Of a stretch of 64,000 nt of DNA, positions 1 to 64,000 are shown piece after piece (the first letter of the stretch is position 1; every line of letters starts with the position of its first letter). The notes beneath the pieces are model-generated. The model searched no databases. It was not told where the DNA came from and saw only the letters and a program-made list of their open reading frames with translations. The translations under genes and the position numbers were made by a program. Location of the stretch: NCBI GenBank assembly GCA_001632435.1, contig KV423961.1:1-64000 (forward strand), read 5' to 3'. The stretch is from Calocera cornea HHB12733. Lineage: Eukaryota > Basidiomycota > Dacrymycetes > Dacrymycetales > Dacrymycetaceae.

Positions 1-595
1 CGGAGCCGCATTCCCGGGCCCCACTGGGGCCACACCTATACACCCGAGCCTCGCCGGGACTCGGGCTCCTGCCTATGGTAATTTTCTGTCATTCTCCGTC
101 CCCTTCGTTCTCTATCTTCTTCCTTCCCTGCGGCCACCTTCCTAGTGCTGTATCTAGACGTCTCTTGCAATATAGAACGGTCTTAACAGTATCCTGCGGT
201 GCTCCCCCTGAAGAAGGTCAACTAGTGAGGGCATTATCCAAGGCCCTTTCAGTAACACGACGCTGTACAAGGTATATTTCACAAGCCCCAAATCGAGCCT
301 GCCGGTTGGTGGTCTTGTCATCTTGCCGGAAAGGACAGGAAAAAGAAGTTACGACGGAAGCCCGCCTTCATCAGCGGAACCAACGCGATAATCAAACTGT
401 AGAGCGGAAACAACTACGTAAGAGCTTCTCATCTCTGTCGGTTCTCTCTTGGTGTGTCACATACTCACGACGGTCTTGGTGATTTTGGGAGACACCTTCA
501 CTGAAGGATATGTCTCGTTCACGACACCCCAATCAACACCTTCCCACAAGTGCGTCAAGTGTCTCTGCAACCCTGAGAGATTGGCTGATGGCTTT
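1..595. other. Upstream stretch without a recognised gene
   Basis: No family is recognisable here. The first 75 bases are GC-rich and contain two short inverted repeats: a GGCCCCA/TGGGGCC stem near 18-33 and a CCCGAG/CTCGGG stem near 43-67. An open frame runs from 75 to 482 but shows no conserved motif. One copy of an 11-bp motif shared with the far side of the integrase-like gene lies at 286-296. The stretch may be the 5' flank of the integrase-like element. Confidence 0.4.
286..296 (+). repeat. CCCCAAATCGA motif, upstream copy
   Basis: This 11-bp motif recurs at 2547-2557 and 2635-2645, and with one mismatch at 2818-2828. All copies are in the same orientation and lie on both sides of the integrase-like gene. 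Three of the copies are preceded by similar bases (CAAG, CAAAG or CTTGA). Confidence 0.55.
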
Positions 596-2289
596 ATGGC
601 TACAGTACCGGATGAAGAATTACTTCCCCGAATTCAAGAATATTGGTCGCAAGGACTGGGAGATGCTGCAATAGCTGCGGCTATCAAGCTTGATGTATCC
701 GCAGCCGAGAAAGGATGGGGCCTGAGGTGCGCAGAGCCTGCTCACGCTAGTAGAGCTCCATTGACAAGAGATGTAGCACAAGAACAGTATATCGACGGCG
801 GAAGGCCCTTGAAATGTCAAGCGTCCGACAGCAACGTCATACGCTCGAATCGGTTCACCCTCATATTGTTGAGCTGCGGCGAAGCTATCCTCAGGCAGGT
901 ATCAAACGGACCCGGGATTGGCTTTCTCAAAAGCAGATCTTCGTCTCCGAGTGCGTAACATACCGAGACCACACACATACAGTGCTGACCTGGCTTGCAG
1001 ACATCTCATTCGAGAATATTATCGACGGTACCTTCCGGAGGAGATCCTGAAGCGTAAAGGAAAGCGCTTGAAGAGGAAGAAGTTTTGGACGCCTGGTGTA
1101 TTTGCGGTGGTCGCCGTGGACCAACATGATAAATGGCAAGAGTACGGGCTGTATCTGCACATAGGAATGGAGGTGTTCTCGGGGGCGATTCTCTGGCTGA
1201 AGGCATGGTGGACGAACAAGAATCCGCGTCTAATATGCAGCTACTACCTGGAGAGTTGCCGGTCCCATGGAGGTGAGAGTGTTCGCTTTGAGCCGAACAG
1301 AGCCTGATACTTGTCAGGTGTGCCCCTCCTGACCCAAAGCGACCCTGGTTCCGAGAACAACGGCATCGCCAACGCTCAGAGCACAATACGCCAACATCTG
1401 GACCCATCTCTCGTGGGAACGTTACAGCATCAATGGATGCGAGGGCATACCAATGTGAAGCCGGAAATCAGATGGAGCCAGCTTCGTAGGGAGTTTACGG
1501 CTCAGTACGAGAATCTCTTTGCGGCGGGGGTGATCAATCAATGGTATGATAAGCATGTCTGTCTCGAGAAGTAAGTAATCACCTACTGCACCCAAATCAG
1601 GGGCTAATCCACTGCGCAGCTACATATTCCGATGGCTCGCGATCCCGTTCTTGCAGCGGAACTTGGATGCTTACGTGCGTATGTATAATACGAGCAAACC
1701 ACGGGCAGACAAGAACAAGATACTTCCTCTTGGCCGGCCAGAGCATATACTTCATCACCCAGAGCGATTTGGGGACGCGCGAAACTTCAAAGTAAGTTAC
1801 TTTCTCGTATTATAGCGTAGACTAAGACGCTTTATAAGGTGATAGTCACGGAAGCGGACATCAAGCTAGCTGAAGAGCTGTATGCCCCTCCAACGCACTC
1901 TGTCTTTCAGTTGACCTCTCCGGAGTTCGACGTACAGATAAGAAGGCACTATAGAGGTATGTCGATGCTCATGACGGTGGAGGTCTTGGCTTGTTAACTT
2001 AGCTGAGACAGCTTTGGGAGAGCCCGAGGTTACAATGGACTCCTTCTGGGGCATATACTTCCAACTGCGACAGCATTTCCTACAGTCACCTGCCAGTACT
2101 GAGCTCTTTCGAACGCTTGCTTTGGACGCCGAACGTGAAGCGACGATCGAACAGGAACACATGCCACTTATTGAGGCAACAGAGATGAACGAAACTATGC
2201 TGAACACTTTCTGGTCGACTGTAGTAAGCGAGTCGGAAAGACGCAACGCCGATGTGATACGTGAAGTGGAAGATCATACAGGAGTCTAG
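596..2289 (+). CDS. Integrase-core (DDE) domain protein
   Basis: This is a multi-exon integrase-like protein of a family abundant in Agaricomycetes. Exons: 596-694, 754-950, 1001-1272, 1318-1570, 1620-1791, 1839-1956, 2003-2289 (465 aa). The first intron is the least certain; all other junctions restore the family reading frame. A helix-turn-helix-like N-terminus contains VRQQRHTLESVHPHI. The catalytic core follows, with VAVDQHDKW (first Asp), TQSDPGSENNGIANAQ (second Asp) and KPEIRWSQLR (Glu). Downstream are the conserved WYD and RNLDAY...NTSKPRADKNKILP blocks and the GDARNFKV-like segment. I see no premature stop. Whether it is an active transposase, a domesticated gene or a recently dead copy cannot be decided from sequence alone. 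A start further upstream at 449 is possible in the same frame. Confidence 0.82.
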
Positions 2290-2320
2290 GGCGTGTTTGG
2301 GAAGGGGTTGGGGAGCGGGC

Positions 2321-2366
2321 GAAGTAGTACCTTGGTGTAGGAGTGAAGTAGTATCTTGGTGTTCGC
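2321..2366 (+). repeat. Two-copy tandem repeat (24 bp)
   Basis: Two adjacent copies of a unit beginning GAAGTAGTA(C/T)CTTGGTGT lie just after the stop codon of the integrase-like gene. Confidence 0.6.
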
Positions 2367-2546
2367 TCAGATGGAGCTTTGATGTTGCGATGTGAGAGGG
2401 GGTCCATGCAGACCCTGTTGTATGTAGCATATCTGGATACTTATTACTACGGAATAGACGAGAAAACAACGGTTTAGTGCACTTCTAGTAGCCTTGAAAT
2501 AATTATTGGAAAGGCGTCCAAAAGGGGGAGGACAAGGTCTGCTTGA

Positions 2547-2828
2547 CCCCAAATCGAGTCGACATTGGATGGCCCCAATACACGGTCTGAACGCGAGAGG
2601 GCAACTCCACGCGTGGTAAGGTATAGGTGCAAAGCCCCAAATCGAATGCTGTACGCGTCGAAAGAGTTGATATTATCAATGAGAATACCCGGTTGCTTAG
2701 ACAGCGGTGTTAGATTAGATAATAGCCGGGCATTTCGGAGGGTGAATTGACTTTGCAGCCGCGCAGAGATTTAAAAAAACAAGATGGGTCTCGGGCGAGA
2801 CCCAGTCCGGACCCTTGCCTCAAATCGA
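2547..2828 (+). repeat. CCCCAAATCGA motif, three downstream copies
   Basis: Copies lie at 2547-2557, 2635-2645 and, with one mismatch, 2818-2828. They share orientation with the upstream copy at 286-296. Spaced short direct repeats outside a transposase-like gene can be subterminal binding sites, but that function is an inference. Confidence 0.5.
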
Positions 2829-3772
2829 GCTGTCAACTCTGCCTTTCCATACGACCATGGGCGCACCAACCCGGTGGGCCGCATTCGCAGACCGGGCTTG
2901 CAACGCGTTCCCCGGGCGCCCATCGGCCCATCGGCGAACCGACGCGGAACCGCGCGGAGGAACATGGACGATGCCACATTTGCCGATCCGGTCCTGTACT
3001 GTACTGTACATGGCCTCACAGCACCGATATCGTGCGAGATTAGATAAGTGTGCTCTTGCCCTCGCCAGCGCTCAGCAATCAATATGATCCCGCCCAGGCA
3101 TCAGTGGTATGACGAACGTACCCTCGGCCCAGCCCGCGCCCCATTGATACCAGTACTCTGTCCTGTGCTCAGAAACCCTCGCCCCACATCCACATCCACC
3201 GTCGGCCGGGCGATAGCGAGCAGTAGTGGCCAGCAGCGAGCATGTGCACGCGAGCGACGGTGGGTGATGGAGGGCAACGATGACGTGCCGCGGGACGGCC
3301 GGGACGGGCCGAGCGCGGCGCCTAGGCCGACGGTTGTTGCCCGCGAGGAGCGCGAGCGCGGGTTAGGAGCGGTTTCGTTTCATCTTCGGACGCGCGCCAT
3401 GCCCATGCCCATGCACAGATCTATGGTATATCGTCCGAGAGCGGAGCGCCGAGAGCCGAGAGCGATACGAAGAGTAATATAATACTGATATTGATATGAA
3501 AGGCTGGTTGTTGGTGCCCAGCCAACGCATCGTTTGGGGAAGCGCGGGCTGGCCGGGGACGAGGGATTGGGATTCTGACTGGTAGTTGTGGAGTTGATCG
3601 AAACCCTGCCAAGCGGCTGTACAGTACTGCCCGCATTCGAAGGTTCGGAGGTTCGGAGGGTCGAGTTGTATGCGTGCGATACATATTACAGAATGAGGGG
3701 AGACGGTCTTGACAGCACACCAACCCAGTAGCCTACTACAGTACAGCATATGGCAGCACCGCCGCCGCCCGC

Positions 3773-5258
3773 TCACATGATCAGGTCGAGCCCGTCCACG
3801 TCCACGCCCGAGAAGTTGCGGCTGACGATGCGCCGGCTGCGTTTCTCCTCGCGCCGGAGCCACGCGTGCAGCAGCTCGACCGCGTCCTTCGTGACGGTGA
3901 ACAGGCACAGGCCGACGGTGTTGCGCCACCAGACGGGGTCCAGCCCTTGCCCGAGGTGCGCCGCGTGCAGCCCTACGCTGGCCACCGCCGGGCCGGTGGC
4001 CGACATGGTCCATACGAACGGCCCCGGGTTGTCGTCCAGCGCGAGGAAGGTGTGCAGCCACGGCGAGTAGTCCGCCAGGAAGCGCAGGACACGCCCCGAG
4101 ACGGAGGCGATGAGCGGGAGGGAGAGCGAGTACGTGACGAACTGCCCGATCGTCGTCCCGCTCAGGACGAGCCCCCGCGCCCAGTTCTGCTGGTTCCCGT
4201 TCTGGTCCTCGACCTGCACGCGCACGCCGAACTCCTCCCGCACCTCGCGGCCGACGTCGATGTCCGCCAGGCCGAGCCGGCCGGAGCCCCGCCGGGAGGA
4301 AGAGGAGGCCAGGAGCAGGCGGATCAGCCCTTGCCGGAACGTCGAGTAGAGCAGCTTCACCGGTGGGAAGAGGGCAATTAGCAGCTGTGGAGAGGGCGGG
4401 AACGCCATCATGAACCCCTCACGCTTGTTGCTGGTGAACAGCGGCCCGATGGGCTGCATGTCCGGGTCCGCGAGCTGGTTCGCTGCGTGGATGAACGGTG
4501 AAAAGAAGAACGGGAGGGAGACGAGGAACGGGTCCATGCGCTCGGTTTGCTGCGCCCTTGTCAGCGAGCGCCTACGGTATCAGGACAGGTGCGTACTGTG
4601 ACCATCAGCGCGAATGGTATTAGCGGAAGGTTGATGAATGCCTCGAGCGGCCACTGTTCAGGCCCGTTCCCTATCATCACATGGCTCATATCCTTCCCCA
4701 CAAGCAGGCGCAATGCATGCGCCCCGTACGCCGTGCTGAGGATCAGCAGTCCGGCTGTAACACCTGGTGCCAGATGTCAATAGAATTCAGAGCGGGAGGT
4801 GAATGTATGGCACCTGTTACTATAAGCACGTTTACGACCGTTGGCTTCTTCGAGTCTATCCAGTCGAGCGCTTTGAGCACCACCGACCGGCTCGTGGCGA
4901 TCACGAACGGCGTGCTACACTGCGGGCACTGCGGTGGTGGGTTGAGCGTCTGTTGTGTACTGGAGATCCATTCTAGCAAGCACTGTCCCAGTCGTCAGCC
5001 GAGCTACTAAGATGGCGAAGATGCATGCACGCACACTCTCGTGCGCCACCAGAGTGCACTTGCACGGGTGGATCCATGTGCTTACAGACTCCTTCTGGCG
5101 GCTCGCGCGCGCAGTGAACGTCTCGTCCTCCTTGCATATCCAGCATTCCCGTGTCTGTTTATCATATAAGAACGCTTCTGGCCGATGGTGGAAAGGGAGC
5201 GCACCCGAAGATCAGCGACGTCCGGCACGCGAGCGTGCGGCCACTTCTTCTCGCTCAT
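3773..5258 (-). CDS. RING-CH (MARCH-type) membrane E3 ubiquitin ligase
   Basis: The product is a predicted membrane-anchored ubiquitin ligase with an N-terminal RING-CH (C4HC3) finger. Exons on the minus strand: 5258-5205, 5154-5035, 4982-4814, 4763-4597, 4549-3773 (428 aa). The finger is assembled across three exons: CWICKEDE gives the first Cys pair, HPCKCTLVAHESC gives the central Cys/Cys/His/Cys set, and CPQC gives the last pair. After the finger come several hydrophobic stretches: TVVNVLIVTGVTAGLLILST, INLPLIPFALM, a segment around FLVSLPFFFSPF, and a C-terminal one around TYSLSLPLIAS. These fit a multi-pass membrane protein. The start ATG at 5258 was chosen because its frame splices into the conserved LRTRECWIC block. 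Family members act at ER or endosomal membranes; the substrate is unknown. Confidence 0.88.
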
Positions 5259-6561
5259 CCCGTCTTGTACACGTTCCACAGACGTCCCGATAATGTTCGC
5301 GGCCGCGATACCAGGTGTAAAGCAAAGTGTTATAGGAGCGATCAAGCTGCCCAGGTGTAAAGAACGAGAAATACGTGTGGAAAGACGTCGGTGGCCAAAG
5401 CTGGGTCAAGGTGGCGATTAGGGGACTCCGCCGGTGATGACGTTGCCGCTGAAGCGGCGCGGCACGCGTCAAGGAAAGCGCGCTCATATGCCCGCGCTCA
5501 CGAAGGCGGCACGACTTCAATTGCATCGAAATCGTGGTGGAGAGGTATTATTGCGACCACGGCCTTGCAGCATAGAGCAAGCTGGTATGCCACAAGGCTT
5601 CTACTTCACATTGCGTGTTCATCTCCACAGACGCTGTTACTTATCAGCATGCCGAACGAGTCGGAGAAGACGCCGGAGCATCTTGACCTGCAGACCATTC
5701 CACTTGTGGTCATAGACTACACGAAAGCAGTGTTCCACATTGCAAGACTTTCGATCAACTCGATCAGAGCAAGCTCAGGGGTACTATCTTGCGTTGCTAG
5801 CCGTCGTCCACCAGGAAAGGCCGGGTCGGCCGAGCTGTACTTTTGCCGGGAGAACATCACCTGAGGGATCCTTTGTCCCTGCGCGTCCCGTCAACGGCCG
5901 ACCAGGGTCCGAACGGCAGTCTCGAAAACTTTTCCACTTCAGGGTGAAAACGCCCTTGGTTGGCTGGTCGGCGACGTGGAGAAGGGTACAGCCAGCGCAC
6001 GCGCCTCCCTGTATGCTCCGAGCAACCGAGTCCGCCAGCGATGGGCGTTGCAACAGGCGCGTCGTGCGGCTGGCGGTCGACGACGGAGAACAACGGAAGG
6101 GCATGCCTTGGCAGGATTGTCGACTGTGGCATACCAGTGCTTTGGGTACGGTCGCGGTCCAGACCGGGAGCTGTCGATAATCAGATAGATAATCTCACGC
6201 TTGCGGGGCGTTTAAAACGACTCGAAGGATGAAGGACGGGGGCGTAAAGCAGCTACATGTAATTGTTAGCGTGGCTGTGGAGAAGCCCGCCAGCCAATAC
6301 TTTGCCGCGGATTTTGAACACCTTCGGACGGACGCTATCCTGAGCTTGAAAAAAGAAGTTCCGTGAGGTTCCGAGCTGGCCCGGTATAGCGCGTATGACC
6401 TCACAAGCAGCTGTCCCGCTTATCACCGTGCCCCCCTGCCTGGTTCGCCCCTCGTCACAGCTCGCACCTAAACACTCAAGAAGGCGGTCGCTCCCTCCTC
6501 CGTCTTGACCATCACCTCCTCCCTCCTCTGTGTCAAATTGAGCGCTGGTCTCTCCCCAACC
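5259..6561. other. Intergenic region between divergent RING-CH and aconitase genes
   Basis: This 1.3 kb should contain both promoters, since the two genes are transcribed away from each other. Open frames of 90-157 codons occur, for example 5391-5864 and 5740-6180, but they overlap in several frames and match no family I know. A pyrimidine-rich tract, CTCCCTCCTCCGTCTTG and neighbours, directly precedes the aconitase start, as is common in highly expressed fungal genes. Confidence 0.45.
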
Positions 6562-9363
6562 ATGCTCAACGTAGCGCAGAAGGCGCGCCTCCTCTCGGGC
6601 CTGATGGCTCGCTCGGGCATGGCGACCGCCGCACCCAAGATCGGCGACCAGAAGGTGGCCATGTCCCCCCTCGAGCCCCACAACTACATCAACTATCAGA
6701 GGATTGAGGACAACCTGGCCATTGTGCGCAGCCGGTACGCACATATGTGATCCAGAATCTGCATCACCCCGCTGACCTGGATGCATGCGCATCACAGGTT
6801 GAACCGTCCTTTGACGCTGTCCGAGAAGATTTTATACGGGCATTTGGACGACCCGCACGGTCAGGACATTGAGCGTGGTGTTTCCTACCTCAAGCTGCGA
6901 CCGGATGTACGTATATGTATACCGGCCACTATATGTTGCAGGGGATAACGTGAAATCCTGTTGTTTAGCGTGTTGCGTGCCAGGATGCCACCGCTCAGAT
7001 GGCCATCCTCCAGTTCATGTCCTCTGGCATACCCACGGTCGCCGTCCCCACGACTGTCCACTGTGACCACTTGATTGAAGCTCAGGTGGGTGGTGAGAAG
7101 GATTTGGCTCGTGCCATCGCCACCAACAAGGAGGTATACGACTTCCTGGCGACCGCGACCGCCAAAGTAAGTTGACAAAACCCATTTTTTGGTGCTCCAA
7201 AGCATGATGCTAATCATTTTTCCGTGATTAGTATGGCATTGGATTCTGGAGGCCCGGATCTGGTATTATCCACCAGATTATCCTTGAGAACTACGCATTC
7301 CCCGGCGGTCTGATGATCGGAACCGACTCGCATACTCCTAACGCTGGTGGTCTCGGTATGATTGCATGCGGTGTTGGTGGGGCCGATGCTGTTGATGTCA
7401 TGGCGGACCTTCCTTGGGAGCTTAAGTGCCCCAAGGTCATCGGTGTCAACCTGACCGGCAAGATCAACGGCTGGACTTCTCCCAAGGGTGTGTATCTTCG
7501 CTATCGCGCTCTGGATTCCCTGTGACCAAGTCTGTTCAGATGTTATTCTCAAGGTCGCTGGTATCCTTACGGTCAAAGGCGGCACTGGTGCCATCGTTGA
7601 GTATCACGGTCCTGGTGTCGAGTCTCTCTCCTGCACGGGCATGGCTACCATCTGCAACATGGGTGCTGAAATCGGTGCTACCACCTCCCTCTTCCCCTAC
7701 AACCATCGTATGGGCAGCTACCTCGAGGCGACCAAGCGCGGCCCCATCGCCGACTACGCGAAGGCGTTCCAGCACAACCTCCAGCCTGATAAGGGCTGCG
7801 AGTACGACCAGCTCATCGAGATTGTGTGTCAGCTTGTCCATGTCGTGCTACACTATCCTAACCTTTCTCTTCTAGAACCTGTCTGAACTGGAGCCCCACA
7901 TCAACGGTCCCTTCACCCCCGATCTTGCAACCCCCATCTCTAAGCTGAAGGAGGCTGCGAAGGAGAACGGCTGGCCGGAGGAGATCAAGGTCGCGCTTAT
8001 CGGCTCCTGCACGAACTCGTCCTACGAGGACATGACCCGCTCCGCCTCCATCGTCAAGCAGGCTGCTGATCATGGTCTGTCTACCGTGAGCAAGTTCACC
8101 ATCACCCCCGGCTCTGAGCAGGTTCGCGCCACCATCGACCGTGACGGCATGATCGAGACCTTCGAGGGCGTTGGCGGCCTTGTCCTTGCCAACGCCTGCG
8201 GCCCTTGCATTGGCCAGTGGGATCGTCGCGACGTCAAGAAGGGCGAGAAGAACACCATCGTCACCTCGTACAACCGTAACTTCACCGGCCGTAACGATGC
8301 GAACCCTGCCACCCACGCGTTCGTCGCCTCGCCCGATATCGTCACCGCCCTGGCTTTCGCTGGTACTCTCGATTTCAACCCTCTCACCGATTCCCTGAAG
8401 GGCGCCGATGGCAAGGAGTTCAAGTTTACCGACCCCACCGGCAATGAGCTTCCCCCTAAGGGCTACGACCCCGGCCAGAACACTTACCAGGAGCCTCCCC
8501 ATGACCGTGCCTCCATCTCCGTCGCCGTCTCTCCGAACAGCGACCGTCTTCAGCTGCTGAAGCCGTTCACGCCTTGGGACGGCAAGGAGCCGACCGACCT
8601 CCCCATTCTGATCAAGGTTCAGGGCAAGTGCACCACGGATCATATTTCTGCTGGTGGTCCCTGGCTGAAGTACCGTGGGCATCTCGAGAACATCTCCCGT
8701 ACGTTTATTAGTTTTGCTTCATGCGACCTCAGCTGACATGCGTACAGAGAACTGCCTCATCGGTGCCATCAACTCTGCTAATGGCGAGGCCAACAAGGTG
8801 AAGAACGAGATCACCGGCGAGTGGGGCCCCGTTCCTCAGGTCGCGGCTTACTACCGTGACCACGGCATTAAGTGGGTTGTTATCGGTGCGCACCCTAACT
8901 GCTGCCCTATCAAAGACATTTCGCTCACCTATCACTCTAGGTGACAGCAACTACGGTGAGGGTTCGTCCCGTGAGCATGCTGCTCTTGAGCCGCGCTTCC
9001 TCGGTGGTCTTGCCATCATCGTCCGCTCCTTCGCCCGTATCCACGAGACCAACCTGAAGAAGCAGGGCATGCTTGCCCTCACCTTCGCTGACCCCGCGGA
9101 CTACGACAAGATCACCCCCGATGATCGCGTCACCATCAAGGGTCTCGAGTCCTTCGCTCCTGGCAAGAACCTGACGGCCGAGATCAAGCACCCTGATGGC
9201 AAGACTGAGGAGATCTCGCTGGCGCACTCGTTCAACGAGGGTCAGATTGCATGGTTCAAGGCTGGTTCCGCACTGAACCTGGTGAGTGGCTCGCGACACC
9301 AAACATTAACCTTCGCTCACGGCGTGTGTGCAGATGGCCAAGAACAAGAAGGAGGGCAAATAA
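6562..9363 (+). CDS. ACO1: Aconitate hydratase, mitochondrial
   Basis: Aconitase isomerises citrate to isocitrate in the TCA cycle in the mitochondrial matrix, using a 4Fe-4S cluster. Nine exons: 6562-6734, 6798-6906, 6969-7166, 7232-7487, 7540-7823, 7876-8698, 8748-8885, 8941-9281, 9334-9363 (783 aa, normal length). The N-terminus [20 protein letters not shown] is basic and amphipathic, like a matrix targeting sequence. Visible signatures include [31 protein letters not shown] (first cluster Cys), [13 protein letters not shown] (the other two cluster Cys), [19 protein letters not shown] and [18 protein letters not shown] in the swivel domain. The last exon encodes only MAKNKKEGK and the stop. 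The codon bias toward C-ending codons suggests strong expression. Confidence 0.98.
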
Positions 9364-12042
9364 GTGATCGTAGACTACCGGAAAACCAAAGCACGCGACA
9401 CATTGCGTTTCGCCACGCATTCTTCATATTCGGCTCATCCCTGTCCGTTCTGCATTGTGATTGTCAACCAGCAATCGAACAACCAAATTCCCTTTTCTTT
9501 CAACGCTCTTATTATGTCTGTTTTCCTATTCCTACCCAGAAAGAGCACGTTCCGTGTATCATACTCCCTCTGTCGTTGAATATAGGCTTGTAGGAAGTGC
9601 TCATGCCGCGGCCAACACCTAGGTGGACTGCCCTGAAAGGACGTGAAATGCCCGGGCAGCCGCGATACGCTGAGCCAAGTGCGCATTGTGATCCATTGAG
9701 GCGCGGTCGTGCCGCTTGCTGAGGAGACTGGGGTATATCATGCACCCGACTCTGGGCCAGGCGGTGGTCCCTCACCACGCATTCATTGTCTCTCCACACT
9801 GCCATGAACCCGAAACAAGTCGTGCAGCTCGCCGGCTCGGAAAGGTCTGTTCGCTCCCTGTCCCTTCATTTACTCGTGAGAAGGGGAGATGAGCTTCTTT
9901 CCCGCACAGGGAGAATGTCAAGATAATCAGCTGCATGTGGTGCTTACGCTCCTGCGGTCCTGGGAGGAGTAGACACCTTGTACTCTATATATCTTCACGT
10001 GTAGATGGATGTGGCCTCGCTCGTAAAGCCACACCGTACTACACTAAGGCTGCGTAGTCGGTCATGAGCGTGCCGTAGAAGGTGCTTATACCTACATGCA
10101 TCAGAGTACGCTTGTAAGGGACGTAGATAACGACAATCCTAGGGCGACAGGTACTACACCCCGTCATGATGTTCGCTTGCCACACAAATGATGGGTCATC
10201 TGAGAGCGCATGGGAGTGTCGTGTAGAACGAACAACGGGTAGCTCACGCAGCCGTCTGGATGAGTATCTGAGCGTTGAAAATGAGGTACCGTCTGAAGAC
10301 GGTTGTCGCAGGGAGCGAGGGAGCAAAATCTGTCGTTGGGGTGATGCGGAGTGTGCAGTGCGTCGCAGGTGCCGACGGTGGTGGCCGCTAGCTCAAGACG
10401 TGTGTGTGTTAGCGAAAATGCATGCTGGTCTCATGCTTGCACGGTCAGGGGAAGAAGTCGTCTAAGAGTATTAAGGAGAGCTCGGCGAATGTGGTGTAAT
10501 CACGACAAGTGGCGTGCACGGTCGCGTGCTGTGAGGACGTCGGGGAGAGGGTGATGGCAGCTGCATGCTGTGGAGCAGCCGCCAGTCCGTGGCAAAGGTT
10601 GACAGTGATCGCCAGTCTGTGTTGCCAGTGGTTGTCGGCCGTTGTCAGTCACGAGATAGTTAAAGTTAAGCCGCGACGAGAGCGCGATGAGGAGGGGTGA
10701 GGTCGAATGAGGTCTGGGCAGCCAGTCCATTGTTTTCCTGTGCTATACTATCGTCCAGATACCATACTGCTGCATTGCAGGTAGTATGTGGTCGAATAGT
10801 ATAACACCGAAAAACAGGAGAAGTCTGTCCTACCTCTGATTATGGGGGGAAAGGGGGAAGGTAGTTGACAGTGGTTGACAGTGGTTGTGACGGAGACAGT
10901 GGCATACGTGACCAAGTCAGAATGGCAACCACACAACCGGTTGACCTGTGAATGCGGATTAGTAAATGTGGCAATGATCGGATGAGATACAGTCATACGC
11001 ACAATGCCACATTTCAAAGAGTACTATGACCACTTGGCACTTAGTGCGTGTCAGCACACCGTCACCAGATGATACCTATTAATGAGGTTAGTGATATGAA
11101 GGATGTTTATGAGGAAGCGCAGACGAATAGAGGCAAACCAGAAAGTCATCCGATGCATCGGATGACTTTCTGGTGTTCATACACCAGAAAACAAGAAACA
11201 CAAGAGGGAGCTTATGTGTGGATGGACGGGAAGGAAGGGGTGATGCCCTGACAGGGCTGGATGATGACGGGCTCAGCGATGTTGAGCTACTGCACAATAG
11301 CAGTCAGTCTGGTTGTGCGTGGACGAGGACACAGCGGTGCGCACATATGAGATAAGGGCCGGATACACGTCAATATGAGAAAGGGAGAGCAAGCTGAGAG
11401 GGAGCCAACGACGAGTCAGACCAAGCCATAGCGAGAGGGGGGGAGGGAAGGGGAGATGGTGGTGGTCGAGACGAAAGAGATGGGAGACCCCCAGCTGACG
11501 TGGCACGAAAACTCCGCCCCTCTCCGGTCCGGAGACAGCACGAGGCATGGTTTGTGGGCTGTGCAGAAGCGAAAAACTGTTGAGAAGCAGCCCAAGAGCG
11601 GTGATGGCTGCCGTTCCGAAGGGGGATGCAGGGTCATCGTGCGGCGTGACCACAGAAGCCACCTTCACATGCCGTGTTCAGCAGCTCAGCACGAACGAAG
11701 CAGAAGGTCAGCCGGAGGTCGCCATGCATTCATCATGTATGTTGTACAAGCTCAGTGAAAGCGACAGAGATAAGCAATAAGGGAGTTTCGAATAAAACAA
11801 ACAGATTGAGACAATGCCAGGCCACCTTATGGCCGCTCCGCGCGAGACGGCTTCAGTGCGGCTGACGCGAGGCGCATGACGTTGTGGCGCTCCCATTCGC
11901 GAAGCGCGGTCCCTTTCGTCTCACCTCCGGCGGGCCACTCCTGAACGACGCACCTGCAAACGTCACTCAACGCACGTCGACAACGATCTCGCAACAGTGA
12001 TACTTCATCTTTCATCAGCATCTCATAGCATCGTCGTGCGCC
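9364..12042. other. Long intergenic region (2.7 kb) with a perfect palindrome
   Basis: The first 250 bases are probably aconitase 3' UTR. I find no supported gene in the rest. Repetitive features are GTTGACAGTGGTTG-like words near 10,590-10,640 and 10,860-10,890, and a long palindrome at 11,137-11,174. A TC-rich tract near 11,400-11,460 and short ORFs lack homology. The last part should carry the promoter of the cytidylyltransferase gene. Confidence 0.45.
11137..11186. repeat. 38-bp perfect palindrome plus adjoining hairpin
   Basis: Bases 11137-11174 form a perfect palindrome without spacer: the 19-base arm ACCAGAAAGTCATCCGATG is followed directly by its reverse complement. A second inverted repeat overlaps its end: TGGTGT-TCAT-ACACCA at 11171-11186. 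No coding gene surrounds it. Confidence 0.9.
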
Positions 12043-13547
12043 ATGTCGACCGTCGAGCAGCAAAGGAAGAGCTTGCCGGGCCGTACGTCGCGCAACTTTG
12101 CGAGCGTGCGGCACGCACACTTGCTCGGTGTCGATGGGCTGGAAACACCAACGTATGATGCATCGGAGGAGGACAACGACGAGACGATGGTATGTGGCTA
12201 CTTATACGTTCATATGCGGTGCATTGGCTGATGGATGTGCGCGTCTCCTTTGCTCCGCTCTTATCGCCACACAGGACGACAACGCGTCTGCCGTCTCCAT
12301 CCCAGCCCCTTTGTCCCGCCCAACAACCCTTCCCGTCTCGCCGCTCCCGGCAACGAACGCCCGCAACGCTCGTATACGCCATGGTCACTCGCGTGCCGCC
12401 CTAGTCGCTAGCATTGAGGAGTACGACTCTGGTGTCGACTCTCCGACATACGATGGCGACATCGAGAGCACAACTCCTGGCGCGCCTGCACCGTCTGCGC
12501 TCGGCCCGGCGCGGTATACCACGGGTGCAAAGGAGAGCGGGGGATCTAGTCCGATGTCTACGCCTCCGGCGAGGCCGCGTCAGCTGCCGATGGTGGGCGT
12601 GCCAGAGGACGCGATGGACGTCGACACAGACCAGGGCTCGTCCGGTCCCGGGCGGATACAGCTTGCGCCTGCTCCTGCCCGCCGAACTTCGGGCAAGAAG
12701 GAGAAAGAAGAGAAAACTGAAGGAGAGGGGTTCTCAGGCACAAGCACGCTCACGGAGGAGGATATCCAGAGCTATGTGAAGGAGGCGATGGAGGGGAAGC
12801 AGGCGCGGGCGTATAAGATCAACCCACCACCTCAGGGACGGCCGATTCGGATATATGCAGATGGTGAGTTGCCATCTCAACCACGCGCTGTATCGCGCTC
12901 ACTCGTTTTCACAGGCGTCTATGACATCTTCCATTTCGGGTGCGCATATAGCTGTGTACCTAGTGGTCGTGATGCTGATTCTTCTTGTAGCCATGCGCTA
13001 CAACTCCGCCAAGCGAAGCTTTCCTTCCCATCCGTGTACCTGCTCGTCGGCGTGTGCAGCGATACCCTAGTCAACCAGCACAAGTCGCCTGCATGCATGA
13101 CGCACGGTGAGCGGTGTGAATCTGTGCGACACTGCAAGTGGGTGGATGAGGTCGTTCCTGAGGCGCCATGGGTGATCGATGACGCGTTCCTGGACAAGTA
13201 CAAGATCGATTATGTCGCGCACGATGAGGAGCCGTACAAGAGCTTGACGCATGATGATGTGTATGCGCATGTGAAGGAACTGGGTACGCCGATCTCGCCG
13301 CTGATTGCCATTTCCTCTCGCTGATCTGACTCCTGTTGCAGGCAAGTTCCTTCCCACGCGTCGCACGCCTAGCATTTCTACTTCCGAGCTGCTCGAGCGC
13401 ATCGTTTCCCAGTATCGAAAGGGCCGCTTCGACAGGAAACTTGAAAAGATGGGGCATGCCGAGCTGATGGTCGAGGGGAGCGATCTGGACGACACCAAGC
13501 CGAAGCCGTCCTCCAGGAGTAGGGGCAGGGCTGACGTAGGGCAATGA
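12043..13547 (+). CDS. PCT1: Choline-phosphate cytidylyltransferase
   Basis: This enzyme makes CDP-choline from phosphocholine and CTP, the control step of the Kennedy pathway for phosphatidylcholine. Exons: 12043-12189, 12275-12863, 12915-12939, 12991-13283, 13342-13547 (419 aa). The N-terminal 210 residues are low-complexity, acidic and Ser/Pro-rich. The catalytic domain begins at [20 protein letters not shown], with the HFGH form of the HxGH nucleotidyl-transfer motif formed by splicing a 25-nt exon. It continues with [44 protein letters not shown] and [14 protein letters not shown], the family RTxGISTSDLI-like motif. A basic C-terminal segment follows, [13 protein letters not shown], in the place where family members bind membranes. 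Choline rather than ethanolamine specificity is inferred from the single catalytic domain. Confidence 0.95.
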
Positions 13548-15068
13548 TACAATATGGAGCAGAGACAGCCCAACTTGCGGCGAATACCTGTGTAATGGAG
13601 CGCTTACTGTACTGTGTAGTATGCAACATGCTAATGAACGGGAATCCGAATGCGCAGAATGTGGCATAACGACGTTGAAGCCCATGTTGTCGCCCCACCC
13701 ATCTGATCTGCCGTGCCTGTCAGTGTCTTACGAGTTTACGGCCACTTCCAAACCAGCACTTGAAACGTCCACTTGCTACTGATGTGATCCACTCTAACCA
13801 GCCGCTGCTACGAAACAGGGTAAGCGATCCGCTTAGGCACCTATACCGGCCGTGGGCGACGTGAAGCGTCGAGCCTTTTTAGCTATAGCACGTGGAGATA
13901 CAAGGGCGTCGTCACCCGTCGGCGCCAAATCCCACCAGGGGCAGCGCCCCTGCGTGATCTGTTCCTCATTCGAAAGAGGCATGCTTGAACAGCGGGCAAG
14001 GGTAAGGAATGTATTGCCGCCGGTTTCACCACGGATAAATCACGTAAGAGGATTCTTCCCGTACATTGCGCTCTTGTTGTGCCATTGTCGGCACGCATCA
14101 CAACTCCCAGGACCCTTTGGGTGCACCTCAGAATCGACGATCTCCATGCCCCCATCAGATATCTATACGTCATGGGAACCTTGCAATTGTTGCGAAAGAG
14201 CTCCTAAGAGCGTGTTAAGTGATGTGGGAATGAAACGCCGGGTGAGAGGCGCAGAAAGCACCGGTGGGTTCGGCCAGGCACTTGTGACAGCGATTGCGAA
14301 CCGAGCCGAGCATGTCGCAAATAGGTTAAAATCCTTCATGGAGATAGACTTAAGATCCGGAAGTATCAATACACTTAATCAAGCTTTGTTCCGCGCATAG
14401 TTCTATACGGAAGACGAGGCGCCCGCTGGGCCCACCATCAGGGCAAGGCTGTGCCTCTGACCGAAAAGCGTCCGAGCAAGAGCACCTACCCGTGTTCTTA
14501 CCGCATGATACCGTTCGATCTTGACTCTAGCTCTACGTGAACTCCACTAATTCGGTCGTGATTCCTGAAGGCCTCCAGATCGCCTTCCATCCCTGTCGAT
14601 AATACACCTGGCGGGCCAATCATGTTGTCCCCTTGCTCCAATAACAGCAGAGCCGAGTTGCGCAACCCATTGGCAGCCACTCCTATCAATCAGGCCCCCC
14701 AGTATCCTTAGCGCTGATGGCTCGAACGTCCAATTCGCAAGACAGGAGCCGCTCTTCGTCTGCTTATTTCTACCTGGAAAGCATGGATGAGGTGGCCTTG
14801 GCTCGCCCTCTCGAAAGTGACTGCTTGGCTGCATACCTGTTCGACTGTCATTGCCCAGCCAGCCAAAAGCGGACGACGTGCTGATTGTTTGATGACATCA
14901 CTCTACCTCCGAAACCTGTTTGAATCGCTTTTGCTCCTCTGCAGTACCCCCTGTTTTCCGATTGAGGGCCCCAGCAGCTGACCTTGAGAACCGTAACAGC
15001 TCGTACGCTGACTTGTTATACCATGATGGAAATCTACTCATTCTTCCCGCAGCTCTTCTGCTCGAACT
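13548..15068. other. Intergenic region without a supported gene
   Basis: A 182-codon open frame at 13852-14400 (+) has no recognisable domain and no conserved neighbour. A short hairpin AGGGGC-AGC-GCCCCT lies near 13,935-13,950. The right end is presumably the promoter of the double-WOPR gene. Confidence 0.4.
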
Positions 15069-16849
15069 ATGTTCCAAGCGGCATTCCCCCTGCAAGGCTC
15101 GGAGATGCATGCTCAGACGCCTCCGGAGCCCGGTCCCCTCCGCCCAACCGCCCAGGGACTTTCCATCAGCAATGAACTCCATGCGATTACGATCATCGAA
15201 GCCGCCCGTCAATTCCCTGAATTCTTCCCGCTGATCGTCCGCCGACCTGGGCACATCGAGCTCAGCATGGCGGAACTCGAAAGTGTCATCAGCCACGGAA
15301 ATGCATTTGTGTTCGTCCCTTCGGCACAGAACGGACTTGTACGCTGGAGTGACTGCAAGCGGTGGAGCAAGAGCAGACAGTTCAAGCCGTTCTTCCGATA
15401 TTTCGAAGAGCCTGGGCCCAGGATTCGGAATGATGATGAAGGCAATGAATTGTGCGCACTCTGTTATTTTAATTCAGCTTGTTCTTGTTCTAATGTTAAG
15501 AAAGCACCTCCTCGGAAGAGAGCAACGACGATGGACGATCACCAACTTTCTCAGGTCTTGTCAAGTGGACGTACACCGTCTTCTTTACTCCCGACCTCCA
15601 GGAACCTCAGGGTGAAGTCCAGTACCGTCTCGTATGGTACGTCGATCCAACTCGACGGCATGATCTCAGCCCGCTCTCTGCCGTGCCGGCTTTGCGCGTC
15701 ATGCAAATACCATGGAGCCACTATTACCCACTGCAGGTCAAACCTCCAAGCGCAAGGAGCAGCTTGTCAGCCGCGGGAGGTATAGCCAACGAGACAGATA
15801 GCCTGCCCTACGACCGCTTTCGCCCCAATTTCCATATTACTGCTTCCCCTTCCGAGAGGCTGGCGTACAAGCCCCAGCCAACATTTCAGCTCTTGAGCCC
15901 CTGCAACGAGGAACAGGCAATTCTTTTCATCGAGGCAGCGCGCCAATTACCTCAAAAGTTCCCTCTTGTCATGCGACGACCGACACCCGACGGCATCGAA
16001 AGATCTGCTTTCGAACAGCTCATTGTTCACGGGAACGCATTTGTCTATGTGGTGACCGAGGGTCTGGTTCGATGGCACGACTATAAGCGATGGACGAACT
16101 CTCATTCGCTGCCACCATTCCTTCGCTATGACCAGTTGGCAGAGCCCACATCGCCCGGCGTGCCACATCGCAAACGGTGAGTATCGTCTGGTTTGCTCTT
16201 CGATGTAGCTGAGACGCTTGATTTGTCTAGCATGAACGCTAATCCTACTGCGGCGGGCCTTCAGCGATCCCAGGACGACAATAGGCAAGTGGCAGCAAAC
16301 ACTCCCCAGCTACAACGATGGACGTACTCAGCCCACTTCTCCGAAGGACCTGACACCCCCGTGACATCCTATCGTCTCATTTGGTACGTGGATCCAACGA
16401 GAGAACAGGAGCTCCATGCGGTCTCATCGGTACCCGAGCTGCGGAAGGTCTCAGTCCCGTGGCACATGTACCGCCGATGGAACGGAGAGTATTACGCACC
16501 GACTGCCACTCCGGTTCTGCCTCCCAACAACGTACAAACTGGTCCTCGCAGACTCGCTCCCAAACCAATACCATCGCGCTCAGAACCTCTGGTTGTCCGC
16601 TCAGGATATTCTTCTTGGCTGGCCTCGAAGACGAGTAGTCCCACTGACGAACGGCCTACGCTCCCTCCCATCAGTCAGGTATACAATGAGGAAGACGCGG
16701 CTCGGCCTCCGGACTTGCCAAGGGGTACAGGACATGTTCTTCCCCCTCTTCGCATGCCCATCCAAAAAGCGACGACTCCGGTGAGAGGCGTGGGTTACCA
16801 AGAGTCGGGATGGGGGAGCGAGGTCGGTCGGCGGCGTGCGGGGTCCTGA
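15069..16849 (+). CDS. Divergent WOPR (Gti1/Pac2-like) protein with duplicated domain
   Basis: WOPR proteins (Wor1, Ryp1, Gti1/Pac2, Sge1) are fungal DNA-binding regulators of morphology and development. Exons: 15069-15451, 15505-16176, 16231-16849 (557 aa). The sequence contains two complete WOPR-like units in tandem. Unit 1: SHGNAFVFVPSAQNGLVRWS and DCKRWSKSRQFKPFFRYFE (WOPRa-like), then LVKWTYTVFF and VQYRLVWYVDPTRRHDLS (WOPRb-like). Unit 2: VHGNAFVYVVTEGLVRWHDY and KRWTNSHSLPPFLRYDQ, then LQRWTYSAHF and TSYRLIWYVDPTREQELH. The classic form has VFVF...IKRWTDGRxWSxSR...FLVYRE, so this is a diverged branch. The usual domain order is one WOPRa plus one WOPRb, so the duplication is unusual. 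The C-terminus is Pro-rich and basic. The N-terminal start could lie in an unseen upstream exon; an alternative in-frame ATG is at 15105. Confidence 0.78.
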
Positions 16850-19560
16850 TAGGCAGGGAGGAAAGGCGCAGTGTCTTATAGCCTTACGGTATGCAAGAGG
16901 GAATCGCGGTGTCCTGTATATACAGTTGAGAGTTGGTAGTATGTTGTTAGCATGAGAGCGCACATTCACTGTCATCACTGCCATCATCAATCATCTTGCC
17001 ACATCATACTCGTTGTAGAGAATGGACCGCCAATGTCAAGGTGGCGAATAGCGAGCTCACAGAAAGATGACATGTCTGGTGGACCAGCGCAGCACTGCAT
17101 ATGTCTTGAGCTTCCAACTACCGTCATGGAATAGAGGGGCTCACCACGAGTGCCGGGAAACCAAGACATTCGCCAGCATCACCTCCACACCCTGTGTCCC
17201 ATCGGCTAGTACTGTATCTAGAGTCCTCCGTGTGGCGCTGGTGAGATATGGCTCTGACAATTCTTAGGGAGAGGAAAGTGCATGCCTTTCGCTCCTTTCC
17301 CTACTACGCCATCAGGTGTAACGTATTACCACACGTTGCAGCCTGATCCTATGTTCTTCATCGTGTTGAAACGATGCCCGGAAGTGGGTGTACATGGGTC
17401 ATGGAATAACGCCCACGCCTTTACGAGAGCTGGGGTTCCATTCCAGTGGCCATGGAAGCCTGAAATTCCTCGGACCATCGGAAAGATGGCAGGTACGACT
17501 GAAGTGGCGGAAAATCCGAGGGTCTGGAGGGGCGGGGAGGGGCGGGCGGCGGCGGCCGTGGTGGACGGCGGTGACTGTTTGGCGGTCGGGGAGCACGCCA
17601 TTGTTTTCATACCGCCCCTCCCGCCGCCCGCCGCCCCATAAGGTGTTCACGGCGTGGTGACTGGAAAAGGGGCGGTAAGCGAGGCCCGCCCCTTCTGAAC
17701 AGTCATGTTGGCGTCGGCTAGCGTGCACGCTGATAGGGGCTACCTGAAAAGGGGGCGGGATCGACCCGACCACTTGCTGGGAATTGAGGGGGAGGGGGGC
17801 GGGAGGCGGGGGAGGAGGTCGTCGCGCGCACTGAGTATGCATGGGGGGCATCGGGTGGCATCCGCGTCGAAATCTCGGTTTCCTGAGGAAGGCAGTCCCG
17901 CATAGCGCTCTTCCGAGTTCCATGAAGTTTCAGTGTGTACTCGCTACTGCACTTCTCATAATGCCTTTCTACGTCTTTTCTGTCTGCCTCGCTGCTGAAC
18001 GGGCCAGTGGCAAGACGGTGGCGGTGCTCGGTGCTCTGCTATCGAATGTCGCATAGAGACTAGCGCGGGACGCTTGGAGAAGAGTGAGCCCCAATATTGG
18101 ACGAATATGTTATGCACAGTCCCGTGCACTGCGCATTTGGAACGAACGGGTTCTTTGGACTTCTCATGTGGCCTTAGTGGTATGATCGTCGTGATGTTCC
18201 ACGGCGGAAGAAAGCGCATGGGGACCCCGAGACACTGCGTCCATCTCTGAGACCCACGCCCGATAAGTAACACGGAGGTACTATTTGCGCTCTGAGGGAA
18301 AATCAATTATCTGAAGTCCCTGAGCGTGATGTGGATTTACCACTCGAAACACGTGTTTTCCCATCACGCAAGTGGCACGGTGACCTTCGGGGTGCCATCG
18401 ACTTGCCGATTTTCCCACAACCTACAACGCTTGTTCATATACATATATACTGTATCTTGTATTCCTTCTGTATTCTGTGGGTCTCGTAGGACCGGGTAGT
18501 GAGTGGTAAGTAAAAAGCTTCGTGAGGGCGCCGCGGATTGCCTCTGACGGAGCCGACCTGCTTTATCCGTGATTTGCTTCCGCCGTGGGTGCTTCCGGTG
18601 ATCGGTCGCTTCTCGCTTCGACTGCTTTAACCCCTCTAGCCATTATTCCTCTTGTTGTTCACGAGAGCTCGCCTGGAAACACAAGCTGATCGGATATTGT
18701 GAGAAGAACTACGAAGATCCCTGATTGTTAGAAGAGAGACGCTGAGAGAGACGCTGGTCTACACGCTCGTTCACGCTGAAACACGGCACCTCATTCCAGC
18801 TTTTTCGCCCACGTGCCTCATCAATGATGGAGAACCCTGGTCTTCGTCATCCAATCTGTGATGCCCACTGATTGTAAGCGACCGTCGTCCGATTGATCTT
18901 GCTGCCCAGACCGACGCAAATTACGAAAAATGTTATTCGGCGCTACCGGCCCTCATTCCGAGCAGGCACCGCCAGGGTTGGGACGCGTCAGCTGAATGCG
19001 GTTGATGAATTTGAATAGACCACGCTAGGCCGATGCGATTCCTGAGATTCTGAATGCGTAACTTCTGTAAACGACGTTATTATGGGTCTCATGTAACGAT
19101 CTTATCTCTTGGTGGCCCCTCCGAGGAATCCGGTCCCGCTGCCTGCCCTGTAAAGAACTGGGGTCCCTCTCCGGCGAGATGCTGGCCCCAGCGACCCAGA
19201 TCCAGACAAAGCCATCCTAAAGCGGGGACTTGACATCTCTACGCCTTCCTGACGACCGATCACATTTGACATTTGGTTTCTCACCATCCCCCTCATATTC
19301 TGGCTCCCTCCGCACAAGAAGCTCGCCCCAGGAAGCGGGATTGCTTCCGCCCGATGCAGGGACATTCCTGGGCCACCGAACACGGGAAGAGTCATCAATC
19401 GTAAAAGGCAAATTACTGCGCGCGTCGGGGCCCCGGGTCATGGACCATTGATGTATATATACCCCCTCTGCTCCAGGGCTACAGTCCCTCGCACTGTGGC
19501 TGCTCCCCCGCCGGTCGACCTGCCCGTGCTCTGAGTCCTGACTGTATCGCCCCTGCCTGA
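16850..19560. other. Intergenic region (2.7 kb) between the two WOPR genes
   Basis: I find no supported gene. The part 17,500-17,880 is strikingly GC-rich, with runs such as GGGGCGGGCGGCGGCGG and CCCGCCGCCCGCCGCCCC that can pair with each other. Open frames here (17,282-17,641 and antisense) are low-complexity translations of these runs. The part 18,050-19,000 has mixed composition, ending in a region with a TATATATA box at 19,454-19,461, about 100 bases upstream of the next start codon. Confidence 0.4.
19453..19461 (+). promoter_or_regulatory. Possible TATA box of the second WOPR gene
   Basis: The sequence GTATATATA lies about 100 bp upstream of the ATG at 19561, in the range used by fungal core promoters. 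A transcription start is not shown. Confidence 0.4.
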
Positions 19561-20612
19561 ATGCCTTCCAGTCGGACCAGCCGTCGGGGCCGTACCTCTG
19601 CTCTATCTATTGTCCGACCTACATGCCGCGGCTTTCGGGTGGAATCTGCCCACGATATTTTTCTTTTGCTGGAGGCTTGCCAACAACTTTCCGAACAGTT
19701 TCCGATATTGTCTCGCCGGATTAGTGGAGAAGAGTATCGACCTCTCATCAGTCACGGAAGCGTCTTCGTATTCGAACAACAGCCACAGCTCGAGCGCTGG
19801 ACCGATTGTCGACGATGGATGGAAAACAAGCAGGTAGGACTGTGGCTGGTATACCCCGAAGCAGTCAAGGTACCGAAAACCAATACATATGGGCAACATG
19901 TCAATCTGTGAGTACTCAGACATAACCCGAGGCAGCATGTTTTGAGTCATGCAACAGGCATCCCGACAATGAAAAGCGGTATCTTAGATCAAATCTCATC
20001 GCGCAGATCAACGGTCTTCGAAAGCACACAGTAACAGTTTCGGTCGCCCCCGTCGATGAATTCGGTCCACGTCGCAAGCTCTCGATTATCGCCTTCATAG
20101 ATCCGGCTCGCGAACACGAGCTAGCTCCAATTGAACGACACCCGGACCTGGCTACAATACATGCAGCTTACGAAGAGTCGCTTGTCAAGTATCGATTCGA
20201 AGAGGAAGTCTCTGAAAGCGCCCAAGCAGGACCAACTAGGCGGAGTCGAGCCCGCCGTCGCCAGTGCCCGCGTGCGAAAACATACAGGCCAACGATTTCG
20301 ACCCCGTCTATGTCTCCAGTCCCAGCCCTCTCTGACAGCTCCTCCATGTCCCCGGTCACGCCTTTCCACAGCCTTCCACCTTCCGAGCACCCCATCTCAG
20401 CCTGGGCATCGGGATCGTTCTACCATCCGGCATCGCATCTCTGTCTCCGACCTGGGCCCATCCAGCTCGCTCCACTCCGCTGGCCCCCCAACGATGAGGA
20501 GTCGTCCAGGAAAACCGCTCTTCCGCCTCTTCATCAAGTGGTTGGTGATCTCATGAAGGTGGGTGACCGGCAGCTGCATATGAGTATCGGGTGGGACAGG
20601 TGGATGTCTTAA
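19561..20612 (+). CDS. Divergent WOPR (Gti1/Pac2-like) protein, single domain
   Basis: This is a two-exon gene: 19561-19907 and 19958-20612 (333 aa). Residues 28-105 form the first WOPR half: HDIFLLLEACQQLSEQFPIL, SHGSVFVFEQQPQLERWTDC, RRWMENKQ...LWLVYPE. The second half after the intron has LRKHTVTVSVAPVDEFGPRR, then LSIIAFIDPAREHELAPIE. The same blocks, in the same order and split at the same place by an intron, occur in the neighbouring double-WOPR gene 2.7 kb upstream, so the two genes are paralogues. The tail (residues 200-333) is Arg-, Ser- and Pro-rich. The FVFE...RWTDCRRW core is closer to classic WOPRa than that of its neighbour. A role as a nuclear regulator is inferred from the family; its targets are unknown. 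Confidence 0.78.
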
Positions 20613-22657
20613 CCTTGTAAATGGTCAGCCGCATTCTATGATGGTGACTGATATGTGCTCACCGCCCGCATAGCATAGTCCCTGACGTTTGCTCCTCTCC
20701 TGCTCCTTGCTTCGTCACAGGAGTGGTAAAAGGGCTGCCTTGACACGGCCGGTCTTGCTTCCTTTCCTCTCGCCACTCGAAAGCTCTTCCTCTCAGCTCC
20801 TTTTATCACCTGCGACAGAAGTCATCACCTGATTTCCCGCACATTGTCTATTAGAACGACTTACAGTAGCAGTAAAACAATAACAATCCTTGTGTTCATA
20901 TCTGTTGAAGAAGGCCATCGCCTATGTCTATGTTGTGACAACAGTTCCCTACTCGGACCGGGAGTTGTGCTCAAGTTCTCAACTCCACGCGGCCGAATCT
21001 CTCTCGTATACTGGGAGAGGCTCCAGTGTTTTGTTTCTGACCAATGTTTTAGAAACTAGCGCCGGCATGAGAAGAAGAAACAACGCCGACGGCACTCTTA
21101 CATACGGAGGTGCCGCTGTATCTCATGACGACCACCCACTGCGCCTTATGCTGTGCCGGAAGGGAGCTGGAAGCCACAGTCGAATGCTGAGCGCGACCAG
21201 AACTTCAGACGATTCGAGTGCGATACCACCGTCCAACAGTCATAGTGAGCTAATGACGATGCTGGGATGGTGCAACCGGATTATTGTGTGCTGAATCTGG
21301 CATCGGGGAAGGCGCTGAGGTGTCTGGCCACTCTGCGCTCTGGCGTACTGGGGACCACCATGTGCTGATCTCCCGACCCTTGCCGTGACTGTTACTTCAT
21401 ATCGGGACGAGGAGGTGACGGGGACGGGACGGGAGCGGGTAACCGATGAGCACACCCCGACGGTCGACGTGGCGGTCTGATGCCCGCGTGCTGCGCCCGA
21501 CGCTTTTTGTCGGGCACAGTCACCGAACAGTCACAGAGCGTCGGCTAGCGTCGGGGGCGGGAAGGCGGGAGAAGGAAGGCTGACGGGATCACAAAGTGGG
21601 GCTCGATGTCGTTGGCGGGGTCCTCGTCGTCGGTGGGCGGGAGGCGACATCCTTGAGGGCACAGTCAGTGGCGACATCTTTGACGGGAAGATCTCATGCG
21701 ACCCCTTACAGCGAAAAGCGCGGTGTTTCTGGGACCCCCTATCCAACTACTCTTCTCCTCCCACCCGACGCATACCATCACCCTGGGGTCCACCGGTTGG
21801 GCCGGTTCGTATGATCGGCTTTGCCTCTCTCCCGGAAGAGAGGCCATGTGGCGCCGAACCCTCAATCTCCCCCACGATGGCCGTGTCCAGAAGGAGCAGG
21901 AAGTATGCAACGCATCAGCAAAACACTTGGCTGCCACCTTCCATTCACTTGCCATCATCGTCCTTGATATGATAAGAAGAATAGGAAGTGTTCTCCGGCA
22001 TGATAGGTTTGCATCAGATGATCAAGACGTCGGTCTCCTTCGTATCGTTTGCTGTGATCGGTGTTGGCCTTGCGGAGACAACGTGCTGGATGCTCAGTCC
22101 CTGGGGCCACCAGTCATGAAAATTCCTCCGCCAATGGACAGGATAATGGGTGACGTACGTCCGAAATGCACAGCGTGGCCGCATCCCTTGACAAATAAGC
22201 TAAAGGAAGCAGATGCTTTAGGCCAACTCGTCTCTCGCTACTCTCGTCCTCAGTAGCCATTGCGGAATATTGGCATCTAGCAGTGCCGCTCACAGGATTG
22301 TCTCGGAGCGCGGCACCACCACTGGAAATACAATTCAAGGTTAGAAGCCGTTCCGAGCCTCTATATCCTTGAGATAATCCGAGAACCTAATGAATGCTTC
22401 CGCCTCGGCTCCGACACAAGCTTCTGGATCCCCGCCTGCGAGGCACCCTGGTTGTCTCTTCACCTTTCACGTCACATATCGTGCACCCTTTATACAATGG
22501 TTGTGAATCGCTCTCTCATTTTCGCTTTTAGCTACAAATCTGGCGAAAAGAAGGAGCCTCTTTTTGGGTTGTGAAGGATGTAAGAAGGCGGTTACGTAGA
22601 AGGTAGTAGGTGGGTAGGTAATGTTTATATTTACGCTTTTCCGAATGCCACCAGCGA
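20613..22657. other. Intergenic region (2 kb) without a supported gene
   Basis: Open frames of up to 186 codons (21,696-22,256) show no family motifs. The segment 21,480-21,640 is GC-rich and shares the word GCGTCGGCTAGCGT with the GC-rich stretch near 17,710, hinting at a dispersed repeat. Its right end is the 3' flank of the core protein 2 gene. Confidence 0.35.
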
Positions 22658-24090
22658 TTAGAGCCCGAGCTCGTCGGGATATGGAAGCGTGTTGATGTCA
22701 CCAAGCGCAACAACGGTCGGCTTGGTCTTCAACAAGTCGGAAGTGAACTGCGAAGCGCATCAGGGAGCAATTCTTCAAGCACAGCAGTATACAGCGTACC
22801 TTCCCGAGTGCCTTCACATCGAGCTTCTCCACCTCATCTACCAGGCTGTTCCACGTCTTCCCCTCAAGCTGAGCGGCGCCCTTGGCAATGACACCAGCCT
22901 TGCCCTCCTCCACAACAGCAGAAGCGAACTTTGCGCGTGCCTTTGCGCGGCCGACCAGGTCCTCCTTGATGCCACCAGCGGCAACTTCCTTGAGAGCCTT
23001 AACGACAGCCTCACCACCCTGCTTGAGACCAGCACTGTCCTTTGCAGAAACCAAGACGCCGAACAGGGTTGCGTCGCTGTACGGGAGCAGAATAGATTCG
23101 GCGTGGACGGAGGAGGGGAGGGTGGAGAGGGGAGACAGGCCGTCGGACCACGGCAGGCGAGGCTTGGTCGCGAGGTGCGCGGCGAGCGTAGCCAGACCAG
23201 CACTGGGAGCGCCGGCAAAGCCGTACCCGATGAAAAGGGTGGGGTGGAGAGAATGCGACACGGTCGAGCCACCGAAGTATTTCGCGGCTGGGGAGCTGAG
23301 GCTAGATCCGCTAGGCAGCCCGGCGAAATGCTGGCTGGCAAGGCTCTCCAGCTTTGACTGGGACAGGCCGCTACCAATCACAGCTAGATTCGACTGGGTG
23401 AACGCCTTGCTCGCATAGTCCTTCACAGCTTCGATGGCGGGCGCATGGGCATGTGGAGGATTGAGGAGCGCGTGGCCGAGACCGGAGCGGAAAGCGACAG
23501 CATGAGCGAGCTCAAGCGCAGTGTACTCTCCGCTTGTCACAGCGCTCTGGGAGTCGACCATGACGTTCGGCCAGACCAACTCGGTGAGCTCGTGGCTGAT
23601 GAGTTTGGGAGACACGACGGAGGAGGCGAGTAGGGGAAGGAAGAAGCCCCTGCGCAACGCGAGTCAATACGATCTAGGACGAGATAGAAGTGCATATACG
23701 CACTCATCTCCACGCAGGAAGTCCGCCGTGATAGCAAGGTACTCTCTCGTTAGGGTAGCAGAGAGCATGCCGCCATACAGCTCGGCCTCACGGATCGTAC
23801 GCAACGCCGACCTCTCCTTCGAGCTCTATCAGAACGCAACTCCAGTCAGTACCATCCCACTTCTCGCATGCGCATAGAAGGCGCACCTTGAAGCTGAAGT
23901 TCTTCAGCACATGGGCGATCCCCGCGTACCCCTCGGGCTCGTAGCGGGAGCCGGCCTTGACGAGGACGGTGATGGATGATGTTGGCTGGCCGGCGTCCTG
24001 GGCAAAGACGGAGATGGAGGGGGAGGCGGTTGCGTATGCGCGGGAGGAGTGGGCGCGGAGGGCGACGAGGGCCCGTCGTTGGACGAGCAT
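22658..24090 (-). CDS. QCR2: Ubiquinol-cytochrome c reductase core protein 2
   Basis: This is a structural core subunit of respiratory complex III in the mitochondrial inner membrane, related to M16 peptidases. Exons: 24090-23887, 23825-23704, 23649-22800, 22747-22658 (421 aa). The N-terminus MLVQRRALVALRAHSSRAYA is a typical mitochondrial presequence. The protein shows the M16-like pattern: LVKAGSRYEPEGYAGIAHVL, then SALRTIREAELYGGMLSATL and TREYLAITADFL. The HxxEH zinc motif of active peptidases is absent; the corresponding region reads AGIAHVLKNFSF, as expected for core 2. The second half has GFAGAPSAGLATLAAHLA and ends in TKPTVVALGDINTLPYPDEL, the family's C-terminal signature. It lies about 470 bp downstream of the acyl-CoA synthetase gene on the same strand. 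Confidence 0.94.
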
Positions 24091-24560
24091 CGCTCTAGGA
24101 CGGGCTAGAGTAGCGGGAGGGGGTGTATGCGCAGAAGGCGACGTCCTAGGGAGTGGACAAATTGGGCGACCGATGGAACCAACCAACGGAGGATGCCGGA
24201 GCAATGACATCGAGGCACGGAAGCTTTCGCAATCGACCAATCCCTATTGACTTGACTCTCATCTGCACACCGACGGCTCTTCCAACTCCATTTCACTCTC
24301 TTATCCTTCTAAGTTGTCCGAAAGTGCATGAGTGGGGGTCATCAATGTACGATACAAGTAGGATTACTACGGAAAGGGAGGTTGTGTAAAGGGGATACAG
24401 CCAGGACGAATCCGTTTGGCAAATGGCGCCACTCGCGACACAGCGCTGAGTCGGTGTGAAGTTGTTGAAATGGGAGAAATCGTCACGTATCAGGGAAATC
24501 AATCGGTAGGGCACATATGCAGCGAGGAGGGCAAGAGATTCAATACCATACGAATGGAGA
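24091..24560. other. Short intergenic region (470 bp)
   Basis: It lies between the end of the acyl-CoA synthetase gene and the start of the core protein 2 gene, both on the minus strand. It should hold the synthetase terminator and the QCR2 promoter. No other gene is seen. Confidence 0.5.
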
Positions 24561-26864
24561 TTAATCCCTGTCGATGACATATACCTCCTGCAGATAGAAC
24601 ACGACTGGTCAGCAAGGCGTCGATGCAACTTGAAACCGCAAGATACGAACCCTGATCTCATCCATATACCGTTCGGAGATTTTCCGCCTCTGGAGCTTCT
24701 GTGCAGCAGTGACCAGGCCGTTCTCCGGTGTCCACTCATCGGGAGTGAGGACAAGCGCCTGGAGCGTCTCCATGCCCTTGAGGCCCGCCTTCTTCCCGAC
24801 GGCATTCAGATCCTTCAGCACCAGATCGATGATCTTCTGATCCTCGCACAACTCCGGAAGGGACACCTGCGTGTTGCCTACCGCATGGCGGAGGTTCGAC
24901 TCGTGCGGGTGGACGATGGCCATGGGCTTGGACGCGGCCGGGTCGGCATAGATGCAGATGTTGTTGATGAGGTTGCACGATTTGTACACGGACTCGAGTT
25001 GCTCGAGCGCGATGTACTCGCCGCTGGAGAGCTTGACAAGGTTCTTCTTCCGGTCGATGAGGCTCAATGTGCCGTCCTTTTCCCATTGGCCAATGTCGCC
25101 CGTCTTGAACCAGCCGTCCTCGGTAAACGCCTCGGCGTTCAAGTCTGGCCGCTTGTAGTAGCCCTACATAACCGCTCAGACACCTTCCTCAAACATGAGC
25201 TCATCAGTGCTCACCTTGGCTAACGAGTTCCCGCGAATCCAGATCTCGCCCTGTGGCGGGTCATTGTCAGCCTTGTACCCGCCCTCGTCTGCGTCCACCA
25301 GCTTGATCTCCATACTCGGCACGGGTATGCCCACGGGTCCGTATTGCATCAGGTCGGGCGGCAGGATGGTGCACATGCCGCAGGACTCGGTGAGCCCGTA
25401 GCCCGTGAGGATCGTGACGAGGGACATGGTCAGGAACTCTTGCGTCTCCTTGGACAGCAGCGATCCACCCGACAGAGTCAGGCGGAGCCTGCCGCCCGTC
25501 TGCGACTTGACTTGGTTGAACACGACCGAGTCGGTAAGATTGGCGATGAGGGGCACTGAGTTCCTTGTTGCGAACTTCTTCGCGCTCATCGCACCGTGGA
25601 AGATGTTCTTCTTGATCGAGCTCCCCTGGTTCACCTTGCCCACGATACCCTTGCGGATCGTCTCCCACACGGCGGGCACGCCGACCATGATGCTCGGGCG
25701 GAAGGCGCGCAAGTCGCCGAGGCAGTTGCGCACAGAAGCGTCCGTGAGCGTCTTCACACGCCCGTAGCCGGTTGGCATCCCGACGTAGAACAGGGCCAGC
25801 TCAACGACGTACTCGAGGATGTGGGCGAGGGGCAGGAAAGCGAGGAAGCTGTCGGTGGACTGGATCCACCTTCCGAGAAGGGTGAAGACAGAGCCGACTG
25901 TGCACGCATATATAAGCACAATTACTGCGAGAGTCTGGGGCAAACGTACCTGTAGCGACCAGGTTCGAGTGCGTGATCACCACGCCCTTCGGCGCGCCCG
26001 TGGTCCCACTGGTGTACATGATGCACGCCGTGTCTGCGAACTTTGGCGGAGTCGGCTCATGCGGGTGCGCCTCGCCCAGCTTCTCCAGCTCATCCAGATG
26101 GATCAATCTGATTTCGCCGTCCCTGAACTTCTTAAGCTTCTCCAGCACGTCCGGCTTGGCCTTGCCGTCGTATACGATCGCCTTGACCGTGGGCGCCTTG
26201 TCGAGCACTTTGAGAAGCGTGGCGAGCAGGTCTGCGTTCGTGAACACCCCGCTCACCTGGGGCTCGTCAAGCGAGTGCTGCAGCCCAGCCTCGCCCAGCG
26301 TTGCATATGCAGTGGCGATGGTTATCGAGTTTGCTGCGCAGGCTACACAGCTTGTGAGCCCCTATTCTGCCATGGTGAGAGGAGGTCATACCATGCTGCA
26401 TTAGTTGCCAATTGTGACTGTGTGAGGCATATTAGGAGGATACAGGCACCACAGCGTGGTACGTACGAAGTGTCAGCATATATGTTAAAGACGTTTCCCG
26501 GCTCCATCCCGAGCTCCCTGAGACCGCTCGCAACCCGGAGGACCTTGTCCCTGAACTCGATGAAGGTCCAGTACTTGTACTCGCTCAACTGGAAGTACAT
26601 CCACTTCTTCTTCTCGATGTGCTCCTTGCCGTCGATCGTCTTCTTGATCTCCTTCTCCTCCTCGATGATGTTGAGCACCTCGCGGTACCCGATGGCGTTG
26701 TTGTTGCCATGCCGCTTGGCCGTGTACTGCAGGATATCATACACGGTGTCGATGCCTGGGCTGGGGCGTTGGATGAGCTCCTTGGGCGTAGCGTAACCCC
26801 TGCGGGGAGCTGTCTCGCCTGGCTGGGCGGGGCCGGCCTCGAAAGAGCCCATTGGGGGAGCCAT
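24561..26864 (-). CDS. Long-chain acyl-CoA synthetase
   Basis: The enzyme activates long-chain fatty acids to acyl-CoA through an acyl-AMP intermediate and belongs to the ANL adenylate-forming superfamily. Exons: 26864-26467, 26417-26392, 26342-25950, 25897-25215, 25163-24651, 24587-24561 (679 aa). The second exon is only 26 nt. Signatures: the P-loop MYTSGTTGAPKGVVITHSNL; LAFLPLAHILEY (gate/L motif region); ILTGYGLTESCGM (A5 motif); DGWFKTGDIGQW with the ribose-binding Asp; and LIDRKKNLVKLSSGEYIALE (fatty-acid signature). The last residues, REVYVIDRD, come from a 9-codon final exon that I placed because it gives a normal family length. It is most like yeast Faa1/Faa4. Location on ER or lipid droplet membranes is inferred. 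Confidence 0.96.
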
Positions 26865-27960
26865 GGTGGATGAGAGGAAAGACAGGGATCTGGATGGATG
26901 GGGTGCAGGGGGGGAGGGTAAATAAGGCTGGCAGGTATGGGGGTGGGAGTGTTACGCGTCAGCGGTGGGATAAGAAGACGGGCGGGCAGGGCCGTCTGAC
27001 AGGATGGCGACAGGTGTGTGACGGGCCAAAAGGGGAGGGCAGAAGGGGGAGGCCAAGCGAGCGAACCCTTATTAACAACCGATGCCTCTGCGGTGCGGAC
27101 GCGAATCGACTCTGGGCGCGGGGAAAGGTCGACGCATTTCGGAGGGCCGACGACGTCAGCGCCTCCCCGGCCGCTCTGTCTTGCGCGGCCACGGCGGCTG
27201 TGTACACATCACGCGTGACTCTGTACAAACTGCTCCCGCCCTAACCACGACTCAGTCGCTGAGACCGCGGCTGCCCCGTCCAGGAACTGTACAATTAATC
27301 CGCCATCACCGCAGCCCTCGTCCTCCTCCTCCGCCGTCCCCGTCAAGCTCCACGACCAGCACATGAGCGCTTGCACAGCTCCTGGGCTGCGAGTCGCTCT
27401 CTGTCGCGGATGACATTCACCTCCGTGCTTCACAGGTCGTTTGTCTACTGAGCGACTAGTCATCCGTTACAGTAGTGTGATCGCTCGTAACCCCAACGGA
27501 TGCAAAGAACTGATTGGTATGTAGACCATCCGAGGTGGGGTCGCAGAGATATAATTGAGCGCGGCGAAGCGGTCACGGTGGCCGTTTCGTCATTCCCACC
27601 TTTGGACCCTTTTCCACTGTTGCAGCGCTCTCATGTCGTGCTGACCAAGTCCGAGGCGATGTCAATGATACAGTCGGTGCCTGGGCGGTCAAAGAGATCG
27701 AACAGCTTCCGGAACCGGTCACGATCGCAATTGAACGTAGTGTAAGACACGCTCGGTGATGGCTGCCACAGTGAACTTCATACAGTACATAACGCGGATT
27801 GAGCAGCGACGACCGAACAGAATGCAATGCAGGTACATCGACAACTCCGTGCCACCCTCTCCCGGCACCAGGGACCGTTTCCGCGCGCCATTTTCGCCGC
27901 CCAGACACAGCATCCCTCATCCCTTCAGGGTGTACCCAACCAAGCCTTTTTCATCCAGCC
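26865..27960. other. Intergenic region (1.1 kb)
   Basis: It contains the synthetase promoter on its left and the methyltransferase 3' flank on its right. Simple CCTCCTCCGCCG-type sequence lies near 27,320-27,350. Open frames are short and overlap on both strands; no gene is supported. Confidence 0.45.
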
Positions 27961-29412
27961 TCACAGCGCCTGCTCGTTCGCCAGCCTCGACTGGCCCCTG
28001 AGCGCCCAGATCGTGTGATACCGCGAGAGGAGGCGGACGCCCTGGGGCAGGTCCTCGAGCAGGGTCCGCACGCCCGCGACAAGGCGATCCACCTGCTGCT
28101 CGCTCCGCCGCACGTCGACCAGCATCGGCCGCGTGCTATTGACGAACTCGAGCCACACTTGGCGGTTCATCTCGCCAATCTGGGGTAAGAACAGAAGCAG
28201 AAGAAAAGATTAGTCTCGGAAAAAGAAAAGGAAGGCGTTGTGCTGTGCTTCTGGGAAGCTGGGAAGAGGAAGAAGAAGGCGCACCCGGTTGCCAACGGGA
28301 TCTCCTGTCCACGCGCCGATGGGGATGTTGTATGCCTTTGTGGTGATGCTCCTGAACCCCTTTTCGTGCAGGAGCTGCGGCAGCCTCTGGGGCGTGTCCA
28401 TGCTCAGCCCGAGCCTGGTGCGGATAGCCGCCCGGATCGTCTCGAACCATTGGAAGAAGTCGGGTGCTTCGGCGGCGAGATTGCGCCCGGACGCAGTGGT
28501 GATGTTGTACTCCATCTCGCCGAGCATAACCATTCCGCCCGGCCGGAGCACACGCGCAATCTCGGTCACGAGCGCGGTTCGGCTTTGCATCTAGGCGCCA
28601 GTCAGCGGCAGAAGCACAGAAGCGGGAACCGGGGTGGTGGTCCCTGGCAGGCGGAAGACGCACGAACGTGGCCGCGAACCGACAGTGCACCACGTCCATC
28701 GACGCGGTCAAGTTTCGCACCCCATCCTTCTCGATGTCGTATAGCTCGAACTGGGCCTGCAGGCACAAGCATGCGCGTCAGTACGTTCGCAGGTGGCTAA
28801 CGGCACAAGGCAGCAGACATTGTCCGGCGGTTCCTCGGGTGCAGCAGGCTGGGCCGTGCCGTCAGAAAGAAGCGCGCTGGGCGGCAAAAAAGGCGCACCA
28901 CCAAGTCTACGCCCACAAAGTGGACGTGCGGGAACATCTCTGCCATCTCCTGCACCCTACCCTTATATGTGAGCCGGGACGCGGCCACCGGGCCCCATCA
29001 GAAGACGAACCAGCGACCCGTTCCGCTGGGGACACAGGGTCAGACGTGCCCAATCGATAAAACTGATAGAGCTCACCTACCCACGTCCAACACTCTCTTC
29101 ACAGGCCTCTGGGGGGTGTTAGACAGAATGACAGGAAGGGGCCCGACGAAGTTTTGGCCGACAACCAGCTTGAGCATCTTGTGCTGAAGCTCCTGTCTCT
29201 GTGACGCGCGTCAGCTCGTCGTCCAACACCACAAATGCTCTGCTCGCCTCCAGCTCGTCTTCATCATGTGGATATGGCCACAGAGCGTCCATTACATGGA
29301 ACTGACGACCATGTCGCTCCATATACCACGCCGCCTCCTCTCCAGACCCAATGGTGGAGAGAGACTCCGCCGAACCGCCCTCGGCCGGCTGCTCGTAGAT
29401 CGGGTTGGACAT
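27961..29412 (-). CDS. Class I SAM-dependent methyltransferase (LaeA-like group)
   Basis: Eight exons: 29412-29248, 29198-29077, 29025-29011, 28956-28899, 28848-28819, 28756-28664, 28590-28285, 28179-27961 (335 aa). Two exons are tiny (15 and 30 nt). The N-terminal part has EEAAWYMERHGRQFH, then a PYPHDEDELE-RQELQHKML junction typical of this fungal family. The SAM-binding motif I is VLDVGSGTGRWVQEM, followed by HVHFVGVDLVP and QFELYDI. The post-I region is MDVVHCRFAATF, then EIARVLRPGGMVMLGEMEYN. The first intron has a GC donor (GAG|GCGAGC ... CACAG); using it joins two conserved blocks exactly. The substrate is unknown. Relatives act in secondary metabolism or in its global control (LaeA), but no biosynthetic cluster is visible next to it. 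Confidence 0.88.
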
Positions 29413-31949
29413 CCAGTTTCAAGAATGTAACGCTGAGCAGCATGAAGTGAGGGGCCAGTCATTGTAATATTGTCGCTCGGTCATTAATAAGTGTACCCCA
29501 CGTCAGGGCGGAGGTGTCGACGGCGTCTGAGGCACGCGTAGATAGCTTTGTTAGGCAGTCTTCAGTCGCGGTGTCGCATGGGCGCAGCGTATCTTCGGCA
29601 ATCACCGCGTTTAATGACAGGCACAGAAGAGTTACACGCCTGATACAAGAACCCTTCAGATAAAAGAAGGAAGGGGGCCAATGCGACCTCACTCCTAGCG
29701 GTTAAGCACCGAGGCGTAACGCGGACTTTGACTGTAGCCGGAATCTACCAGGAGTCGTCATCCTAGCTTGGTAGTCCCCGAGGCTGCCATGCTGCTGGAC
29801 GCGCGCTCCTGGGAGAGGTTTGGATCATCCAGGCTCATTGTAGACCTTCGTGCTTGACGGAGCAGATGTCGCGAGTGGGGGGTGCCAGCTTCCAGCGTCT
29901 CAGCACGTGTTCAGGAGGTCACTGCTCAAGAATTTATAAGGGATTTCGACAGGCTCCGACAGCGTGCACGCTGTAGTCTAATTCAACGGCACGCAGTTTT
30001 TCGGCGCCGGTCCGAAAGTGCCACACCCTTCCGAGAAAAGGTCGGATCGTCCCGCGCGTCCTGTTCGGAACGGGCCGCAGAAACCACCAAAAGATGCCAG
30101 AAGACTCAGTCGCTGACGTCAATGGACAGCATTATCAATCTGCGTATCAAGACTCTAATTCATGATCACGTTCAGAACTGACGGTTTGCGGGCTTGATGG
30201 GCTGCCGAGTGCTCACCCTCAAGAAACACAAACCGGATGTCCGTCGGAGGAAGCCCCATGACCGATCGGCACCCGGGTTCGTTATCAGATAATCGCCATC
30301 TCGTCCCAGACTGAGCAAGAGTGAGCTGCCAGCGGGTGTCTGCTTCTATTCTGGGAAGCACATCGATGCGGCCGGGATAAGAGGTCTTGTGTCCTGCGGG
30401 AGGTCGCGTCTGGCTCCACGCGACCCGGGCACGAATTGAAGATTCGCGGGCCAGGGTCCTCAGCACGGCCACAGCTTCTTCCGCTTCTTCATGCACCAGG
30501 ACGAACTTCACCTCAAAGCACCGCTGGACGAACTTGCTGGCATCTTGTCTCGTTGACGTCAGTCCTGCCCAACGCTGTTCCAGGGAATAGGCAGCAAGGC
30601 CATCGACGGTATCCCCACATTTCAGCGGGTGGGAGTTTTGCGATGAGTCGCTTTGGCCGCCATCGCTTCGAGTTATAGGGACGACAATGTCGCTCATTGG
30701 AGCCACCCCATTGAACAGCCATCCATCTGAGCCTTCACCACCAAAGTATTTCGATAAGGAGTCGAACCTGCGGTGCAGTGACTGATCGAAGCAAGAGAGG
30801 CGGCAAGCGCACGCATTGGACCTGACAGCTGGGAAGAGGTCTGAGAAATGTGCATGGAGCGTCGAGAAGAAAATACTATGCCGGGCTCGTCCACGACGAG
30901 AACAGCTCCCCTTGAAGGAGGACTCTTTGTGGGTGCGTCGCTTTGTATTCCTTGTGCAGGGTCCTTCTTGAGCAATATCTTAGCGCCGAACCCACCTCAC
31001 CCACCAGGAAGCTGATATATCATTATATTGATCCCACATACATAGCTATTCGAAGCAGCGCAATGCCTCACGTAAGCAACCTCTTCAGACGTTTTCTATA
31101 GGGCCTGATCAACAAGACACTGCTCAGGAACCAGGGGCTGGTCTCGCCCTCGTTGTCCCAAAGCCGTCCTCGTCGTCTGACGCTCCACCGGCCAATGGCA
31201 ACTTAAAGCAGCGTCCTCAGCACAGGCCCGTCCCCTTGCGGATCTCCGCAGTCCCGCCTCACGCAGGCAGGAGCAAGACATGCTCCCAATGGAGGCTCAG
31301 CAGCATTGTGTGGAGTGCCCATGGGGCGGCGGGGCGGCGATGCCTGGGGTGGAATGGAGGTGGATGGAGGCGGAACATGGCGGTGCCCAGGCGAGGAAAA
31401 TGCATGCAATCTGCTTGGTCGACGGCGCTATATACGAGACAATCGGCTGGTGCTCTCCAAGGGCGTTCGCTTCGGAACTTGGCAATCCCGATCGGCCCAC
31501 CTTGAGAATTTTGTTCCGGTACGCGGAGAGGCGGGGGCCCACGTAAAACAAGCTCGGTAATTGGAATGGGTCCCTCCACCTCCACCCCGCCGGGGCCTAT
31601 TTGCTTCCACGCGGGTTCATTAAATGGGGGTCTGCCGAGAATCGTGGGGCACCCACATAGTGGCCGTTTACGTTCACCTGCGGATCGGCTTGTTCCGTTA
31701 TTCTAATTTTCATCTATGCTATTGCCGAGAGACTGTGATCGATGCCGGAAGAGGGTGAGCCGTTCGCGGCTTGCCCGCACCGCTACCCGGCCGGGCCGCC
31801 AGGAGCCGTTGGAATATGGACCACCGGTTTCCCTATAACAGGAGAGCTCTTTGCTTCTGCGTGCCTCATCGAGCGCTTCTGTTCTGCCTCGTGCCGTTAA
31901 CTTCCCAGCTTTCTCTCTCTCTTCCTTGTCAAACCAGAATACTGTGATC
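29413..31949. other. Intergenic region (2.5 kb) upstream of sugar porter 1
   Basis: The left part holds the methyltransferase promoter. A 183-codon open frame at 30155-30706 (-) is described separately. The stretch 31,250-31,620 has open frames in several phases of both strands, which indicates base composition rather than coding. CT-rich tracts near 31,905-31,925 (TTTCTCTCTCTTCCTTG) directly precede the transporter start. Confidence 0.4.
30155..30706 (-). CDS. Unrecognised open frame (hypothetical)
   Basis: This continuous frame of 183 codons begins with MAPMSDIVVPITRSDGGQSD. It contains a segment, VQRCFEVKFVLVHEEAEEAV, that looks like folded protein, and later DTRWQLTLAQSGTRWRLSDN. No domain is recognised. 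Upstream on the same strand a second open frame (30694-30975) contains GAVLVVDEPGIVFSS, and the two might be exons of one gene or parts of a decayed one. No start context or intron junction could be confirmed. Confidence 0.25.
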   Translation of the reverse strand: MAPMSDIVVPITRSDGGQSDSSQNSHPLKCGDTVDGLAAYSLEQRWAGLTSTRQDASKFVQRCFEVKFVLVHEEAEEAVAVLRTLARESSIRARVAWSQTRPPAGHKTSYPGRIDVLPRIEADTRWQLTLAQSGTRWRLSDNEPGCRSVMGLPPTDIRFVFLEGEHSAAHQARKPSVLNVIMN

Positions 31950-33979
31950 ATGGAAGGCCAGGGTGGTATACCGGTTAAACGCCGCCTCATCCGCGATATC
32001 CGCGTATATGGTGAGCAACATTCTTGAACTCTCATGGGTTGCGTACTGATGCGCCTGTGTTTGTAGCCGTCGCATCTTCTGCTTTCCTGGTGGGTTTGCG
32101 CTGCCTAGTCTCGTTTTCATTCAACCCTCTGACCAGATGGTCTACAGGGATTGATTCTGTAAGCCGAGGGTGACATGCATCTGTGCGTGAGATGCTTACA
32201 TGCTCATAGTGACGGTTACGACACTGGTATTGCCGGCGGTGTCGTCAGCAATGCGTGGTTCCAAAACCAGTTCGGTCTGACTGCTTCCAATGCGAACGAC
32301 CTCTCGTCAAACGTTGTCTCTGTCCTGCAAGCTGGTGCCTTCTTCGGGTCGCTTATTTCGGGTTTCACGGCAGGCATGTTTGTTTACTTCAACGATGGTT
32401 GCTGTGTTACTAACATACAAACGCGTAGGTTGGTTTGGACGTAAGTGGACGTTGGTCGGCAGCTCCCTCGTTTTCATCGTCGGCGCAATCCTCGCCACTA
32501 TTGCTAAGGACCAGCACACCCGTGGCCTCGCATACATCTATGCCGGTCGCGTCATTTGCGGTCTGGGCGTCGGCGCTATGTCATCCATTGGGCCTCTGTA
32601 CGCGGCCGAGATCGCCCCCAAGGCCATTCGTGGTCGTGTTGTCGGTCTCTTCATGGTTAACGTGGCCACCGGTGTCCTTTTGTCGTACTGGGTCAACTGT
32701 AAGCGAACTTGTCTCCTTCAGTAACTCCATGACCTGACCTCGATTGATTTACAGACGGAGTCGCCATCCACTCTCCCCCGGATTCGGCAGCCATCTGGCA
32801 GATTCCTTTCGGTGTTCAGATCCTTCCGGCCGGTCTGATGTTCGTCACTCTTCTCTTCTGCAAGGAGTCGCCTCGGTACCTCGCCATCAAGGGCCGCACA
32901 CAAGAAGCCATTGACGTGCTGTGCTGGTACCGCCGGGCTGAGCGCCACGACGACGAGGTCAAGGGAGAGATCGCCGAAATCGAGGCTACCATCCTTGAGG
33001 AACGCGAAGCTCGGGATGGTGTCACCTGGACTGAGGCCTTCTTCGGGAAGGGCAACTGGCCGCGCTTCCTGATCACCTTCTTGATCATGCTGTTCCAGCA
33101 GTTCTCCGGTCAGAACCTTGTCAACTACTACGGGCCCCAGCTGTTCAAGTCTGTAAGTGTATCTTTAAGCTCGATGGGCAACGTATCAATGTGCTCATCT
33201 CTACTTCTCATAGATCGGTTATGTCGGTCAGACTCCCGCTCTGCTCGCTACGGGCGTGTATGGTGTTGTCAAGCTGGTTGCGAGCTTCATCTTTGTCTGG
33301 TGGGTCGTTGACAAGTTCGGTCGTCGCTGGTCGCTCTTCTGCTCCTCCTTCGGCATGGGTGTCTGCTTCATCATCGTTGGAGCACTGTACCTTACCCACC
33401 CCCCGGATCCCAACGCGGCCACTCCTTCCGGCGCCTCCAGGGCTATGGCGGGCATGATCTACCTCTACTGCTTCTCGTACGCCATGGGCACCGGTGCCCT
33501 TCCATTCGTGTACTGCTCCGAGATCTTCTCCAACCGGGTACGGCATCTTGGCCTGGGTTGGGCGGGCATGAACCAGTGGATCTGGAACTTCACTATTTCG
33601 AGGACCGCTCTCAATATCGAGACGGGTCTTGGTGGAAAGACCTTCATCTGCTTCGGCATCATCAACATCTTCGGTCTCTCCGTGCTGGCCTAGTACGCTT
33701 ATTCTCCAGCATGGTGTGATAGCTACTGACGGATCTGGCAGCTTCCTTCCCGAGACGAAGGGTCGCACCCTCGAAGAGATGGACGTTATCTTCGGTTCCA
33801 TCAAGGCGGAGGATCGTAAGGCCGACATCGACCGTGCGGAGATCGAGATCGCGGCCGACCTCAAGGCGACTGACATCGAGATGGCAAACAAGGAACACCA
33901 GCCCGGATTCGCGCCGACGTCGGCACCGGTTATGCCAATTCCTGCCAAGGAGGAGGCAACACACATTGAGCAGTCATGA
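31950..33979 (+). CDS. MFS sugar porter 1
   Basis: This is a plasma-membrane sugar transporter of the sugar porter family (12 transmembrane helices). Exons: 31950-32010, 32067-32089, 32148-32158, 32210-32373, 32429-32698, 32755-33152, 33214-33692, 33742-33979 (547 aa). The third exon is only 11 nt. Signatures: GYDTGIAGGV in helix 1; GWFGRKWTL in loop 2-3; RVICGLGVGAMSSIGPLYAA followed by EIAPKAIRGR; CKESPRYLAIKGR; LFQQFSGQNLVNYYGP in helix 7; DKFGRRWSLF; YCSEIFSNRVRHLG; and the C-terminal FLPETKGRTLEEMD. The intron after exon 4 starts with GC instead of GT (GCAG|GCATGT) and contains a good branch site, TTACTAACA. The substrate cannot be deduced. The downstream neighbour is a close paralogue. 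Confidence 0.95.
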
Positions 33980-34662
33980 GAGGACGGGAACGAGCCAGAC
34001 GCTTGATGCGGTGATATGATACTTAATGACGGTCTCCTCTTGCTAGTGATCCACTTTGATGATTGTACAGGCGTTGACTACGTACGGGTACAGTACGCGA
34101 CGCATTTAGTCCACTTGCGCGCATTTGCGGTTAGCGTTCCTGACCAGAGCACTCTGGCTAATATTCATGAGTTGTGTACAGTAGTTAGTTCATTTGAATC
34201 TTCAACATCATCGGCGTTAGCCCATCAAGACTCCTCCAAGTCTGTATGATCAGCGGTGGGGGATCCCGTGCGATAGAGTCGCCCCCGCCTGGTTCTGCAC
34301 CATGGATTGAATCGTGGAGATTGGTGTTGCCCCCGGCTTCGTCCACTTTAGCCGAATCAGGGGCTGTATTCTTCACCCTGCGGGGATGACTCTATTGCAC
34401 GGAGTGGTTCTCGCTTGGGCGGTGGGCTCAGTGGTGGACCCTCGATCGTCAGAGTACGATCAAATTTAAAGTCCGGGCCGCTGCCCGCCGGCCCGCGCTT
34501 CCGGTCATTTCAAAGGTCCAGGTGTTTGTTTCGTCTCGTTCCTCTGGAGAAGCAGCACTATGTAATAAAAGAGAGGCCACCCGGCTCTGCATTATTAAGG
34601 AGCGCTTCGAACACTCGTGTTCCCGCTTCTGAGTGCCTAGCTTGATCCCTAAGTTCGCCGTC
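33980..34662. other. Intergenic region between the two sugar porters
   Basis: It holds the 3' flank of porter 1 and the promoter of porter 2. No gene is seen. A TAATAAAA-like word occurs near 34,563. Confidence 0.5.
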
Positions 34663-36685
34663 ATGGAGGACACTTCGGAAATTCCGACAGGCCGAAAGCT
34701 TTTGCGCAACATTCGCGTTTACGGTGTGTATGGTAGTATGGCCTTGCTACACTCATCCTGATAGATTTATTTCCTCACAAGCTGTATCGTCTGCCGCTTT
34801 TCTCGTAAGTGCCTGCAGCACCGTACCTCCTTCAATTGCCTTGCACTCATCACACGCTGTTAACACTAGGGTCTCATCGTGTAAGAGGACTCTCTGAGGC
34901 CGGTCATATAAGCTCACCCTTTTTATCAGTTACGGTTACGATACCGGTATTGCTGGTGGCGTTGTCAGCAACGCATGGTTCCAGCATCAATTTGGCTTGA
35001 CCGCTGCCAATGCCAATGACCTGTCCGCCAACATTGTGTCCGTGCTTCAGGGTGGTGCCTTCTTCGGCTCTGCCTTCTCGGCGCCTCTCGCAGGTGCGCG
35101 ACCCGGACTTGGATAGTAGGCGACATAGCTGACTGTTCATGTAAAGCATACCTGGGCCGAAAGTGGACTCTGATCATCTGCTCCCTCATCTTCATCCTCG
35201 GTGCAATCCTCACCACAGTGGCTCAAGATCAGTTCAACCGCGGCCTGAGCTACATCTATGCCGGCCGTGTTATCAGTGGCCTCGGTATTGGTGCGATCTC
35301 ATCGGTGGGCCCGATGTATGCGGCCGAGATTGCTCCCAAAGAGATTCGAGGCAGGATCAGTGGTCTCTTCCAAGTCTGGGTGGCGGTTGGCGTCTCGCTA
35401 TCGTACTGGGTCAACTGTAAGTCGTCTCGAACGACAAGTCCTATGTTTTCAGCTGAGAATTTGGCTAGACGGCGTCTCACTCCACTCGCCCCCGAATTCG
35501 TCCCAGATCTGGCAGATCCCTTTCGGAATCCAGATTCTTCCCGCAGGACTCATGTGTCTTTGTCTTCTCTTCTGCAAGGATTCGCCTCGTTTCCTCGCCA
35601 TGCGCGGACGCACGCAGCAGGCGTTGGACGCTCTCTGCTGGTATCGCCGTGCATCTCCATATGATGATGAGATCCAGGCCGAGTTTGCTGAGACGGAGGC
35701 GACGGTTCTGGAAGAGCGTGATTCGCGCTCTGGACTGACCTTGCGAGAGGCCATTCTCGGCAAGGGCAACTGGCCTCGCTATGTGATCGCCTTCGTGTTC
35801 ATGTGCCTGCAACAGTTCTCTGGCCAGAACATCGTCGGATACTACGGCCCGCAGCTGTTCAAGTCTGTGAGTACGGAAGGCTGGTTTAGGCAGTATGAGT
35901 TCTCACGAGACCGTAAAGATCGGATACATTGGCCAGACGCCCGCTCTGCTCGCTTCCGGTGTGTATGGCATCGTCAAGCTGGTCGCCACCTCTCTGTTCA
36001 TCGCCTTCGGTGTTGAGCGATTCGGTCGTCGTTGGTCTCTGTTCGGTTCCGCATGGGGTATGGGCATCACCTTCCTCATCGTCGGCGCGCTCTACCTCTC
36101 CCACCCTCCGGACCCGAACAACCCGAACCCGTCCCCCAGCTCGCAAGCGATGGCAGGCATGATCTACCTGTTCTGTGTCGCATACTCGTTCGGTGTCGGC
36201 CCGCTGCCGTTCCTGTACTGTTCGGAAATCTTCCCCAACCGCACGCGGCACATTGGCATGGCTTGGGCGGGGATGAGCCAGTGGCTGTTCAACTTTACCA
36301 TCTCCAGGATCGCGCTGGCTATGGAGACGGCGCTCGGTGGCAAAGTGTTCATCACTTTCGGAGTGATCAACATCGGAGGCATGGCAACCTTCGCCTAGTA
36401 AGTATCTTGGTCCATCGACAGTCATGCGGATGCTGATTGCGTTCCAGCTTCCTCCCCGAAACGAAGGGTCGCTCGCTCGAGGAGATGGACGTCATATTCG
36501 GATCCGTCAAAGCAGAGGACCGTAGCGCAGGCATCCAGCGTGCCGAGATTGAGATTGCGGCCGATCTCAAAGCGACAGATATCGAGATGGCTCACAAGGC
36601 GCACCAGCCGGGAGGCACCCCTCCCGCCGTCACGCCTGCGACGGAGACTCCAAAGCCGGAGACTACGCATGTCGACAAAGCATAA
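34663..36685 (+). CDS. MFS sugar porter 2 (tandem paralogue)
   Basis: Exons: 34663-34723, 34782-34804, 34870-34880, 34930-35093, 35147-35416, 35469-35866, 35919-36397, 36448-36685 (547 aa). All eight exon lengths (61, 23, 11, 164, 270, 398, 479, 238) equal those of the upstream porter, so this is a tandem duplication without any net indel in coding sequence. Signatures: GYDTGIAGGVVSNAWFQ, YLGRKWTL, RVISGLGIGAISSVGPMYAA, CKDSPRFLAMRGR, LQQFSGQNIVGYYGP, ERFGRRWSLF, YCSEIFPNRTRHIG, FLPETKGRSLEEMD. Here the intron after exon 4 has a normal GT donor (GCAG|GTGCGC), unlike the GC donor in porter 1. The N- and C-terminal tails are more diverged than the helices. The substrate is unknown. Confidence 0.95.
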
Positions 36686-37076
36686 ATGGCCATCAAGGAG
36701 TCCAGCTCGAATATGATGGAACAGTACGACAGGATATCATAGTATTTATGTAGTGAAGCAGGCCGAGTGTTGTGGGATTTGTGCAAAAATTGGCTATTGG
36801 AATGTTTTCGGCGGGATCAACTCTGTGATGCTGGCTATCGAGAGAAGCCGCGCCCAGAGTGGAAGCTCAGGGTCTCAGCACAGCCACTCGCGGCACAGTC
36901 ACGTTCTCGACGCGCCCTCTCCCTTGCACGTCGACGCCCCATGATGACACCAAGACAATCGCAGACAGATCTGGGCTGAGCGCAATGGTTGACTAATGCC
37001 AGCTGGCGTTCTCTTCCTGCTACCATCCCGACCTGCTCTAATCGTGTATATCGACTGTGTATATCTCTCCTGATCC
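36686..37076. other. Short intergenic region (390 bp)
   Basis: It holds the 3' flank of sugar porter 2 and the promoter of the DNA polymerase gene. No other gene is seen. Confidence 0.5.
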
Positions 37077-40048
37077 ATGAACCATAATGTCGACGCTCCT
37101 TCCCGCACTCCGCTCTTTCCGTCCCCGGACGAGATGGACGCGTTCTTTCTCCGTAGGACCTCATCAGCGGCTTGCTAGGCACCTTCCTCACTTCGAAACA
37201 CTAGAATCCGACTCTATACCCCGCATACCTGACTCTGAAGATACTGAAGATGGCATGATCCAGTTCCTGTTGGCAGCTCGCTCGCAGGACACCACGAGGC
37301 AGTCTTCGCCCAATGTGGAAATGATCGATGCGGCAGCCTCTCCCAATTCCAAGGACCTGCCTTTACCTCCTCCCTTGTCGTCTACCTCAGCTATACCCTC
37401 TTTCAACTCTGCAGATGCGAGGGCCGTATCCAACAATGCAGCACAGTCAAGCGCCATTCCCCCTCGTGTCGAACGGAACCAAAACACACGGGCTAGCAGC
37501 CCTCCTATCGTCGATCTGACTGGAGAACCATCATTCCATCCGAAGCGACAAGCCAAACCACCGTCTCCCCTGGCACCGTCTTCTTCCATGTCCCGCCCCA
37601 GACCTGGCCCGTCCTCCACAGTCTGGTCGCGCACGATGGTCACTGCCGCTGCTTCGGAGTCTGCTGTGGCAAGCACCAGCAAGGCTTCCGCTGCAAGCAA
37701 TACCAGCACTTCCTCTGTCGTGCGGGGGAAGCTCCACAAGGTTCCCTCGAATAAGGCCGACAATCTCGACTTGAAGCTGCCGGAGTTTGCCCAGTGGATT
37801 CAGGAGCACTACACGCCCTCTGTGCATGGCCAGCCGTTTCCCTGTCAGGCGCTCAAGGATCAGACGGTGTTCCTTGCCGTGTCTGATGTCGGCAAACACA
37901 AAGTCGAAAGGGAGCGTCTCATAACTGTTCGTTCGTTCTTAATTCGTAGAGGATACATGCTGAACCTGCACTAGATCCGTCGACTCGGGGGAAACACTGC
38001 AGCTCATTACGATCCGGGCACAGTCACCATGATCGCCACCACTAAGACAGCTGCTGACAACAAGTCCGCCGCAAAGGCGGTGGGCCTGTCTCGTCTTACT
38101 AAGGTTCCCCCTCGCATACAGATCGTCCTGTGGGACTATATGGTGGATTGTGTCCATGTATACGCTTCTCCACATCGTGATGTCTTGGTCTGGTACTGAT
38201 ATCCATATAGGCTCAGGGGCCCGACATCCCACGGTCAGCCAAACGGCACGTCGTTTTTGAGGATCGAAAGGGTACAAAGTCTGCTGCTGCACCAGTTCCT
38301 GTTGAAGCAGAGCCTGTACCCGAACCCGGTCCATCGAAGCGTCGCAAAAGGTACACCGATCATTATAGCTCGCGTATATAAATCTGACTCTTAGGCAGAC
38401 CGAGGGAGGAGATAGACACCGACATAGACGCGTCTCCGCAGAAGGTGCCTGATGCCAAACAGCTCAAGCTCGCCAAAGCGCGACAGGGGCAGATGTCCCT
38501 TGTAGCGCAGGGCAGTCAATCTCGGGATGAAGCTACCGAGCAAGTGGCGGAGCCAGTCAAGGACCCATTGGCCGAGCTATATGATGAGGCGGCCGCAGAG
38601 CTTGCTAAGGAGCAGAGCTCCTTGGATGTCGTCGGCGAGAGTCAGGACAAGACGCCCGAGGCCGGTCCTTCTCAAGTTGAGAAAGGGCCAGCGAAAGGCT
38701 TCGCTTGTCTTGAGGAGCCTCAGGAGGAGAGTTCAGAGAACCCAAATCAGTACATCATTGACAAGGTCCGTGTGACATCCACGTTCTATACGTTGTTCTG
38801 ACCGGGATTGCAGCTGAAGGAGTTGAGATCTATATACCAGAGCAAGCAGGGAGACACCGACACTTTCAAGGTGTTCAACTTGAACAAAGGTAGCAATTAC
38901 AATATGCTTGCATAGAGACGTACCTGACCTGCATTCAGTCATAGGCGATCTTTCGCGTGTCAAGCATAAGATCACAACTCGTGCACAAGCGCTGAAGCTC
39001 AACGGTAGCGGAGCCAAGACAGCGGATAAGATAATGGAGATCATCCAGACTGGCGGGTTACAGCGCATCCAGGCTGAAGATACCGAGGAATATCGCGTAT
39101 GTAAAATGTTCGCTGGCATATACGACGTTGGTGCCAAGAGGGCACACAAGTGGTACAACATGGGTCTCCGGACCCTCGAAGATGTCGAAGCTCGCAAGGA
39201 CGAGATAGGCCTGACCAGAAACCAGGCTGTAAGTGAAGGCTGATCCAAGTCGATGATACGGCTGACCGTGATGACAGATTGGACTGAGATACTATAATGA
39301 CCTCCAAGAACGAATACCACGAGCCGAGGCGAGCGCTATCTTTGACAAGATACGGGAAGCTGGTCAGTGCCAAGGTCTCATCTTATCATCATGCTGAGAA
39401 GTACTCCAGCGATGAAAATCGATGGCAATATTACACTGTACATTATGGGAAGCTATCGACGAGGAGAACAGACAGTCGGCGACATTGATCTTCTCCTCAC
39501 ACGAGATCCGACAGATGGCATCACTCATGCGGGTTAGTTTGGTGTCACTCTTTATCCCAGCATGAGATGAATGCGGCTGTTCAGGAATGCTGCACAAGCT
39601 TCTAGACACACTACATGATCAGGGACTTCTTACCGATGATCTTGTTATTCCTCCCCATAACAAGGCTCTCGAGCAGAAGTACATGGGCATTGGCAGGCTT
39701 CCACCCGACGGGAAACTGCGTCGTATCGGTGCGTTCCGTGCCTGTGCCTTGCTTGGCCGTTCCTTACTGTGCGGTGCTTCTCCAGACATCCTAGCGATTC
39801 CGTACGACCAGAAGGGGGCAGCACTGATCTATTTCACTGGTGACGATCTGTTCAACCGCAGCATCCGCCTCCTGGCGCACAAGAAGGGCTACTCGCTGAA
39901 CCAGCGTGGGCTGTATGGGGGCGTGATGAGAGACACGAAGAGGAAGAAGATGACCGAAGGGGTCATTGTTGCGAGCAAGACAGAGAAGGAGATCTTCGAT
40001 GTACTCGGCGTCCCTTGGCGAGAACCACACGAACGCCGGAGGATGTGA
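37077..40048 (+). CDS. DNA polymerase X family (lambda/mu type) with BRCT-like region
   Basis: X-family polymerases fill short gaps in base excision repair and end joining. Eleven exons: 37077-37152, 37205-37926, 37975-38151, 38211-38350, 38399-38765, 38814-38889, 38939-39228, 39278-39362, 39410-39532, 39585-39728, 39786-40048 (820 aa). The N-terminal 200 residues are Ser/Pro-rich. A BRCT-like segment follows: LKDQTVFLAVSD, RRLGGNTAAHYDPGTVTMIA, PPRIQIVLWDYMVDC. An acidic linker leads to the 8-kDa helix-hairpin-helix part (LNGSGAKTADKIMEIIQTGG) and the fingers (MFAGIYDVGAKRAHKWYNMG). The palm has IMGSYRRGEQTVGDIDLLLT with the two catalytic Asp of GDID. The thumb has YFTGDDLFNRSIRLLAHKKG and YSLNQRGLYGG. 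It ends EIFDVLGVPWREPHER, as in Pol lambda. A second ATG at 37087 in another frame is discussed in the findings. Confidence 0.93.
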
Positions 40049-40904
40049 GCATCTTCTTGACCTTCGGCCAACATGACCTCCCACGGTGACCCTATGCTTC
40101 CGACACTGTCCGATTCGACTGTTTAGTCAGTCTTTGTGAGGAATGCATTCCCTTTATGTGCACCCAGATAACGTGCTCCCCTTGTCAAAATGTTAGTGGC
40201 TGCAGCAATAGAGTAAGTCAAGTAAAGCCCTACAACAGACGATCGTCTTCTCCGGAAGAACGACAGATATGGGCATGAGTGCGAGCACCTTCCTCACGGG
40301 CAACCGCAGGTAATGCAACTCGAGAAGGAGAAGTCCTCGGATAAACATGCCATCTCGATCAACCTGGAAGGCTAGAGCCTGCCGCGAGCGTCATTCAGGA
40401 AGAAAAAATAGACGAGATTGGACCACATGCCAATTACGAAGCGCGTAGTTCCTCCGGCCCCGCATGCTCTCGGCGTCTCCGCGTCAACTCGAGCGCTTCT
40501 TCTCCGCTTTGCAATTCAATCCGGTTTCGAACCATTGCTCATTACCCCGCATGTGCATCCCCGGACGTCTGCACCGCGCGAGTTGTGAGATTTCGATGTC
40601 GGCTGGGCTATTTTGGCACAGATCGCCGACTCTGGGGAAGTGAGAGCGCACGCTGTGGGGATGGTCCGGTGGGGTGTACGAAGCTCTGTCGGATGCCCCC
40701 TCATTCTTGAGTGGTGCGGTATGGTACGAGAACAGTACAGATACTCCTTTGGGTATCCCCGGTTGATGCTCACGACTTCTTTTCTTCCAGGTACGATCAC
40801 CTGTGGTTCCTTGCCTTCTGTGCCTTCTATAAAGCCGGGCGGTAGTGAAAGGATGTCAACATACGAGGTCCGACTGAGGCGCCCCAACAGGCAGATCGAG
40901 TACG
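40049..40904. other. Intergenic region (0.86 kb)
   Basis: It lies between the polymerase stop codon and the secreted GH10 enzyme. The last 200 bases contain TATAAAG (40,828-40,834), about 75 bp before the ATG, a plausible TATA box. No gene is seen. Confidence 0.5.
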
Positions 40905-42271
40905 ATGTACGGTCTCCTTGCTCTTTTGACGCTACCGGCCGCGCTCGCCCAGACGATCCCGAATGTCTCCCTCTTGATCGATAATCCTGCCGTGTACAAC
41001 GGCAAGGCGACGATCCGGTCGATCCTGCCCTGGGTTTCGGTACGCAAAGGCAGCTTATTCCACTTCGGCAGTACACACGACATCTTTGCTCCTGCTGCTG
41101 AGGCGGATTGGACGAGCGACAAGTTCTGGAATGTATGGAACCATGTGAGCTAGCCGGATTGGTATCCATGAGCAGAGCTGACATCAGCCTAGATTGTTGC
41201 CGAGAACGGCTGCAAGTGGTACGACACCGAGCCGCAGCCATTTGTCCACAACTTGACCGACTGCAAGGGCGTCCAGCAGTACGCGACAGACCATGGTGCT
41301 ACATTCCGAGGGTGCGTGGCCGCTTTACCTGTCTGTACACTCAACTGACCTCACGTCAGTCACAATACCTTCTGGCACTCTCAGACCCCGTCGTGGCTGC
41401 CAGGCAACGTCTCCGCGAGTGAGCTGGTGAACAAAGTCATTCCGAACCATGTGCAGACCGAGATCAGCGGCTTGGGCTGGGATGTGACCTCATGGGGTGC
41501 GCCCTGCCAGTTTCTCCCTGTCTGCTCTCCGGTTGATCGTACCCAACAGACGTGACGAACGAGCTCATCGGCGACAGTACGACGATGGGCATGGACGCGT
41601 GGGAGTGCGTGCAGTCTGCCGACCGCTGGCCGACGGTCACCGTGGACGGTGGCTCCACCCCCTTGGTTACGGACCTGTCGTTCGCCTACGCCGCGTGGTC
41701 CACCGCGCTCAAGTACGATCCCGGCAAGTTGGTCTACAACGACTACTCCACCGGCGCGACAAACAACTCCAAGACGGAATGCGTATTCAAGCTCATCGCG
41801 AGTCTGAATGAGCAAGCCGGGGTCCCGTACAGCCGCATGGGCGTCGGATTCCAGAGCCATGTTGGAGCGTCGCCGGGGCAGTTCGTGCCGAAAGACCAGC
41901 TGGAGACGACGTTCAAGCGTCTGGCCGACCTCGGAGTTGACGCGCTCATCACGGAGATGGACATGTGGATACCAACCAACACGACCGCCGCGCTGAGGTA
42001 CCAGGCTGCCATCTGGGGCGACTACATCGACGCGTGCCTCTACTCGAGCAACTGCCACGAGTTCATCAACTGGGACAACCGCGACGACACGTCGTGGATC
42101 ACCCCTGGTCCAGGCCATGGTGTCGCGATGCCCACGCTGTTCGATGCGAACGGCAACCCGAAGCCGGTGTACTACGAGGTGCTGGCGAGGTTCGAGCGGT
42201 ATGCTGCTTGGAAGCCGGAGATGTGCGCCACTGCCATGGGTGTCGCCCACTGCACAGTCCCGCGGGATTAG
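40905..42271 (+). CDS. GH10 family endo-beta-1,4-xylanase-like secreted enzyme
   Basis: Exons: 40905-41144, 41193-41311, 41360-41496, 41550-42271 (405 aa). The N-terminus MYGLLALLTLPAALAQT is a signal peptide with likely cleavage after AQ or AQT. The GH10 barrel shows FRGHNTFWHSQTPSWLPGNV (family: RGHTLVWHSQLP), the acid/base Glu in WDVTNELIGD, and the nucleophile Glu in LITEMDMW. It also has YNDYS on strand 6 and WDNRDDTSWITPG near the C-terminus (family: WGxxDxxSW). There is no cellulose-binding module. Several N-glycosylation sequons are present. The VWHS motif is changed to TFWHS and the N-terminal 70 residues are divergent, so the exact substrate (xylan or another beta-1,4-glycan) is uncertain. 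It converges on the guanine deaminase gene with 122 bp between stops. Confidence 0.88.
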
Positions 42272-42393
42272 GCAGCACGGACAATGTCGCTCAGTAGTAA
42301 AGGATCTTCATTTGTTCATTGTTACATGACGGCCTTACCAGATGTCTGGTTTAGTGTCCTCGCACAACCCCAGAGAAAAACTTCATCTAAGAT

Positions 42394-44053
42394 CTACTTG
42401 AACAGCCTCCCCCCAACCGTTCGCCCGCTGACCCACACCTCGCTGACGTTCCTCTCGTCCCCATTGGTCATGAACCGCTCAAACATGCTCTCGAGCGACT
42501 CGGACTCGTCGTACCAAATATGCATGTTGTCCGTCTCGGGGAGGATGCTCACGTGGACAGCGTCGAAGAGCTTCCCGGGCTCCAGGCTGCCGATCTTGTC
42601 CTGCAGGCAGCACACCTCGGCCCCACCCATCGTCGCGAGCCAGAAGACGGTCTGGATCGGCAGCTGGTACTTTGCGAACTGCGTCTTGCTGAAGCGCCCC
42701 GTGATGGACGCGTCGTCGCCTTTGGTGTAGTAGGAGACGACCTTGCTGCACACGCTCGCGAGCTGCATCGTCGTGATCATCGATGCTGTCCACCCGCCGG
42801 AGCAGTCGGTGCCCAAGCCACACTGCAGCGCCCGTCAACACTAGTAGTGAAGATAGCAGTAGCAGACGCACCTTGTTCCCATTATCGAGCCACTCGCCCA
42901 CATGCGCTGCCCCACTCCTAAGGTTGAAGTTGCTCGTCGGGCAATGGCTGATCCCCGCACCCCTGCTCTTGATCAGATCCAGCTCGCTCTGCTCCAAATG
43001 CACTCCATGTGCGAGGATGGTGTTCTCCCTCAACAGCCCGTAGTGATCGTACACCGCCGCGTACGTCGCGCAGTGTGGGAAGAGCTCCTTCGTGTACGCG
43101 ATCTCGGCGCTGTTCTCGCTGATGTGCGTCTGGATCGGCAGGTGCGGGTGCTGCTTGGCGATCTCGCCCAGGCCCTGGAGGAGCGGACCCGTGCACGAGA
43201 TGGCGAACCGTGGGGTGAGGATGGGCCGGACGAGCGCCTGGGAGGGCTGGCTGGAGAGCCCCTCGACGTGCGTGATGAAGGAGAGCGTGTCGCGCAGGGA
43301 GTCGTCGGCGGACGCCTCTTGGTACGTTGGTGCCGACTCACGGTCCATGTTGCACTTGCCGACATAGGCGCGCTGCCCCAGCTCGTTCAGTACGTCCGCG
43401 AGCACCTTGGTCCCCTCCAGGTGGAGCGTCCCGTACCAGCAGCACATGGTCGTCTACCTAGCATATCAGCCCTGTATATAATAGGCATCGAGAGAACAAT
43501 GAGCGTACCCCGAGATCCAACGAACCCCGGACCACCCGCCGGTACATCTTCTTCGCATACTCCACATCCGCATACTTCTGCTCCTCGGGGAAGGTGACAT
43601 ACTTGAGCCAGTCCAGCAACTCGAACTGCGACCCGGCCCCGTTGTTCTGGAACTGGGGTGCGTGCTGCCCCCAAGCCACATATCAGCGAGCTCTCCCGCA
43701 ATCGACGGGTACCGCAGGCTCGCTCACAGTGTGGGTATCCACAAACCCAGGAATGATCCACTCGCCTCTCTTCAGCTCCCTGAACTGGCTCGCAATGCTC
43801 TCAACCGTCTCGCCATGCTTCGCAAGCGCCTCCTCCAGCTTGTGCGGCGGGACTTCGTGCTCGACCCAGTCGATGGTCCCCAAGGGGGAGACGCGGAGGA
43901 GGGAATAGTCCGAGAAGAGCGTATCGCGCTTGCTGAGCGGGGTGATGATGGACCCGTAGATCACCATGGGCTGGGCGGGCGTGGCCTGCCCCGCAAGCTT
44001 CTCAGTCGTGTTCCGCTTCACGGCAGGGCTGAGATACTCACACGCGCAGGCAT
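42394..44053 (-). CDS. GUD1: Guanine deaminase
   Basis: This purine salvage and catabolism enzyme hydrolyses guanine to xanthine and ammonia; it is a zinc amidohydrolase. Exons: 44053-44042, 43997-43728, 43664-43509, 43453-42872, 42822-42394 (482 aa). The first exon is only 12 nt (MPAR). It was chosen because the frame upstream of MVIYGS has no ATG without it, and the 44-bp intron has perfect ends. Signatures: IIPGFVDTHTHAPQFQNNG with the HxH metal motif, formed across an intron; LPIQTHISENSAEI with the metal His; ILAHGVHL; ISHCPTSNFNLRSG; and GLGTDCSGGW with the catalytic Asp. The C-terminus has ATMGGAEVCCLQDKIGSLEP and GKLFDAVHV, typical of the family. Confidence 0.96.
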
Positions 44054-44755
44054 GGTGGATGGACTATGCAAGGCTGGTAAAGAGATCCTTCACGGTTGAG
44101 GAGTACAGGGCGTGGAAGCGAGGGTGCGGTACAATGAGGTCGGTGACGATACGGATAGTGCGGGGTATCGCTCAAGTCAACGGGCGAACGATAACAAGGC
44201 ACAGCGAGGCGGGCGAGCGATAGAGGGGCACAAACGCGGACTACTGAAGCGCATCGGGTCTCTGCGCCTCAGGGGCGGTCTATATACGAGAACAAGAACA
44301 AGGACATGGACAGAATGCCGCCTTTTGACGCTATAGAGAGAACGCTACTCGGCCAGCACGACCGTCTCCTCCGAGTGCGACGCGAGCTGATCCGGGCCTA
44401 TGTAAGTACGGACAGATAGCTGGGTTGCGAGGAGAAGGAGGACAGAGTATCAGAGATCTAGAGTATCAGCGCACCGCTCTCCCATTCGCCTGCCCAAGCA
44501 CTACTAGCGTCGGACCGTCCTCGGGGCACGGTGGGGACTTCGGCGTCGTGATAAGGCGGCTAGCGCCCGCTGACGTCGACCTCAGGGTGCTGTGGCTGCC
44601 AGCCTGATAACCAACCGATTAGGCGACCCTTTCTGCAAGTCTATGTGTTGCGGATGTGAACGATAGTGCTTCTTGTCATTAAATGTTGTTCTCGTCACCA
44701 AGCCATCATGTTACTGTACACTGACCCTTCCCATCATCCAACCCAAGCAACTCAT
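44054..44755. other. Intergenic region (0.7 kb)
   Basis: It holds the guanine deaminase promoter and the 3' flank of the membrane protein gene. A TATATACGAGAAC box-like word is near 44,281. No supported gene. Confidence 0.45.
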
Positions 44756-46329
44756 CTAGCGCGAACTCGCTCGGCTGTAAGTGCTCGAGCTGGTCGGCAT
44801 CCTCCTCGGGCCCAACCTCTCCCTGCCCTCCCTCCGGCTCCTCTGGCTGCACGACCTGCTGAGCCCACCCTCGCTCAGAGGGCTTCCAAAGCGGATCACC
44901 TCGTCGTCGAACGGGTTCGGCGTGCTGATGTGCGGACTTGGCATGCCGGAGGGCGACGGGAAGCGCTGTAGCTGGGCTATCTCCATCCTCGGTGACGGCG
45001 TCGGGACCGGCATCGGCATGTGGGTAGGGGTAGGAGCAGGGCTTGCCTGCCGGCGCAGTGCCTCCCGGTCGAGGGAGATGACACGCGCCATCTGGGCTCT
45101 GTCGAGCGCGCGGGCACGCCGGATGGACCCATCCGAGCTGGTCGTAAGCACAGAGTGAGAGCGGCGCACGGCGCGGGTGAAGCTGTCGGGCAGATGAACC
45201 TGGGATGGGCGCGAGAACGGGGAGGAGAAACTGGAGATGGCCGAGCTGACGGAGGCTTTGAAGCTGTTCCACCCGTCTGCTTGCGCTGGCGCCGCCGCGG
45301 GGAGGGAGGTGTCGGACGCGGCCGTGGGGCTTGAGACGACCACGGCAGGGCTGCGGAAGACGTCGCCCTGCGCGGACCAAGGCGAGCGGGGCGTGCTCTT
45401 GAACAGCCCGACGGGGAGGGGCGACGCGAGCGGGGACGGTGTGCCAGCAACGCTCACATCCCTGCTTGTGAGGTTCGCGACCGTCAGCTTTGTGCGCGCC
45501 GGCGCGGGCAGGGGAGAGGGCGCGGGCGCGGAGAACGGGTCGTCTGCTGTGTAGCCGTCCGGGAGCCGTAGGGTGGTGGGGTACGGTCCGTCCGAGAGGC
45601 GCTTGTGGAGGAGCATACCCGGGTGCTTCTCCGACAGCTCGCGCGAGAGCGTGCGAGCCTGCTCGGGCAGCTCCAGCACGGGCGAGGCGCTCTTCTCCGA
45701 CTCTGCCCTGCCCGGCCGCCCGCACTTCAGGCTGGGCGTTGCGGGCCTGCTCCAGCCCTTGAAGAAGCCGAACTCGGCCCCGAACGGGTAGTAGCCATCG
45801 CCCGCACCCTCCTCGAGCTCGCACGCGCGGCGCCGGCGCGAGCGGCAGAAGCGCGTCAGGAGCCAGACGGACGTGCAGAGAGCGGCGAGGGAGAGGAGGA
45901 CGATGAGTGTTGGGAGGGCACTGTGTGGGAGGGAGGAGGTGGAGGAGAGCGCGGAGGACGTGGCTGCGGAGGGGGAGGATGTGGATGAAGATGAGGATGA
46001 GGATGAAGATGAGGGTGTGCGAGAAGACGTGGAGAGAGGCTCGGTGGTCAGTGTTGCGGAGGTGCTGGTGGGCACGGGGGCGGTCGTGGCTGCATAGACG
46101 CGTCAATAGGACACTTCGAAGTGGCAGTATGCATACACGTACGTGTTGCACTCGGACTGCTCTCAGTAGCATCCCCCTCGTCCCCCTCGTCCAGTTCCCC
46201 CACCATCGGGAGCATCATCATCCCCCCGTCCTCACTGAACCACAGTGTCCACCCATTCGACGCGTCCGACGCGTCTGCGGCGTCGTCAGCTCGCCTGTCT
46301 AGCGATCCAGCGCTGTTCGATGTCCTCAT
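44756..46329 (-). CDS. Single-pass membrane protein with Ser/Thr-rich stalk
   Basis: Exons: 46329-46143 and 46089-44756 (506 aa if the ATG at 46329 is right). The order is: a short N-terminal part with SNGWTLWFSEDGG; a Ser/Thr-rich stalk, probably O-glycosylated, with a run of about ten serines; one transmembrane helix, LPTLIVLLSLAALCTSVWLL; a basic stop-transfer CRSRRRR; and a long Ser/Pro-rich cytoplasmic tail with many SP/TP sites. This layout is that of fungal wall-sensor-like or Mid2/Axl2-like proteins, but no conserved domain confirms that. No signal peptide is visible, so an upstream exon may be missing. The antisense strand is also widely open because of GC-rich codon use; the sense frame was chosen for its transmembrane helix and splice junction. 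Confidence 0.6.
45975..46015. repeat. GATGAG/GATGAA microsatellite
   Basis: A degenerate hexamer repeat (GATGAR) on the plus strand encodes the poly-serine run of the membrane protein on the minus strand. Confidence 0.8.
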
Positions 46330-46818
46330 AGTAGCAAAGAAGGAGATTGTGCTAGAGATAGATGGCCACCAGGGCGGAGATGTGCGCCGGCGCTGCTAGA
46401 TGGGATGGGGGGAACCTGAGATCCCTCGGTGCTCGAGAGCGCGAAGGCTGTTATATGCACCATGTCGGATCCATGGGTGTCTCGCGAGCTTTGGCTCAGA
46501 GGGTGTATGCGATGTCATAGAGCGAGACATCGACCGTGTGTCGGCGCGGTATACTAGACGAGACAAACCGAACTCTGGATCGCAGCCCTCAGGGTTCCGA
46601 CGCTTATGGGCGGCAGACAACCTTTCGCTTCTGATGTCTCTGTTAGTCGATAGATAACCGCTCCGCGCAAGCCTGGACAACGGAACGGGAGCACTTTACG
46701 TCATACGGATTGCGTGAGCACTATAGTACATGTCATGAATGGAAGTGTATAAGTTAATGGCGTTAGGAGTACTCGAGGTGTAGTCTTTGCGTGGGTAGAG
46801 GGGCGTAGCGAGTATGGA
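46330..46818. other. Junction between ordinary genome and Helitron-like element
   Basis: No gene is supported. The 3' terminus of the element should lie near here, since its last gene ends at 46819 and all but one of its genes point this way. I looked for the YYAG plus hairpin expected on this strand and found no convincing one. Confidence 0.35.
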
Positions 46819-47665
46819 TTAAGAGTCGCTGGATGATACAGCGAGGGAGTAGTCGTGGAGTTCTCGTTCGAGCTTAGCGACGCGCTTCTCGAGCCGAGCA
46901 ATATGGTCACGATCACGAGTATGTTTGGTCTGTAGCTTCTTAGCGTCGGCTTTAGCGGTAGCAGCGTCGTCCTCGGCTTCTTTGAGGAGTAGGGTATACG
47001 TAGAGCATATAATCAGCAGTTTGTTCCACAGGTCACGTACATGGTCAGGATCTTGCTGGAGTAGTGTATCAAAGTCCAGCTCATCCGACGCGTTCTCGGA
47101 CTCAGTAGTAGGTTCGGCGGTAATAGTAGGGTTATCCTCTCGCGCCGGTTCGTTATCGAGTAGCGTAGCATCGTTGTCGTAGGGTTCGGTATTACGAGGA
47201 GTACGAGAAACGGTGCGTGGGTTAGAGGTTGCGTTGTTATTGGACTGGGAAAGGCGACGAGTATTTGAGAGTAGGGAAGGTGCGTTAGGAGGGAGAACAT
47301 GTTGTGCATTAGTAGTAGAAGAAACGGAGACGTTAGAGCGGCGTGTTGTGGTGTTAGTGGTGACGTGGGATGTAGAGGGAAGTGTGTCGTTAGCTGTGTG
47401 GCGAGGCAGAATAGTGTTGGTGCGTGGAGGGATGTGCGTTGAGGTACGGGAACGTTCGGGAGCCTTGCCCTGGAGGGAAGTGAGCGTCAGTAGATAAAGA
47501 GGCAGCAAGCTGTACCTTAGCCGAAGTTGTGGCAGGCTGGATATATGCAGTGAGTGTCCTAGGAATAAGAGGAGGGTGAAAGCGTACATCGGGTAGGTTG
47601 TTATTGGGCTTGTGGTGCTTAGCTGAAGGCAGTATAATAGGCGGTCCGTTCCGCTTCGGTGGCAT
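46819..47665 (-). CDS. Helitron accessory coiled-coil protein
   Basis: Exons: 47665-47516 and 47469-46819 (266 aa). The start MPPKRNGPPIILPSAKHHKP is basic. The middle is Thr/Asn/Ser-rich. The C-terminal third reads DELDFDTLLQQDPDHVRDLW and then a clear heptad coiled coil (KKLQTKHTRDRDHIARLEKR and beyond), ending in SLAVSSSDS. The part around FDTLLQQDP...LWNKLL...LLLKEAEDD resembles FDVLYRNNPHRLRQLY...LIMRELEDE in the opposite-strand ORF at the right window edge. No known domain is recognised. It is probably a DNA-associated or dimerising helper of the element; that role is inferred only from position and composition. Confidence 0.7.
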
Positions 47666-47978
47666 ATTGAGGTGAGTGTATGCAGTGGAGTATTGTGTGT
47701 TGGTTGAGTAGGTGGTAGTGGAAAAGAAAGCGAAGGAGAGTGAGGGCGGTAGTTTAAGTAGTAGGATACCTGCGGAATCAAATAGAATGTGTTACGGCGT
47801 GAGTCACATACTGTGACGGCGAAAGGAATAGGGGTACGTACAGTAAAGGAGAAGGAGCAACAGTTATTGAGGGGTAATAGTAAGCGCGGAGGATGAAGCA
47901 ATGTGTAATGATCATTACGGGGCGTAGTGCGTACAGTCGTTGTGGCTATAGGAGAGACGAGCAAGACGGCGTTGGTAT

Positions 47979-50409
47979 CTACACAGCGGCTCCGTCGGGA
48001 ATAAGGCGAGTAATGACCCAGTTCTCGCGGGAGACCGTCTAGATGAATGTCAGCTATATGCGTATTGGTAAAGCGGAGTGCTTACTTCACCGCTGCTGAG
48101 GTGGAAGGATGATGTGCTGCCTTCAACGGTGATCCTATATTTCCCAGCGACGTGCTGCAAGTATTGATTGAGCTCCTCGCCGTCAGCAAGCTGGAAAAGG
48201 TGTGAGTGTACCGTAGAAGATGGGACGGTGAGTTACATACAGAGTCGCTGCGAAGTAGACGCTGAAGAGTAGCAGTGTTATCTCCAAAGAGTTGGCGGCC
48301 GACAGCGTCAAAGGCGGTACACTTGAGAACACCGGTGCCGTCGTTGACGGTAATAGGAATGTTATATCTAAGAGTGGACAAGTTAGAATTTTACAGTAGT
48401 GGAAAGCGAATACATACACAAGTCTTGGCTTAGGGAACGTGGTGTTACAGGACGCGCATGACCATACACGATCTTGGATCTTTCGAGCGCGCTTGTTACA
48501 CTTAGGGTCGCAGCAAGCTTGATAGCATAGCTCCTTCGGGGATTGGATCTCAATTTCTCCGACGATAATGATAGGGTGAGGAGTGTCCAGCTTTACGAGG
48601 CCGTCTTTCAAAGCATCAGCTATAGTCATCTCAGAAACAGGTGCGGTGGTGTTGGTAGGTTGGTTGCTAGCAGCAGTGGACTGCCCAGAGAGAAGACGGA
48701 AGCGAGCGTTCTTGTTTTCTTCCCACCTAAAGACAGATTAGCTAGGCAGCAAGTACTACTTCAAGGCAGCGTACCAGTCGAGCAAGGCGATATGGTCAGG
48801 ATCTTCATCATCAAATACAATGTTCGTAGCTTTTGATTTTGTCATGAGGCTTGGGCCGTGACGATAGTCCCACTTGAGGCGGCGAATAGAAACGGCGCGG
48901 CCCGCCTGACCGACAACTTGGTGGAGATAAGGTTCAAAAGCGACGATGCGACCGATGGCTCCGGAGTAGTCTGCAACGAAAAACTCGATGAATGCGCATG
49001 CCTGCTAAGGTAGTTATTAGGAGAGAATAGGGTAATATGATGAAAGTGTACCTCTGTCTTTTCGTCTTGACCTGCGTCGTCATCATCCGCGTTCTTCGGT
49101 TTAAACTTAATCGGCTCTCCTACGGACACTATAATCCCGCGGATATCTGTAGGATTGTTAGAGGCGCGCCGCAAAGGATATATATGTAGGCATACCGCAC
49201 ATGTCGCCTTCACCCATTAGTGTGACGTGAGCAACATCGACGAACGAACCCCAAAGGCAAGGAATCGTATGGTCGTCGTCGACCTAAGGAAGAAGTCAGT
49301 ACGGAGCGACATTTATGGAGTAGTGCGCACGGGTTGGAATTGCGCGTTAGCATTGAATGTAAGCTGGTAGGGATGCGTAGTACTGTTGTATTTGTCCTTT
49401 GCCCTGAGAACGCCTGCGTTGTAGAAAGCGTAGACCTAAAAAAAGTAAGTATATGCGGTCTGATGAAGAAGTGGAGCTATACCTTGCCAACTTCCATATC
49501 GTCAGCCTTTTCGACAGCAGCGTTCCAGGCGACGATGCCCATATCACCCTGCGTAGAGGTCAGCAGATAATGCTAAGATTATGTGACGCTGGCGTACTGA
49601 AGCATCGTGAATGACGAAGAGTTGTCGGATGCCGGAGCCAGAGTCAGTGAAGTAAGGAGTTTTTTCCGAGCGCTTTGAAAGACGGGCGATCACGTAGAAG
49701 CTAGAGAAGCGTTAGTGGTAGTATTGAGATGTGCAAGGTACATACTTAGCAAGCGACTCGCTATTGATGTCAGCAATCTCGATGTATCTCGAGTTAAGAT
49801 CACTAGCGTGTTTGCCAGTAGCCTTCTGGATGCGACGATAGAATATAGGGATGTTCTCAGGAGGAGGGTCACCGTAATCGAGGCGTTCGAAGTAGACGTC
49901 ACCGATACGCCCCTTTCGGTTAGAATGGTCGTCGCAGAGAGCATGGACAAGTACGCGTGTGGAGAAGACTGAGGGATCGCCAACGATATCATCCTCTTGA
50001 TGGAGCACGCGCATCTTGAGGATGATTATCTTTCTAGAGACTTGATGAGATACTCTATGTTGAACAGTATACATGGTTACTTGCATTTTGCTGGTGGCGA
50101 TACCGACGCGTACGAAGTCTTCGATGCGCACGACGCTGTTGGTCTTTACCTCATCGCTGGTGACAAGGTGGTTGAGAGACGTGTCTAATATAGCTGTAAA
50201 GAAGCGATCGCTATCGCTGAGCTCGACGCTGGAAGGCGTTAGTGGAGGCGCATATATGAGGGTGGTACATACAAGTAACGATCGGGCTCGCAGTCGAGAT
50301 GACGCTTAGCCGGAGTAATCTTCAGCACTTGAACTTGGCAGGAGAAGTCGTTGACTTGTCCCAGTATCATAGTTTCTACCGCTCCAATACTAGGAGGTAA
50401 GCGAGTCAT
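47979..50409 (-). CDS. RPA1-like single-strand DNA-binding protein (Helitron-borne)
   Basis: Twelve exons: 50409-50273, 50228-49746, 49700-49598, 49548-49483, 49435-49331, 49283-49196, 49146-49052, 49004-48775, 48726-48418, 48367-48241, 48190-48086, 48038-47979 (635 aa). The fold order is that of the large replication protein A subunit. The N-terminal OB part has VQVLKITPAKRHL, FFTAILDTSLNHLV, NSVVRIEDFVRV and KIIILKMRVLHQED. DBD-A/B-like OB folds have GKVYAFYNAGVLRAKDKYNS, YQLTFNANAQFQP and DIRGIIVSVGEP. The C-terminal DBD-C has a zinc ribbon, CYQACCDPKCNK with RVWSCASCNTTFPKPRL, then YNIPITVNDGTGVLKCTAFD and GRQLFGDN. It ends with YRITVEGSTS. All splice phases agree and there is no stop, so it looks intact. 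It is diverged from host RPA1 and probably serves the element's rolling-circle replication. Confidence 0.85.
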
Positions 50410-50718
50410 GTTGAGAAAAGCGTTTTGTGGTGATGGACGGGGAGGAAGAGATGAGATGTTAGGAAAGGAGGAGAGAACGCGTTAAACGACGCTTATATGA
50501 GGGCGTTGCTTAGTCATCCGACTAATTGCATCCGTAGCGCGTAAAGAATAGGGGGGGCGCGGCGTCGCGCGACACATAGGAGAAGATGTACCCGCGATAG
50601 GAGAACATTACACAGTCTTTTTTTTTGATTTTTTGTAATGTAACAAGTACAGATGCAAATATTGTGTAGTCTAATCTACGTCGTGGTTGGGCGAGGCTTT
50701 TACGTACGTAGTGGAGTA
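50410..50718. other. Spacer between the RPA1-like gene and the CxxC ORF
   Basis: It contains the presumed RPA-like promoter. A GC-rich palindromic word, GGCGCGGCGTCGCGCGAC, lies near 50,556, and a T-rich run CTTTTTTTTTTGATTTTTTG lies near 50,613, a possible 3' end signal for one strand. Confidence 0.4.
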
Positions 50719-51646
50719 CTAAATATCCTTTTTGCGCTTTACTGTAGTGCGGTTCTTTGCGGTACGACGAGCGCCTAGGACGCGTCGAATTAGCCAGGAT
50801 TGGCGCCGCTCAAGTGTATGCATCGCGTCCTTGGTTTGCTTCACTTGTAGCTCCAACTTTCTGATAAGCGCCATGTCCGTGTGCGTGTCGTAGTACGCGT
50901 AGGGAGAAGGTCGAATGCGGGTAAATAGGTTAAAAGGTTTGTTGCTTTGCGATGGCGGATATCCATCACTGAAGTGGAGAGACTCATATGGAGAGCCGTC
51001 GCTTCTAGGTTTCCATGTGCCAAACGCCGGAGTTTGCTCAAATCTGCCTTCGTATTCGAAGCGGCGATCGTCGCTGCTGAATTTGGAGTAGTGGCCGTCT
51101 GTGGTGTGGCGAGCGCTGATGGGTAATGCAGCTATGCAGGTAGTATAGTGATCGTATTCGGCGTCAAATCTGTAAGGCATTGAGGATATGTGTGAATGTG
51201 TGTGGAAAGACGCACTGAAATGAGCCTTTAACAGCTGTGTTATTACACTGTAGTGTATTGGGAGAATAAGATGACGTTAGGGGACTAAAGTTGTGCGGTC
51301 AGAAGAGGACAGAACGCAAGGTAATCACTTACCTGTCTGCGGCAATAGGATGAGGGCCGCTTGTAGGAGGGTGTACGCTGGTAGAGCTTGGCGTTAAGGT
51401 CCCAAGAGAGCCCACCGGAAAGTTGTTGTTATTTGAGAAAGCGTCGAAGGCAGCTTGAATTTTAGCAAGCCATGGCTCGCAATCCACGCAAGGGGTTAAA
51501 TTACAGCGGGGCGTGATTCTGTATAGAGAAGTTAGTGAGTGGTGTAAGAGAGAAGGGTGTTGGATATACAGTGGGGATATCAGAGGTCGTGTGACAGTGT
51601 TGTTGTATAGGTCGTCTGTATGTACGTTGATAGTAGGGCGTTCCAT
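50719..51646 (-). CDS. Helitron accessory ORF, CxxxxCxxC protein (unrecognised)
   Basis: The first exons are 51646-51570, 51518-51333 and 51284 onward. The first part reads MERPTINVHTDDLYNN, then CNLTPCVDCEPWLAKIQAAF, a Cys motif that could bind zinc, and a Ser/Pro-rich stretch. The last exon (to 50719) gives FDAEYDHYTTCIAALPISAR and a C-terminal helix, LIRKLELQVKQTKDAMHTLE, followed by a strongly basic tail with KRKKD. I joined the parts with a 79-bp intron in correct phase, but an independent gene starting at the ATG at 51180 is equally possible. No domain is recognised. It is presumably nucleic-acid associated because of the basic tail. Confidence 0.5.
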
Positions 51647-51943
51647 GAGCTTAGTGTCGAAAGGAAACGGTAGTTTGTTGGAATGTTCTGTAGGGAGGTT
51701 TTTGAGTATTTATAGCAGCTAACTACGAAAGAGTCATGCCTCGTCATTTACTTGTCAATGTCTAAACCTGTGCTAGCCCTAGCGGAAACTGAGGGGCACT
51801 GTCGATATGAAGCGATGCTGAGACCTGCGATGCATTGTAGGAACTGTACGTGGTAGTGTTCAGGTGGACGCGAGCGAGTAAAATTGAGCGTAAGACATAA
51901 GTAAGCCACGCTGTGCAAGAGCGGTACATAGATATATATTGGA

Positions 51944-53360
51944 TCAAGTGTAAAGGGGAGGTGCGGCAGAGCTACGGCGATGCAACGCGTTATTTAGTTC
52001 TCTGGAGATCGAAATAGGTCTCATAGGTAAGCCTTCGTGTAGGAGGCGCAAGAGCTCCGGAACGTCAGCTTCACTTAGCTTGCCATAATCTAAACACTGG
52101 TTGTCTGGTCTCTCCCAGTGCATATATCTCAATATAACCACTCCGCCAGACCAATGCTGTGCGAGAGAAGGGTGCATATTCTGGTTATTTAGCCGGTTTG
52201 GTGTTTTTGTTGTGCGGTGTTCTCCTATCACGTGATAATGCAGCGTGTTTGATGGGACAGCGCCAGCTGTGGCGTGTATCGTGGCCATGTAATCGGCGTA
52301 GGGGCCTTGTAGAAAAGCGTGTAAAGGTAACGAGTATAGTTGAGTGGCGTCTTTTGGCGTCAGAAGGAAAGTAAAAGGGATTGTTGTGATGGTGTGTTGG
52401 CCGAAGAAGGGGACGTAGAGAATGGGCAGCGAAACGGTAAACTTCCGCTGGTTCGGCTAAGTATGGTTAGTGTAAGTAGCTCATTGGTTATTCTGATACG
52501 CACGGTAGGAAGTAAGAGACTAGTACGTCGAATAATGATATTTTGTAGTACTTCGTATCTTACTGCGCCTTCGGCTGTGACCTTGAGAGGGTCGTTAGTA
52601 ATAGTAATGTGGAATGTGTGTCGGTGCGTACCGCATCTTTCCCATTCTCCACGAAAATGTTAGAGAATCGTGACAAAGCGTCGGTAGGCATGTGAAGGAG
52701 CTCTGGTGCTGAAGTCGGAGGCGAGCGATGTAGAGCATCGCTGATGCTATCTGTTGTGGAGACGGAGCACGCGCGTGGACCTTGTCCTAGTAAGTTCATT
52801 ATTTCGACGGTGTCATCCGGTGCGATGTTGCTGTAATCGAGACACAGGGCGTCTGTGCGTTGCCAGCGCATGTAACGGAGGACAATAACGGCGCCGTTCC
52901 ATTCCGACATTAACGATGGTGGTGGTGGAGTAGTTTTGCCGCTGGCTATAACGAGGTCGGTTGGCGGAGTAGTCCGGTGTTCACTTATGATGTGATAATG
53001 CCGCGTGCGCTTTCTATCGGTGGAAGCGTCTAGAGTGTGTGACGTGGCGATGTAATCTGCATAAGGACCTTGGATGTGAGAGTCTAGTGGGAGAGAGTAC
53101 AGTTGCGGCGCTTTGTCGGGTTTGAGTTCGAAGGTGAAAGCTGGATGCACCGAGATGGCGGACCCATGTAGCGGCACGTATAGTGCAGCGAGGCGAACGG
53201 TAAAGAACTTAGCGGTAGGCTCCGATACGCTGATTAGAGTCGAACTGGACCTATGCGGAAGATCACGTACATAGGGTATATATTTGGCAGGATGTCCTAT
53301 CTTGACGGATTTGATTATCTGGAATCGGATCATGTCCTTAGATAGTAGCTGCGATGCCAT
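51944..53360 (-). CDS. Two-copy 'HRTT' repeat-domain protein (novel family)
   Basis: Exons: 53360-52632, 52581-52504, 52456-51944 (439 aa; every exon is a whole number of codons). The protein consists of two tandem copies of a domain of about 200 residues. Copy 1: FFTVRLAALYVPLHG, APQLYSLPLDSHIQGPYADY, HYHIISEHRTT, AVIVLRYMRWQRTDALCLDY and ISDALHR. Copy 2: KFTVSLPILYVPFFG, ATQLYSLPLHAFLQGPYADY, HYHVIGEHRTT, GVVILRYMHWERPDNQCLDY and LNNALHR. The order and spacing of blocks agree. The pattern suggests beta-rich N-terminal and mixed C-terminal halves. I know no family with this signature. A single-copy relative lies on the other strand 580 bp away. Confidence 0.78.
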
Positions 53361-53942
53361 ATTAACACATAGCAGCACTTAAATGAGTATATCATACAGC
53401 GTCTGATTCATTGGCGACTCGAAGGATAATGTGATCTTTGGGGTGATTCGAAGATGGATCCATTGTCGTATCGCATCTGCAATGTCAGGATGACGCGTTC
53501 TTATATTGCATCTGACTCACAGGGTCCTGATTTATGCCTTTACGCTTGGAAGGGCGCTGCTGAATACAATGAGCCCAATTAGGAAAGCGAAGCGATTCTA
53601 CAGAGAAACAGCGATAGAAGCCGATTTGAGACAGACGCCACCGTACCTGATTTGCAGGCATTCTTAGGAAGAGACGTCAAGTGAGTTATGTCGGGCGAGT
53701 CTCAGAAGTGGACGGAAGCGATGCAGAGCAGGTCTGTTGATTAGAGCGCGAAGAGCTATAGACTAAATGGGCTGTCAACGGTCGCACAGCAAGGAACGTG
53801 AGGTGTTTGATTAATGTGAGGATTTCAGAGTGCGTTATATCGGGCGAAGCCAAATAATTTACTTCCGTTTACGGTAGCTGCCGTACAGCCTCAGGATGTG
53901 CTGCGAATCGGATAGCTCAGTCACATCTTCCCCGCATACGCC
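53361..53942. other. Divergent promoter region of the two repeat-domain genes
   Basis: The two- and one-copy genes are transcribed away from each other from this 582-bp stretch. Within it the word TTATGT/ATATCGGGCGA is repeated: GTTATGTCGGGCGAGTC at 53,684 and GTTATATCGGGCGAAGC at 53,833. No coding frame is supported. Confidence 0.5.
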
Positions 53943-54629
53943 ATGTCCATAACTACAGCATCTGCGATGATGACTATCGTCGACAATACTGCGGGCGAGT
54001 CTTACGAGGTATCTACAAGGCCTATCCTTTGGAATTGTACTGATTTACGCTTAGGGTGCGGGCAGCGATATTTGGTACGGGGTGGTGAAGTCAGTGGTGG
54101 TAGCGCGACAACCTTTAGTGGGTAGTGAGGTGCGCATAACAATTGTGCAGTTCTATTCTTACTAAATATTGTTCAGGTTAACTTGCCTTTCGTTGAGGTA
54201 CCTACGCGGGCGTTGTACTTCTCCGGCAGTGAGAAAGCGCCGGCGCTAATACGGCTGGCGGTATTTTACTCGATATCGGAAGCGCAGACGTGTAACGTTC
54301 ACGCGATAGACGTTCGACCGTGGTTGGAGGGGCCTTTTTCCGTGGCAACGGTGTACTGCAGCAACGAACAACGGACTATCGAGTACCTCGTAGTACAACA
54401 ACATCGTACCACAAGTGAAACTGCGAAGTTGGGTGCGGTGCGGAGTATTGTGCTCCGGAGGCGTAGCGGCGTAGGGGAAGACCAAATGGAGTTTGGTCAT
54501 GTAGGTCAAAGCGAGGTAGAGGGCATTGTGCATGCTCTGCAGGAGAGCGACAGACTAGCCGTACCGATAACGGTCGATAGCGATCTGTACTCCTTGTTAC
54601 ATAGGGAAGCTTCGCAGCTATTGACATGA
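53943..54629 (+). CDS. One-copy 'HRTT' repeat-domain protein (novel family)
   Basis: Exons: 53943-54008, 54055-54129, 54177-54629 (197 aa). It aligns with each copy of the neighbouring two-copy protein: LPFVEVPTRALYF corresponds to FFTVRLAALYV, the WLEGPF block to HIQGPY, YLVVQQHRTT to YHIISEHRTT, RSIVLRRRSGVGEDQMEFGH to VIVLRYMRWQRTDALCLDY, and LYSLLHR to ISDALHR. The CLDY motif is changed to MEFGH. It is the only gene of the element on the plus strand. Splice phases are all zero and there is no stop, so it appears functional. The function is unknown. One domain versus two suggests that the active form might be a dimer, but this is speculation. Confidence 0.75.
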
Positions 54630-54670
54630 GTAAGGCCAATCTATTATGTGGCAGGCTAATGTATAAGCGG

Positions 54671-55777
54671 TCAGAAACTGTATTCTACGCCTTCTTCATC
54701 GTCTACCTCGTCGCCATGACTAAGGAAATAGACGGCATTCAGTTGATAAGCTATACGATATTCTCGGTCCCTCTTTTCCTTTTCAGCATCACTATTATCG
54801 AACCGCTTGCGAATGCGGCATTCTAACATCACCAAATCACCTCTTTTAACCGTGCTACAGTTGATAAGTGGCATGTCTTTCTTCTTCTTCATCACTGAGG
54901 TGGCGTCATACACGCCTTTGAATTCGGAAGGCTTTGACCCGGTTGAGTAAGTGAGATCAGTGGTGAAGAGTACATACCGGCTTTGGAGAATTGTATTTCT
55001 TTTAGAATCTACTAGCTAGTACTGTACCAAAGGGATTTAGCTCTTGTGCTAGAGACGATTTAGAATTAAAGCAGCGCAGATGTGAAAGAGACAAACCTGT
55101 TGGTGGCTTAGAGTAGGTGTTGTATACTTTCGTTGCTGCTGTAATATCTTCTCTAAATAAAGGCTTAATACTGACATATACCTGGTCAGCCCAACTATCG
55201 TCGTCGTCTTTAAAGTGCGTTGTTACGACACGACCGAGGATCCAAGTTAGTATCGGAGTGTTATCCGGTCTGACTAGGAAATTTGACATGTCGATTGCCT
55301 GGTTAAAACCAAAGCGTAGATTAAAGGGAATCTTGGTTATGTAGTAGACACCTCTGACGGGATCTGCATACTCTCGCATGCCTAGTACTCGACTAGCATC
55401 GGTGAGTATTACGCTATACAGTACCGCGAGCAAGTGAACGGGGACTAACGCTCGGAGGATGGGATCCATATCCGCGTCTGGCACGACGGGCCCTGCATCA
55501 TCAGATGGGGGAGAAGAACGCGATGGCACATCATTGGTGCGCTCAGTATCACTAGTGTGATCACTTGCAAGCGATGCGTCTATAAATTCATCTTCAATAT
55601 GCTCAATGCTATCGTCAGGTATAACTTCGTTTTCTATGTCCACTTTCGATCTAAGATAAACGTTTAGTAAGTTAGATCAAAAGGTGTAAAGGCTCGAATT
55701 TACTTCTGCCTTTTAAAAGCTACGTCGTCGGGGAAACTAACAGACTTGCGTTTGGGTGCTCTGGTGGATTTGGACAT
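54671..55777 (-). CDS. Helitron accessory ORF, 304 aa (unrecognised)
   Basis: Exons: 55777-55704, 55650-55097, 55048-55023, 54931-54671; the lengths sum to 305 codons, which supports the model. The N-terminus MSKSTRAPKRKSVSFPDDVA is basic and resembles a nuclear localisation signal, then an acidic stretch follows (IPDDSIEHIEDEFIDAS). The centre has MDPILRALVPVHLLAVLYSV, PVRGVYYITKIPFNLRFGFN and ILGRVVTTHFKDDDDSWADQ. The C-terminal part has MPLINCSTVKRGDLVMLECR. The last block has the look of a small beta-barrel (TVKRGDLVMLECRIRKRF), but this is not proof of an OB fold. A 26-nt exon precedes the last one. Confidence 0.6.
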
Positions 55778-58700
55778 GGTAACAAAAACCCAGCGGTACT
55801 CTCGCACTATTTATACCCTCTGAGTATTGTGCGTGAGTCAGAGGAGGTAAGCGTTGTGGCTGTATATGAAGGCGCTGCGACTATGTGAAGGCGGTGTTCT
55901 GCCGCGCCTCAGACTACGCGACTCAGAACGACTACATGCGTAGTCATCACCCGTCAGCTTTCGTGTTGTATGTATCGTTTCCGAGTTTCAGAACTAAGGC
56001 TGTGTAGGCGGTCCATTTCTTCACGTAACTCGGAGGGCTGGCGACCATAGAGGTGGCGAGTAGTAAAGTGCCTCAGAATGGCAACTCCATCAAGCCTGCG
56101 AACCCTCGATAGCATAACATATACGCTTTGGGTACTACGGCAACCCGCGAGATCAACGATCGCTGTCTCTAGAGAGCGCCCTTGGCTCTTGTAGTCTGTA
56201 TAGCAGTATGCTGGTACTAAGGGGAGATGCCGTCGTGTGATAGTATACCGCATCGTTCCTCCGTCCAAGGATGTAGCAGTATAATGGAAAGTAGATTTAA
56301 CAGGCTGTATGCAGATCGTCTGGGGGGGTAAATCACAGTGTTGCGCATATACGCTAGGTATATGTACAAAGACCGCTTCAGCATATCGTCTGCAGTCTTC
56401 ACCTAAGTTGTAGCGAACGCCAACTACTGTTCCGGTAGAGCCGTTCACAATGCTTCTTGACGTAGCGAGGTTCTCAGTAATCATTACACGCATACCCACA
56501 AACAGTGGTATGTATGGCAGTGCATCCTCTGTTTTGCGGGCATCTAGTCGCCAAAGTCTGTGTTGAAGTTCCCCTGAAAGTCGTTGCCGTTTGAGAAAGT
56601 CCTCTGCGAAATATAGTATGAGATCTTCTTGTATGCGACTTGCGTGGCTTCTCGCCCTGACTATATTAACGGCGTTGCGTAGCTTTCGTGTGGCTACGAT
56701 AACAGGTGAGTCTTCAAACTTAGTGTTGATAGTAGGATCTTCTTTAGACATGTTATCCAATAACCTTGAATATAGTACATCGTAGTCTGATTCTTCATAA
56801 TTATCGCCATTGCCAAGTTGATTTGCGGCGTGAGGTGCCGTACCCTTCCAACTACACCCGTTTCTGAGCCTGGCTAGTAAGTTTGACCACCTGGCATCTT
56901 CAGCTTGTCTTATATTATGCCTCAGCAGCACTGCCTCATTTAATTGTCGCCAGAGTAGTGCACCGTCGAGCGCAGTTTGCCCCCCAATACGTTTCGATAC
57001 CCGACTGCCTATTTGCTTGACGAGCTGGTGACTATATAGGCAGAGTGATCCAAACGGCTTGAGTTGTCCGAAGTCCCCAGTATAAATCACATTGATTCCT
57101 CCACACAACACCTCAGCGTTGGTACCCTTCCCTAGTGAGATTCGCGAAGATATTTCGCTGAGGAGTTGCGCCGATAGCATAGATACCTCATCTATGATAA
57201 GCCATCGTATCCCGCGCCATATAGAATCCAGTATCGATAAGTTCGCCTTAATTCCGCGTTTTGAAGGCAATAGTGTAAGTGCGTGTATAGTAAAGCCGCC
57301 AATAAGTACAGCTGCAGCACCTGTGGGCGCTGACAGTAGAAGCGTGTTGACTAACTGAAGTCTGCGAAATAGTTGCTGAATACACTTGATTACATGACTT
57401 TTACCGGTACCAGCGCCGCCGCCTACGTGAAGGAAAGCTGATTATTCTTCTTGCCAGTTAAGTAATCGGCTACGATCCTTAGTACAAGACACTGTTCCTT
57501 GTTGTCTTGTAAGTTGTTCTCCTGAATAACGGCCTCTACAGCTGTGTCTACAGTAGCCTCGTTCGTGTCGATCATGTCCTCTATAGTGTCGGCAGCGGGC
57601 AGAATATAGTCTGGGAGAGCGTATGCTGCCAAGTTTTCGGGTGGTTGGTATTGTGTATCCTCGGAAGTACTATAATCTTCCCGCAAAGGTCTTTTATCGG
57701 CCCTCCATTTGCTTAACTGGTCGTTATAGCTCTTCAGCGTTGGATGATCGTTATCCTCCAATTGATGAATGCCTAATAAAGCAAGGTCTTCCACACCTGA
57801 TGTAGTAATAGAGCTGGCGGCAGAGTTAAGAGCGGATACCGCGCCTAAAGACGCTCGTGTCGGTAAGAGGAACATTGCGTCGCTCAGTTCCATAGGGTCA
57901 TTCAGTTCCTCGCCGCGGACGTCTAGCTGCGCATCATCTACTAAGTGCTCTTCCAGTGTATCCAAGTCCTCTTCGTTTGGTTCAGTGGCAAGAACGCCTA
58001 TTCTAGATTTCCTGAGTTTACCACGTAGGTCGTTATCACGGGCTTCTTTGCATTGGTTGAGTACGTCCATGTTAGACATTATACGGATGTGCCGAGCAGT
58101 AAAAGTGTAGCTGTCAAACGCAGCGGCCCACGTAGAGTATGCGCCTAATAAGTCATACAGTGTACGCCACGGCTTGAAGAGGATAACCATAGCACGGCAC
58201 CAGCCTTCGCGCTCTTCATCAGTTACACCTTGCCTAGGAAGTGTAGATCCTATGACGGTCGGCACATATTCTTTACGCACTCTCCTTAGACAATGCGTTT
58301 TCGCTTGCGGGTGGGAAGGCGCGAAGCAATAATTGGGTTCCGCTACTTCAGTGTAGTTGTTCACTAGCACACTTTTTGGAATGGCTCTCTTTTCGGTATA
58401 GGCGACAAAGTCCCATAAACACAGGTCACTATATTCCGCGTGCTCTGGCCGATAGATGTAGTCCTGAGCTTGGCTAGAGACTGAGACAGTGCCCGCTATG
58501 ATATTAAGCGTTAAATCAGCAGCGTCTAATTGAGTCTCATCCGCAGTAGTGCGCCAGCACGTCATTATATCTTCAACGTCGCCATCAGAAGGCGCATCCA
58601 GTAAAGCCTCTTCCATGTTAGTGATGAGTCTACTGAACTGGCCCCATTGGAGGTTTCGGTACTCATGCGTGGTATAGTGATCGCCGCCGCCCACATAGTA

Positions 58701-59216
58701 ACTCATGATTTGTTGATGCGACATCTCCTGACGCGCCATCATGCGGTTGACCATTTTATTCACTAAGCTCCTACACTCCACAGATTCGGTTACTTCCTGT
58801 TGATCATCGTACTTCTCCCCGTTTTTTTGAATAGCGTAAATGAGAGCGGTGAGTCCAGCGTGCACTTTTAGGGATGACTTGGTTATGTAGTCCGTGATGT
58901 AATAGAGAGCAGCCTTTGCAGCCTCGCCAGAACCAATATACTGTACGTCCATATTGCACTTGAAAAGAAACATAATTATGTCGTTATACTCATTCACCCG
59001 CGGATGCAGACGCCGCAGTAGAATGCTACCACTGTCTTCGTCAATGCTAGTAGTGGCTCTCGTTGTTCCATCGATGCGCATACGACATTTGCTATCAGTG
59101 CGCTCTTCGTTTGCCTTTAGGTGTATCCAGCACCCAGCACGGTGTTCATGCCAATTATTTCTGATCACGAGGTCACTAACGTGCTTCTTGAAGGCGGCCG
59201 CTGTCTGCACCACTCA

Positions 59217-59872
59217 GTTTAGGACTGTACGGAGTCCGTCTGAATGGGCAATCCGAGGGCGTCGTATTCCGTGAAGTCGTCACAGGTCCGGAAGGGTATT
59301 CCGGAGTCGGAATAGCAAACGGGATAGGTGTAATTAGTTAGGAAGGTCCGGAATAGAGTGTAAAGTGTAGGGAGCGNNNNNNNNNNNNNNNNNNNNNNNN
59401 NNNNNNNNNNNNNNNNNNNNNNNNNNNNNNNNNNNNNNNNNNNNNNNNNNNNNNNNNNNNNNNNNNNNNNNNNNNNNNNNNNNNNNNNNNNNNNNNNNNN
59501 NNNNNNNNNNNNNNNNNNNNNNNNNNNNNNNNNNNNNNNNNNNNNNNNNNNNNNNNNNNNNNNNNNNNNNNNNNNNNNNNNNNNNNNNNNNNNNNNNNNN
59601 NNNNNNNNNNNNNNNNNNNNNNAGAGTCTTCGCCCGTGAACCCGTCGGGTGCGTTCCGTCGTATACGCCATTCCGAGAGGGTTCCGTGACCGGAACGGCC
59701 ATACGGAATAAACCCCTCAAACCCGGAATTGGCCGACGGACCGGAAAGCGAAGCAGGGCAAGTCCGAAAGGTGTCCGGACTTCCGGTGCCGTGTCTCCGG
59801 AAGGCCGGAACGCGAAAAATTGGGCCACAGTGACAAAGGGAACTGTACACCGCGAAGTCGGGCGGGTTTAGG
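59217..59872. mobile_element. Small insertion within RepHel, flanked by GTTTAGG
   Basis: The 7-bp word GTTTAGG occurs at 59217-59223 and again at 59866-59872 and probably is the target-site duplication. The 642 bases between are unlike the surrounding gene: they are rich in TCCGGA/CCGGAA words (about a dozen copies) and contain no gene. Both edges contain ACTGTAC (59224-59230 and 59842-59848). The centre is unresolved. The class of element is not recognised. Confidence 0.65.
59378..59622. other. Assembly gap (245 N)
   Basis: Run of 245 N inside the small insertion. The true length may differ, so reading frames spanning it are meaningless. Confidence 1.
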
Positions 59873-62454
59873 TTAATGATACTCGGCCCGGGTATTGTGC
59901 AAGGATCAATATCCGTTTTTGAGAGGCGCGGCTTTGTTAAGGGGCCGTTATCTTCTCTAACGACCGTAGTAGTACCAGGTAGTTCCGTATGAATCAGACG
60001 CTCTAACCAGCGGAACATGCTTGACTTAAACTGAACGTCACCAGATAAACGTTGGCGTAGAACATTAGGTGAAGGTTGACCTTCTATCCAGATGAGCATG
60101 TGGCAATGTAAGGTACCACGACCCTGTGCCTCAACCATGCCGTATAAGCCGGTGCAAGTGCCAAATAGACCTGCACCTTTCCCTATTCGCAGAACTATCT
60201 CTTGAAAGCGTTGCATTGTTTCGTTGAATACCGTTGCAGCCGCCGCTGGGTTTAGAGCAACCTTCATAGCTCTGGCGAACCTACTCTCACGCGTAGCACC
60301 TTTAGCAATGTCCGCAGGGTCCGCGTTTTCATTCAGAGCGAGTTGAAATAACAGCCCGTCAACATCGTTTGGTGTTAAGGTAAGAAAGAATGACGGGCAT
60401 CCTAGTTGGTGAATCAACGCACGAATCTCGTTTCGCCGACTGCGCTTATAAGCATCGCTGCCAGGCACGTCCCTGCGAAGCATGTGTATACGCCTCATGA
60501 CGCGAAACGCTAGCGCCTCCTGTTCAGATTCTGGCTTCGCCCAGCGATCATTTTCCAATCGCTTGGCTAAGTTAACCAGTACGTCCATATCGACGCTCTT
60601 GATACCCTCTACGATTCTACTGTGCGCTCCTTCCGGGATTCGGAAGCGCACTTCTCGAATAGCGTGCCGCTTTTGCAGTATACTATGAAAGACAAAAGCG
60701 AATGTAGGATCCTTTTGGAAACGGCGATCAGCCAGGCGTAGTAAATGAGTGAGTTGTTTCTTCATTGAGACCACTTTCCTTCGACGCGGATCGTCGAAGC
60801 CACCTAGGCCAAACGGATCAAGGTGGGGGAACATCCACGTTAGAGTGTACTCGTTGCGTAGGTCTTGGATAGCTCGGTTTCCACGCCGGGATAGGAGGAA
60901 CGCCCCTTCCTTATCCAAACAATGTGCTAATGCTTCCGCTTTCATAGCGCGGTAGTTATTAGCTGTACGAACGTCCGTAGCGTAGCCAGACGCTTCGATA
61001 AGGAAGTCGCCTGGACTGATACGACTGTCCTGAAATGAATTGCGGTCAGACACGTCTGACTCTGCCGCTATCTGGCCGTCATCCAACTGGACATGGCCTA
61101 TCTCCATGGAAGGGAGAACCACACTGTCGCTACCTTCCCTTTGACAGGCACCAAATAGAGCGTCGAAGTTAGCTTGAGAAAAACGCGCTCCTGTAGGAAA
61201 GTCCTCTGTTTCGCAAGTGTATGCTTTATTTCTTTCGAGGAGGAATTTTATCAGCGTACGCACAATACTTGCACTCGCTTTGACTGGCTCCACCCGGCGC
61301 AGTACTTCAGCAGTTGGTCGTTCTCTACTGGCAAAAACAGCCACAAAGCTATCACATATTTCATCAACAGGTGGCGGTAGTATATTGCTGAGGACTGCGT
61401 TGTCTTGCGGTAAAATAAGAACATTTCCTCTACTGTAGCGTTGCATTCCCTCTACTCCGCTCCGGTAAAGGCGACTCTCAGGGTTATCAAAGTAGCGAAA
61501 GCAAATTTTACTCGCTGAACACCGAGCCACAAGACGACGATCTACAAACGTAGATTGTGCAAAGGCTTTCTTCACGTCAGGGGGTACGTGCTCGAACGCG
61601 TAGTAGAATCCGTTAGCTAGTGCAAGGCTAGGTAGCTCTCCTCTACATAATGCGGCGTTGCACGTAGAGCATAGCTGCGCATGTCCTACGCGAGCGTCCG
61701 TGTCTGAGAGACCGCGCGGGTCCAAGATTGCCCAATCATACGCGTCGAGTGCATAACCTAGCGGCATCAATTCCCGTGGTATGTGCCAATTTTGCAGCAA
61801 GGTAAAATCGATGTGAGAGACCGGTGTGGGTTTAAGTCGAACAGTCGCTACCGCTTCGGCACATACTGCGCAAACCCCATGCAATAGTTGCTCTATCGTG
61901 GTTGCCGCTTCATAGTCACGGATTATCTTGTTGATCAGCTGCGCGTCATATACTGGAGGAAATTCTGTCGATTCCTCTGACACGTTAGTATATGGTGCAG
62001 TACAGCCATCACTTCCAATCGCATCCAGCATGTCGAGAGACTCTAGTCGTCTCTTCTTAGGCACACGGAGATTTAAAGTCGCCTGAGCACGTCCCATTCC
62101 TTCATACGCTCGATCGCGCCTCTTAAGCTTGAAGTGCCATAAGAGAACCTGGGACTCTGAGCGCAACAGCTGCATCACTATAGCATGTTTTGTCATAGAA
62201 GCGAAGATTCGTTGCTGTATGCACGATGCGACGAGCAGTAGATCGGCTTTGCGGAAGAAGTCATATGATGTGAGCAGTCCGGCAACCGTAGCTCTTAGCA
62301 GTAGAGTATCCTCGTAGACCGATAGCGTGCTCAAATCTATCGAGACACAATATACACCGCGAAACTCGTATGACCTATTCAAGTCGCCCGTAGGAAACTT
62401 CGCTTCTCCATAACAAACGAGGTTGTTCACGTAGTCGAGCGTTCCGATAAGCAT

Positions 62455-63415
62455 AGCGTATTAGGGAGCACTATCCAATGCACCCGGTCCTTTTTATAGC
62501 CTCTAGTACATTTACGATGACTCGAACTTGCTCAGCTGCTCTCCCTAGAGTAAAAGCCTTCCTGTGCGAATTTGACCTTTCCAGTTTCAAAAGGGGACAA
62601 GCGGTGCGATGCGGTACGCTGCAGAACCCTAACCCTACGTAGAAAATTAAATCATCCGCTGACGCCACATTTGCATCCGCCCTGTGTGGGGCGTTAAGAA
62701 TCGCATAGCCCTGTCCACCTCTCTCTTCCCTTCATCCACCTCGCAAACGCCTCCAATACCTCAAGCCTCGTTATCGCCGTTTCGTTACCCACCTACGATG
62801 TATATCCACAGTACGCCAGTTATATCAAACTCCTCGTCTCAGTCTAATGTCTCGTCAGCTATACCCTCGTCGTACTCCAAGCCACCGCCTTTCTCGCCAT
62901 AACAACCTCATTAGCTTGTTGTACTCCCACCGCGTCCGAACAACCACGCGCTCGAACTTAAGCAGTCACTGTACGCTGTGAGTCTATACCCACGCACCCA
63001 CGCACCCTATAGTGCTAACTAACTTGCAGCAGAATTGCTTCGTGCTGGAATCGTCACCTGTAGCAAGACGCGTAAAGCTTACGAGCTGGGTGTCTGTGCA
63101 TCGCCAGCATATAATGCTTCCGCCCACAGAACCCCCGTCGACTGCCTCGAAGCGCGGCTCTCGGTCTACGGAACCGATGTTTATCCGGTTAGGGATAGGG
63201 TCGACGCGCCATATTTGCTCCCGCTTCACCTAAGCGCGCAACTTGGCCAAGGTACGCCCTCCATTAATTCATCCTTCCCTCCTCGTCGTGCTACACAGAC
63301 GACGGTCATCCACCACAACGCTCCTCTGACTTCTTTCGCAATACTAGCAAGGTCTATATGGTACGTTCTTATATGCCAATCTTACTGCTAACTAACGCGC
63401 ATATATCTACTCTAG
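62455..63415. other. Right flank of the Helitron-like element, with a possible 5' part of the next gene
   Basis: No complete gene is supported. The telomere-like word AACCCTAACCCTAC lies at 62,625-62,638. From 63,117 plus-strand frames with splice-like ends occur: MLPPTEPPSTASKRGSRSTE at 63,117, and an exon end at 63,360 with DGHPPQRSSDFFRNTSKVYM. These may be upstream exons of the following gene. The 5' end (TC) of the Helitron should lie in this stretch but cannot be placed. Confidence 0.4.
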
Positions 63416-64000
63416 TCTTTCCCTACGACTCCGTACACCGCCGGCCCCACGGCCACCAACAACGTACTCTTCACTGCGGTTCGTAACTGTCTTATTACCA
63501 CGCGTTACACTTAACTAACATTACTATCTAGACGGCTGCTTCGCCTCCCGCTCCAAAGGCTGCTACTGTGACTGGCGAGGTCGTTGCTCAGGTACGCCCA
63601 TTACTCTCCTCTACGCCAACTATATAGCTGACGGTCTCTCTCATATCTATCGAAGATGGCCGCTAGCAACCCAGTGCGCATAGTCTATACTTAAACCGTA
63701 GCGTGTGATACTAACTGTTACATAGGACGCCATGGATATCGACCCTCCCATTACTGTCGCCCTCGCTGCTACTATGGCCCAAACCATGCCCTCGTCTTCC
63801 CACGCCCACTCGGTCCACTACAACACGTCCACCAACTTCGACGTGTTGTATCGTAACAACCCACATCGCCTCCGCCAGCTGTATATCGAAGCTACTACTT
63901 TGAATAGCACTCACGCGCTTATCATGCGCGAGCTGGAAGACGAGGTCGAAATGCTCACGAACATCAAGGCGCATGTCTTCGACCAACTCATGAAGGCGCA
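63416..64000 (+). CDS. Partial ORF related to the Helitron coiled-coil protein
   Basis: Exons seen: 63416-63478, 63532-63591, 63726-64000, the last cut by the window end. The sequence SFPTTPYTAGPTATNNVLFT, TAASPPAPKAATVTGEVVAQ and DAMDIDPPITVALAATMAQT is low-complexity. Then NFDVLYRNNPHRLRQLYIEA, LNSTHALIMRELEDEVEML and NIKAHVFDQL follow. The last part matches the FDTLLQQDP...LWNKLL...LLLKEAEDD region of the coiled-coil ORF at 46819-47665 in pattern and spacing, and the exon style is the same. It runs in the opposite direction to the element on its left, so it could be the first gene of a second, oppositely placed element. Confidence 0.55.

What the first reader, a model, noticed from the sequence alone, without database searches (positions are those of the whole stretch)
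51944..54629. Undescribed repeat-domain family ('HRTT') carried by a Helitron: one two-copy and one one-copy gene, divergent
Three copies of an unrecognised domain of about 200 residues are present. Seen in the sequence: conserved blocks [FV]xVxLxxLYV, QLYSLPLxxxxQGPYADY, HYH[IV]IxEHRTT, VI[LV]RYMxWxR, CLDY and a C-terminal ALHR. They occur in the same order in two tandem units of one gene (51944-53360) and, more diverged, in an opposite-strand gene (53943-54629). All exons are in phase and free of stops, while the element's own Rep-helicase is dead, so selection may be keeping these genes. I know no domain with this signature. Inference: an accessory factor of Helitron transposition, regulation or host interaction.
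Basis: partly seen in the sequence, partly recalled or inferred. Interest (0 to 1): 0.88.

Follow-up and report, generated by a model that had tools for sequence, protein, structure and literature searches.

The report
New gene family in fungal Helitrons
A jumping gene of the Helitron type in a jelly fungus carries a small family of protein-coding genes that resembles nothing catalogued, appears to have travelled with the jumping gene for a long time, and has been kept intact by natural selection, although what the protein does is still unknown.

Summary
A two-unit gene (53360-51944, minus) and a divergent one-unit gene (53943-54629, plus) encode three copies of one domain of about 200 residues, spliced in phase. 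Four single-unit copies lie elsewhere in it. In C23 and C67 both element ends are located and the gene is inside the Helitron; in C82 the right end is seen; in C45 the left end is seen and HRTT lies 3 kb downstream of the Rep-helicase. A relative occurs in Calocera viscosa (75% identity to the C45 copy; its setting not seen). For the four copies comparable, HRTT and helicase trees agree. dN/dS between single-unit copies (0.07-0.10) is like that of the helicase and RPA beside it. No match above cut-off in Pfam, NCBIfam, PHROGs or PDB sequences; two AlphaFold models were unusable (mean pLDDT 40 and 39). Best reading: a lineage-specific, selected accessory gene of a Helitron2-like transposon, probably a non-enzymatic binding subunit working with the element's RPA and a second orphan gene. 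That role is inference. Orphan genes in fungal Helitrons are known; this protein family is new as far as searched.

The parts
52632..53360 (-). HRTT two-unit gene, exon 1: all of unit 1 (no intron inside it) and the first residues of unit 2 (FSNIFVENGKDA)
   Evidence: unit 2 matches unit 1 at E = 1.4e-37
52582..52631 (-). intron 1, GTACGC...CTCAAG, 50 nt, phase 0
   Evidence: same place and phase as the intron I read in the single-unit genes
52504..52581 (-). exon 2 of the two-unit gene (VRYEVLQNIIIRR strand of unit 2)
   Evidence: the counterpart exon is present and joined in the same way in the deposited C. viscosa protein P0003
52457..52503 (-). intron 2, GTGCGT...ACTTAG, 47 nt, phase 0
51944..52456 (-). 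exon 3, body of unit 2, with stop codon
53361..53942 (.). 582-bp gap between the two divergent HRTT genes, possibly a shared promoter region
   Evidence: gene starts; promoter role is inference
53943..54008 (+). divergent one-unit HRTT gene, exon 1
54055..54117 (+). one-unit gene, exon 2 (WYGVVKSVVVARQPL)
54177..54629 (+). one-unit gene, exon 3, with stop codon
   Evidence: profile without it E = 2.5e-9
54674..55661 (-). gene X, second orphan gene of the element (matches at 55661-55089 and 54985-54674); 13 other contigs match it, 11 of them with a Rep-helicase of this family, plus C82 (HRTT copy) and C86 (no Rep-helicase match)
   Evidence: alignment A5
55996..62382 (-). remains of the Helitron Rep-helicase (62382-59878, 59195-57435, 57435-55996), interrupted by an insertion and a frame change; Helitron_like_N, DUF6570 and PIF1 matches
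48183..50305 (-). RPA1-like gene beside HRTT (Rep-A_N in ORF 49712-50305, Rep_fac-A_C in ORF 48183-48737)

Best explanation
HRTT is a lineage-specific accessory protein family of one clade of large Helitron2-like rolling-circle transposons in Calocera. The simplest history (inferred) is that it was present before the window's element and the C23/C67/C45 elements separated and was passed on with the transposase. In the window's element it was duplicated twice: into a divergent head-to-head gene pair, and within one gene into two tandem units. Selection on element copies has kept the coding sequence about as strictly as the helicase and RPA. Mechanism (inferred): the domain is a mostly beta, non-enzymatic binding module acting in trans in the element's nucleoprotein complex, alongside the element-encoded RPA1-like protein and gene X. 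The basic two-unit protein and the acidic one-unit protein may pair. Shown: gene structure by comparison, location inside the element in C23 and C67, purifying selection among single-unit copies, no known homologue found. Inferred: vertical history, beta-rich fold, binding role, partners.
For: Both element ends are located around HRTT in C23 and C67 and the right end also in C82; the right-end sequence is shared by three copies on three contigs with unlike flanks. HRTT and helicase trees agree for the four copies present in both: C23 with C67, then C45, then the window. C23-C67 dN 0.047, dS 0.506 over 218 codons. For the same pair exon 3 omega is 0.103, against 0.078 (helicase part), 0.127 (Rep part), 0.094 (RPA OB part) and 0.060-0.062 (gene X); differences by codon position 19, 3, 39. 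The three-exon phase-0 layout is shared by the plus gene, unit 2 (with the end of exon 1) and the single-unit genes as I read them, and by P0003 of C. viscosa, 75% identical to the C45 copy. Invariant positions of the eight-row alignment include R119, R147, H196, R197, T120, T121 and Y112 but no Asp, Glu, Cys or Lys, which speaks against a metal-dependent enzyme. Net charge at pH 7: unit 1 +2.5, unit 2 +3.7, plus copy -7.0.
Against: No fold: AlphaFold mean pLDDT 40.3 and 39.2; Foldseek on the second model gave nothing at E <= 0.001. The single-unit proteins are near neutral (pI 6.4-7.1), not typical of DNA binders. The group C140, C21, C118, C36, C79, sister to the window's element, has no detected HRTT, so this Helitron type can do without it. 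Profile comparison with gene X shows no relation. Four shared copies make the tree agreement a weak test, and IQ-TREE support for the single-unit clade is 69 and for unit 1 with unit 2 73. Four of the eight rows in the invariant count are exon 3 only, and R147 is not invariant in the other alignment. The deposited C. cornea models splice otherwise: P0001 keeps intron 1 and P0002 lacks exon 2. C45 and C67 need a non-canonical donor at intron 2 (GC and AT).
Confidence: 0.4

Rival explanations
1. HRTT is an anti-silencing or regulatory factor: it counters host silencing of the element (the role proposed for TET/JBP dioxygenases carried by fungal transposons including Helitrons) or sets the level of transposase expression.
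For: Not detected in a sister group, as expected of a helper rather than a core replication part; transposon-borne anti-silencing genes are proposed in fungal Helitrons (PMC12730594, passages read); divergent gene arrangement.
Against: No enzyme or known regulator domain; no direct evidence of any kind for an effect on silencing.
Confidence: 0.25
2. HRTT is a captured passenger gene that benefits neither transposition nor regulation, kept only by chance or recent spread.
For: Genes without known domains, treated as captured, are reported in Pleurotus HELPO1 Helitrons (PMC4289320, passages read). Patchy presence: found beside 4 of 16 Rep-helicases compared.
Against: dN/dS 0.07-0.10 between single-unit copies; binomial P = 6e-20 for the shortage of protein changes between C23 and C67; tree agreement at 52-55% helicase identity, on four copies only; no copy found away from Helitron parts in the genome.
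Confidence: 0.1
3. HRTT serves the host or the element outside transposition, for example in defence against competing elements or as a maintenance factor.
For: Lineage-restricted and patchy in related elements, as expected for arms-race genes.
Against: Low dN/dS argues against rapid adaptive change; no partner toxin or defence gene was recognised among the ORFs scanned with Pfam beside it; no defence library was run.
Confidence: 0.1
4. The similarity is an artefact: chance ORFs or a mis-spliced reading of a non-coding repeat.
For: Only three proteins, all from Calocera, turned up in two searches of 5.8 billion sequences, and two of the three are spliced otherwise than I read them.
Against: Protein-level selection in exon 3 alone, shared phase-0 splice places incl. 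P0003 of another species, profile and shuffle controls. Gene X, matched in 14 contigs of this genome, also returned no database protein, so rarity partly reflects sparse annotation of transposon genes.
Confidence: 0.01

Closest known systems
Extra ORF of FoHeli elements in Fusarium oxysporum, Helitron2-like (PMC5148889)
   Same: A second gene without known domains, said to occur only in Helitrons, in elements with asymmetric terminal inverted repeats (passages read).
   Different: It lies upstream of the transposase in opposite orientation (which FoHeli subgroup was not in the passage I saw); [quoted passage not shown] The single-unit HRTT genes lie downstream on the same strand, have introns, and sit with an RPA gene in an element of about 14.6 kb (C67). 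Sequence relation not tested.
capA, capA2, capB, capC of Pleurotus ostreatus HELPO1 Helitrons (PMC4289320)
   Same: Helitron-borne genes without conserved domains; three of the four are reported as specific to P. ostreatus (passages read).
   Different: Treated there as captured genes; nothing in the passages read on co-inheritance with the transposase. Sequence relation to HRTT not tested.
RPA-like genes of plant Helitrons (mentioned in PMC5148889 and PMC4289320, passages read)
   Same: A helper gene carried by the element; the window has an RPA1-like gene beside HRTT.
   Different: HRTT has no RPA or OB-fold match.
TET/JBP dioxygenases of fungal Helitron1 and Helitron2 (PMC12730594, passages read)
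   Same: Accessory gene carried by fungal transposons, proposed to counter silencing.
   Different: A known enzyme family; HRTT has no such match and no invariant acidic residue.

Membership tests
Helitron2-like transposon (the carrier) | Rep domain plus PIF1-type helicase in one protein | tested here: met
   PF14214 matches in 36 places of the genome incl. the window; PIF1 in the window; single open frames of about 1950-2030 aa holding both in several relatives. The window's own copy is interrupted
Helitron2-like transposon (the carrier) | Asymmetric terminal inverted repeat and terminal hairpin | tested here: met
   Left end CCCTGTCCAACAGAGTTGGTACAGG, a palindrome by eye (C23, C67; CTGG in C45); right end with GTTGGACAGG 19-20 bp inside the terminus in C23 and C67 (ATTGGACAGG in C82). 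Not found for the window's own copy. That this defines Helitron2 is from PMC5148889
Helitron2-like transposon (the carrier) | Rep-helicase groups with Helitron2 in a tree with reference elements | not tested
   No reference Helitron1 or Helitron2 protein was put in the tree
RPA / OB-fold single-strand binding protein | Sequence match to an RPA or OB-fold model | tested here: not met
   0 of 8 HRTT rows match such a model among the hits up to E = 10 (filters drop most weak hits)
RPA / OB-fold single-strand binding protein | OB fold | tested here: inconclusive
   AlphaFold models too poor
Gene X family of the same Helitrons | Profile similarity | tested here: not met
   hhalign probability 0.3%, 12 columns; only the first exon region of gene X, five sequences, was in the profile
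Any Pfam, NCBIfam or PHROGs family | Match above curated cut-off or at a significant E-value | tested here: not met
   Pfam: one of 8 rows, GldB_lipo E = 0.014, and Ubiq_DUF_assoc E = 0.079 for the unit 1 ORF, 13.3 bits against a cut-off of 24.3; NCBIfam none; PHROGs E = 0.5 in one row

The most novel reading that the evidence does not exclude
HRTT is a new nucleic-acid- or protein-binding fold that assembles as homo- or heteromers in a Helitron-encoded multi-subunit rolling-circle machine: Rep-helicase, RPA, gene X and, in a related clade, a Rad9-like clamp.
Probability: 0.22. Interest if true: 0.75.

Novelty: new variant of a known kind. Interest (0 to 1): 0.5.

Why it matters
Helitron transposition is usually treated as the work of one Rep-helicase protein (general knowledge, recalled). 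Here a fungal Helitron lineage carries further genes that, in the one closely related pair measured across genes (C67-C23), are under selection about as strong as that on the transposase, among them a protein family with no known relative. That gives named, testable candidates for helper factors of rolling-circle transposition.

Tried and rejected
Structure: two AlphaFold jobs (alignments A2 and A3) gave mean pLDDT 40.3 and 39.2; both show strands followed by helices, used only as a hint. Foldseek on the second model: best E 0.03 (PilZ domains), TM 0.12, treated as meaningless.

Searches without result: PDB sequences; viral contigs, one pattern; prokaryote genomes, the same pattern, 4 matches, none confirmed; the protein database with gene X (138 candidates, none at E <= 0.1); ends of the window's own element (only short inverted repeats that I take for chance). 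Helitron plus Calocera: 0 papers.

Considered and rejected: HRTT as a form of gene X; HRTT as a decayed captured gene (dN/dS). In one search the row 'NTase_a' was read in the wrong frame (omega 1.2, with stops); one search repeats it in frame (C67 vs C23 dS 0.447, dN 0.116); the wrong row is not used. In one search the script found splice solutions for one of four genes (C82), with an intron 2 that I did not keep. All four single-unit genes were spliced by hand and checked to be open. My intron 2 of C82 agrees with the deposited P0001; P0001 keeps intron 1 and P0002 lacks exon 2.

The name 'NTase-like' for the MAHPFDS gene, and the impression that a short gene head-to-head with HRTT in C67 and C82 resembles the N-terminus of RPA, are by eye or recall; Pfam gave no support. 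An earlier count said that the Rad9-like gene lies between Rep-helicase and gene X in three Helitrons; by coordinates that is so in C28 and C8 only, while in C62 gene X lies between. The same entry says that gene X is in all Helitrons of the family; one search shows 14 contigs and none of C116, C7, C125 and C84.

Full report
What the window is. The window is part of contig C48 of a 32.1-Mb genome in 302 contigs. Two database proteins annotated as Calocera cornea HHB12733 lie on contigs of 136,789 and 207,611 bases, exactly the lengths of C82 and C45 of this genome. I take the genome to be C. cornea, a jelly fungus (Dacrymycetes).

The observation. The two-unit gene runs from an ATG at 53360 to a stop at 51944 on the minus strand. 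Unit 1 lies wholly in exon 1; unit 2 begins at the end of exon 1 and is completed by exons 2 and 3, with phase-0 introns of 50 and 47 nt. The plus gene has three exons with introns of 46 and 59 nt, also phase 0. Unit 2 against unit 1 gives E = 1.4e-37. The plus copy is a distant member: with its protein as query the best pairwise E are 0.016-0.033, and units 1 and 2 are not listed at E <= 10. A profile made without it finds its ORF at E = 2.5e-9 among 1970 window ORFs, with the best of 1000 shuffles at about 1.

More copies. Searches of the whole genome with unit 2 and with the C45 protein (the plus gene added none) found HRTT in five loci: the window (three units) and single-unit genes in C82, C23, C45 and C67. 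I read each single-unit gene with the same three-exon layout, although C45 and C67 need a non-canonical donor at the second intron. The deposited C. viscosa protein P0003 is spliced at the corresponding positions; the deposited C. cornea models are not (P0001 keeps intron 1, P0002 lacks exon 2). In the database, the alignment search gave 1 hit at E <= 0.1 of 5472 candidates, and a single-sequence search gave 3 hits at E <= 10 of 82 candidates: two C. cornea proteins and one of C. viscosa, 75% identical to the C45 copy over 96%. As a calibration, a gene X exon gave no hit among 138 candidates although 14 contigs of this genome match gene X. So absence from protein databases partly reflects that transposon genes are poorly annotated.

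Location inside Helitrons. The genome has 36 matches to the Helitron Rep domain. The Rep-helicases of C23, C45 and C67 lie upstream of HRTT on the same strand: about 3 kb away in C45 and C67, and about 10 kb in C23, which carries extra sequence between 106253 and 112945. C23, C67 and C82 align through HRTT to one shared end: C23:121756, C67:about 131798 and C82:about 128431. That end reads TTGGACAGGTnnnCCCGGAGGGCCCTTC (one extra base in C67), and the flanks beyond it are unlike. The other end, CCCTGTCCAACAGAGTTGGTACAGG, is found about 0.3 kb beyond the open Rep frame in C67 and also in C23 and, with one change, in C45. CCTGTCCAAC at the left and GTTGGACAGG near the right form an asymmetric inverted repeat, the hallmark described for Helitron2 (PMC5148889, passages read). 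HRTT therefore lies inside the element in C23 and C67 with both ends seen; the C67 element is about 14.6 kb. In C82 the right end is seen and the other lies beyond the contig; in C45 only the left end is seen. For the window's copy I found neither end.

Co-inheritance. In a tree of 16 helicase domains, C45, C116, C23 and C67 form one clade (support 0.997) and the window's C48 is sister to C140, C21, C118, C36 and C79 (0.987). HRTT is found beside 4 of these 16: C48, C23, C45 and C67. C116 ends 138 bases beyond the helicase match and cannot be judged. The other 11 have no HRTT match in the genome searches (which score only the best candidates); for three of them (C140, C36, C28) I also searched 6 kb downstream with the profile and found none. 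The HRTT tree has the same order for the four shared copies, with C23 and C67 together, C45 outside them and the window's units apart. Four copies make this a weak test, and support is moderate (single-unit clade 0.93 and 69; units 1 and 2 as sisters 0.82 and 73; FastTree and IQ-TREE). The simplest history is presence in the common ancestor of both clades and loss in the C140-C79 group; a horizontal move into the window's element is not excluded. The C45 copy is closer to the C. viscosa protein than to the other C. cornea copies.

Selection. Between C23 and C67, dN is 0.047 and dS 0.506 over 218 codons; between C82 and C23 0.126 and 1.47; between C82 and C67 0.113 and 1.70 (Nei-Gojobori type counts). 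All other pairs, including every pair with a window unit, are at or near saturation in dS (above 2 or not computable), so selection on the window's own copies is not measured. For the C67-C23 pair, omega is 0.103 for HRTT exon 3, 0.078 and 0.127 for two parts of the Rep-helicase, 0.094 for an RPA OB part, 0.060 and 0.062 for two exons of gene X, 0.216 and 0.26 for two stretches of the MAHPFDS gene, and 0.283 for a coiled-coil gene. The binomial probability of so few protein changes in HRTT under neutrality is 6e-20. The C23 and C67 Rep-helicases each carry one in-frame TGA, so these copies may themselves be inactive; the selection pictured is that on their ancestors.

What the protein may be. 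No member matches Pfam, NCBIfam, PHROGs or PDB sequences above cut-off or significance. Structure prediction failed, I think for lack of relatives. Invariant residues across the eight rows of A4 are L, V, P, G, Y, R, T and H, including three arginines and one histidine, with no invariant Asp, Glu, Cys or Lys; in alignment A1 two of the arginines and the histidine remain. That fits a binding module better than a hydrolase or nuclease, with the caution that eight rows are few and four of them are exon 3 only. The single-unit proteins are near neutral, window units 1 and 2 are basic and the plus copy is acidic, which would suit pairing of the two divergent genes. My commitment, at 0.4, is a binding subunit of the element's transposition complex; a regulatory or anti-silencing role follows at 0.25.

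Compared with what is known. Orphan genes in fungal Helitrons are on record: an ORF without known domains that occurs only in Helitrons, in Fusarium (PMC5148889, passages read), and capA-capC in Pleurotus (PMC4289320, passages read). Enzyme genes such as TET/JBP also ride on fungal Helitrons (PMC12730594, passages read). HRTT is new as a protein family as far as these searches go: 0 papers hold both Helitron and Calocera, and a search for Helitrons with orphan-ORF phrases found 14 papers, 10 listed, of which I read passages of one. The library lacks most subscription journals.

Noticed in passing
L030:1726-3807 (C28, minus strand); also G000:C8:320409-320801 and G000:C62:100180-100776: A Rad9-like (PCNA-fold checkpoint clamp) gene, PF04139 E = 1.8e-17 in a 694-residue open frame in C28, lies within about 9 kb of both a Rep-helicase and a gene X match in three Helitrons of one clade (C28, C62, C8); it is between the two in C28 and C8, not in C62. 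Further matches in C27, C13 and C86. A Helitron carrying a sliding-clamp-like gene would be striking; element ends were not checked, and 4 papers hold Helitron and Rad9, seen as a listing only.
   Followed up: partly
window 55661-54674 (minus) and the places: Gene X, a second orphan gene, is matched at every HRTT locus and in C140, C21, C118, C36, C79, C62, C8, C28 and C86, with omega about 0.06 between C67 and C23; no Pfam match above cut-off for the pieces scanned.
   Followed up: partly
G000:C67:135462-136618, C23:116502-117059, C82:132837-133220, C45:4120-4476: A gene starting MAHPFDS, possibly nucleotidyltransferase-like by eye (no Pfam match), lies just downstream of HRTT in all four single-unit loci; weaker matches in C125, C86, C28 and C14.
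   Followed up: partly
window 59196-59877: Insertion in the Rep-helicase; 59377-59622 is masked and 59623-59854 is 95% identical to C45:81-312.
   Followed up: no
window 51709-50719 (minus): Open frames between HRTT and RPA without a Pfam match, perhaps another gene of the element.
   Followed up: no
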